Positions 1 through 34,502 of a stretch of DNA of 34,502 bases are shown here, one piece after another; the stretch's first letter is position 1; every line of letters begins with the position of its first letter. The DNA is from a virus, in the IMG/VR virus record IMGVR_UViG_3300017598_000208, positions 1 to 34,502 of that record; one strand, 5' to 3'. The position numbers and the translations under genes were made by a program. The notes below the pieces were generated by a model. That model searched no databases, was not told the origin of the DNA, and was given only the letters and a program-made list of their open reading frames with translations.

Positions 1-72
1 CTCATCACAAAAAGAGTGAACGGAAATAGTCTGTCTACCGCACCAGTATCTAAAAGCCCCAATCCATAACAT
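1..72 (-). CDS. Small conserved phage protein, N-terminal part (crosses the contig ends)
   Basis: This is the first part of an 84-residue reading frame that starts at the ATG at 72 and leaves the window at position 1. The reading frame continues unbroken at 34502 once the shared 10 bases are counted once. The N-terminus reads MLWIGAFRYWCGRQTISV. The aromatic/Gly-Arg pattern (FRYWCGR) resembles a small phage family whose members often begin MIWIRAFRYALGRRSY; that is family recall, not a search result. Function is unknown. The ribosome binding site is weak. The gene sits in the leftward operon after the DUF3310-like gene, 77 bases downstream of its stop. Confidence 0.72.
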   Translation of the reverse strand, partial: MLWIGAFRYWCGRQTISVHSFCDE

Positions 73-149
73 GTTTTTTAAGTCTTCATTCAAACTCAAT
101 CCTCCATTAATTATTACAATCAAAAAAAACACTTACAGCCTGCTATTTT

Positions 150-401
150 CTATTCGTTATCTGTATTTCTGTTACTTTCCAGCCTTTCTATTAACTTATT
201 CAGATACCATTGCGCTTTCTTCGCATCCTCAAGCCCATTCTTGCCCCACATGCGGGTAATGTATTCCCATGCCCTAGACCAATCATCTGCTTCTGAGAGC
301 GTCACACCTTCTGCTTTAGCAAGTATCGCGTGCCTAACATCGTAGACTTCAACGCCTGGTAGCAGTTGGTAATGGCTTGGATTGTTCACTGGATCTCTCA
401 T
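150..401 (-). CDS. DUF3310-like phage protein
   Basis: An 83-residue protein beginning MRDPVNNPSHYQLLPGVEV. The DPVNNPSHY opening and the later helix DAKKAQWYLNKLIERLE are the hallmarks of the DUF3310 family found near phage replication and metabolism genes. The molecular role of that family is not established. I chose the ATG at 401 because its A is the last base of the preceding gene's TAA stop (TAATG), a coupling used repeatedly in this genome, and because family members begin at this motif. An in-frame GTG at 413 would add four residues. It is the third gene of the rep operon. Confidence 0.8.
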   Translation of the reverse strand: MRDPVNNPSHYQLLPGVEVYDVRHAILAKAEGVTLSEADDWSRAWEYITRMWGKNGLEDAKKAQWYLNKLIERLESNRNTDNE

Positions 402-760
402 TATTCTTCCCACTCTATTTTGATTGTTGCCGTTGCTTCTTTATCTGTAATTTCCCTTGCCTCTTTCTCGGTTTCAAATATAAAACCGGCTGTCCGCCCT
501 GGATATATATTAATCCAGCCAGTACATTTGACCGGAGCCATGAATAGATCGACTGGACTTTCCCGTCCATAAGCCATCAATAAACATCCATTTAGATCAA
601 ATGTTATTGGATTAATGAAGGGCTCAGCAGCATCAACAACACCGACAATCACCTCTTTTTTATTATTTAGCCTAAACTTATGAAGTTGAGTCACTTCCCG
701 TCCGTCCCGCGTCACAACTTTAGCGCCGGCAAGCGCTTTTTCTAAATCAAACTCTTTCAT
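401..760 (-). CDS. Conserved phage protein of unknown function (119 aa)
   Basis: Begins MKEFDLEKALAGAKVVTRDG and continues with beta-rich sequence and a central segment DLFMAPVKCTGWINIY. I recognise this as a small protein that is widespread in phages of proteobacteria and usually lies among accessory or regulatory genes, but I know no function for it. There is no membrane segment and no cysteine cluster. Its ATG overlaps the TGA of the RepL-like gene (ATGA) and its TAA overlaps the start of the DUF3310-like gene, so it is translated in coupling with both. Confidence 0.75.
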   Translation of the reverse strand: MKEFDLEKALAGAKVVTRDGREVTQLHKFRLNNKKEVIVGVVDAAEPFINPITFDLNGCLLMAYGRESPVDLFMAPVKCTGWINIYPGRTAGFIFETEKEAREITDKEATATIKIEWEE

Positions 761-1152
761 ATTATTTCAACCTTTTCTATTTTTCCGCTTTTTGAATATT
801 CGGTAGTCCAAGTTATTTTTTGGACTCTTGACCAGTCTACTTTTACAGCATATTTTTTGTTTACCCTGTATTCGCCTTTAGCCATGCGTTCTATTAACTG
901 AGCTTTTACAAGGTGCTTTATATTATTGTTAAATGTCTGATTACATATTTCATTATCAGCAAGAAACCTGCGCTTTGTTGCTGTTCCGTAGCTGACTTCG
1001 TTAAATTCATTCATTTGTTTTATCATAAAGTTAAACATGCCAGCCTGAAGTCCAGACAGACCTTTTACTCGACAAAGTTCACCTATGTAAATTTTCACAA
1101 AACTTGGCTCCCTACTCTCTTCGCTTGTTTCTTCGTTAAAGTGCCTAGCCAT
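757..1152 (-). CDS. RepL-like winged-helix protein, candidate replication initiator
   Basis: A 131-residue protein. Residues about 15-70 (FVKIYIGELCRVKGLSGLQ onward, then MFNFMIKQMNEFNEVSYG) form helices followed by a helix-turn-helix (NQTFNNNIKHLVKAQLIERM). A beta-wing follows (GEYRVNKKY) and then VDWSRVQKI. Helix-turn-helix, LVxxxLIxR, GxYxxN and a trailing W is the pattern of RepL-type plasmid initiators; the assignment is by pattern only. It is the first gene of its operon and has a strong promoter directly upstream. Iteron-like repeats lie 60-390 bp beyond the start, the usual arrangement for a self-regulating initiator. It could instead be a transcription factor. Confidence 0.5.
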   Translation of the reverse strand: MARHFNEETSEESREPSFVKIYIGELCRVKGLSGLQAGMFNFMIKQMNEFNEVSYGTATKRRFLADNEICNQTFNNNIKHLVKAQLIERMAKGEYRVNKKYAVKVDWSRVQKITWTTEYSKSGKIEKVEII

Positions 1153-1186
1153 TGTTATACCCGTATTTAGTTATTTGGTGAATAAT

Positions 1187-1214
1187 ATTATACTCCGGTA
1201 ATATCTTTTATCAA
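1187..1214 (-). promoter_or_regulatory. Promoter of the rep operon
   Basis: On the minus strand: TTGATA at 1214-1209, a 16-bp spacer, then TATAAT at 1192-1187. Both hexamers are near or at the sigma70 consensus. The promoter lies 35 bases before the RepL-like start codon and is flanked by GTATAAC repeats at 1154-1160 (complement) and 1215-1221, consistent with autoregulation. Confidence 0.72.
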
Positions 1215-1287
1215 GTATAACGAAGTCTGTTTTTTTGAGTATAACCGTTTTCGCTTATACCGCCTACAAGTATAACAAGTGTTCTAT

Positions 1288-1350
1288 AGAGTGCTTATGT
1301 TGTGTTTGACAGAGTGATTGCTTATACCTGCTAGAGTGATAACAAGTGTC
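1288..1350 (+). repeat. Iteron-like array A (AGAGTG, 22-23 bp period)
   Basis: AGAGTG begins at 1288, 1311 and 1333, spaced 23 and 22 bp, about two helical turns. The unit at 1333 continues GTGATAACAAGTGTC, a near copy of GTATAACAAGTGTTC at 1270-1284, so the GTATAAC elements and the AGAGTG array share sequence. Confidence 0.5.
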
Positions 1351-1454
1351 TTGATGAGTTATAGTTTTTAACTGTAGGCCGCGCCAGTATTGGGCTGGTT
1401 CCTCTGTTTATCTTAAATCTATCTTATCCCTTAATCATTTCACTACTATCAGTA

Positions 1455-1540
1455 AAAAAGGTCGCGACACCGTAGTCCTATTATTTCGACTAATTTTCTC
1501 GTAATGGGCGCGACACCGCACTAAAAAGGTCGCGACACCG
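1455..1540 (+). repeat. Iteron-like array B (GTCGCGACACCG)
   Basis: The 18 bases AAAAAGGTCGCGACACCG occur exactly at 1455-1472 and 1523-1540. A third copy of the core, GCGCGACACCG, lies at 1508-1518. A degenerate CGAC at 1487 keeps the phase: CGAC starts at 1465, 1487, 1511 and 1533 (spacing 22, 24, 22). The core contains the palindrome GTCGCGAC. Confidence 0.6.
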
Positions 1541-1799
1541 CCTATTTTTTGGTACGCTTTTTTATAGTTATCAATAGGTTATGGCAACTTGCCCTCTGTA
1601 TCTATTACTTAGTCATATATCAATCATCGCCATACCTATTGTTTTCCTTCTCCAATACCTGTCATAAGCCAGTCAACTATCTCAATGTAAACTGTTCCAA
1701 AGAAAAGCCATGTAGTTTTTACTTCAACTCTTCATGCAAGTCAGGCATGGATAAAAGGCCGCGTCATTCACTCATTGGCAAAGTGCTTTTGATTTTTGC

Positions 1800-1829
1800 A
1801 GGCACAAAAAAGCCCGCATAAAGCAGGCT
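1800..1829 (-). terminator. Rho-independent terminator of the left accessory operon
   Basis: Read leftward, AGCCTGC-TTTAT-GCGGGCT is followed by TTTTTTG: a 7-bp stem with one mismatch, a short loop and a U-run. It lies 35 bases after the stop of the Zn-ribbon gene. The same 30 bases recur exactly at 33265-33294. Confidence 0.85.
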
Positions 1830-1832
1830 GGT

Positions 1833-1860
1833 TAGACATTTTAGACATTAGCTAGACATT
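1833..1860. repeat. Three short TAGACATT direct repeats
   Basis: TAGACATT occurs at 1833-1840, 1842-1849 and 1853-1860; the last two share the longer unit TAGACATTAGCT. They sit between the stop of the Zn-ribbon gene and the terminator. They may be simple slippage repeats or a protein-binding site. Confidence 0.4.
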
Positions 1861-1864
1861 AGCT

Positions 1865-2098
1865 TTACCATTCAATTCCAGCTACATCAAAAGTAACGCT
1901 GCACTCAGGACAAGTAGCAGAACACTTAAAATTATTATGGGCATCAATCCATGATGTTTCTGGTAGCACTTGATTCAGCAGCCATCCTTCTTCATTGAGA
2001 TCAGTGTCCTGTATTAGATCAAAATGGTGGGCACATTCAGGACAATCTATTATCAACTTAATGCTTAGAAATGGCTTTACTGGCTCGTTAATACTCAT
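1865..2098 (-). CDS. Small zinc-ribbon protein (77 aa)
   Basis: Contains two CPEC knuckles, IIDCPECAHHFDL at about residues 17-29 and ATCPECSVTFDV at about 61-72. This is the standard four-cysteine arrangement of a zinc ribbon that binds nucleic acid or a protein partner. A CSA cysteine lies just before the second knuckle. No further domain is visible, and the specific role is unknown. The start overlaps the upstream stop (TAATG). This is the last gene of the operon before the terminator. Confidence 0.65.
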   Translation of the reverse strand: MSINEPVKPFLSIKLIIDCPECAHHFDLIQDTDLNEEGWLLNQVLPETSWIDAHNNFKCSATCPECSVTFDVAGIEW

Positions 2099-2292
2099 TA
2101 TTTATTCCTCAAATTGAATTTATCAGCATATTCTCTAAGTCTGGTATTTGCTGCCTGCCTGCCACACTCCTCGAACACCCTTGAATACTTCACACAAGCC
2201 CCCTGACGCCATGCCTGCGGAAGTCTGGCTAATTGGCGCTTGATGTAGCCGCTGTCGTCGTAGTCGCCTTGAAAGCGTGACTCAGGCAGCAT
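2098..2292 (-). CDS. Small hypothetical protein (64 aa)
   Basis: The protein is basic and helical, beginning MLPESRFQGDYDDSGYIKRQ with a later segment YADKFNLRNK. I do not recognise a family. The start is taken as the ATG at 2292, whose A overlaps the TGA of the methyltransferase-like gene (TGATG). An upstream TTG at 2295 is also in frame but less likely. Its position between the methyltransferase-like and Zn-ribbon genes suggests a DNA-related accessory role, which is inference only. Confidence 0.6.
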   Translation of the reverse strand: MLPESRFQGDYDDSGYIKRQLARLPQAWRQGACVKYSRVFEECGRQAANTRLREYADKFNLRNK

Positions 2293-2888
2293 CAAGAGCT
2301 ACCCCATTGAATAGCCATTGCATCAGCTATGCCATGATAAGTAGTACTGCGTATCTTCCAGCGATCTTTTGACGGCGGTAAATAGAGCATCCTTTCGCGC
2401 TCTCGTTTTGGCAGTAACATCATTTCATCAAAAACATTATTCGTTTCAGTAAGCGGCTCCAAGTTATGCAAGTAAAGCCCGGTCTTTTTTTGTTCAGTAT
2501 GTCCAAATTGATATGGCTGCACATAACTTGGTTTTGGGAACCCTCCCTGCCTTGGAAGGACGCCGACCGGATTTTCAAAACAAACCCTTTTAGAGACTTT
2601 TTTGCACGCTTCCCATAGCTTTTTAGTCCATTCAACAGCATCAAGTCGCTCTTGATATTTTGGCATCCCTTCACCATACCAAGCATTCCCAGAAACCGCT
2701 AAAGCTGTGCAAGGTGGGTGCATGATAATCAAATCCCAGTCTTCTTTTAGCATTTCGTAAACGTCACCCTGAAAGTGAGGTCCTGGTTTATCTGTTGGAA
2801 GTAGATCGCAACTGATAGCATCATGATCACGCAGAATAAAAGCATCTCTAACTGTTCCGCTGTACTCGCATCCAACCAATACTTTCAT
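2292..2888 (-). CDS. Minimal C5-cytosine-methyltransferase-like protein
   Basis: 198 residues on a Rossmann-type frame. A motif-I-like GCEYSG lies at residues 6-11, with an acidic residue in SCDLLP. HPPCTALAVSG begins at residue 57 and carries the Pro-Cys of the catalytic motif IV. FENPVG at 104-109 stands where ENV (motif VI) would be. Normal C5 methyltransferases are about 300-400 residues with a target-recognition region and QxRxR (motif VIII), and neither is clear here. Phages commonly carry such short versions next to replication genes, and their activity is often untested. No restriction enzyme gene is nearby. The start overlaps the upstream TGA (ATGA). Confidence 0.72.
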   Translation of the reverse strand: MKVLVGCEYSGTVRDAFILRDHDAISCDLLPTDKPGPHFQGDVYEMLKEDWDLIIMHPPCTALAVSGNAWYGEGMPKYQERLDAVEWTKKLWEACKKVSKRVCFENPVGVLPRQGGFPKPSYVQPYQFGHTEQKKTGLYLHNLEPLTETNNVFDEMMLLPKRERERMLYLPPSKDRWKIRSTTYHGIADAMAIQWGSS

Positions 2889-3391
2889 GCTGCCACCTCC
2901 TGAATATCTTTGCTTTGTTGCCAGTGTAATTGCCGCAAAACCGTGACAGGTTCAACGTGTACTCGCTCAATATCAATGCGATCCAGTTGCGCCTGAGTTT
3001 GAAATGTCTGGCAGATCCAACCCACATCAACAATATGTGCCTCTTGAGCTGTTGCCATAACACGCGCCCGCATCTCATCATAGACTTCAGCAAAATCATT
3101 CACTTTTTTATTCCGACATTGAACCTCCTCAGGCTCGATTGCTGTTGTGCCGTCAGCGAACATCAGCACAGCACGACAGCACACTAGCCAGTTATTTGTA
3201 CTACTGACAATTCTGTTCGCCACACGAGGCGTCAGAGCGTCCCACATAACACAAAGTTTAGTTTCAGCTTCAACAAATCTTTTACCGTCCTCCCCTGTGT
3301 TACTTTCCCAACTCCAAAGCCTGACATTTTGAAAGAATTTTGTGGCCCGTCTGTCGGCGTCGTGCTTTCTAACTCTTTTCTTTTTGCTCAT
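2885..3391 (-). CDS. Conserved hypothetical phage protein (168 aa)
   Basis: The N-terminus is strongly basic (MSKKKRVRKHDADRRATKFF). The middle is mixed alpha/beta (SWESNTGEDGKRFVEAETKL, then a helical ARVMATAQEAHIVDVG). The N-terminal charge suggests DNA or RNA contact, but I recognise no domain. It lies between the RHH-like regulator (TAATG overlap at 3391) and the methyltransferase-like gene (ATGA overlap at 2885-2888), so it is part of the same coupled operon. Confidence 0.65.
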   Translation of the reverse strand: MSKKKRVRKHDADRRATKFFQNVRLWSWESNTGEDGKRFVEAETKLCVMWDALTPRVANRIVSSTNNWLVCCRAVLMFADGTTAIEPEEVQCRNKKVNDFAEVYDEMRARVMATAQEAHIVDVGWICQTFQTQAQLDRIDIERVHVEPVTVLRQLHWQQSKDIQEVAA

Positions 3392-3540
3392 TATTTCATT
3401 TCCTTTTTATAAATAGCTATTACCGCCTGTGCAATTATCCCGCCCTTGGTGCTGACAGGTGCGCCTTCTTTTTTACGCTTCTTTGCCAGCTCGCTTAACA
3501 TTTGATCGGTGACTGAACTTATCGCTACATTTTGAGCCAT
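3391..3540 (-). CDS. Ribbon-helix-helix-like small regulator (49 aa)
   Basis: This short gene begins MAQNVAISSVTDQMLSELAK. A short strand (NVAISSV) is followed by a charged helix (DQMLSELAKKRKKEG), a turn with a Ser-Thr cap and a second helix (IAQAVIAIYKKEMK), the layout of an Arc/CopG-type ribbon-helix-helix dimer. The start has a good site upstream (AGGGGA). The stop overlaps the next start (TAATG). It is the first gene leftward of a divergent control region with several ATAGT half-sites, so it probably represses its own and the early rightward promoter. That role is inference from position and operator symmetry. Confidence 0.58.
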   Translation of the reverse strand: MAQNVAISSVTDQMLSELAKKRKKEGAPVSTKGGIIAQAVIAIYKKEMK

Positions 3541-3571
3541 TTCATTTCCCCTGCGTGATTGATTAGCCTGA

Positions 3572-3637
3572 ATAGTAACACAATAATTATAGTAATGTTA
3601 TAGAAAAAATACAGAAAAACTATTGACTATCTATAGT
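3572..3637. promoter_or_regulatory. Operator array in the divergent early control region
   Basis: Half-sites ATAGT or its complement ACTAT occur at 3572-3576, 3589-3593, 3619-3623, 3626-3630 and 3633-3637, with a variant ATAGA at 3600-3604. The last two form the palindrome ACTATCTATAGT (3626-3637), which overlaps the -35 hexamer and spacer of the rightward early promoter. The leftward -10 (TATAAT at 3591-3586) overlaps another half-site. Confidence 0.55.
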
Positions 3638-3651
3638 TATGCGCCCATAAT
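3623..3651 (+). promoter_or_regulatory. Rightward early promoter
   Basis: TTGACT at 3623-3628, a 17-bp spacer and CATAAT at 3646-3651 give a near-consensus sigma70 promoter. It lies 35 bases ahead of the first early gene, which has a clear AGGAG site. Confidence 0.78.
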
Positions 3652-3685
3652 TTATCTCACAAACTCATTAACAGGAGAATAAAAA

Positions 3686-3907
3686 ATGAAGTCAATTGAC
3701 GAACTAGCCAGAATTCAGAAGCGTGAACAAAAGCGTCTAGTGGGTGCTGTACTGTTTAGTTTTTTAGTGGTTACCATAGCCTGTGTAATGGCTAGTAATG
3801 CCGACTATCATGAGGAAGCAATGCAAGTAGGCGAGTATTGCGAAATGATATCACTTGGTCACTGGCCCGATTACGACAAATCTATTGATTGCGGAGGTGT
3901 GCAATGA
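3686..3907 (+). CDS. Small single-pass membrane protein (73 aa)
   Basis: First gene of the early operon. A charged cytoplasmic head (MKSIDELARIQKREQKRLVG) precedes one hydrophobic segment (AVLFSFLVVTIACVMA, about residues 21-36). A hydrophilic tail follows with two cysteines (YCEMISLGHWPDY, then DCGG). The YC..I.LGxWPDY tail recurs in small phage proteins of unknown function. It is preceded by ACAGGAG. Topology with the tail outside is likely but inferred. Its stop overlaps the next gene's ATG. Confidence 0.7.
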   Translation: MKSIDELARIQKREQKRLVGAVLFSFLVVTIACVMASNADYHEEAMQVGEYCEMISLGHWPDYDKSIDCGGVQ

Positions 3908-4242
3908 TTGATGTACCAATGTGGGAGCTTGACAAGCATCTTGCAGAAGAGGAAAAGCGACAAGACGAAGCAGAGTACCTTACCGACCTAACTGTTGATA
4001 TTGCTGACCGACTAATGAATGGCGACGAATTCAGATATTCAACAGGTGAGTATTTTGGATTTCACTCAATAATGGAATTGATTCAGGAAAACCGTGAGTT
4101 AGATAACCTTTTGTGCCAGGTAGCAGCAGGTCAAAACGTAAATAGTGAACTGTTCAAGGGATTGCTACTTGAACACGCATATGAAGTGGCTGCTGAAGTT
4201 GTGCCGCACTGGATAAAAGCGAGGAGTGAAGAAAATGAATAA
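3904..4242 (+). CDS. Hypothetical acidic protein (112 aa)
   Basis: Begins MIDVPMWELDKHLAEEEKRQ, strongly acidic and helical throughout, with no recognised domain. I chose the ATG at 3904 because GGAGGT (3892-3897) stands six bases before it and it overlaps the previous stop (ATGA). An in-frame TTG at 3889 lacks such a site. The 3' end overlaps the start of the annealing protein by 8 bases. A role in early takeover or recombination is only suggested by position. Confidence 0.65.
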   Translation: MIDVPMWELDKHLAEEEKRQDEAEYLTDLTVDIADRLMNGDEFRYSTGEYFGFHSIMELIQENRELDNLLCQVAAGQNVNSELFKGLLLEHAYEVAAEVVPHWIKARSEENE

Positions 4243-4990
4243 TCTTGAACTGTGGGAGTCATTCGGGAAAACTGACCCGAAGTACACTAAGGCCGCAAAT
4301 ATTGACGGAAACAAGCAAACCTCTCTTTCCGGCAACTACATGGTTAAACTGGCAACTGAAAGCCTTGGGGCTATTGGTGAGGGCTGGGGCTACCGTATTC
4401 TTGAAGAAAGGCTTGATAATACCAGGCCAATCATGTTGCTTGAAGATGGCAAAAAGGTAATGCTGAAAGATGGTGAGAATATTGTCTGGGAGCAGAATCA
4501 CACAATCTTAATTGAGCTGTGGCATGGATCAAAAGAGAATTATTTTTGTCAATTCGGTCATACGAAATTTCGATATATGAAAGCCGATGGCTCAAAAATG
4601 ATAGTCGACAATGAAGCGCCAAAAAAGTCCTTAACCGATGCTATGAAAAAGTGCTTATCTCTTATCGGCGTTTGTTCTGACGTATTTATGGGCGAATTTG
4701 ATGACGTTAGTTATCAGCAACTAGCAGCATTAGAAAATGATTTAAAAAAGGCAGATGATAAGGACGCTGAATTTATTAACAAAAAGAATGCTTTTACTGA
4801 GTTTATAGCAGACAAAGCAAAAGCAATGGAAATGTGCCCAAACTTCCAGGCTATGCAATCTGTTTACGGTTTAGCAGCTCAAAAGATAGACCGCGAAGCG
4901 CCAATTCTTGGCATTGATCCGGCAAACGCGAAAGCCACAATCGATGCTGTTTACTTTGAATTAGACAAAAAATTTAAGGAATCAAAATGA
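4235..4990 (+). CDS. Single-strand annealing protein, Rad52-like
   Basis: 251 residues. The segment LSGNYMVKLATESLGAIGEG near the N-terminus and SLTDAMKKCLSLIGVCSDVF in the middle match the DNA-binding core pattern of phage Rad52-superfamily annealing proteins. These contain a conserved DAxKKxLxxxG helix. The C-terminal third is a charged helical extension. Such proteins anneal complementary strands coated by SSB. It lies directly before Gp157 and SSB, as in many phage recombination modules. No partner exonuclease is evident. The ATG at 4235 has GAGGAG (4221-4226) eight bases upstream. It could instead be a divergent member of another annealing family. Confidence 0.7.
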   Translation: MNNLELWESFGKTDPKYTKAANIDGNKQTSLSGNYMVKLATESLGAIGEGWGYRILEERLDNTRPIMLLEDGKKVMLKDGENIVWEQNHTILIELWHGSKENYFCQFGHTKFRYMKADGSKMIVDNEAPKKSLTDAMKKCLSLIGVCSDVFMGEFDDVSYQQLAALENDLKKADDKDAEFINKKNAFTEFIADKAKAMEMCPNFQAMQSVYGLAAQKIDREAPILGIDPANAKATIDAVYFELDKKFKESK

Positions 4991-5484
4991 ATCTATACGA
5001 AATAACTGACGCAATGGCTGAAGTACAGCAGATGGCTGAGGATGGCGTGCCGCCTGAGCAGTTAGCGGATCAAATTGAATTATTGGATGGCGACTTTAAC
5101 AACAAAGCAGGATCAATTCTTTATGTTATCGCTAACCTTAAAGCTGAAGTTGAAGCTGCCAAAGCTGAAGAGAATAGACTGATTGCTAGACGCAAGACAA
5201 GAGAGAATTCTATCGCCAGGTTAAAAGAATATCTCCTTGCCAACATGCAAAACATTGATCTTAAAAAGGTTGATAATGGCGTAATGACGGCTAGTATCAG
5301 AAAAGGCGTTCAGGTCGCTCAGATTGATAACGAGGACTCTATACCCAACGAGTTTAAGCTGATCAAAACTGTCGTTGTAACTGATAAACGTGAACTATTG
5401 AAAGCGTTAAAAGCATTGCCGGTAGGTGAATCGATTGATGGCGCTCAAATGGTTCAAGGGAAAAATACTCTAACATTGAGATAA
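4987..5484 (+). CDS. Gp157-family phage protein
   Basis: 165 residues. The N-terminal part (MNLYEITDAMAEVQQMAEDG) and the long central helix (KAEVEAAKAEENRLIARRKT) precede a domain with IPNEFKLIKTVVVTDKRELL. This is the typical sequence of the Siphovirus Gp157 family, which sits beside annealing proteins and SSBs in phage genomes and is linked to resistance or recombination functions without a defined reaction. The central helix is probably a coiled coil. The start overlaps the upstream TGA (ATGA). Confidence 0.82.
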   Translation: MNLYEITDAMAEVQQMAEDGVPPEQLADQIELLDGDFNNKAGSILYVIANLKAEVEAAKAEENRLIARRKTRENSIARLKEYLLANMQNIDLKKVDNGVMTASIRKGVQVAQIDNEDSIPNEFKLIKTVVVTDKRELLKALKALPVGESIDGAQMVQGKNTLTLR

Positions 5485-5488
5485 AAAT

Positions 5489-5692
5489 ATGAGTGAAGAA
5501 AATAAAAATATATCTAGGGATGATGTTTATCTTGGCACAGGGTTTATGCAAGGTCGAAAGCACATCAAAGTAGATAACTGTGGAATACCTCACAACTGCT
5601 TGCATGAGCTTGTAGACTGGGCTGAAAAATACAACCTGACACTTATCGCAACTGGCGAACTTGAAGAAATTTTAACTAAATATTTTAAATAA
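5489..5692 (+). CDS. Small hypothetical protein (67 aa)
   Basis: An acidic protein that begins MSEENKNISRDDVYLGTGFM, with a central NCGIPHNCLHELVDWAEKYN and a helical C-terminus. There are two cysteines and two histidines in the middle, but their spacing does not make a clear metal site. I do not recognise it. It lies four bases after gp157 and 10 before the SSB gene, so it is part of the recombination segment. Confidence 0.6.
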   Translation: MSEENKNISRDDVYLGTGFMQGRKHIKVDNCGIPHNCLHELVDWAEKYNLTLIATGELEEILTKYFK

Positions 5693-5702
5693 GGAAAAAA
5701 TT

Positions 5703-6182
5703 ATGCACTCCATTACAGGTAAATTAAACAAACCAGCTCGACAATTCCAGGCCGGTGAATCAACAGGTTTCGGCGTTCGTTTGGGCGTAAAATACCGCGA
5801 CCCGAAAACCAAGCAAGACGACTGGACCAATTACCAAGCTGTCATCTTTGCAAAGTCACCCGGCCAAATCCAATTTTATCAGAACGCGCTCATTGAAGGC
5901 GCGGTTATTGAAGTTAGCTGCGAACAATTAGCAGTTGATAGCTTTGATGGAACGAACGGAACGATATTAACTATAAACATGCTGAACGCTCGACTAGGAT
6001 ATATTCACACCGGAAATCAGCAACCTCAGCAACAGGCTCAACAACAGCCACGATATCAACAACAGGCCCAGCAACCACAGTATCAACAGCCACAGCAGCA
6101 AGCGCCTCAATATCAACAACCACAAAACGCGCCGCAGCAGCCACAACAAGCTCCAGTTGATGATGGGGACATCCCTTTTTGA
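5703..6182 (+). CDS. ssb: Single-stranded DNA-binding protein
   Basis: 159 residues. Residues 1-100 are beta-rich and consistent with an OB fold (TGKLNKPARQFQAGESTGFG, then DDWTNYQAVIFAKSP). A glutamine/proline-rich linker spans about residues 105-150. The protein ends DDGDIPF, the acidic-aromatic tip by which bacterial SSBs recruit partner proteins. It would coat single strands made by the helicase and hand them to the annealing protein encoded two genes upstream. The N-terminal domain is divergent from bacterial SSB, so the call rests on the tip, the linker and the context. Confidence 0.85.
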   Translation: MHSITGKLNKPARQFQAGESTGFGVRLGVKYRDPKTKQDDWTNYQAVIFAKSPGQIQFYQNALIEGAVIEVSCEQLAVDSFDGTNGTILTINMLNARLGYIHTGNQQPQQQAQQQPRYQQQAQQPQYQQPQQQAPQYQQPQNAPQQPQQAPVDDGDIPF

Positions 6183-6217
6183 TCTAATAGACAGTCTTTT
6201 TATAACAGGAATAAACC

Positions 6218-6595
6218 ATGAGTACTTATACTGACAGAATGAAAAGAAAAATAGCATCTGAGGCCATGCAAGTTGCAGATAATGTTAATAAAGTATGCAA
6301 AAAATACCACGTCAGCCGCTTCCAGATTAACAAATGGTGTGAAAAGTTTGGCATTGATAAAGTTAGACGCGCCTCACCCTCAAGGCTGCTCGATCAAGAC
6401 AAAATGGTTGAACAGGTCAAGCAGATGATAAGCGATGGAATGCTTAGAAAAGATGCTATTAAAAAGCTTGGCATCACCAAAGGCACGTTTGATCGATGGC
6501 TAGACAATTACAACAAGAACATACTTGAAGCCGGGTATCGGTCGCCAAATTATCATCTTTGGAAGCCGACCAGCTTGAGCAATTCCTTGCATTAA
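6218..6595 (+). CDS. Helix-turn-helix DNA-binding protein, possibly frameshifted at the C-terminus
   Basis: 125 residues with two HTH-like units: residues about 15-47 (VNKVCKKYHVSRFQINKWCE) and about 66-100 (AIKKLGITKGTFDRWLDNYN). The pattern xxLGIxxxTFxRW resembles small phage or transposase-type HTH proteins. The last 20 residues (about 106-125) look unlike the rest. The adjacent frame is open from 6529 and reads VAKLSSLEADQLEQFLALTA, a more protein-like helix. The gene lies between SSB and the helicase, and a role in origin binding or regulation is inferred. Confidence 0.65.
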   Translation: MSTYTDRMKRKIASEAMQVADNVNKVCKKYHVSRFQINKWCEKFGIDKVRRASPSRLLDQDKMVEQVKQMISDGMLRKDAIKKLGITKGTFDRWLDNYNKNILEAGYRSPNYHLWKPTSLSNSLH

Positions 6596-6711
6596 CTGCT
6601 ATAATAATTGAGCGGATAGGGCTTAGCGGCTCGAAACCCAGCTTCAGTAACTGGCCCTCCGCTTCAATCAAAATCAAAATACTGATAACTCTATACTGGA
6701 GAGTTCCCCCG

Positions 6712-8196
6712 ATGATTTCTTTATACCCTGATCAAGAAGAATTTCTTCAAGAAATTAGACTTTTATGGCGTGATAACCTACGCATTGTTGGCGTTGCAAG
6801 TACTGGTTTCGGAAAAACTCGATGCGCTGCTCGAATAATTGAGGGCTGCGTTAGTAAGGGGATGAAAGTTTGTTTTATTGTTCCACGAATCTCACTTATC
6901 CAACAGACCGCAGACGCCTTCACCGATCTTGGCTTAACAGACATCACTTTTTTGTGGGCTGACTACCAAACAGATTATGACGCATCAATAACCATCGCCT
7001 CGGTTGACACTTATATTCGAAGAAAAAAGATGGAGTTTGATGTTGTAATAGTAGATGAGGTTCAGCATAAACGTAAAGTACTGCTTGAATGGATGAATGA
7101 TCACCCGAATGATAGATATTTAGGACTGACAGCAACAGCTTTCGCTCCTTGGATCGGATCATATTATACCGCTATGGCTAAATCCAAGCCTATGTGGTGG
7201 CTAATGGAAAATAAACGATTATCAAAATATGACGTTTTCGCACCATCACACCCTGACTTATCCAAAGCTAAAACAGTTAACACACCAAACGGCAAAGACT
7301 ATAAAGAAAGTGACCTGGCTGAAATCATGGGAACCGCTAAACTTGTTGGCGATGTCGTAGCAAACTGGCTAGAGCATGGTGAGAACCGTCTAACAATCGC
7401 TCTTTGTGTCAATGTTGCCCACGCTGGCCATTTGACTAATGAATTCAACAACGCTGGCATTAAAGCAGAATTAATATCTCACCATGTACCGATCACTGAC
7501 AGACTGGCAGTATTTAAGCGGGCTGAGGATGGTATCACAAAGGTAATACTATCCGTAGATTGTCTAACAGAAGGGTTTGACATGCCTGAAGCGTCTTGTC
7601 TAATCAATGCCAGACCAACCAAGAGTAAAACGCGATTTATTCAAGGAATCGGAAGAATACTGCGTTATGTTGAAGGCAAGCGTGCGATCATTTTTGACCA
7701 TGCTTGTTCGTTTCTCAACCCTGAGCTCGGATTTGTTGAATACATTGAAACCGATGATTTATGTTCAGACAGCGATGGACTTGACGAAGTATCAGTAAAG
7801 CGAAAAGAAAAAGAGCAGAAAGAAAAGCTTCCTGTCGAGTGTAAAAAATGCAATTACCTGAAACCGCCAGGTATGCTGATTTGTGCCCAGTGTGGCCATA
7901 AACCGATTGCTGGCGAAAATGTAGAAATTGACGAAAGCCGACAGTTAACGCAGATAACCAAATCCAAGCCTACCAAAATAGACAAGCAAGATTTTTGGTC
8001 AGAATTAAAGTCGTACCAGTCACACCGGCAGATTTTAGGCAGGCCAATATCAGATGGTGCGCTTGCACATATCTACAAATCTAAGTTCTTAGTTTGGCCA
8101 AGGTCAATGAAAAATACGAGAAAGCAGCCTACACTTGACACGATGAATTATATCAAATCAAGACAAATAGCTTATTCTAAGAGTCGACGCACATGA
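6712..8196 (+). CDS. SF2 DEAD/DEAH-type helicase with C-terminal zinc finger
   Basis: 494 residues. Motif I is STGFGKT (residues 30-36), motif II is DEVQ (115-118, in VIVDEVQH), motif III is TAT in LGLTATAF, and motif VI is the QGIGRILR region. The C-terminal portion contains CKKC and CAQC, probably a zinc ribbon. This is the common phage DEAD-like helicase placed before a primase, and it would unwind the template using ATP. I chose the ATG at 6712, which has GGAGAG at 6698-6703. The frame is open upstream to 6529, but those residues do not belong to the helicase fold. The end overlaps the primase start (ATGA). Confidence 0.92.
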   Translation: MISLYPDQEEFLQEIRLLWRDNLRIVGVASTGFGKTRCAARIIEGCVSKGMKVCFIVPRISLIQQTADAFTDLGLTDITFLWADYQTDYDASITIASVDTYIRRKKMEFDVVIVDEVQHKRKVLLEWMNDHPNDRYLGLTATAFAPWIGSYYTAMAKSKPMWWLMENKRLSKYDVFAPSHPDLSKAKTVNTPNGKDYKESDLAEIMGTAKLVGDVVANWLEHGENRLTIALCVNVAHAGHLTNEFNNAGIKAELISHHVPITDRLAVFKRAEDGITKVILSVDCLTEGFDMPEASCLINARPTKSKTRFIQGIGRILRYVEGKRAIIFDHACSFLNPELGFVEYIETDDLCSDSDGLDEVSVKRKEKEQKEKLPVECKKCNYLKPPGMLICAQCGHKPIAGENVEIDESRQLTQITKSKPTKIDKQDFWSELKSYQSHRQILGRPISDGALAHIYKSKFLVWPRSMKNTRKQPTLDTMNYIKSRQIAYSKSRRT

Positions 8197-9116
8197 AAAC
8201 AGTAGACATAATAAAAAATCATATCCCTGCCGTTTTATCAGCCTATGGCCTGCCACCAATAACAGGAGGCCGTCACTATCCAGGTGAATGCCCTTTATGC
8301 TCAAGCAAGAAAAGCTTCAGAATAGACAATAAGGAGAATACTGGTTCATGGATATGCAAGTGCGGTTCCGGTGACATCTGGAAGTTGCTAATAGAATTCA
8401 CTGGTAAAGAGTTCCGAACCCTGGCTGCTGAGATCGATCAATTACTGGGCAATACTTACTCTAGAGAACCTATTAATCCCAGAATAGACTATCAAGGGCG
8501 CTTGCTGCGGTACTGGAAAACATTGACACAGGTCAAGGATACCGATGTTCAGGCATATTTACGCGGGCGGGGCATTTATCGCATCCCGCTCAGGGCAATG
8601 AAGTCATTTATCGGAAATATCAGCGAAATGGTTTGCGTAGCTACCAATGATTTAGGCCAGCCAATTATGTTACACCAGACATTTTTGAACGGTGATAAAA
8701 AAGCAGATATTCGAGTTCAGAAAAAAATGACTAGAATCGAGCAGGATCGCAAAGACGAACCGATTTATGATTCGATAGCTATACGTTTATTCGAGTCGCA
8801 AACCTGTTTAGGGATAGCTGAGGGCATAGAAACGGCATTAAGCGCCCACCAGCTCTATGAGTGCGCCACATGGTCTGTTATGAACAGCGGATTCATGAAA
8901 AAGTTTGTTGCGCCTGTCGGTGTTGAACACCTAATCATATTCGCTGACTCTGATAGAAATGGCACCGGTATGGCCGCAGCGTTTCATTGTGGGAATAGAA
9001 ATATTTTGAATAAAAACGACGTAGCCAGGGTGACTATACGCTACCCGGAAAAGGGCGACTTTAACGACGTACTGTTATGCGCTCAGACAGTTGGAGAATT
9101 CAAGCTAACAAAATGA
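8193..9116 (+). CDS. DNA primase with zinc ribbon and Toprim domain
   Basis: 307 residues. An N-terminal zinc ribbon uses C33, C36, C55 and C57 (ECPLCSSKK and WICKCG). The C-terminal Toprim domain has AEGIETAL (209-216), with the catalytic glutamate, and the acidic FADSD (250-254) followed by RNGTG. This is the phage P4-like/Toprim_3 primase architecture without a fused helicase. It would make RNA primers for replication, working with the SF2 helicase encoded just upstream. No replicative polymerase is encoded, so a host polymerase is presumed. The ATG overlaps the helicase stop. Confidence 0.92.
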   Translation: MKTVDIIKNHIPAVLSAYGLPPITGGRHYPGECPLCSSKKSFRIDNKENTGSWICKCGSGDIWKLLIEFTGKEFRTLAAEIDQLLGNTYSREPINPRIDYQGRLLRYWKTLTQVKDTDVQAYLRGRGIYRIPLRAMKSFIGNISEMVCVATNDLGQPIMLHQTFLNGDKKADIRVQKKMTRIEQDRKDEPIYDSIAIRLFESQTCLGIAEGIETALSAHQLYECATWSVMNSGFMKKFVAPVGVEHLIIFADSDRNGTGMAAAFHCGNRNILNKNDVARVTIRYPEKGDFNDVLLCAQTVGEFKLTK

Positions 9117-9223
9117 GCGAACTAGAATTAATTTTATTATCAATACTGGCATCAATCACATCGATAATCTGTATAACAAAATCAAAACGATGGATTGAAA
9201 TACTTTACCCCGAGGATGACTAA
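9113..9223 (+). CDS. Very small membrane protein (36 aa)
   Basis: A short frame starting with an ATG that overlaps the primase TGA (ATGA) and ending two bases before the next start. One hydrophobic stretch (LELILLSILASITSIICI, residues 3-20) is followed by a charged tail (TKSKRWIEILYPEDD). The two tight junctions make it credible despite its size. Function is unknown. Confidence 0.6.
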   Translation: MSELELILLSILASITSIICITKSKRWIEILYPEDD

Positions 9224-9225
9224 CC

Positions 9226-9537
9226 ATGAATAAACCAACAGATAAAGAGTTTGTGAAACAAATGAGATATTTAAGGGACAACGCAGCGACGAAAACTGCT
9301 GACGAAATTTCCGCTGATCTCGGAATCAAAAAAAGCGCACTACAGAAACGCGCTAACCGTTATGCTATCGAAATTAAACGTAAAAAAAGACTAAATGAAG
9401 TAAATCCAGACAGAAGCTTAGCGGTTAATATGCGATTTGTTAAAAAGATGAAGCTTGCTGCAATTGCTGAAAAGTTTGGTGTGTCGATTCCTACTATTTG
9501 CAGGTGGACTAATTCAAAAAAAATAGGAAACGAATAA
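9226..9537 (+). CDS. Helix-turn-helix protein (103 aa)
   Basis: Two HTH-like units: about residues 17-40 (NAATKTADEISADLGIKKSA) and about 78-98 (LAAIAEKFGVSIPTICRW). The linking region is rich in Lys and Arg. The arrangement resembles the HTH protein at 6218-6595 and small phage transcription regulators. It lies just before ninB near the end of the early operon, where an activator of late genes would fit. That is inference, as no late operator was tested. Confidence 0.7.
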   Translation: MNKPTDKEFVKQMRYLRDNAATKTADEISADLGIKKSALQKRANRYAIEIKRKKRLNEVNPDRSLAVNMRFVKKMKLAAIAEKFGVSIPTICRWTNSKKIGNE

Positions 9538-9971
9538 TGAGCAAGTCAATATCATTTACTATTCATAAAGCTGAGGACGCTATGCGGTTAATTCCAAATG
9601 TTCTCGACCTGATTATTAAAGGTTTGCAGGCTGGCCCAGTACTGTTGACCCTTGGCAGGGAGAAACGATCCAACCTCCAGAACGCAAAAATGTGGGCGAT
9701 GCTGAGAGATATTTCTGATCATGTCGTCTGGCATGGGCAAAAGTTATCAGATGAAAGCTGGAAGAATATCGTCTCTGCTGAGATAGAAGCTCAATTAATA
9801 TTTCCCGGCATAACTGTGCCATTTGTGGCTATGGGCGTGAGTACTAAATCAAAGAATAAACAGTGGTTCTCTGATATGTTCGAACAATTATACGCTTTTG
9901 GAGCTGAGCATGGCGTTGAATGGTCTGACCCTGAGATCAAGGCAATGGCTGAGCAGTATAGTGGCAAATAG
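9537..9971 (+). CDS. ninB: NinB-family recombination protein
   Basis: 144 residues, close to the lambda NinB length. GREKRSNLQNAKMWAMLRDI and the later segments WKNIVSAEIEAQ and ITVPFVAMGVSTK are characteristic of NinB (Orf). That protein binds single-stranded DNA and SSB and substitutes for RecFOR in phage recombination. The start is coupled to the previous stop (TAATGA), and the gene is followed by ninG as in lambdoid phages. It ends in TAG, showing that amber is used as an ordinary stop here. Confidence 0.9.
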   Translation: MSKSISFTIHKAEDAMRLIPNVLDLIIKGLQAGPVLLTLGREKRSNLQNAKMWAMLRDISDHVVWHGQKLSDESWKNIVSAEIEAQLIFPGITVPFVAMGVSTKSKNKQWFSDMFEQLYAFGAEHGVEWSDPEIKAMAEQYSGK

Positions 9972-10527
9972 TAAACGCTGCTGTAAATTTTGCAAAGAAT
10001 ACCATCTTGTCGACACTTGCGTAAAGGTGCCGGTGGGCTGGTTCTGTTGTTTTGATCACGCTATAGAATTTGCTAATAAAAAGCAGGATGAAGCACAAAA
10101 GAAAGCGACTATAAAGCAGCATAAAGCCGACAAGTTACGGGTAAAAACCAAAGCTGAATGGCTGGCAGAATTGCAGGCTGCTTTTAATAAATATGTTAGG
10201 TTGCGAGATAGGAATGATGGCTGTATTAGTTGCGACAAATCAGCCAATTGGCAAGGTCAGTTCCATGCCGGGCACTATTGCAGCAGGGGGAGCAGTTCAG
10301 CACTAAGGTTTAATTTGTGGAATGTTCACAAGCAATGCTCAGTCTGTAACAACCATTTGAGCGGCAATATTGGAGAATATACGCCCAGACTAATCGAAAA
10401 AATAGGTGAAAAAAAGTACAACTGGCTAGTCACTCACAAGAGCGACAAAGCCAGCTTTTCTATAGAATGGATTCAACGTGCGATCCAGTTAACCAAACGT
10501 AAGGTTAAGCTAATCAACAAAAAATAA
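9961..10527 (+). CDS. ninG: NinG (Rap) recombination protein
   Basis: 188 residues. An N-terminal cysteine cluster (KRCCKFCKEYH, then GWFCCFDHA) is followed by a long basic helix. A C-terminal HNH-like region follows (CISCDKSANWQGQFHAGHYC, then KQCSVCNNHLSGNIGEY). This is NinG, which binds branched DNA and Holliday junctions. I chose the GTG at 9961 because homologous sequence begins at ANSKRCC; the frame is open upstream inside ninB. It overlaps ninB by 11 bases and, at its 3' end, the convergent tailspike gene by 18 bases. I see no hairpin terminator at this junction. Confidence 0.92.
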   Translation: MANSKRCCKFCKEYHLVDTCVKVPVGWFCCFDHAIEFANKKQDEAQKKATIKQHKADKLRVKTKAEWLAELQAAFNKYVRLRDRNDGCISCDKSANWQGQFHAGHYCSRGSSSALRFNLWNVHKQCSVCNNHLSGNIGEYTPRLIEKIGEKKYNWLVTHKSDKASFSIEWIQRAIQLTKRKVKLINKK

Positions 10528-12693
10528 TCCGTTTTGAGTCCCTAAAATATTTAGTGTAACTACGGCTGTATTAGTGCCATCAAACTTATAAACGGCTGGC
10601 TTATAGTTATTGGCAAACGTCCTTATTCCATAATCAAAATGTGTCGCATTCTGGTTAATCAAGCTCCATTCAGGCACAAGCCCGAGGGTATCTACAGGTA
10701 TTCGCCTAAAATTTGTTGTGAAGTCCCATGCTGGACTCCCACCATCATATTGAACAGACCCTGCTGTGGCCTGTCCTGACGCATACATTTTTTCACTTTC
10801 GGCTGTCCATGACATATCGCCAAAAGTATTATTAGTTGCCGATCCGTCACGAATATAATTAGTTCCACTACCCAAAGTTATACGCAATTTATCAAGCCAA
10901 AAATTCCCGGCACTTGTTTCACCAGTCGTGTAAAGAATGCCGATTGTAGCCGCAGCTTCATCTGCACTTTCTTTCCATGTACCGGTCAGCCTTACATTTG
11001 TGCAAGCAGGCGGTTCAGCGTAAGCGAATAAAGGCGTTCCAGACGGGAATGATACCCCTCTTTGACTTATATCAAGGTCAATATTGTCATTAGTTCCAAG
11101 TATTGATAAGCCGACTTTATAGGAATCAATTAACTTAACCGAGCCTGTAACGCCTTTTACGTTATTCAATCTTAGCGCCCCATTCTGAGAGTTAGCAATT
11201 ACTGAATTGCCGCAATGGTAAATTTCTATATTTAACTCAATATCTTCAGCTTGATGAGTTGCGTCAAAGCCGCTTACATTAACGCCTATACCTTGATTCG
11301 CTAGAGTTGTTGAACCTGACGCATATCCAGCAAACTTGATTCTTTTTGGTGGATTCTGAAGCCCAACAGTGTCACTATCACGCTGTGTATTAAATGCGTT
11401 CCAGCACCCGTATACTCTTGCATACTCAACGGTTATATTTGCACCACCGTGAGTATCGATCCCTGTCCAGGTAGCAACGTCTTTTATTATTGGCATTCCA
11501 ATCTGGATATTTGTAGACTGAGGATCAGCTGTTAAATCAAAACTCTCTGGTCTTGTGCAAGTAATCCCATAGGCGTTTGTTGTGCCAATTGTGCTACCTT
11601 CTGTTCTAATTCCCTGAATTATGGGGGAATCAATCACTCCATCAACGCAAGAAATGGTAATTATTCCAGCATATCCACAATCGAAAATTTTAGGTGATCC
11701 AACAGTAAAGTTTTTACAATGATCCAGGTATATAGCTGTTCCAGTAACTTTACTTATATGCACATTGTTTCCAACGTGCGAATATTGAATAAAGCCTGAA
11801 GAGGCTTGAAATGTAATTCCATTCCCTGAAGTGGCGGCAGCTGATGGGTATGTTCCGGCAATGTCGTTCCCTTCAATAATAATATCATCAATTGACGAGT
11901 TATCTGCTTGAAAAGTAACCATTGATACATTGTTAATACCAACCGCTTTAAGCTTGCCGCCCCTTACATCTATTCGGCTTGAAAATGTTAATGTGTCGTT
12001 GATTATACTTTCACCCTCAATAACTACTTTACCGCCACCAGGTCTGATTGTCGGTAATGCCGCTGCCATTGCTTGTAGCTCTGCGGTATCATCTGTCGAG
12101 CCATCTCCACGCGCGCCAAATTGTATAGATAAAACATCACCATCGAACAGCCCTTTCCAATACAAATACCCGCTACCGCCTGCAACGTGCGCCACATATC
12201 CGCTTACCTCTGCCGGCCTTGAACTTGCCCCATCGACTAATTCAAACTTGTTACCGCCGCCCGAAGATGTAACGGAATGACAATCAGTGTAAACAATATC
12301 GCCAATCTCACTAACAGCTAATGTAGTTGGTAAAGCTGAAAACGTAGCATACGAAACGCGCCTCGCATCAAGCGCACCTTCTATTGTCGTGCCTGTAGTG
12401 CCGTGAGAATAATTAATATCACCGGCATCGTCTACGTAAACAGAGCCGCTGTTCTGCTGTACGCCGTTTTTATCGTGCAATACCCAATCATAATCGCCAA
12501 TAATGTATATTGGAGGGAATACGCCTACTGAGTCAGAAACTACAGGATTAGCGTTAGCTGTGCCGCCTCCTGCTGTCGTGTAGGTGTCTTTTGGTGTCTC
12601 GGAACCTTGCACCTTGAACGCAAGAGTTGCACCGGATGCGGGCTTTAAACCGCTGCCTGTGTCCAGGTATAGTTGTGGGAGTAGACTAGCCAT
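10510..12693 (-). CDS. Tailspike with right-handed beta-helix
   Basis: 727 residues. Residues 1-95 form a virion-attachment-like domain (MASLLPQLYLDTGSGLKPAS through GDYDWVLHDKNGV). The pectate-lyase-like signature FGARGDGSTDDTAELQAM starts at 192, followed by beta-helix repeats rich in G, N and short strands (DGVIDSPIIQGIR, GVTGSVKLIDSYKVG). The C-terminus is variable (KPAVYKFDGTNTAVVTLNIL). Such spikes bind and often cleave host surface polysaccharide. It is the last late gene, after the ejection proteins, whereas P22 gene 9 lies at the end of its late operon. It ends in TAG inside ninG. Confidence 0.88.
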   Translation of the reverse strand: MASLLPQLYLDTGSGLKPASGATLAFKVQGSETPKDTYTTAGGGTANANPVVSDSVGVFPPIYIIGDYDWVLHDKNGVQQNSGSVYVDDAGDINYSHGTTGTTIEGALDARRVSYATFSALPTTLAVSEIGDIVYTDCHSVTSSGGGNKFELVDGASSRPAEVSGYVAHVAGGSGYLYWKGLFDGDVLSIQFGARGDGSTDDTAELQAMAAALPTIRPGGGKVVIEGESIINDTLTFSSRIDVRGGKLKAVGINNVSMVTFQADNSSIDDIIIEGNDIAGTYPSAAATSGNGITFQASSGFIQYSHVGNNVHISKVTGTAIYLDHCKNFTVGSPKIFDCGYAGIITISCVDGVIDSPIIQGIRTEGSTIGTTNAYGITCTRPESFDLTADPQSTNIQIGMPIIKDVATWTGIDTHGGANITVEYARVYGCWNAFNTQRDSDTVGLQNPPKRIKFAGYASGSTTLANQGIGVNVSGFDATHQAEDIELNIEIYHCGNSVIANSQNGALRLNNVKGVTGSVKLIDSYKVGLSILGTNDNIDLDISQRGVSFPSGTPLFAYAEPPACTNVRLTGTWKESADEAAATIGILYTTGETSAGNFWLDKLRITLGSGTNYIRDGSATNNTFGDMSWTAESEKMYASGQATAGSVQYDGGSPAWDFTTNFRRIPVDTLGLVPEWSLINQNATHFDYGIRTFANNYKPAVYKFDGTNTAVVTLNILGTQNGLFFVD

Positions 12694-12702
12694 TATTGTT
12701 CC

Positions 12703-14550
12703 TTAATTATTTAGTTGATCGTTTAGAAATTTAGACATAGAAGCATGGGCGCGCTCTTCACTTACCCCAGTTGCTTTTTTTGACATTTCAATTGCTTTGT
12801 CTATCAAGAATTCTTTTGGCCCCCTTACCGCCCTTCCCGCTGTCTCTATGCCACCAGCAAAAGAGGTCTTTGCCGCGCTTCCTGTAACCTTGTCTAGCTG
12901 ATCCGCGTACTCCATGAGCAAATTGAAGTCTATTTTCCCGTCACTGTCGCCTAATCTTAGTCGCGTTGCATGTTTATCTATAACCTTATCAAGATCAAGA
13001 AAGGCATCTTTAACTCGGCCCCTTGATTGTGCATTGCTTGTAATCCTTCTGGCCAATATTGCTAGCTGGCCTGAAGCACTATTGCTGGTTAAATCCGTTT
13101 TTGTTCCTGCTAGTTTCTGTATTCTATCAAGTACGTCTATTGTATCTGAGTAAGCAGAATTGGCCTTTTTATAGTTTGGGAAATTATTATCTAAAGTATT
13201 TTTTATGTCTGCTCTTAATTCTTTCAATGCGTTTTCTGCTTTGCCGCCAAGTCCTCTAACTGTTTTCCCATAGCTGACAGTTTCATCTATAAATTGCTTT
13301 AATTGGTGCAAGTCCAAAGCATCAGGGTTCTTGTTCCTGGTCATTCTATCAAAAATATCAATTATTGCTTTTTTTCTTCCAGCCCCACTAATCAAAGCAT
13401 CCTTAAAGTCAAGCTTACCATCCGGCTTAATAGTTATCTTTAGCTTATCAAGTGACGATAGGAAGCTGTCACCAATATCTGAAACTGGCACAAATCTACC
13501 TTTCAAATATCGTTCAGCATTCCCTATTCGCTGACCTGCCGCCCTATTAATGCCCTTTATTATATTAACCTTATCCAATAATACATCACCAGCAACAAAA
13601 GAAGGGCGCTGATCAGACCTAAACACTGGATTAGTTCGGCCCTTTTTGGCGATGTTGGTCATTTTTATCAATGCGTTCTTGTCAGCGATTGACCCAGCTT
13701 TCTTAACAGTTTCGAGAAACCCCTCGTCAAACCCCTGCTTAGCCGCCCCAATCAAGCTACTATCCCGAGCCACGCTAGGCTTATCGGCACCTAAAAGGCG
13801 CTGCCTTGCTGTCGGTGACGCTATACCTTCGTCAGACAACTTCAATCTAGCTATGTCAGAGTTAATCCCGCCCTCTTGCAACTCCTCTGCTATTCTCCTT
13901 TTCGTTGGAGTTTTAAATCTAGCAACATCTTTACCTAGCTCAACAATCTCTTTTGTTCCAGTCTCAACAGCTTTTGTGGTCGGTTTTACAGCCCTTAAAC
14001 CTGCTGCTGTCATAACCATATCAGGGATCAATTCTACAAATGTTGCTACTGCTGGCGACCCTGTTGCCTCAAACGCTCTGCCCCCTAACTCCTTCTTAAT
14101 TCCCTGCTCTTGAGTAGATTTGACAGCATCAGCAGCAGCATTAATATCGCCGCCAGACGAAATAAGATCGACCAACCCGACCAGCCCAGATAAAGGATAG
14201 TTTAAAATATCGCCGCCAGTCTTAACTAAGTCGCCTAATGTCTTTAGTCCCTCCTTGCCTTCTGCTGTTCTCGGCTTAAACGTGCCGCCTTCCTGAATAG
14301 CTTTTTGTGTTTCTGCTGCGTCCTCTGAGTCTCCAAGGGCACCAGAAACCAGACCGCCGATACCGCTTGCTATCGTTGTAGGGATTGCTGAGGCGATAGT
14401 CATAACCGGCTCTATTACGCCAGCACCAGTATACCCAGCATCATCATAATCTCCTGACCTAATAGCGTTGCTGAGTTGCTTTGCCGCTTCAATATCACCT
14501 GCCGCATCTGCATTTTTTAGTGCTGTCTCAAGCTGCTGTTTATTCGCCAC
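12703..14550 (-). CDS. DNA ejection protein, P22 gp16-like
   Basis: 615 residues from the GTG at 14550. GGGAGG lies six bases before it, and the encoded start ANKQQLETALKNADAAGD is a typical opening for phage internal proteins. Gly/Ala/Ile-rich stretches (TIASAIPTTIASGIGGLVSG, LSGLVGLVDLISSGG, about residues 55-125) could insert into membranes. The remainder is long charged helix. In P22, gp16 (609 residues) is ejected into the cell to carry DNA across the inner membrane. Identity is by position, length and character. The frame is open upstream to a TTG at 14607 inside the previous gene. Confidence 0.75.
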   Translation of the reverse strand: MANKQQLETALKNADAAGDIEAAKQLSNAIRSGDYDDAGYTGAGVIEPVMTIASAIPTTIASGIGGLVSGALGDSEDAAETQKAIQEGGTFKPRTAEGKEGLKTLGDLVKTGGDILNYPLSGLVGLVDLISSGGDINAAADAVKSTQEQGIKKELGGRAFEATGSPAVATFVELIPDMVMTAAGLRAVKPTTKAVETGTKEIVELGKDVARFKTPTKRRIAEELQEGGINSDIARLKLSDEGIASPTARQRLLGADKPSVARDSSLIGAAKQGFDEGFLETVKKAGSIADKNALIKMTNIAKKGRTNPVFRSDQRPSFVAGDVLLDKVNIIKGINRAAGQRIGNAERYLKGRFVPVSDIGDSFLSSLDKLKITIKPDGKLDFKDALISGAGRKKAIIDIFDRMTRNKNPDALDLHQLKQFIDETVSYGKTVRGLGGKAENALKELRADIKNTLDNNFPNYKKANSAYSDTIDVLDRIQKLAGTKTDLTSNSASGQLAILARRITSNAQSRGRVKDAFLDLDKVIDKHATRLRLGDSDGKIDFNLLMEYADQLDKVTGSAAKTSFAGGIETAGRAVRGPKEFLIDKAIEMSKKATGVSEERAHASMSKFLNDQLNN

Positions 14551-15703
14551 GATCAACCTCCCCACTGTAGACGGGTTTCCCAGAATATTTTTTAACCAAG
14601 CTATCAATATCTGTTTCTTTAGTCTGATCTATGCCCTTTTGCATCTTGTTCCTTAACTTTGTCACGTCTCGCACAAACGATTCTTCGCCGCGCTTTCTGT
14701 TTAGCGCACCGCCTGCCAAGTTTGAAATAATTTTAATATCTGTCTCGCTTAGTACGCCAGACATAATGTCTAAATTATCTGCCGTTAAAATGTTTCCGGC
14801 CTCCTCGATGTCTGCAATTACTTCTGATTCAGCATCTCCACGCAACGGAACATAACCGCCTTCCATCGACCCGATAACATCATTCAATTCATCCGCAGAG
14901 AGTATTCTATCCAGTAACTCTACCGCTCTAACCTGGAACACTTTAGCTTTCTTTACCTGTCGCTGTTTTACTCTTAACTTCCCAGCCTCTTTAAAACCTG
15001 ATTCCGTTGTTTTAGCTGAATCGACAACGGCTTGGAGTGCCGTCATTTCTTCCGCATCAGCCTTTGGGTAAGCCGCTTTTAATGTTTCTGGCGCTGCCAA
15101 CCTACGCTCACTTTCTACGCCTGTTTTAAGAACATCAATGACAGCTTTTACACCTTTATCTCCCTTGCCAGCAAGACTATAAGCAGACCTTGCTTTATCC
15201 TGCACTTCTGGCGAAGCATCTGAAACTAATGTATCTAATGCTTTTGTGTCTGTCGCGCCCTTAAACATCTCTGCTTCTGCATTAAGGTTCTCTATTTTTG
15301 CTACATCAAGAGAGGTAAGCACCTTTGGCGGAGTTGCATATCCGAACTGATACGCTGTATCGGCTGCCGCTTTAATAACAGCATCAGCTTCCTTAACCAT
15401 GCCTCGGTTATATAAATCATAAGCCTCTTTAGTGTCAGAGCTATCAATTCCAGCCTTTTCAAGCTCAATCATTCGATCTCTGACCGCTTTAGCCTTATCA
15501 TAACTTGTTGGTAAGTTATTGATCTCTACAGCAGCCTGGAACACTGATTTTTTACGCGCTTCGTCTCTTACTTGCTGAGCCTTTTCATCTCTCAATCCGC
15601 TCAACTGAAACTGTTCGGCTATTTGCTGGCCTTGCTGAAAGCCTGAGCCTAGCCTTGATATTTCAGGCGCTAGCTGAAACTGGTTTGCTGTTTGTAATGG
15701 CAT
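14540..15703 (-). CDS. DNA ejection protein, P22 gp20-like
   Basis: 387 residues and almost entirely helical. The N-terminus (MPLQTANQFQLAPEISRLGS) is followed by Q-rich segments (GQQIAEQFQLSGLRDEKAQQ). Long Ala/Lys/Glu-rich helices continue to the end (VSDASPEVQDKARSAYSLAG). P22 gp20 (471 residues) has this composition and sits between gp7 and gp16, as here. It would be packaged in the capsid and ejected with the DNA. Similarity is in composition and order rather than a diagnostic motif. It overlaps the following gene by 11 bases. Confidence 0.7.
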   Translation of the reverse strand: MPLQTANQFQLAPEISRLGSGFQQGQQIAEQFQLSGLRDEKAQQVRDEARKKSVFQAAVEINNLPTSYDKAKAVRDRMIELEKAGIDSSDTKEAYDLYNRGMVKEADAVIKAAADTAYQFGYATPPKVLTSLDVAKIENLNAEAEMFKGATDTKALDTLVSDASPEVQDKARSAYSLAGKGDKGVKAVIDVLKTGVESERRLAAPETLKAAYPKADAEEMTALQAVVDSAKTTESGFKEAGKLRVKQRQVKKAKVFQVRAVELLDRILSADELNDVIGSMEGGYVPLRGDAESEVIADIEEAGNILTADNLDIMSGVLSETDIKIISNLAGGALNRKRGEESFVRDVTKLRNKMQKGIDQTKETDIDSLVKKYSGKPVYSGEVDRGE

Positions 15704-15715
15704 TGTTAAAACCTC

Positions 15716-16621
15716 TTAGTTAAATCCGATTGAGCCAAATTGACTACGCCCAGCAGTACCGGCACCAGAACCACCGCCCATACCAGCTAGCCCACCAGCA
15801 ATAGCGCCACCAAGCTGTAGCACTTGTCCAGTAGCTTGAGCTTTTGCTTGCTGTTGACCTAGCAGGCCAGAAGCGAAAGCTTGACTTGAACCAATCTGTC
15901 CGGCGGCCTTGGCACCGCTCGAGCCTAACACACCGCTAGCCAAAGCATTTTGAGCGCCTTGGACACCTGACGCCCTAGCCGCTCCTGCTGCTAATCCAAG
16001 GTTAGAAATATTACCTGCTGCCTGTGCGCCAAATTGACCAACATCCCTAGCCGCCTGCTGACCCTGACCGGATAGCTGACCTAATCGATTAAACTGATTT
16101 GCATAATCCTGAGCCGCAAACCCTGCCCCTTGCTCAACTAATGCCGAGCGAACATTGCCGCCACCTAATCCTCCAATAACCGAAGCATTTTGTAGTAGAT
16201 TTTTCTGCGCTCGTTTTCGTATGAATGCTTGACCGGGTGACTCTTCAAACGCTTGGAACGCTGCTTGCTGAGCCTCTTGACCACCTAAGCCGAGTAATGC
16301 CTGTTGTTGGCTTGCCGCATCTCTGCCGCCTTGCGTCCAGGGTTGAAGTGATTGGCTAGTCTGGGCGAATTGCGATTGCTGCCCTAGCGCCCCCATTTCT
16401 GCCGCTCTTGCCTGAATATCTCCGGCTTGCCTTGCGCCTTGAGCCTGCATCTCTGCCGCTTCTGTCGCTCCTGCTGCCTGAATATCTCCGGCCCTTAGCG
16501 ATGCCGCACCCTGCATTACTCCGGCATCTCTAGCCGCATCACTTGCCGCATCTGCTCCGGTTACGTCCTTAACGAGGCCGAGAGAACCTACCTCAACAAC
16601 CTTATTCACAATTTTACTCAT
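15716..16621 (-). CDS. DNA ejection (transfer) protein, P22 gp7-like
   Basis: 301 residues with extreme Ala/Gln/Gly content. The N-terminus contains repeats of the form GDIQA with alanine runs (RAGDIQAAGATEAAEMQAQG). The conserved middle SLQPWTQGGRDAASQQQALL and GQAFIRKRAQKNLL is typical of phage DNA-transfer proteins. The Gly-rich C-terminus (LGGAIAGGLAGMGGGSGAG) may be membrane-active. P22 gp7 is smaller (229 residues) but occupies the same slot. The start overlaps the preceding TGA (ATGA). Confidence 0.78.
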   Translation of the reverse strand: MSKIVNKVVEVGSLGLVKDVTGADAASDAARDAGVMQGAASLRAGDIQAAGATEAAEMQAQGARQAGDIQARAAEMGALGQQSQFAQTSQSLQPWTQGGRDAASQQQALLGLGGQEAQQAAFQAFEESPGQAFIRKRAQKNLLQNASVIGGLGGGNVRSALVEQGAGFAAQDYANQFNRLGQLSGQGQQAARDVGQFGAQAAGNISNLGLAAGAARASGVQGAQNALASGVLGSSGAKAAGQIGSSQAFASGLLGQQQAKAQATGQVLQLGGAIAGGLAGMGGGSGAGTAGRSQFGSIGFN

Positions 16622-17076
16622 AATTTTATTTCCTCTCGGGTAATCCCCATCATTACTCTATCACACGCGCCGAAATCAGTTAGCCAGCTATCACGATCAA
16701 CCCCCTCGACCATCATTCCCGCCCTTTCTGCCGCTGACAAGGCACCTTTGCAAGTTTCAGGTATTACTACATTCAATTTTCTGATTACGGTCTGCTTACT
16801 TGATGCAAACCATTTGAAAAACTCCTGCACCATTTCATCATAATTCAGTTTGAATTCTCGCAAAATATACGGATGAAACTGAATAGCGCAACCTGTTACG
16901 ATTTCAAAACCAATCAGCCCTACTTCCTCACCGTTCAACACATAAACAAGCCAGGCACTAGACCTATCCGTTGTAAATTCTTTATCTTCTGCACCAAATT
17001 CAGCAGCATATCGCCTAATCTCCGGCAATCTCATAAATGAGTTAACGAATTCCATGTCAAGGCATTGGCGAATCAT
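16618..17076 (-). CDS. P22 gp14-like / DUF2824 head assembly protein
   Basis: 152 residues with a GNAT-like pattern. An N-terminal helix (FVNSFMRLPEIRRYAAEFG) precedes central strands (AWLVYVLNGEEVGLIGFEIV). The later segment RKLNVVIPETCKGALSAAER stands where acetyltransferases bind CoA. The family DUF2824 includes the P22 head assembly protein gp14 and usually lies just before gp7, as here. Whether it binds acetyl-CoA is unknown. The start is coupled to the upstream stop (ATGA). Confidence 0.75.
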   Translation of the reverse strand: MIRQCLDMEFVNSFMRLPEIRRYAAEFGAEDKEFTTDRSSAWLVYVLNGEEVGLIGFEIVTGCAIQFHPYILREFKLNYDEMVQEFFKWFASSKQTVIRKLNVVIPETCKGALSAAERAGMMVEGVDRDSWLTDFGACDRVMMGITREEIKL

Positions 17077-17417
17077 GTTTCCGTTGTTCCTGATACGTCA
17101 ATATTGATAACTGACTCAACGTCAGCAAGTCCCGATATTTTCATCGATCCACCAAGTACCTGACCCATAATTTTATCAATAATTACGGTAACGCCTGCGG
17201 GTATAGTTTTTCTCCAAGTCCAATTTCCACCGCTTCCTGTCGTGCCGGTTGTAGCCGTCAATATACGCCACAAAGTGACCTCGACATTTGACGCGCTGGT
17301 ATTTGTGACCGTAGCCATACCTATAAATTTCTTCTCACTCGCACCCGTAGAAATCAGCGTCACTTCTGACGTTGTAAGCTGCGCTTCTGAAATAAAGTTA
17401 TTTAATGTAGTAGTCAT
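17073..17417 (-). CDS. Small virion-like beta protein (114 aa)
   Basis: Thr/Ser/Val-rich with short strands: FISEAQLTTSEVTLISTGA, then KKFIGMATVTNTSASNVEVT, and a Gly-rich loop GTTGSGGNWTWRKTIPAG. This composition suits a beta-sandwich capsid decoration or fibre accessory protein. I recognise no family. It is the last of four adjacent small genes joined by ATGA overlaps or a one-base gap, positioned between the gp10-like and gp14-like genes. It shares the module's topology but lacks the VDD-NR-Q motif of its neighbours. Confidence 0.6.
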   Translation of the reverse strand: MTTTLNNFISEAQLTTSEVTLISTGASEKKFIGMATVTNTSASNVEVTLWRILTATTGTTGSGGNWTWRKTIPAGVTVIIDKIMGQVLGGSMKISGLADVESVINIDVSGTTET

Positions 17418-17845
17418 ATCGTCACCACCGGAACCCTATAAAACATGATTGTAATATAAACGTCATTATCATCAGTTGTAGCGTTAATAAATTTCCCTTC
17501 ACCGACAAGCATATTCATTCCAGTTAAGGGGACTGTAGTCTTTTTTAACATTTCCAAATTTAGGATGTCATTTGTGGATGTAACAGAGTCAATCTCATCA
17601 GCCTCATAAACAACTATAGTCGCACCATTAGCGCCTACTCTTTTATTGGCTGTAAGAATCATGTCTGTTATCACTATTTCCGATCCAGCAACAGGCTCAA
17701 CAAAATTAAACGCTGTATTAATAACATCCAACTTAACAGCTTTCGGTGTTGAATAATCGGTAGGCGCAACAACTAACTGTCCGTATTTGGTAACAGTAGC
17801 CCTATTGCTTGTTGAGCTATCCTGAACTACCACTGATGCACTCAT
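17414..17845 (-). CDS. Small virion-like protein (143 aa), related to the two genes before it
   Basis: Begins MSASVVVQDSSTSNRATVTK and continues YGQLVVAPTDYS. The NRATVTKYGQLVV segment is a common opening of phage structural proteins and parallels GNVASVDDENRLQTFAVS in the upstream neighbour. The rest is beta-rich (GSEIVITDMILTANKRVG, then FINATTDDNDVYITIMFYRV). A role as virion surface or head-tail accessory protein is inferred from context. ATGA overlaps join it on both sides. Confidence 0.62.
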   Translation of the reverse strand: MSASVVVQDSSTSNRATVTKYGQLVVAPTDYSTPKAVKLDVINTAFNFVEPVAGSEIVITDMILTANKRVGANGATIVVYEADEIDSVTSTNDILNLEMLKKTTVPLTGMNMLVGEGKFINATTDDNDVYITIMFYRVPVVTI

Positions 17846-18381
17846 GATAAGGAATCAACCACTGAAACAAGGCATTTTATTACCCCGGTCGCGGCCTCCC
17901 GTCTAAAGGCAACAGCTTTACCCTGAGGAATTATGATGTTTGAGGTTGTGTGCAATTTGTAACGAGTGTCGACATTTGTACACGATTCAAAAAAAATCAC
18001 ACCTTCCGATGTTAGCCCAGTAATATTCGTATCATATTTTGAAACAGCAGATAATAAGCTTGAATTACCAAGGTTTCTGTTAGTGTCGTCTGCCGTTGTT
18101 CCGGTAACGTATGAGGGCGTTCCAGTCACATACTCATAATACAGGTTTGTTGCAACTGAAGAGGAAATACGAATATCAGTAATCAGCAAATCCTTTATGC
18201 CTGTGTTTTCCAAATAATAAAAATAATCATTAGCGCCTGCGGGAGTAACGTCAAAATAAATCGAATGAACGCCGCCCCTCTGATTTAGGTGTTTATCTTC
18301 AGGCTCACTAACCGCGAAAGTTTGCAGTCTGTTTTCGTCGTCCACTGAGGCGACGTTTCCGTTTATACCCTGAATCTGCAT
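17842..18381 (-). CDS. Virion-like protein with VDDxNRxQxF motif (179 aa)
   Basis: Begins MQIQGINGNVASVDDENRLQ, followed by TFAVSEPEDKHLNQRGG and beta-rich sequence (YFYYLENTGIKDLLITDIRI). The N-terminal motif G-VASVDDENRLQTFAVS is nearly the same as in the gene upstream (GNTAEVDDKNRVQAFSVS), which shows the two are tandem paralogues. Function is unknown. A structural role is inferred from the late position. Confidence 0.65.
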   Translation of the reverse strand: MQIQGINGNVASVDDENRLQTFAVSEPEDKHLNQRGGVHSIYFDVTPAGANDYFYYLENTGIKDLLITDIRISSSVATNLYYEYVTGTPSYVTGTTADDTNRNLGNSSLLSAVSKYDTNITGLTSEGVIFFESCTNVDTRYKLHTTSNIIIPQGKAVAFRREAATGVIKCLVSVVDSLS

Positions 18382-18382
18382 A

Positions 18383-18964
18383 TTATGTAATCCTATTCAA
18401 ATTTGTTCCGACCTGGACGTCCATTGATGTATTACCAGATGGAGGAGTAATAACTATAGCCATGCTTGAACCAGGCTTTAGAATAACACTGTCAAATCCT
18501 ATCAAAACCCTAACACCTGACGCTGGAATTATTGTACTTACTGCGCCCTGTATTCCGCCTGTCGCTGTACTTGCTTCAGCGCCCTTTAGGCATGTTGAAG
18601 TTAAAGACTTAGCGCTACCAAAGTTGAAATTAACAGGATCAAACGCAGTTCCAGCGCTCAATAATGTTCCTGCTGTTGGATTAGCTACAACTTCAGCAAG
18701 CCAACCACCAGATCCACCTGTCGACGTCTCAGCATTGTAAAAAACCCTAGATAACACCCAGTCGACCGTATCAGTGTTTTTAAGATACATCAACGCAGAT
18801 GAATTTGCAGATGTAAGCGTTATCGTTCCAGTATTGACGTTAAACGAGTCGCCACTGATAGCCGCACTTGTCGCTTCTGTCTGACTAACTGAGAATGCTT
18901 GGACTCGGTTTTTGTCATCGACTTCGGCAGTATTACCACTCGACCCACTTTTTAAAATGAACAT
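18383..18964 (-). CDS. Virion-like protein with VDDxNRxQxF motif (193 aa)
   Basis: Begins MFILKSGSSGNTAEVDDKNR, then VQAFSVSQTEATSAAISG and a beta-rich body (TITLTSANSSALMYLKNTDT, VDWVLSRVFYNAETSTGGSG). The segment LMYLKNTDTVDWVLSRVFY aligns with FYYLENTGIKDLLITDIRI of the next gene, so similarity extends beyond the N-terminal motif. It has no recognised domain. Its ATG overlaps the TAA of the 46-residue gene. Confidence 0.65.
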   Translation of the reverse strand: MFILKSGSSGNTAEVDDKNRVQAFSVSQTEATSAAISGDSFNVNTGTITLTSANSSALMYLKNTDTVDWVLSRVFYNAETSTGGSGGWLAEVVANPTAGTLLSAGTAFDPVNFNFGSAKSLTSTCLKGAEASTATGGIQGAVSTIIPASGVRVLIGFDSVILKPGSSMAIVITPPSGNTSMDVQVGTNLNRIT

Positions 18965-19104
18965 TAAAGAACATCCTCTTCATTAATTTTTGTTTCAAAA
19001 GCCTCTTCAATCCGCAGATTAAGAAGAATTAGCTGTTTCAATATCTGCTCTAATAGTGCGCTAACATCGCTGTCATTTTCTATATTGTCAGGTTCAAAGC
19101 TCAT
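18964..19104 (-). CDS. Tiny acidic helical protein (46 aa)
   Basis: Begins MSFEPDNIENDSDVSALLEQ, then ILKQLILLNLRIEEAFETKI and ends NEEDVL. It is one amphipathic helix, leucine-rich in the middle, possibly forming a coiled-coil oligomer. Small proteins of the form LLEQILxxLxxLNLRxEEAFxTxIxxEDV are common among phage structural genes. The ATG overlaps the stop of the gene before (ATGA) and the stop overlaps the next ATG (TAATG), which strongly supports it. Confidence 0.72.
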   Translation of the reverse strand: MSFEPDNIENDSDVSALLEQILKQLILLNLRIEEAFETKINEEDVL

Positions 19105-19589
19105 CTGGCAAACCACGCGTTATCATTGATAAAATACTGGAATAAAATTGATGTTCCTTCCCGTCTAATCGTTCCTGAATCGCTGCCGTTGATCGTCCTA
19201 CCGTTACCGCTCATCTTTATCTTTGACCCGTCACCATTGCGGATAATTACAACACTGTTTTCTGCTGGGAATTCTGGAAATGTAATTAATGAGCCGCCTT
19301 TAGCGTTAACAAAGTCATAATCTGTCATAACATAATCAATACTAACAGAAACGGCACGAAAATCTTGCTGGCGTTCTGAGCCTGTAAAAATGCGGGCTGA
19401 ATCATTTTGAGCTATTTCTGCTAATGGTTGAGGCCAAGGGTATGATTCACGAACGCCTAGTTCGACTATACTTGATGTATTCGTGTTATTTGCAGTAGTT
19501 AGATTCTCAATCCACGTTATAAACCTATGAGTTGGAATGCCATCAGGCGTGAAAAATTCGCCCCGTCTTGGTGGTATCAGCTCGCTCAT
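19101..19589 (-). CDS. Putative tail or needle-region protein (162 aa)
   Basis: N-terminus MSELIPPRRGEFFTPDGIPT, then THRFITWIENLTTANNTNTS, a segment that often anchors phage tail accessory proteins. The C-terminal half is beta-rich and may be a small receptor-facing knob (SKIKMSGNGRTINGSDSGTI). It follows the gp10-like gene with an ATGA overlap, the slot that holds the tail needle gp26 in P22. It is not obviously a trimeric coiled-coil needle, so equivalence is only positional. Confidence 0.55.
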   Translation of the reverse strand: MSELIPPRRGEFFTPDGIPTHRFITWIENLTTANNTNTSSIVELGVRESYPWPQPLAEIAQNDSARIFTGSERQQDFRAVSVSIDYVMTDYDFVNAKGGSLITFPEFPAENSVVIIRNGDGSKIKMSGNGRTINGSDSGTIRREGTSILFQYFINDNAWFAR

Positions 19590-21043
19590 TGAATGCCCGC
19601 CTCAGGCGTTGCCGCTATCCTAATCAAGTTCGCCTTAACTTTATCCGTCACCCTCAATCTGATCATGCGAGACACTGGGAACCGCCCCTGCATACGCCAC
19701 ACTGTTTGCTGTCCGTACTCGCCTATTTTGCCTATTGACCGAATAAATGGCCCCTGAAATGTTCGTCCACCGTCATCGGATCGAGTCATTGATACTTTGG
19801 GATCAGACCCCTGACCAGTTGTTAAACCCACACCGCTTTCAAATGTAGCTTCAAATTCACCAGCGAACAGATCTACACCATTTTCACTAAACGGAGCCGT
19901 TGTCATCTCCCTGTAAATTTCATCACCGTAAAAATCAAGAGTATCGTCATCAAACTCGCCGATGATTCCGGTTGATTGATCGCCTACCAATAGTTTTCCG
20001 TAAGCCGCCACAATCGATTGAACTCTGAACCTGTTGTCACTAATACTAGTTTGCATCTCAAACCATACTTGACGACCCAACAAAGCTGAAGCAGTAGCGT
20101 TATAAACAAATGTTCGTGAAGGAATTCGAGTCGATTCAAAAGTAAAATAGGCTAGAAACTGACCTTTTTCGGATTTCGTCATCGAGAAACTGTTGCTGAT
20201 TTCTTCTTTTGTAAATTTCTGGATTTCGTTATCGATAGCATCAGTGCTGATCTTTAACGCGCTTGAACTGCCGGTTACTTTCCAGATAGCAGATAGCTCA
20301 TTGTAGCCACCACCGACAAAGCAGAAGCTATTATCAAACTCTACCAAGGAATGTTTGGCATGAATCCCTTTTTGTATATTCGCGCCCTGAATGCGTAAAA
20401 ATGGAAACCCTGTACCGCCCACATTTTGGAATAGTTCAACCGTTTCAGCACCGCAGACATAAAGCTCATTATGATTAACATGAAGCGCCACGATAGCGTC
20501 TGGACTGATTTCTGCTGTTCCGAAGTCTAGCGCGTCAAATGTAAACGGATCATTTAAAGCTGAATTAAAGAATACTGAACCGTCACTGGCTGAGAATACA
20601 AAATAGCCATCCTTGAAAACAACAGTATCTGATGCCATAAAATCTGGATCAGTTATCTGTGTAAGTGTCAAAGCTACATTGTCATAGGCGTAAGCATTGC
20701 CACCAGGAACAACTATCACCAAATACTGACCATTAGTTGCCATCGACACACGAACCGAGCCAGGTATTGTGCCGTGATTCGTCACCACTCCAGCAGATGA
20801 TATTGACAGCAATGAATTGTCGTTTACAAAATACGGGACGCCATCCATTACCCACGCGCCACGATTACCACTAATAGCCGTATCAACAAAGGTTTTTAGA
20901 CCGGAAGGCTGGAACAATGCCCTCGTATTTAATGCTGATGACTCTGCAACAGTTGGGATCCAGTTAACGCATCGCTGCGATGAAAATGGCGCACTGGATG
21001 ACTGATAAAAGCTGAAACCGAGAGGCAATTGAACACGAGGCAT
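19586..21043 (-). CDS. P22 gp10-like packaged-DNA stabilisation protein
   Basis: 485 residues (P22 gp10: 472). It begins MPRVQLPLGFSFYQSSSAPF and continues QRCVNWIPTVAESSALNTRA. This N-terminus, followed by beta-propeller-like repeats (GNRGAWVMDGVPYFVNDNSL, GQYLVIVVPGGNAYAYDN, LHVNHNELYVCGAETVELFQ), is characteristic of the Phage_stabilise family. The protein binds the gp4 ring below the portal and helps seal packaged DNA. I chose the ATG at 21043, which overlaps the gp4-like TGA (TGATG). Confidence 0.88.
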   Translation of the reverse strand: MPRVQLPLGFSFYQSSSAPFSSQRCVNWIPTVAESSALNTRALFQPSGLKTFVDTAISGNRGAWVMDGVPYFVNDNSLLSISSAGVVTNHGTIPGSVRVSMATNGQYLVIVVPGGNAYAYDNVALTLTQITDPDFMASDTVVFKDGYFVFSASDGSVFFNSALNDPFTFDALDFGTAEISPDAIVALHVNHNELYVCGAETVELFQNVGGTGFPFLRIQGANIQKGIHAKHSLVEFDNSFCFVGGGYNELSAIWKVTGSSSALKISTDAIDNEIQKFTKEEISNSFSMTKSEKGQFLAYFTFESTRIPSRTFVYNATASALLGRQVWFEMQTSISDNRFRVQSIVAAYGKLLVGDQSTGIIGEFDDDTLDFYGDEIYREMTTAPFSENGVDLFAGEFEATFESGVGLTTGQGSDPKVSMTRSDDGGRTFQGPFIRSIGKIGEYGQQTVWRMQGRFPVSRMIRLRVTDKVKANLIRIAATPEAGIQ

Positions 21044-21480
21044 CAAAAATTCTCCTTGGTGTTCTGAGTATAGAACCGTCTATCTATGCCAGTATCAGCA
21101 CAATCATTGCCTGAGCCTGTTGGCAAAGTATCGGGTAACGCTACCTCACCAATAAATACCTGCGCTGCTTCTAACCTCTGTAGTGACCTGGCCGCATTCA
21201 TCACCAAAGCCTGCGAAACCATCTTTTGAAACGCTGGTGCTATTCTAATGGCCAGCTCATATTTTGCAGCAGCAACACCAGAGCGAGGAATATCAACGGC
21301 ATCTGTGGAATATTCAACGGATGAAAATGCTGGAGTTAAACCGCTTTCGGCCCACTCCTCCAATAGATCATTCAGATTATTCAGAATAAGCTGGAATTCG
21401 AACGACTCAAGGCTGATTTCCGCTGTCTTTACGCCGATATGCTCCGCAGCACCCTCGACTATCTGTAACGCAGTTGTCAT
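21043..21480 (-). CDS. P22 gp4-like head-completion / tail adaptor protein
   Basis: 145 residues (P22 gp4: 166). Helical N-terminus MTTALQIVEGAAEHIGVKTA, then FQLILNNLNDLLEEWAESGL and a C-terminal segment ending GNDCADTGIDRRFYTQN. The LxxLNxLxxEWxxxGL pattern is typical of the P22 tail accessory factor, which attaches under the portal ring and, in P22, has peptidoglycan-cleaving activity. I do not claim that activity here. It lies directly before the gp10-like gene, and its ATG overlaps the upstream TGA. Confidence 0.82.
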   Translation of the reverse strand: MTTALQIVEGAAEHIGVKTAEISLESFEFQLILNNLNDLLEEWAESGLTPAFSSVEYSTDAVDIPRSGVAAAKYELAIRIAPAFQKMVSQALVMNAARSLQRLEAAQVFIGEVALPDTLPTGSGNDCADTGIDRRFYTQNTKENF

Positions 21481-21848
21481 TTGGCCCCCGATATTTCTTT
21501 AGCCTGAATCCTAAGCTGCTTTAGCGTCTTGCGCTTGTCTAAATCAATGCCGTAATGCTCAAGAATATACGATTCAAGCTGATTTTTGTTCATCTTGTCG
21601 ATATTAAGCTGATTATTTAGCGACTGGACAACGCCCTCAACGGCCTCAAGTGCCTGCTGTGCTTTTGCCGTTTCTGATTCATCACCCGCATCTGTTAGCT
21701 CTTTATCAATACCGATTGCATCAAGCCGAAGAAAACAGGCAGGACTATCGCGCCAACCTATAGCTTCATGCTCCTGAAGGTCGTCAGAGCTTATAATTTT
21801 GGGCGCTTTAGTTTCGTGATACACCCACATTCTAAACGATTTCGACAT
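21477..21848 (-). CDS. Small late protein with C-terminal HeH/SAP-like segment (123 aa)
   Basis: Begins MSKSFRMWVYHETKAPKIIS, a conserved opening in phage proteins placed just after the coat gene. The middle is acidic and helical. The C-terminus (MNKNQLESYILEHYGIDLDK, then RKTLKQLRIQAKE) has the helix-extended loop-helix pattern seen in small DNA-binding or assembly proteins. It has its own TATACT promoter element and an AGGAGC site, downstream of a terminator that separates it from the coat gene. Function is unknown. Confidence 0.65.
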   Translation of the reverse strand: MSKSFRMWVYHETKAPKIISSDDLQEHEAIGWRDSPACFLRLDAIGIDKELTDAGDESETAKAQQALEAVEGVVQSLNNQLNIDKMNKNQLESYILEHYGIDLDKRKTLKQLRIQAKEISGAK

Positions 21849-21870
21849 GATTGCTCCTATATATTTGTAC

Positions 21871-21902
21871 AGTATAGCAAAAAGGAGCCGTTAAGCTCCT
21901 TT
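21871..21902 (-). terminator. Terminator after the coat gene, followed by an extended -10 element
   Basis: AAAGGAGC at 21881-21888 and GCTCCTTT at 21895-21902 pair around a 6-base loop. Leftward transcripts then run into TTTTT, so this terminates the scaffold-coat message. Directly after it lies TGCTATACTG (TATACT = 21876-21871), an extended -10 that would restart transcription for the 123-residue gene and the tail genes. The stem is also symmetrical for rightward reading. Confidence 0.7.
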
Positions 21903-21930
21903 TATGTTTTCTTCTACTGTCTGATAACGA

Positions 21931-23154
21931 TTAACCAGTTAGGCGGACAGCAAAGTCCGGGTTCTGCGCCTTAATACCATAAAGAATATCAAACCGGAAT
22001 ACCGTCTTATCGTTGGTAATGTCGTACTGACGAACCGACCGGATGCTTATGCCTTTAAATGACTCGCGTGCCGAACTAGCACCATCAGAAGGCATATCAA
22101 GAGGAGCCATCGCCAGGGTAATAGCGTTCTTGTGGAAACCAAGATTCTGCGGATAGCTCGCACCTGCCGTACCAGTCTTAACAGTGATCGCTGCATTATC
22201 TGCTGGCGCTGCTGTCACAGTCTGATAAGGGCCGCTTGTGATCATAGGAGGAGAAATGGTCAAAGTAGCCGGGCCTGTTGAAGCACCTGAAGTCGCATCA
22301 GAAACTACAGTGAAGGTTTGAAGATCACCAGTGTCTTGACGAGTTCGACGGTTCACCGCGTTAACGCCCGCGATAGTGATAACATCACCCGCTAGCAGTA
22401 CGTCAGTCGTTGAGTTAGTCCAACCATCAGTAACCAGTGATTGAGTCCAAGCATCGCCTGAAGCCGCATAAGTGACATCCTGAGAAGCACCGTTAATTAA
22501 TGGAGTTCCACCATGTGCGCCAACAGTATGGCTGGTCAGGGAGTTAGACTCGAAAATGTCGAATCGACCGTAACGACCAACGCTAGCCTCTTCAATTGCT
22601 TTTCTAGCTATGTTATCCGGAAACACAGTTTTAAGGCCGTCAGCCAAAGCAACTGAAGCATCCGCATTAACAAATAAGCATCGCTCAGTCATTGGAGCAC
22701 CAAGTTTGCTAATTACCGCGCCCGCTGTAGCTACACTCAAAAAGGTAGTTGGCGTAGTGCCAGGAGTACCGGAAAAGTTACCGATATTGGTATAAACAGC
22801 ACCCAAATCTGATTCAACTTTTTGCGCCAATTCTTCCATTGCTGGCTTGATGAAGCGATTAGTCATATCTTCAACAGACAAAGTCATATCTTGAGAAGTA
22901 ATCTCAAAGTTAACTTTTTGACGTTGATCAAGAGTAACTGTTGCCGCTCTTTCTTCAATGTCTGTAGCTGAGCTGATTGTCGCACCGCTTGACGCTTCAA
23001 ACATTACAGGTCGTCGAACCTGAATAGATGCGCCTACTTTTTGAAACTGACTATCTAGCTGACGGTCAACTTTTTGACCCATCACAAGAGCGTTCAAAAA
23101 CTCTTTAACGGCAATCTTGGTGACAAGACTGGTATTCTTAAAGTTATTACTCAT
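21931..23154 (-). CDS. Major coat protein, P22 gp5-like
   Basis: 407 residues (P22 gp5: 430). The N-terminus MSNNFKNTSLVTKIAVKEFL continues NALVMGQKVDRQLDSQFQKV and GASIQVRRPVMFEAS. With DQRQKVNFEITSQDMTLSVE this is the typical P22 coat (HK97-fold) sequence. Downstream strands include LLAGDVITIAGVNAVNRRTR, which would correspond to the inserted I-domain region, and a C-terminal VFRFDILYGIKAQNPDFAVR. It assembles the icosahedral shell on the scaffold encoded just upstream. A terminator follows 29 bases after the stop. Confidence 0.92.
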   Translation of the reverse strand: MSNNFKNTSLVTKIAVKEFLNALVMGQKVDRQLDSQFQKVGASIQVRRPVMFEASSGATISSATDIEERAATVTLDQRQKVNFEITSQDMTLSVEDMTNRFIKPAMEELAQKVESDLGAVYTNIGNFSGTPGTTPTTFLSVATAGAVISKLGAPMTERCLFVNADASVALADGLKTVFPDNIARKAIEEASVGRYGRFDIFESNSLTSHTVGAHGGTPLINGASQDVTYAASGDAWTQSLVTDGWTNSTTDVLLAGDVITIAGVNAVNRRTRQDTGDLQTFTVVSDATSGASTGPATLTISPPMITSGPYQTVTAAPADNAAITVKTGTAGASYPQNLGFHKNAITLAMAPLDMPSDGASSARESFKGISIRSVRQYDITNDKTVFRFDILYGIKAQNPDFAVRLTG

Positions 23155-23176
23155 AATAAATTTCCTTTATGGCCCT

Positions 23177-23938
23177 TTACGAATTATACAATTCTTCCAT
23201 AGTCATCTCGCTAATGTCTTTCTTTAACGAGCCGCCGGATGTAATTGGTGTAATCGGTTCGGGCGCTGCACTTGTTTTAATTTTCGGTTTAGCGTTTAAA
23301 TTTGCGGCTATCTCACCGAGCGACTGCATAGCCATCAATGGCGACATTTGAGCGATTTTATCGGCCTGGTCTAAATGATGCCCCAAGTGATAGATCAACT
23401 CTGCCCCATGTTCTGACTGCACCAAAGCATCTGCCACGCCATCAGGTAAAGTCGGTATAGCTTTAGCAACGTCAGCAAAATCTGGCTTATTCATAGCAGC
23501 AATTCGCTCGTTGAAACTTGCTTGAGCTTGCTGCGCCTGTTGTGCCTGTGCCTGCTGGTCTATTGCCGCCTTTTCCGCTTGTACCGCTTGAGCAACTTGT
23601 GACTTAATCAAAGCTGCGTTATATGCCTGCTCGTCATAGTCGAAAGCTTCTAGCGTTGGCTCTGCTTCTGCTGGCGCTGGCGTTGCTCTTAATCGTTCTA
23701 GCTCTGCCTCTGCCGCGTCTGCTCTGCGTTGTTCCGCATATTTATCTGCTGTTACTTTGTTGATGCGCTTTTGAAATCCGTCCTCGTGAGGCTTATCCTC
23801 AACAGGCTTGATCTCCGCATCTACGGGTGCTGACTCCGTTGGTTCTGCTGGCGCTTCGACTGGATCAACTTTGGCTACTTCTGCCGCTATCTGTTGGTCA
23901 AGTGTATCGCCTGCAAGTGCAGCATTTTCTTCGCTCAT
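23177..23938 (-). CDS. Scaffolding protein, P22 gp8-like
   Basis: 253 residues (P22 gp8: 303). Acidic, Ala/Glu/Gln-rich and helical (MSEENAALAGDTLDQQIAAE, then RRADAAEAELERLRATPAPA). The helical coat-binding-like C-terminus includes MAMQSLGEIAANLNAKPKIK, followed by DISEMTMEELYNS. It lies directly before the coat gene. Such scaffolds co-assemble with coat and leave before DNA enters. I chose the ATG at 23938; upstream frames to a GTG at 23974 lack a ribosome binding site. It has its own strong promoter. Confidence 0.82.
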   Translation of the reverse strand: MSEENAALAGDTLDQQIAAEVAKVDPVEAPAEPTESAPVDAEIKPVEDKPHEDGFQKRINKVTADKYAEQRRADAAEAELERLRATPAPAEAEPTLEAFDYDEQAYNAALIKSQVAQAVQAEKAAIDQQAQAQQAQQAQASFNERIAAMNKPDFADVAKAIPTLPDGVADALVQSEHGAELIYHLGHHLDQADKIAQMSPLMAMQSLGEIAANLNAKPKIKTSAAPEPITPITSGGSLKKDISEMTMEELYNS

Positions 23939-23999
23939 TACACACCACAAAGGTTGATTATTGATCACCGTCACTTTAGCTTGACGTTAGCTTTATTCT

Positions 24000-24027
24000 A
24001 TTATATGCCAATTCCTGATAGTTTCAA
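24000..24027 (-). promoter_or_regulatory. Strong promoter for scaffold and coat genes
   Basis: Minus strand: TTGAAA at 24027-24022, a 16-bp spacer, TATAAT at 24005-24000. It overlaps and follows the portal stop (TAG at 24031-24029) and lies in the 90-base gap before the scaffold gene, so coat and scaffold can be made in excess over portal and terminase. Confidence 0.75.
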
Positions 24028-24028
24028 G

Positions 24029-26182
24029 CTATCCTAAATTATCTTGACCAACTGAGGCCGATGGTTGTTCCACCGTAAGCCGTCTATTACCTTCAGCCTC
24101 TTGAGCCTGCTCCTGTGCGACTGCACCCTGAACCATGCTATTCGCCTGCTCCGAGTTCGGCCCCTGCTCAATCTGCTCCTGTGCAGCTTCCATAATATCA
24201 GTCTGCTTAACCATAATATTACGATCATCACCGGACAACGGAATGCCAGACTCAAGCTTAGTTTTCAGAGCGTCGATGTAATCTTTGTAAGCTTTGATCG
24301 TGCTGTTCTGAGTATCGACCGTTACCTGCAAAGTTTTCGCATCTTGGTTTTCGATGTCTGAAATCAGCTTTTCAGTCTGAATCTGAATGTTTTCAGTAAT
24401 GGCCTGCTGCTGAGGATCGGGCGCTTGTGGCTGGTTCAATCCTAACTCTTCAACTTCTTGTTCAGTTGGCTCAACGGTTCCTTGCTGAATATAAAGCTTT
24501 CTAACTCGTTTCGTTAACTCCTTACTTTCTAACACTGGAAGATCCTTAGCAACTAGATCCATCGCTATGCCCTCAAATAGCGGGCTAGTTCCTATTAAAT
24601 CAATCAACTGTTGTGCTGATTCCTGTCGTTGAGTTGCGAACGCCGGCCCCGTCTCTGCCACCACATCATATTTACCGAGGCTCAAATCATTAACAATAAC
24701 CTGCTCGCCTGTTTGTCTGTCGATCTCAACTTGATTAATGAATACCTGTTCCGTTTCACCATCCTGTGCCAATATTCTTACTTGCCGCTCTGTGTCATAA
24801 ATCCTTGGGATTAAATCAATCAATATTTCAGCAGTATACTCAATCGACTTGGCTAGGTTATCGCTGAATATAAAGCTGCCCCTATCGCCTTGTCGTTCTT
24901 GAGCTTGAATTGCCTTCCCGCTTTTCAACTCTGGATTAGTGCCAATTGATGGTGGCTGCATTCCGGTAACGTGATACAAATCCATTGAAGCCTGTTGAAT
25001 CTGCTGAATGAAAGCTCCTTGGACTGCTGGCGCTCCCCCTCTTTGTGGCGCACCTGGTGCTTGAGGATCAGCATTGTATAGAAGGAATGGATTGTTCTGA
25101 GTATTGAAATTCTTTAACTGGGGGACGTGACCCTCTGCCTGCTTAGCTGTAATCCAAATAGGGTCTTTAGGCGTTAATGCTGCTGTTTCAATCGCTGCCG
25201 ATGTTGTGTAGTTGTAGATTCTGTTGGCGTCTTTGGCAAAACGAACTAAGCCCCTTGTAAATGTCTGGCTTTCAATATGCGATTGACGACCAAAACAAGG
25301 CACTAATGGAATGAATTTACCAGGAAACAGCTTGGCATCTTCCAGAATCCCGCTACCATCCATGAGAATCATTTCAATTTTATAACTTTTAGCTTTGCGC
25401 CGCTTAACTTCAGTTATGCCCTTTGCTGCCAGCTCATCGAGTATGGCCCCATCTTCATCCTCATTGATGATTCGACTATCAGACAGTAGTACCAGCGTTC
25501 GAGTAATTGGCGTCTTAACCCAGTACTCAGCAACCTTGACCGTATTTTCACCTATCCAATTCGCACAGGTATTGTTATTAAACTTCTCTTGTGACCAATC
25601 AGACATTGGAGAGTTGGGAAACCGCTCCTTGTGTTCTTCCATAGGCATATCTACGGTAACAAATGCCCACATTGAGTCTCTTCTATCATATTCTTTTGCT
25701 GCGTCATCAAACCAAAGCGAGGTAGTTGCTCCCTGCAATGGTTTAATCTTTATCTCTTGGTCGAATCCGTCATCGTCGAATTCTGTAACTATTCTCCAAC
25801 CACCATAACCACCGTTAACCACCTCATCAAACGCGCCATCGTAAGCATTTGCAGCTTTGCTATTGGTTTCGATATTTCGAATAAGCCCAGCTAATACTTT
25901 CGCCACTTCCTCGGATGACTGCCCACCACTAGGCCGGATTTTAATATCTGTTCTGTTCTGGCGCTGATCGCCTATCAACTGATCGACAGCACCAGCAACT
26001 CGGTTAATAGTGTAGCGAGGACGACCGGCACGCTTAGTTATTGCGGACTCATCCCATTGACCATCCTCAGTTTGCGCAAATTTAATATCTTCAACGGCTA
26101 ATCGTCGCTGTTCCTGCTCTTTGTTCTGGATGCGCTCAAATCGATCAAGTGCCAACCGATGCAATTCTTCATTACTTTTCAT
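24029..26182 (-). CDS. Portal protein, P22 gp1-like
   Basis: 717 residues (P22 gp1: 725). The N-terminus MKSNEELHRLALDRFERIQN leads to RYTINRVAGAVDQLIGDQRQ and IKIRPSGGQSSEEVAKVLAG, a segment conserved in P22-type portals. The central clip/stem region is followed by FTRGLVRFAKDANRIYNYTT and PPSIGTNPELKSGKAIQAQE. The C-terminus is a long Gln/Glu-rich helix matching the P22 barrel. It forms the dodecameric DNA channel. The ATG at 26182 has GGAG eight bases upstream and follows the terL stop by two bases. It ends in TAG. Confidence 0.92.
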   Translation of the reverse strand: MKSNEELHRLALDRFERIQNKEQEQRRLAVEDIKFAQTEDGQWDESAITKRAGRPRYTINRVAGAVDQLIGDQRQNRTDIKIRPSGGQSSEEVAKVLAGLIRNIETNSKAANAYDGAFDEVVNGGYGGWRIVTEFDDDGFDQEIKIKPLQGATTSLWFDDAAKEYDRRDSMWAFVTVDMPMEEHKERFPNSPMSDWSQEKFNNNTCANWIGENTVKVAEYWVKTPITRTLVLLSDSRIINEDEDGAILDELAAKGITEVKRRKAKSYKIEMILMDGSGILEDAKLFPGKFIPLVPCFGRQSHIESQTFTRGLVRFAKDANRIYNYTTSAAIETAALTPKDPIWITAKQAEGHVPQLKNFNTQNNPFLLYNADPQAPGAPQRGGAPAVQGAFIQQIQQASMDLYHVTGMQPPSIGTNPELKSGKAIQAQERQGDRGSFIFSDNLAKSIEYTAEILIDLIPRIYDTERQVRILAQDGETEQVFINQVEIDRQTGEQVIVNDLSLGKYDVVAETGPAFATQRQESAQQLIDLIGTSPLFEGIAMDLVAKDLPVLESKELTKRVRKLYIQQGTVEPTEQEVEELGLNQPQAPDPQQQAITENIQIQTEKLISDIENQDAKTLQVTVDTQNSTIKAYKDYIDALKTKLESGIPLSGDDRNIMVKQTDIMEAAQEQIEQGPNSEQANSMVQGAVAQEQAQEAEGNRRLTVEQPSASVGQDNLG

Positions 26183-26184
26183 GC

Positions 26185-27633
26185 TTACCACTCCGATACT
26201 GAGCTTAAATCAATGGTTTGAATTATTGGTGTTACCGACATACTCATCATAAGAGCATCAGCCATGTTTGGACTAGGTATTTTGTGTTTAGTCCACATTT
26301 CCTGCTTCGTCATTATCTGAATCATACCATTACCATTATGCTTTCGGGGGATTCGACACACTTCAGCCCGTAACTGTTCAATATTGGGTATGGATGACGA
26401 CAAACTGATCATTGACTCTGGATCAATATACTCATTTTTCACTACTGCTCGATATGTAGCATAGAATCTATCTCTTAGCATCCAGTAATATTGGGCACGT
26501 TTGTTTTTGAATGTCTGTCTGTTTGTCCTGCTCTTGTCCTGCTCGATTTCTATTCCAACAGGTAGATATGGTTCATCAGGCTCAGCAGGCGATTCGCTGC
26601 CTTTAAACATCGTATAACTGACACTCGTTCCGTCTAATGACTGCCCGACCTGTCGGCGCAAACTTACGCCTAGCCCGTCACAATCCCAATTGAACGTATC
26701 AGCACGATTTATTAATGCGTATTCTGTTGCCCAGTCGCAACCGTCATTTACATCGCCGTCTGTCTTTTCCTGAACGTCCAGAACGACAGAACCATGACGC
26801 AAACATAACCCTTTCGGATCGTTCCCAGTGTCAGATGGATCGTGTGAAACCATTCTAGCGCCCAAAGGCTTGAAACCCTTTTTGATATGGGCATCAATCG
26901 CAGCATCGAACCACTCAACCGGAATTATTGAGTTCTCAACCTCGTCATAATAATCCCCATCCCAGATATGCCGATACTCAGCAGGTGTAAGGTTTTTTTC
27001 GTCGTCGTTGCGCTCTTGCTCAAGCTCAGGAGGGAACCAAGGGTTATCACGCCAGTTTATTTGCACTACCATTAGCAGGTCGTCTTCATAATAGCCGCAG
27101 CGTTTCAGCTCACGCTCTGCCCTGGATAGGTATTTTTTGGCAACGGCATCATTCGTTGAACCTCGGTTCATTGAAATCCAAATTTCTGGCGCTTCACCAT
27201 CCTCAGCAGATGCGCTTGAACGTATTGAAGGCGTTAGTACTTTGAGGCTATTCTCACTTATTGATTCTCCCTCTTCAATCCATAGCCGTTTGACGTTGCC
27301 TATAGACTTGATTGAGGTAATATTTCTAGCAAGGCCCCTGTAGAATATCTCGCCACCGTTGGATGACTGGATTTCTTTCGCTTGAATCCCGAAGCCTTGA
27401 AGATTCATCCGCTGAATAGCTTCCTTTAAGTTCTCGTGTACCGAGTCATCTATTGAGTTCTGGAATTCACGAGCCGCACAAATACGCTCGCCCTGGTCAG
27501 CGAACATCAGCATAATATCACCGAAGGCAATACTTTTCCCGCTTCCCCTGCCGCCCACCGCTATCTTCACCCTCTTTGGAGTAGTGATAAATGGCAACAG
27601 CTTATCTACAATCCTTAGCTCAACTTTAGCCAT
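26185..27633 (-). CDS. terL: Terminase large subunit
   Basis: 482 residues (P22 gp2: 499). Walker A is GGRGSGKS (27-34), and the Walker-B-like LWIEEGES lies at 117-124. An arginine-rich motor segment follows (ISMNRGSTNDAVAKKYLSRA). The nuclease domain begins at ARMVSHDPSDTGNDPKGLCL with the acidic residues expected for metal binding. It translocates DNA into the procapsid and cuts it. The PBSX/P22-like character suggests headful packaging, which would fit a circularly permuted genome. It overlaps terS by 8 bases. Confidence 0.93.
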   Translation of the reverse strand: MAKVELRIVDKLLPFITTPKRVKIAVGGRGSGKSIAFGDIMLMFADQGERICAAREFQNSIDDSVHENLKEAIQRMNLQGFGIQAKEIQSSNGGEIFYRGLARNITSIKSIGNVKRLWIEEGESISENSLKVLTPSIRSSASAEDGEAPEIWISMNRGSTNDAVAKKYLSRAERELKRCGYYEDDLLMVVQINWRDNPWFPPELEQERNDDEKNLTPAEYRHIWDGDYYDEVENSIIPVEWFDAAIDAHIKKGFKPLGARMVSHDPSDTGNDPKGLCLRHGSVVLDVQEKTDGDVNDGCDWATEYALINRADTFNWDCDGLGVSLRRQVGQSLDGTSVSYTMFKGSESPAEPDEPYLPVGIEIEQDKSRTNRQTFKNKRAQYYWMLRDRFYATYRAVVKNEYIDPESMISLSSSIPNIEQLRAEVCRIPRKHNGNGMIQIMTKQEMWTKHKIPSPNMADALMMSMSVTPIIQTIDLSSVSEW

Positions 27634-28036
27634 CTTTTTTAGAAGTCACTGGATGGATGTGCCAATCGTTTTTGATCGTCTTACCGTTACTGGTTATATC
27701 CGTCTTGCTCTTATTATTATCAAATCCACCCGTGTAATCTGATAACGCCTTCCAAGCCGATATGCGAGCCGTTGGGCTTGAGTCGTCCTCAATACTAACC
27801 GCTTCCTTTAACAGCCCTCTGGCAACGTCCTCTGCTGTCACGATGGCTCGATTAGCCGCTTCGTGCATGAATTTTTCGATGAATTCAGCAACGTAAGGTT
27901 TCGTCAAGTTCTCACTAGCAATAGCCTTAGCTGTCTTCTTGCTGTAGCCCGCGCTAAGTGCGGCCTGTGTAGCATTGAAGCCATTGGTGACATACTCCTC
28001 ACAAAACGTCTTTTGCTTTCGCGTCATCTTCGCCAT
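27626..28036 (-). CDS. terS: Terminase small subunit
   Basis: 136 residues. MAKMTRKQKTFCEEYVTNGF followed by NATQAALSAGYSKKTAKAIA is the signature of the Terminase_2 family, with an HTH that recognises the packaging site. KPYVAEFIEKFMHEAANRAI and VTAEDVARGLLKEA continue the helical oligomerisation region. It recruits the large subunit encoded next. It starts three bases after the upstream stop. Confidence 0.93.
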   Translation of the reverse strand: MAKMTRKQKTFCEEYVTNGFNATQAALSAGYSKKTAKAIASENLTKPYVAEFIEKFMHEAANRAIVTAEDVARGLLKEAVSIEDDSSPTARISAWKALSDYTGGFDNNKSKTDITSNGKTIKNDWHIHPVTSKKDG

Positions 28037-28039
28037 AGG

Positions 28040-28354
28040 CTACGGTAATACCCTGAATCGTTCGTAATTAGTCTGTCTAATGTCGGAACTGGAAAAGGTC
28101 GCTTTTAGCTTCATTCTCCATTTGCCGGCATAGTCCAGGTCGTCAGCAGTCAATGTTGTATATTCTGCGTACTCATTAGCTAACAATGTCTCACCGTTCA
28201 CCGTTACATCAACAGCAGGGATTGTCGCCGTGAATTCTTTTGTGGCTCCCACTTCAGGTTCAGCATAAATGATTGCGCTGGTTGCCAGACTTATATCTTC
28301 GCCTAGATTAATTCTGAGAGGCTGTCCTATCTCGCCCTTGTTCAAATCACTCAT
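28040..28354 (-). CDS. Small beta-sandwich-like late protein (104 aa)
   Basis: Begins MSDLNKGEIGQPLRINLGED, then ISLATSAIIYAEPEVGATKE. TLLANEYAEYTTLTADDLDY leads to AGKWRMKLKATFSSSD, which reads like an immunoglobulin-like or carbohydrate-binding strand pattern. I do not know a family. It ends in TAG, so amber is an ordinary stop here too. ATGA coupling to the gene before it places it in the surface-protein cluster upstream of the terminase. Confidence 0.6.
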   Translation of the reverse strand: MSDLNKGEIGQPLRINLGEDISLATSAIIYAEPEVGATKEFTATIPAVDVTVNGETLLANEYAEYTTLTADDLDYAGKWRMKLKATFSSSDIRQTNYERFRVLP

Positions 28355-28593
28355 AGTTTGCCTCTTGTTGTTTTTCCGCTACCAAATGAGCCGCTTGCTG
28401 TCTCACCATCACCGAACGCACCTGACTGAATTAATCCATCTCCAAACACGCCGTTTGCAACCGCTCCTGTTGGTACTGGTATAGTCGGGGGGATAATAGT
28501 AGATATGTTATACCCTGCCGTCACCACAAAAGGGATTGATCCGGTAAATATTCCGTTTCCAAATCCTCTGAGCAATACCGATGAGATACTCAT
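28351..28593 (-). CDS. Small Gly/Phe-repeat protein (80 aa)
   Basis: The second half contains three near-decapeptide units, NGVFGDGLIQ, SGAFGDGETA and SGSFGSGKTT, preceded by a related RGFGNGIFTG. The middle is proline-rich (STIIPPTIPVPTGAVA). Regular GxFGxG units suggest a small beta-roll or a fibre tip, which is inference. The start overlaps the previous TAA (TAATG) and the stop overlaps the next ATG. Confidence 0.6.
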   Translation of the reverse strand: MSISSVLLRGFGNGIFTGSIPFVVTAGYNISTIIPPTIPVPTGAVANGVFGDGLIQSGAFGDGETASGSFGSGKTTRGKL

Positions 28594-29495
28594 TAGCTCG
28601 CCCTAGTTCTGCTAGTTGGCTCTGTGGCATCGTCTAGCGTGTAAGTTGCTGCCGTAGTGCTGCCGTTCAGTTTCTTAACTGTTACTGTTGTTCCGGCTAT
28701 GGAGAAATCACCGATACTCTGCTGAATTAAATAGATAGCCTGTGCCAAGGTTGGTGCTGAACCATCTGCTGCGTACGACTCCGCCATTGACGTAGTAAGC
28801 ACATCAGAAACGCTAATATCATTCAATGCCGCCACACTTGCTGCCGTAGCTGCTGAGTCCGTTCCTCGCATATCTGTATTTGTCGTCACTGTATCGACTA
28901 AATCAACATTAACTACCGCACCGGATAGCGTTGTAATGGCTCCCGCGCTAACAATATCAGTAGCCGCAACATCGTTTAGGCCGCTTATCTGCCCTGGTAT
29001 CGTTGTTGCTGTATCGGTTTCAATTGCGTCAATACTGGCCTGAGTTGCTGTAAGTAGATTCACCCCACTTGCACCAGTAATAATATCAAGATCATTTTGA
29101 GCAGTTGTTATCTGACCTGGCAGAGTCGTTCCGGTATCAACCAGTATAGCATCCACATTAGTATCAACTGTCGCCAAGGCCGAGGCAGTAGCCGCCAAAC
29201 TAATCTTGGTATCATTGTCGACCGTCTGAGGGAATTGGGTATAAACCTGAAGCGTTGCAGGGATCGCACCAGTTCCAGTAAACGTAAATGCTATGTGATC
29301 GCCATTTGTCTCTGCTTGTGTTGGTGTGTATGAATGAAAACCGTTACCCTCTGAAGCCGGAGCAGTCCCACCACCAGCGCCCTGTGTTCCACCGTCCACC
29401 GTTACCGCAACCGATACTGAGCCGGTAAATGCCGTCCCATCTGCTGCCGTTATCATTTGAGCGCCGATAATCTGGCTTGCAACATTCTTCTTCAT
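28593..29495 (-). CDS. Phage structural or receptor-binding protein (300 aa)
   Basis: N-terminal beta domain (QIIGAQMITAADGTAFTGSV, then HIAFTFTGTGAIPATLQVYT). The middle consists of repeating helical segments with the motif TTLPGQI/TTIPGQI, and MRGTDSAATAASVAALNDIS. The C-terminus (LAQAIYLIQQSIGDFSIAGT) leads to VKKLNGSTTAATYTLDDATE. This C-terminal cassette is very common in virion-associated proteins of metagenomic phages. It probably forms a trimeric fibre or neck structure, but the exact role is unknown. Confidence 0.68.
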   Translation of the reverse strand: MKKNVASQIIGAQMITAADGTAFTGSVSVAVTVDGGTQGAGGGTAPASEGNGFHSYTPTQAETNGDHIAFTFTGTGAIPATLQVYTQFPQTVDNDTKISLAATASALATVDTNVDAILVDTGTTLPGQITTAQNDLDIITGASGVNLLTATQASIDAIETDTATTIPGQISGLNDVAATDIVSAGAITTLSGAVVNVDLVDTVTTNTDMRGTDSAATAASVAALNDISVSDVLTTSMAESYAADGSAPTLAQAIYLIQQSIGDFSIAGTTVTVKKLNGSTTAATYTLDDATEPTSRTRAS

Positions 29496-29501
29496 TTTAT
29501 T

Positions 29502-30074
29502 TTACCCAATAATTGCATTAGATGACCCAGCCCATGCTGATTGAAACCCACCGCCACCACCAGCCACCACCTCTAAAATAGCTCCGTTACAGTAAGAAAA
29601 TACACTTACAATATCTTGAGATACACTCAATATGCCATCACCCGGAACAGTACCCGTAAAAACAACCGGCGCTGTCATTGCAGTAGTACTAGCAGATGCA
29701 ACGTATCGCTCTGTTGTTGCCTCAACCGTGAAATCTGTGTCTCTTCCGGTACTTCCTCGATGGCCTATTAGTGAAATGGTATAATCATCACCTGACGTTA
29801 GTCCGGTAATATCAAATGCACCGGCACCACTACCACCGTAAAAATAAAACTCCCATACCAGTTCTGGGAAATCATGCAACGCATTATCAGCAATAGCACC
29901 ACTCCCTGTCGCGCCAGTCCATGCTGTAGTAGAAGAAAATTCTACGCCTGCCGATGTAGAACCACCATCGTCCTCTAATGCCTGCGTCCTGGGTGCAGAG
30001 AAATCAGAAATTTTATTCCATCCAGTCGGATTTGTACTGCCGGACGTGCAAAAATTCAGATTAAATATAGTCAT
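29502..30074 (-). CDS. Surface / carbohydrate-binding-like protein (190 aa)
   Basis: N-terminus MTIFNLNFCTSGSTNPTGWN followed by beta-rich, Gly/Ser/Thr-rich sequence (DITGLTSGDDYTISLIGHRG). The C-terminus GGGGGFQSAWAGSSNAIIG matches a short tail (FQxAWAxxSNxII) that recurs in phage surface proteins. This suggests a jelly-roll carbohydrate-binding domain. The host ligand cannot be told from the sequence. It is coupled (ATGA) to the membrane protein before it. Confidence 0.6.
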   Translation of the reverse strand: MTIFNLNFCTSGSTNPTGWNKISDFSAPRTQALEDDGGSTSAGVEFSSTTAWTGATGSGAIADNALHDFPELVWEFYFYGGSGAGAFDITGLTSGDDYTISLIGHRGSTGRDTDFTVEATTERYVASASTTAMTAPVVFTGTVPGDGILSVSQDIVSVFSYCNGAILEVVAGGGGGFQSAWAGSSNAIIG

Positions 30075-30379
30075 AGATCATCAGCCCTGTTTAATGGTCG
30101 GTGCTTTGATCGTCTGTCTGCGACTTCTTGCCGCCTATCTGATTCTCGCTGAATCATTATCCTCATTTCTAGTCTGGCCTTTTCCGCCTGAATCTTTGAT
30201 TTTCGCAGGTGCGTAATAATCAGCACGATCGATAATATGCCGCCAAGCAGCCCGCCCAGTTTAGCAATATCTGCCGGTATCCAACTGAACCAGGCGCCAA
30301 TACCTGTGCTTGTCGTGCTAATAGCCACAACTGACGCCGCCTTAACATTAGTGGTTATGTCTGCAATTGTCTGTTGCAT
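30071..30379 (-). CDS. Membrane protein, possible holin (102 aa)
   Basis: N-terminal hydrophobic stretch VVAISTTSTGIGAWFSWI and a second one KLGGLLGGILSIVLIITHLR, followed by a long charged tail (KARLEMRIMIQRESDRRQEV). Two membrane segments and a charged cytoplasmic tail fit a class II holin, and it lies next to the lysis genes. It could be another lysis or virion membrane protein. I chose the ATG at 30379 with AGGA upstream; a TTG at 30385 would add two residues. An extended -10 (30412-30407) precedes it. Confidence 0.6.
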   Translation of the reverse strand: MQQTIADITTNVKAASVVAISTTSTGIGAWFSWIPADIAKLGGLLGGILSIVLIITHLRKSKIQAEKARLEMRIMIQRESDRRQEVADRRSKHRPLNRADDL

Positions 30380-30406
30380 AAGCAATCCTGCTGATTAGTT
30401 TTATTC

Positions 30407-30414
30407 AGTATAGC
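30407..30414 (-). promoter_or_regulatory. Extended -10 promoter element before the small membrane protein
   Basis: Minus strand TGCTATACTG with TATACT at 30412-30407, preceded by AT-rich TAATTATTT. No good -35 is seen 16-18 bp upstream. The same word occurs before the 123-residue gene (21876) and rha (32559), and a variant (TGCTAAACT) before the lysis cassette (31423). Confidence 0.55.
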
Positions 30415-30426
30415 AAAATAATTAGA

Positions 30427-30780
30427 TTATCGCCTTGTTATCCTGATGCCAAAACTGGTTAGGATCGCAACGCCTAGCCAGTACTGATAAAAGTCTGGCA
30501 TCTTCACCAGCGCATCAAATCCAGCTTCAATGTAAATGGCTCCACCTGGGATGAAACACGCTATTGCCGGAACCGATAGTATTACTGTCCAAAATTCATC
30601 TTTCCAGCTATGCGCTCCACCCTCCGATTGTATCCGCTCCCACTCTGCAATTTTATCCTATGCGCTAACTAGCCGCTCGATTTTCTGCTGCGTGATTTTT
30701 GTTTTGTTGTCGTTGCGCTTGCTGAATAGCGTAGTTATTGGTGAAATCAGTCCTGTAACAATATCACCGAATATGCTCAC
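30427..30780 (-). pseudogene. Holin-like membrane protein interrupted by an in-frame TAG
   Basis: Starting from the GTG at 30780, which overlaps the endolysin TGA (GTGA), the frame gives 40 residues (MSIFGDIVTGLISPITTLFS ... KIERLVSA). It then meets TAG at 30660-30658. Without that stop the frame continues for 77 more residues to TAA at 30429-30427. That continuation contains GGAHSWKDEFWTVILSVPAI, a second hydrophobic stretch WLGVAILTSFGI, and SFGIRITRR at the end. The SWKDE-WTxI-x-PxIxxFIPG pattern is that of a common phage holin-like family, and protein-like sequence clearly runs on past the stop. It may be a nonsense mutation, a read-through site, restart at the ATT codon after AGGATAAA, or a base error. 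Confidence 0.75.
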
Positions 30781-31256
30781 TTTACATAACGTCGATAATG
30801 AGCAACAAACTCGTCCGTTGTAGCAGCCCCCAGATGGGTGTTGTAGACTCTTTTGTATGTCTTAGCCAGACCTTCAACATCATCGGATTCAGGCAATGGC
30901 TCCGGGTCCATCCAGTATTTTAACCTACATAACGCCGTTGCAAGTCTCACATCAAAAATTATCGAACTGATTGCATGATGCCTGGGCGCTAGGATGTACG
31001 GCATTGCCGCATCAATGAACTTTTTTTCAATGTCTTTGTGAAGAGGTAGGTATCGATACATTATGTCATCTGCCGTCATTGGCTCCATTTGATATATTCC
31101 GATTGCAGGCCCTCCGCCTAGCTGTCTGACATATTTTCCCATCAATGACTCTTGGGCGCATGTTCCTAGCAGCAAGTTAACCGCTGATTCAGAATACATA
31201 TCCATTTTTTTTAGAGTTGGTTCGATGATGTGGTGTTTGAGCTGGTCGGAATTCAT
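30777..31256 (-). CDS. Endolysin, lysozyme-like
   Basis: 159 residues. LLLGTCAQESLMGKYVRQLG has a glutamate (E36) placed as the catalytic acid of lysozyme-fold enzymes, followed by GGGPAIGIYQMEPMTADDIM, the substrate-cleft segment. The C-terminal part GLAKTYKRVYNTHLGAATTD is conserved in this phage family, often annotated only as hypothetical beside holins. No signal peptide is seen, so release to the wall would need a holin. Bond specificity is unproven. Its TGA overlaps the GTG of the holin-like gene. Confidence 0.72.
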   Translation of the reverse strand: MNSDQLKHHIIEPTLKKMDMYSESAVNLLLGTCAQESLMGKYVRQLGGGPAIGIYQMEPMTADDIMYRYLPLHKDIEKKFIDAAMPYILAPRHHAISSIIFDVRLATALCRLKYWMDPEPLPESDDVEGLAKTYKRVYNTHLGAATTDEFVAHYRRYVK

Positions 31257-31480
31257 TATAAATCCTGATTGCTGAATAGGTTGCAGGGATCACGCCTGCT
31301 TTATCATCGATTAATCTTATTTGAGTCTGCGTCGACTGGCAGACCTACCAACTAAATTAAATTTTGGTTACAGCCATCATAGATTTAGTTGATTACGGAA
31401 CTCCTTATTGCCTGTTTAGTTTAGCACAATAATTAATCGTCACAATGATTGTACTCTTTTATTCATATCAGCTCCTTATC
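31257..31480. promoter_or_regulatory. Lysis-cassette leader with promoter and two hairpins
   Basis: Minus strand: TTGTGA, 16 bp, TAAACT (31423-31418, extended as TGCTAAACT) is a plausible promoter. The roughly 160-base leader contains GTCTGC/GCAGAC (31325-31344, 8-base loop) and GCAGG/CCTGC (31283-31299, 7-base loop). AGTTGGTAG (31353-31345) stands before the first. An 8-codon ORF (31466-31440) with a strong TAAGGAG site lies upstream of the promoter. The two hairpins look partly tRNA-like but do not make an acceptor stem. Confidence 0.45.
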
Positions 31481-31825
31481 CTAAAAAAAACTTGCTTCGA
31501 ACAACCCGCTTTGTTGGCCAAACATATTGCCCCCAAATGAGCGACTTCTTCTTACTGCTTCAGCCTGAGCATTAATATCGCCAGACCTCACTAGACTTTC
31601 ACGATCCGACAGTCTAGTTTTTTCTTTATGCGCTGCAAGCAACTCATCAATAGCCGCGTCGTCATCGATATACATTTTTTGTATTTTGCAGGTAAGTCTT
31701 AAATCTTCAAGCTCTTTAACCTGACTTTCAAGCTGTTCATTCCTGATTCTGTATATTTCAAGTTTGGCGTTCAAACCTGCAACTTTATCAATGTTAAAAA
31801 GTTTCCTTAGAAATTTAATGTTCAT
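31481..31825 (-). CDS. Coiled-coil protein (114 aa)
   Basis: Begins MNIKFLRKLFNIDKVAGLNA, then a long heptad-rich helix (KLEIYRIRNEQLESQVKELE) and an acidic segment (MYIDDDAAIDELLAAHKEKT). The C-terminus is different, Gly/Phe-rich (SFGGNMFGQQSGLFEASFF). It is probably a parallel coiled-coil oligomer; function is unknown. The start overlaps the Rha-like stop (ATGA), and the stop is TAG. Confidence 0.62.
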   Translation of the reverse strand: MNIKFLRKLFNIDKVAGLNAKLEIYRIRNEQLESQVKELEDLRLTCKIQKMYIDDDAAIDELLAAHKEKTRLSDRESLVRSGDINAQAEAVRRSRSFGGNMFGQQSGLFEASFF

Positions 31826-32481
31826 ATCAACTCCTTTACCTTCGCGTAGGTTTCTTTGTCAGTCATCACACTAGTAAATCCTTCAACCAACACGGCTATC
31901 TTAGACTCCATTGCCTGCACCTCCTCAAGTTCAACACTTGTTAGATGGTTCCTAATATTATCAGTCGTTTTCAGCCCACGATCCTCCTTAATCTTCTTTA
32001 CAGTCGAGCCAAGTACCTTTTTGTAAACGAGTTTCGTATAATTCCCGAAAGCAAACCGCTTGTGATTTGTGTTGTCTTGAAGATTTTGATTTATTGAGTC
32101 GGTTAGCGAATGCCTTACCATTTTACCGATTGACCTAGTTTCTGATCGCGCGAAAAGTTCATGCTCCATAAAATTGAATTGTTTTATGAAAGCAACTTTT
32201 ATCAAATTGGCTTTTTTACCGTTGAAGCTCATAACTATAAACATGAACTGATCACGGTCTAAAAGGTATTCTTGATAAGTCTTACCTCTTGAATCAGTGT
32301 AATCTCGCTGCGTAACTTTACGCACCGAAAAAAACTCAACACTATCATTTCTTATAAATGAGTTAACAACTCTAACCACATCAGAATGACGCTTATTAAA
32401 TTCTTTAGCGATTATTCGAGTTGATGCGACTGGTGTGGCTTTTGAAATATCTTGGGTGGTTAATTGTACGAGGGTATTCAT
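31822..32481 (-). CDS. rha: Rha-family phage regulatory protein
   Basis: 219 residues. The N-terminal segment (STRIIAKEFNKRHSDVVRVV) and the continuation (KVTQRDYTDSRGKTYQEYLL, DRDQFMFIVMSFNGKKANLI) are the Rha domain. That domain occurs in lambdoid and temperate phages and alters growth in hosts lacking IHF. The C-terminal half (about 120-219) is helical, basic and unassigned (HKRFAFGNYTKLVYKKVLGS). It is the first gene of the leftward late strand, behind a promoter that overlaps a perfect inverted repeat. Confidence 0.85.
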   Translation of the reverse strand: MNTLVQLTTQDISKATPVASTRIIAKEFNKRHSDVVRVVNSFIRNDSVEFFSVRKVTQRDYTDSRGKTYQEYLLDRDQFMFIVMSFNGKKANLIKVAFIKQFNFMEHELFARSETRSIGKMVRHSLTDSINQNLQDNTNHKRFAFGNYTKLVYKKVLGSTVKKIKEDRGLKTTDNIRNHLTSVELEEVQAMESKIAVLVEGFTSVMTDKETYAKVKELI

Positions 32482-32553
32482 AACTAAGGCTCATTTTAGT
32501 GGGTTTGTGTTGGTACTTGCCGGCAATGAGTAACCGGCGTTCGCAACAACTAC

Positions 32554-32604
32554 AGTATAGCACAATATTAAAGGGTTGCTCAATTAAGAACAACCCTTTA
32601 ATAT
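32554..32604 (-). promoter_or_regulatory. rha promoter within a perfect inverted repeat
   Basis: ATATTAAAGGGTTG (32565-32578) and CAACCCTTTAATAT (32591-32604) are perfect complements separated by 12 bases. Between and beside them, on the minus strand, TTGAGC, 18 bp and the extended -10 TGCTATACT (TATACT = 32559-32554) make a promoter for rha. One arm of the repeat fills the spacer, so a dimer bound there would block it. The stem has no U-run and is unlikely to be a terminator. Confidence 0.6.
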
Positions 32605-33245
32605 GGGGATATTGCCGATGGCTTGCAGGCCACGGGAACAGATACACATGAATACCATCACCGCTTCGGCATGACGCAATTCTATCAAATCTGTTTCTAC
32701 CCTTGCAAGCTTTCGTTTAGATAGTACGGTTTCACCATGCCCCAACTTGGGCTGATTACTGGCAAGTGTCATAGAAGAGGGTACTGACCTGCCCCGCCAG
32801 CATCAGTAAGTGGACACAGGTTCAATATTGGACGCTGGTCGCCCTTGGGATTCCATGTAGAGTACGGACCGTTGAGATTGGATAGACGCCTCTTCAATCC
32901 AGAATGCTGAGAGCAAGTGTAGGTTATAGGATCTGTAAAGTCCTTGCGCTGGCACCAAGTTTTAAAGTGCCTTCACTCAGTTGTTATAAGACTATCGAAT
33001 ACAGCGCCTTTCCATTTTTTCACCTTAGTTGAGTCTTAGTGTACTCAAGATTTTATGGTATGTGATTGATTGACAAACTACCCTATTAAGTTAAAAAAGC
33101 ACTGTTCCAAATGAATGTTTAGCGTTAACCGTTCCTCCTCATGTTTACTGCTAAATACTCGCATCGCCACTATACCAAGCCAGCCTAATACCTCTTTGGT
33201 AAAGTTTCTTTACACTACCTGCCGATAATATAGTTACTAACAGCC

Positions 33246-33254
33246 TGTGGATAA
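33246..33254 (-). promoter_or_regulatory. DnaA box
   Basis: TGTGGATAA is the complement of TTATCCACA, an exact match to the strong DnaA-binding consensus. It is a single copy in this non-coding stretch, 11 bases before the terminator, so a chance match is possible. Confidence 0.4.
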
Positions 33255-33264
33255 CTCAAATAGT

Positions 33265-33294
33265 AGGCACAAAAAAGCCCGCATAAAGCAGGCT
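33265..33294 (-). terminator. Terminator of the rep operon (exact copy of 1800-1829)
   Basis: The same 30-base block as at 1800-1829, read leftward AGCCTGC-TTTAT-GCGGGCT-TTTTTTG. It follows the ParB-like gene by 57 bases and ends the operon that begins with the RepL-like gene and crosses the contig junction. Confidence 0.85.
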
Positions 33295-33351
33295 AAAATT
33301 TGAAGTAACACACCATGAGCGGCTAGTGTATCACGAATTTATTATTGCCGA

Positions 33352-34122
33352 TTAAATAACTGGGAATCTCTCATTTCCAAAACTAAAAAATATTCTTTTT
33401 ATTTCCCTGGACTCAATGAAAGCCCGATAAGATTTTATAGTTACAGCAGCGCCTTCAGTTTTAGCCCTGGCATAGTTGGTGCCTTTTCGAGCCTCCCACT
33501 CATACAGCCTTTTAACTGGACAGTTCATACTATCAAACAGGCCGTCATTGTACTTTTTGATAAATCGATTAACGCCGTCTACATCTTTTCCCGATAAAAT
33601 ATAAAGTGCTGCGACTTGATGCGTTTTATATTTCAATGTTACTGCCACAAACTCCTCTAAATCCCTATTATCTACAACAAACTTCAGGACTTCATTATTT
33701 GAAAATCTGCGCCGGGTGCAAAACTTAAAATCACCATCGTTATGATTAAATTCGTTCAATTCTAAAATCATTCTAGCTATAGCGGTTAACCTGTTTGAGT
33801 TTCTATTGCCATTCATAGCTATGATGTCATTAGCTGTCCTCAGACGCCCTGTGTCAATCGTTGCAAAAGCCAGGTCTGACTGCACCCCTTCAACTTTTTC
33901 TGTCTCGAACGGAACGCCTGAAGCCACACAAGCCATTAATCTATGCTGACCATCCAGTAACACGCCGTTTGCGCCAATCACTATCGACTGACCATTATAG
34001 ATCCATTCGCCCTCTTTCATTTGTCTTGCTAAAAAATCTACATGTTTATAATTTACTTTTCTATTATCAGTATTTCGACTTAATATAGATTTTGCTTCAG
34101 TTGGTGTGATTAAAAATTTCAT
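33352..34122 (-). CDS. ParB/Srx-fold phage protein
   Basis: 256 residues. The N-terminus (MKFLITPTEAKSILSRNTDN) leads to a domain with GEWIYNGQSIVIGANGVLLD and the signature DGQHRL at 57-62, continuing ACVASGVPFETEKVEGV. GQHRL-type sequences mark the ParB N-terminal/sulfiredoxin fold, where the conserved Gly-Gln-His-Arg region binds nucleotide. Related phage proteins have no established role; some ParB-fold enzymes hydrolyse CTP. The rest of the chain is helical. No ParA gene is present, so a true partition role is not supported. AAAGGT lies seven bases before the ATG. Confidence 0.7.
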   Translation of the reverse strand: MKFLITPTEAKSILSRNTDNRKVNYKHVDFLARQMKEGEWIYNGQSIVIGANGVLLDGQHRLMACVASGVPFETEKVEGVQSDLAFATIDTGRLRTANDIIAMNGNRNSNRLTAIARMILELNEFNHNDGDFKFCTRRRFSNNEVLKFVVDNRDLEEFVAVTLKYKTHQVAALYILSGKDVDGVNRFIKKYNDGLFDSMNCPVKRLYEWEARKGTNYARAKTEGAAVTIKSYRAFIESREIKRIFFSFGNERFPVI

Positions 34123-34143
34123 GGTTTTTACCTTTTAGTTATA

Positions 34144-34284
34144 TTATTTTATTAAACTTACTATCAACCAGGCCAATACAGCCATCGTTACCACAGGCCC
34201 CACTATTGCACTTGCTACAGCAGCCCGCTGGCGTTCAATTTTAAACTTTCTAATCTCTCGATCCATCACGCATTCTTCGTACAT
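34144..34284 (-). CDS. Small single-pass membrane protein (46 aa)
   Basis: Begins MYEECVMDREIRKFKIERQR, then AAVASAIVGPVVTMAVLAWL, one transmembrane segment at residues about 21-44. The ATG at 34284 has AAGGA upstream. The frame is open further to 34362, but that would overlap the preceding gene by 50 bases. Probably N-in, C-out; function unknown. Confidence 0.6.
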   Translation of the reverse strand: MYEECVMDREIRKFKIERQRAAVASAIVGPVVTMAVLAWLIVSLIK

Positions 34285-34312
34285 TTCTATCCTTTTAAAA
34301 CTATTAACGACA

Positions 34313-34502
34313 TTATTTAAAGTTGATAAACGCGAAAACTTCCAGCCACTTTTCCCGGTCAATATTATGACCTAGCGTCCTTACTATTCGATTTTCTTCT
34401 CTGTCCCTGTCATCCGATGTTATGGCGTCTCTCAAATTGCGTAAAATTACGCCTTTTGCCTGTGCTGGTATATTGCCCCACTCTTTTATAATCTCATCAC
34501 AA
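34313..34502 (-). CDS. Small conserved phage protein, C-terminal part (crosses the contig ends)
   Basis: This is the continuation of the frame that starts at 72. Counting the shared 10 bases once, it reads through FCDEIIKEWGNIPAQAKGVI, then LRNLRDAITSDDRDREENRI and ends EKWLEVFAFINFK at TAA (34315-34313). The pattern W-x-x-I-P-x-x-A-K-x-V-I-x-R-x-L and the following acidic helix fit the small phage family named for the other half. The uninterrupted frame across the junction is the evidence that the contig closes on itself. It is 29 bases upstream of the next gene. Confidence 0.75.
   Translation of the reverse strand, partial: CDEIIKEWGNIPAQAKGVILRNLRDAITSDDRDREENRIVRTLGHNIDREKWLEVFAFINFK

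Follow-up and report, generated by a model that had tools for sequence, protein, structure and literature searches.

Small HTH initiators of the RepL family (PF05732) are carried by pSN2-type plasmids and by small enterobacterial plasmids. A review of staphylococcal replicons places the RepL/pSN2 plasmids among the rolling-circle replicons, with dso and ssoA (PMC5703833), and the control of pSN2 plasmid copy number has been reported as unknown. Among phages, the nearest RepL carriers are recorded as isolated phages, in which a helicase-primase operon follows repL immediately or nearly so. One of these is HS5, and the HS1/HS5 genus has been described as likely integration-capable owing to ERF and a Cro/C1 repressor (PMC5498523; strain names and genome sizes in that paper differ somewhat from those of the GenBank HS1 and HS5 records used here).

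We compared these systems with a viral stretch of 34,502 nucleotides (IMG/VR record IMGVR_UViG_3300017598_000208), which as a whole is called the window below. In our reading, to which we give a probability of roughly three in four (0.74), positions 757-1341 form a RepL-type replicon, that is, an autoregulated, RepL-driven origin for lytic replication that works with the helicase and primase of the phage. Because this plasmid-type cassette is common to marine phages and to plasmids of 1-3 kb, it probably marks where the virus starts copying its DNA.

The repL gene and its family

757..1152, minus strand: repL, gene for a RepL-type initiator of 131 amino acids (Pfam RepL match, homology to phage and plasmid RepL)

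The first-pass annotation had proposed a RepL-like initiator here, and an HMM search bore this out: residues 9-110 match Pfam RepL (PF05732) with an E-value of 3.9e-6 and 26.9 bits, above the cut-off of 20.3. The predicted recognition region reads ..CNQTFNNNI... The protein is 57-58% identical to the RepL proteins of Vibrio phages 1.148.O and 1.115(.A) and of Pseudoalteromonas phage HS5, 57% to a homologue on one IMG/VR contig, 54-56% to those of Arsenophonus phage-like plasmids, 55% to those on contigs of Enterovibrio and Photobacterium carnosum (3.06-3.13 kb), and 52% to those of E. coli plasmids of 2.2-2.3 kb. The Enterovibrio and P. carnosum contigs are probably circular plasmids, since their ends overlap by 55 and 127 bp. 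A PDB sequence search with the RepL protein found no significant relative, and an AlphaFold model built from two sequences was set aside (pLDDT 37).

Annotation and ORF lists show RepL as the only evident Rep in the 2.19-kb E. coli, 2.37-kb Arsenophonus and ~3-kb Photobacterium/Enterovibrio replicons. RepL is very likely a true initiator, because it is the sole annotated gene of the 2188-bp E. coli plasmid and because a scan of the small E. coli and Arsenophonus plasmids gave no hit above threshold to a curated RNA family (e.g. ColE1 RNAI). The phage-like plasmid paNv_CH10 of Arsenophonus (L011 16628-20399) carries four tandem RepL genes of three types, and it also bears separate Rep genes.

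Promoter and repeat arrays upstream of repL

1154..1167, strand not assigned: inverted copy of the RepL half-site by the repL start, GTTATACCCGTATT (inverted repeat with 1265-1278)
1182..1202, minus strand: RepL site across the -10 box, candidate operator, ATTACCGGAGTATAATATTAT (relatives-only motif)
1187..1214, minus strand: repL promoter, TTGATA-N16-TATAAT (11/12 consensus matches)
1195..1220, minus strand: array 1 unit TTATACTTGATAAAAGATATTACCGG, half-site over the -35 box (AGTATAAC at 1214)
1221..1244, minus strand: array 1 unit TTATACTCAAAAAAACAGACTTCG (AGTATAAC at 1238)
1253..1274, minus strand: array 1 unit TTATACTTGTAGGCGGTATAAG, best match to relatives (motif; 80% repeat of 30 nt with 1320-1349)
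1275..1297, minus strand: array 1 unit ATAAGCACTCTATAGAACACTTG, with the CTATAGAGT core also seen in HS5 and the Vibrio phages (sequence)
1298..1319, minus strand: array 1 unit CAATCACTCTGTCAAACACAAC, AATCACT in common with Photobacterium plasmid iterons
1320..1341, minus strand: array 1 unit TTATCACTCTAGCAGGTATAAG (repeat, motif and sequence comparison)
1811..1829, minus strand: terminator-like hairpin between the origin region and the minus-strand operon upstream

The strong promoter noted earlier at 1187-1214 is present, with 16 bp between TTGATA and TATAAT. Also present are the GTATAAC and AGAGTG sites; they had been taken for separate elements, but their sequences mark them as two versions of one half-site within a single array (1195-1341) made up of ~22-bp units. 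In the orientation of repL, the units run TTATCACTCTAGCAGGTATAAG / CAATCACTCTGTCAAACACAAC / ATAAGCACTCTATAGAACACTTG / TTATACTTGTAGGCGGTATAAG, followed by TTATACTCAAAAAAACAGACTTCG / TTATACTTGATAAAAGATATTACCGG across the promoter. AGAGTG lies at 1288, 1311 and 1333 (7 occurrences in the whole 34.5 kb), and AGTATAAC is found at 1214, 1238 and 1269 only. Array 1 is more degenerate than its counterparts in relatives, with just one unit showing both half-sites clearly. The terminator hairpin, taken as 1800-1829 (GCACAAAAAAGCCCGCATAAAGCAGGCT..), has an exact 30-bp duplicate at 33265-33294, both copies being intergenic and on the same strand.

Two measures set the array apart from chance. We counted pairs of 8-mers at a lag of 20-24 bp in the 170 bp upstream of repL and obtained 10; shuffles averaged 0.45 and never exceeded 4. 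A count of 10 was reached by 6 of 1175 control segments and by 7 of 603 control segments of 330 bp. A RepL site motif was also built from ten sites in four relatives, the window being excluded. Of 3427 sliding segments of the genome, 1150-1389 scores highest, and none of 2000 shuffles reached its score; among single matches in the genome, TATACCGCCTACAAGTATAAC at 1256-1276 comes second and the site across the -10 box 8th. Relatives likewise carry TACCG sites at -83 to -39 from repL. Direct DNA comparison of the origin region with phages and plasmids gave nothing informative. Close to array 1, DnaA boxes occur only with one mismatch (1177 and 1236, among 33 such sites genome-wide), and the AT content is 55-73%, with no distinctly AT-rich unwinding element.

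We suggest that RepL would bind this phased array just upstream of its own gene and open the DNA there, passing the origin to the SF2 helicase and the primase of the phage for lytic genome replication. At the sites over the -35 and -10 boxes it may, like the initiators of iteron plasmids, repress transcription of its own gene.

An array inside a promoter could be an operator only. RepL would then be mainly a transcription regulator and the array a multi-site operator for repL and the operon, with the origin elsewhere, for example at 32482-33351. The overlap between sites and promoter is consistent with this, as are the generic HTH similarity that Pfam also finds in RepL relatives and an exact DnaA box, TTATCCACA, at 33246. 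However, RepL is the only evident replication gene of tiny plasmids, array 1 runs ~130 bp past the promoter at nearly constant phase, and there are no direct repeats in 32450-33400; we regard a mainly regulatory role as distinctly unlikely. The region 32482-33351 itself (~870 bp) has no convincing gene, contains a 25-bp inverted repeat at 32557-32612, and yielded neither direct repeats nor an RNA family; its DnaA box is one of two exact copies genome-wide. The initiator-driven origin of the first-pass annotation thus has the support of these results, and no pointer to replication elsewhere was found.

The RepL-driven origin also has counterparts in other replicons. Repeats precede repL in HS5 (ATACTCTATAGCGGT, period 21 bp), the Vibrio phages (TACCGCTATAGAGTATT), an E. 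coli plasmid (TACCGCTCAGCGGTA, period 22 bp), Arsenophonus (TACCGCTGAGCGGTT, period 22 bp), Photobacterium (TCACTATATGGTGAGTT, period ~22 bp) and the IMG/VR phage contig L195 (CTACCTGAGCGCGTGA). Measured from the start of repL, these arrays occupy roughly -210 to -80, with the 21-22 bp sites of the small plasmids and RepL phages at roughly -210 to -100; the location matches that in the window, and the layout recurs in most of the relatives examined, including distant ones (~30% identity). Compared with the 10 phased pairs of the window, HS5 has 30, L006 39, E. coli 31, Arsenophonus paPv18 39 and Photobacterium 47, and no shuffle equals these values; counts within or near chance came from Vibrio 1.148 (5), Vibrio 1.115 (2) and Arsenophonus paPv6 (8). 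The last of these has the recognition region SLAAFNNNI in place of NQTFNNNI and has no TACCG sites. Phased direct repeats beside rep that are common to relatives of the cognate Rep, a feature of iteron replicons, are thus found in array 1, and the iteron-plasmid layout recognised earlier is upheld by the comparison with relatives.

Among other RepL types and distant RepL plasmids, repeats of 20-24 bp period stand upstream in 9 of 11 further replicons; the replicons compared, closer relatives included, are partly non-independent of one another. Phased-pair counts of 11-77, above all shuffles, were obtained for E. coli MOBV (2.44 kb), Priestia, Moritella, Selenomonas, Vibrio 1.233 and the pSN2-type replicons of S. 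capitis and S. haemolyticus. The same count found nothing in the gene bodies of these replicons, and it was negative upstream of the Proteus and HS1 RepL loci. Exact or near-exact 22-bp tandem repeats precede distant repL genes on E. coli, Priestia and Staphylococcus plasmids (L212 161-270, L214 945-1054, L213 899-986, L215 594-637).

RepL might instead be a rolling-circle initiator, as for staphylococcal pSN2, with the 22-bp repeats serving as recruitment sites by a nick site. The published classification of the RepL/pSN2 plasmids, with dso and ssoA, speaks for this. Yet direct repeats of 22 bp, widespread ahead of repL genes, are the hallmark of theta/iteron origins, the phage encodes its own primase and helicase, and an unsystematic look recognised no nick site, so that a rolling-circle mode appears unlikely to us. 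We tentatively put forward, as a conjecture with somewhat less than even odds, that all RepL proteins of phages and plasmids, in Gram-negative and Gram-positive hosts alike, are iteron-type initiators of ~22-bp upstream arrays and not rolling-circle initiators, that the site tracks the recognition helix (QTFNNN with TACCG), and that phages and plasmids trade gene and array as a cassette.

A second array lies farther from repL:

1455..1472, plus strand: array 2 copy 1, AAAAAGGTCGCGACACCG (exact 18-mer)
1501..1518, plus strand: array 2 copy 2, GTAATGGGCGCGACACCG (78% copy of AAAAAGGTCGCGACACCG)
1523..1540, plus strand: array 2 copy 3, identical to copy 1 (exact 18-mer)

Array 2 (GTCGCGACACCG units, 1455-1540) is a genuine repeat: the exact 18-mer occurs at 1455 and 1523, two matches were seen in none of 100 shuffles, and GTCGCGAC is found at 1461 and 1529 only. 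Four CGAC units had been listed. Those at 1465, 1511 and 1533 stand, but the one at 1487 has no more than four bases in common with the others, so the array has three real copies. Their proposed role as RepL iterons is not supported, the array being absent from every RepL relative examined and showing no match to the RepL site model. In other viral contigs, its 16-mer turned up 12 times, always as a single copy and never in an array, and GCGACACCG pairs showed no informative pattern among the matches listed. A hairpin was considered and is weak (z of -2.0 and -1.4). Possible explanations of array 2 are a site used by some other protein of the phage and the relic of an exchanged cassette.

Cassette exchange, replisome genes and lifestyle

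Two pairs of closely related phages differ at repL. In the first pair, HS5 and HS1, the aligned identity is 96% as far as HS5 position 8856 and 98% once more from 10037; between these points HS5 carries a GIY-YIG gene along with repL and the TACCG array, whereas HS1 has a different RepL-family gene and no TACCG array. In the second pair, Vibrio 1.148 and 1.233, it is 96% as far as 11741 and 95% from 12408 onward, and between these flanks 1.233 holds a third RepL-family gene with ACGACAGAACCTGTCGC repeats. Judging by these alignments, repL and its upstream DNA are exchanged jointly as one cassette, while the adjoining helicase-primase operon stays. The swapped cassettes are ready natural experiments.

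6559..8196, plus strand: SF2 (ResIII/DEAD) helicase, likely RepL partner; true start probably near 6680
8193..9116, plus strand: zinc-ribbon/Toprim primase, likely RepL partner; same family in HS5 and the Vibrio phages

The helicase is 44-47% identical to the one following repL in HS5 and the Vibrio phages. Both genes belong to a recombination/replication block with an annealing/exonuclease-family protein, a Gam-like protein and NinG, and the genome also encodes a portal of P22-like type. No RepL was found in the structural (terminase) relatives of the phage, nor were the helicase and primase, in searches run without a positive control; the module is therefore mosaic there. Enterobacterial phages with the same helicase-primase were tried as further relatives and rejected, their upstream genes not being RepL and showing no direct repeats; in such phages (L209 2464-2961, L210 2645-3022) an unrelated small protein occupies the place of repL.

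The first and last 10 bp of the record are identical (CTCATCACAA, at 1-10 and 34493-34502), and collapsing the overlap closes an ORF in frame (..RYWCGRQTISVHSFCDEIIKEWGNIPAQ..). Overlaps of at least 10 bp between unlinked 60-bp segments of the same genome arose once in 198,501 trials. Because the overlap joins an ORF in frame and chance overlap is rare, the contig, though listed as linear, is probably a complete circular genome of 34,492 bp; the overlap also fits terminal redundancy.

No tyrosine integrase or serine resolvase was detected in the genome, which bears out the earlier remark that an integrase is absent and extends it to resolvases. Searches for a ParA-type ATPase (AAA_31 model) and a Rep_3 domain (PF01051) gave no match either. 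Persistence as a plasmid, which had been raised because no integrase was visible, is possible but unsupported in view of these four negative results. In its full form this alternative has the cassette keep the phage as a low-copy plasmid prophage. The missing integrase and resolvase in a contig that looks circularly complete, a Rha regulator gene, and the same RepL type on Arsenophonus plasmids bearing phage genes are in its favour; however, the genome has neither a ParA-type nor a Rep_3 gene, those Arsenophonus plasmids have separate Rep genes in addition to RepL, and HS5 and Vibrio 1.148/1.115, recorded as isolated phages, have repL at the head of the helicase-primase operon. We think it very unlikely. 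A ParB-like domain protein (33352-34122, phrog_5931) weakly matches a ParB-like partition family and has no ParA partner.

Comparison with known replicons

The locus appears to pair an initiator of known family, placed in a phage setting, with an undescribed origin layout, because its protein is a PF05732 member, the literature calls this family rolling-circle, and our open-access searches found no description of RepL iterons. Sequence alone points to the replication origin of a marine phage group and relates it to plasmid replicons of minimal size (1-3 kb), and the widespread 22-bp arrays make an iteron mechanism for RepL replicons testable. If the family-wide arrays are truly iterons, the rolling-circle placement of RepL plasmids needs testing, and the arrays would be an obvious candidate for the copy-number control of pSN2 plasmids.

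The window has in common with the pSN2-type and small enterobacterial plasmids a small HTH initiator from one Pfam family. In those plasmids of 1.3-3 kb, most of which share the upstream repeats, RepL is the sole evident replication gene, whereas here repL sits in a phage of ~34.5 kb with its own primase and helicase. The P1 lytic replicon has in common with it the name RepL and a proposed role in lytic replication; P1 RepL (281 aa), unlike the window protein, has no PF05732 match and was rejected as a homologue, and the P1 origin is placed inside the gene (PMC9948254). Iteron plasmids of the Rep_3 type (P1 RepA, pPS10, R6K, and pSK639 with five 22-bp repeats) likewise have 22-bp tandem repeats upstream of rep and sites within the rep promoter, but RepL is not a Rep_3 protein and the window has no clear DnaA box. 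Among phages, HS5 and Vibrio 1.148.O and 1.115.A come closest, with TACCG..AGTAT sites in the same upstream region and the same helicase and primase families. In these phages repL precedes helicase and primase on one strand, whereas in the window it lies on the opposite strand, ~5 kb away; the window also differs from them in its more degenerate array and in the second, unrelated array beside it.

Follow-up and report, generated by a model that had tools for sequence, protein, structure and literature searches.

Organization of the lysis cassette

The window, meaning the whole stretch of 34,502 nucleotides analysed here, is an IMG/VR virus record. Its lysis cassette lies on the minus strand and consists of a putative endolysin gene, an interrupted gene denoted hol1 and, directly after it, a second gene for a holin-like protein, hol2. 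The main elements are as follows.

30777 to 31256, minus strand: putative endolysin, the stop of which overlaps the hol1 start (PHROG 3108, E = 1.6e-42; weak Pfam SLT match, E = 0.09).
30427 to 30780, minus strand: hol1, an interrupted PHROG 2524 gene of 117 codons with an internal TAG (translation, profile match, alignment).
30661 to 30780, minus strand: hol1 codons 1–40, a predicted N-terminal helix without the two C-terminal membrane helices (prediction).
30658 to 30660, minus strand: in-frame TAG, codon 41 (translation; this stop is absent from the frame in relatives).
30430 to 30657, minus strand: hol1 codons 42–117, in which lie the two membrane helices (predicted) and 12 of the 13 positions invariant in the family (alignment, prediction).
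30407 to 30424, minus strand: promoter-like element of the extended −10 type in the gap between hol1 and hol2; it is among three near-copies (sequence).
30071 to 30379, minus strand: hol2, a second holin-like protein of 102 residues (PHROG 13707, E = 2e-20; PHROG 20 holin, E = 5.7e-6).

The hol1 frame runs from a GTG (30780) to a TAA (30427) and contains a single internal stop, the TAG at 30660–30658 (codon 41 of 117). Translated, it reads VSIFGDIVTGLISPITTLFSKRNDNKTKITQQKIERLVSA-stop-DKIAEWERIQSEGGAHSWKDEFWTVILSVPAIACFIPGG...GIRITRR-stop. Within the sequence GTGA, the GTG start and the stop of the endolysin gene overlap. Both the amber codon and this overlap are as described in an earlier note on the same DNA, which had also considered both halves of the frame to be protein-like. 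With the TAG read through, the PHROG 2524 profile matches residues 7–115 without a break (E = 6.6e-24), and the alignment with the nearest relative is gapless over residues 1–116. Judged by the profile match and the gapless alignment, the second half is more than a chance reading frame, and what precedes and what follows the TAG are parts of a single family, PHROG 2524. The other two frames contain several stops each and the predicted membrane helices lie in frame zero, so that no single shift of frame would restore the protein. The predicted structure of hol1 is of low confidence (pLDDT 66, pTM 0.35), and a fold search with this low-confidence model gave no significant match.

The PHROG 2524 family

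PHROG 2524 is annotated as ‘unknown function’, and no match to the hol1 family was found in Pfam, NCBIfam or the solved structures. The members feature an N-terminal helix, the motif SWKDEFWT and then two hydrophobic helices (in hol1, as seen in a low-confidence model). Members such as TC6_021, NVP1113A_25 and L001 1874–2221 resemble hol1 in length, in the two C-terminal membrane helices, in the SWKDEFWT motif and, often, in being adjacent to an endolysin; in contrast with hol1 and its amber at codon 41, the members examined have an uninterrupted frame.

The PHROG 2524 gene often adjoins an endolysin gene. In L001 it directly follows a GH24 lysozyme gene (E = 3.2e-13), with a 4-base overlap as in hol1, while in Pseudomonas phage TC6 a GH24 lysozyme gene (E = 1.9e-46) is followed by one small gene and then by the PHROG 2524 gene. 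It follows an annotated endolysin in Vibrio phage K396 and a DD-peptidase in Vibrio phage 1.113.A, and is positioned just before a chitinase-like gene in CRP-902. Open reading frames that resemble M15 peptidases, as judged by eye, lie directly upstream in L009 and L146. No endolysin was found beside the gene in L003, L007 or the Ackermannviridae phage phiMAM1. These neighbours point to lysis, which makes a role as holin or holin partner likely; a family that repeatedly adjoins endolysins of unrelated classes is a good holin candidate. The description of hol1 as holin-like in the earlier note holds in so far as it is a small membrane protein beside an endolysin, and this only if the TAG is read through; as a functional label it is one that we infer from the gene neighbours. 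A match to a curated holin family is lacking for hol1 (Pfam, NCBIfam) and present for hol2, which matches the PHROG 20 holins.

One PHROG 2524 member is annotated as DUF3154 in its record, and TeaA of phage ICP1, a proven holin, was assigned by its authors to DUF3154/GTA_holin_3TM. No sequence relation between PHROG 2524 and TeaA was found (profile comparison, 0.5% probability), and ICP1 ORF137, the protein that was used as TeaA, belongs to PHROG 1544.

The amber site in relatives

None of the 80 viral-contig relatives contains a stop in the frame aligned with hol1; all 80 are uninterrupted. Alignment of homologues at the TAG site, the check proposed at the outset, places Asp there in L001 (64% identity) and Glu in L002–L006 (53–55%), and the frame is also intact in L146, a relative in a bacterial assembly (57% identity). 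Uniformly uninterrupted close relatives around a lone interrupted isolate had been named in the earlier note as evidence that would speak against a special role of the codon; this is the pattern among the relatives within reach, none of which is close. A megablast search of 26000–34502 against phages returned no close DNA relative, nor did a search of the viral contigs for an exact 30-base pattern. L084, the nearest phage by terminase (80%), has no hol1, hol2 or endolysin match in the stretch compared. With one copy of this genome, no relative closer than 64% and records very near it possibly absent from the collections searched, the TAG is only presumably limited to this lineage, and a sibling that carries it may exist.

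TAG as a terminator

The 47 likely genes of the window end in TAA (22), TGA (20) or TAG (5). The TAG end of the portal gene is at the same place as the portal end in L084 and L086, and a 104-residue gene (28354–28040) ends in TAG at the same residue at which its homologues end with TAA (L085, L086, L105), TGA (L090) or TAG (L084). By the number of TAG ends and their agreement with homologues, TAG works as a stop in this phage, which supports the earlier statements that several of its genes end in TAG and that general amber recoding is unlikely. One codon separates the 104-residue gene from the small terminase gene, with which it shares its frame (28354–27626, minus strand); read-through at its TAG would fuse the two, but homologues stop at the same residue with other codons.

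Among the window genes with detectable relatives, no other interrupted gene was found on the coding strand. Plus-strand hits within 22132–27201, considered as broken genes, were rejected as shadow ORFs opposite minus-strand genes (terminase and portal among them). The 34.5 kb record yielded no tRNA gene, and it may not be complete.

Phages in which TAG is reassigned have many interrupted genes and a low coding density under table 11 (PMC11210395), and in phAss-1 TAG occurs within 41 ORFs (PMC10607447). For phages that read TAG as Gln (code 15; crAss-like phages and others), regulation of late genes has been proposed (PMC11210395), and an in-frame TAG in a lysis-region gene is a feature that hol1 shares with them. 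This phage differs in having a single in-frame TAG, in using TAG as a terminator and in having no suppressor tRNA that could be found, whereas under code 15 TAG would be absent as terminator and frequent within genes. A general reading of TAG as an amino acid, by the phage or by its host, would explain the one gene with an in-frame TAG, but with only that gene interrupted, five genes ending in TAG, and the ends of the 104-residue gene and the portal gene agreeing with homologues, this is hardly credible.

Age of the stop

The second half of hol1 keeps all 12 of its positions that are invariant in 18 relatives, as well as all nine with a conservation of 80% or more. Of the positions that do not vary among relatives, hol1 differs at 4 of 41 and L001 at 8 of 45, so that such changes are not commoner in hol1. 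A dN/dS comparison of hol1 with its nearest relatives carries no information, since synonymous sites are saturated. In a simulation of neutral change, the frame stayed open and every invariant position was preserved in 17% of cases at 0.05 substitutions per site, in 6.6% at 0.08 and in 3.3% at 0.10.

Since the second half retains both its invariant positions and its open frame, the amber codon is young (fewer than about 0.09 neutral substitutions per site); a less likely alternative is continued production of the full-length protein. How well the second half is conserved does not distinguish a young stop from a read-through product that works. The young stop is favoured because relatives lack the stop, no suppressor or stimulating element was found in the window, and isolated nonsense codons and base errors are common.

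Origin of the amber codon

The most probable explanation is that codon 41 of hol1 recently turned amber by point mutation in this one phage lineage, and that the gene is inactive or nearly so. Translation coupled to that of the endolysin would then yield a peptide of 40 residues that lacks both membrane helices, and lysis would rest on the endolysin and the adjacent hol2. We take the mutation to be fixed and not a variant. As it stands, the amber in hol1 is an ordinary isolated nonsense codon, and calls for caution in the automatic annotation of metagenome phages.

The main rival to a recent nonsense mutation, considerably less probable but not negligible, is an error in the base call or consensus: the TAG would be an artefact of base calling or assembly, or a minority variant, and the real population would carry an intact gene. 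The window being an IMG/VR virus record, the difference of a single codon in an otherwise intact, constrained gene and the intact state of all relatives are consistent with this; on the other hand, the search for further interrupted genes in the window found none, and hence the assembly as a whole is not a poor one. The earlier note had listed programmed read-through among its options, and considered that controlled read-through of a lysis gene would be a new device for the timing of lysis. In such a model, programmed or tolerated, low-level amber suppression would give mostly the 40-residue peptide and little full-length protein, and lysis would be delayed. The intact and conserved second half of hol1 fits it, as does the place of hol1 in a lysis cassette, where even a little of the protein could have an effect; in addition, the predicted helix break spans codons 40–43 (low-confidence model), so that an inserted residue would be tolerable there. 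Yet TAG terminates other genes of this phage, a second holin candidate, hol2, is present, and no suppressor tRNA was found in the window. The extension is conserved in relatives (best 64% identity) and the stop is not. The 101 nucleotides from the stop fold no better than shuffled sequences (z = −0.46), a test that is limited by the fact that some read-through sites need no structure, and no Rfam match was found. Read-through in this sense is thus unsupported and seems improbable; slightly more doubtful still is the proposal that the amber is kept by selection, with low-level read-through by a near-cognate or suppressor tRNA of the host limiting the full-length holin-like protein and setting the time of lysis. 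If read-through were real, it would amount to a lysis timer that works at translation, in a phage that uses the standard code.

Two further possibilities, each very unlikely, concern the parts of hol1 as separate products. The 40-residue N-terminal fragment could be kept as a regulator resembling an antiholin, with the second half on its way out. The fragment is a predicted helix with a hydrophobic start, and the overlap of its own start codon with the end of the endolysin gene may couple its translation to that gene; however, the N-terminal part is the less conserved one, with 1 of the 13 invariant positions, and in no relative is it encoded alone. Alternatively, the membrane part could be made by a restart at a non-standard ATT at codon 44, the restart candidate nearest to the stop, with an AGGA four bases before it. 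ATT start codons are very rare, and the first in-frame ATG, GTG or TTG after the TAG is codon 92, which lies beyond the first membrane helix; the restart raised in the earlier note would therefore be unusual.

hol2, the endolysin and promoter-like elements

If a point mutation has inactivated hol1, the position of hol2 directly downstream, behind its own promoter-like element, suggests that the loss could be tolerated. Since an extended −10-like element lies between the two genes, hol2 may be transcribed independently of hol1 and need not depend on translation through it. The suggestion that hol2 (30071–30379) could compensate gains support from its PHROG 20 holin match (E = 5.7e-6), and we infer that it does so. 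In L105, an M15-peptidase-like ORF comes after the relative of hol2. Phages that encode two holin-like proteins can, as shown elsewhere, do without one of them (PMC13056207), and P1 has several holins (PMC9025707). The two-holin cassettes of the mycobacteriophage F1 cluster and of P1 resemble the present one in having two small membrane-protein genes beside an endolysin, but differ in protein families and gene order, and the roles of hol1 and hol2 here are putative.

The putative endolysin (30777–31256) shows a weak match to lytic transglycosylases (SLT). PHROG 3108 is annotated as unknown function; relatives of the putative endolysin occur in Vibrio, Pseudoalteromonas and Erwinia phages, where they adjoin a holin-annotated gene or stand near terminase genes, and the family can probably be called an endolysin family.

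Three near-copies of the extended −10-like element are present in the window, against a chance expectation of 0.04. The element TTAATATTGTGCTATACT and its near-copies are located at 32571–32554, 31435–31418, 30424–30407 and 21883–21871 (all minus strand), preceding, in this order, a Rha-like gene, the endolysin, hol2 and a 123-residue gene; the expectation of 0.04 covers the first three together. The exact core of the element was not found in the other loci compared. Perfect hairpins at 21905–21870 (z = −4.8) and 32610–32560 (z = −8.1), both on the minus strand, run straight into a promoter-like element, a combination that we take to be reminiscent of the stem-loop promoter cassettes of T4-type phages.

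Between a 114-residue gene and the endolysin lie about 220 bases without an evident long gene (31480–31260, minus strand). This region contains an AAGGAG site and an ORF of eight codons (ATGAATAAAAGAGTACAATCATTGTGA) that immediately follows the TAG at the end of the 114-residue gene.
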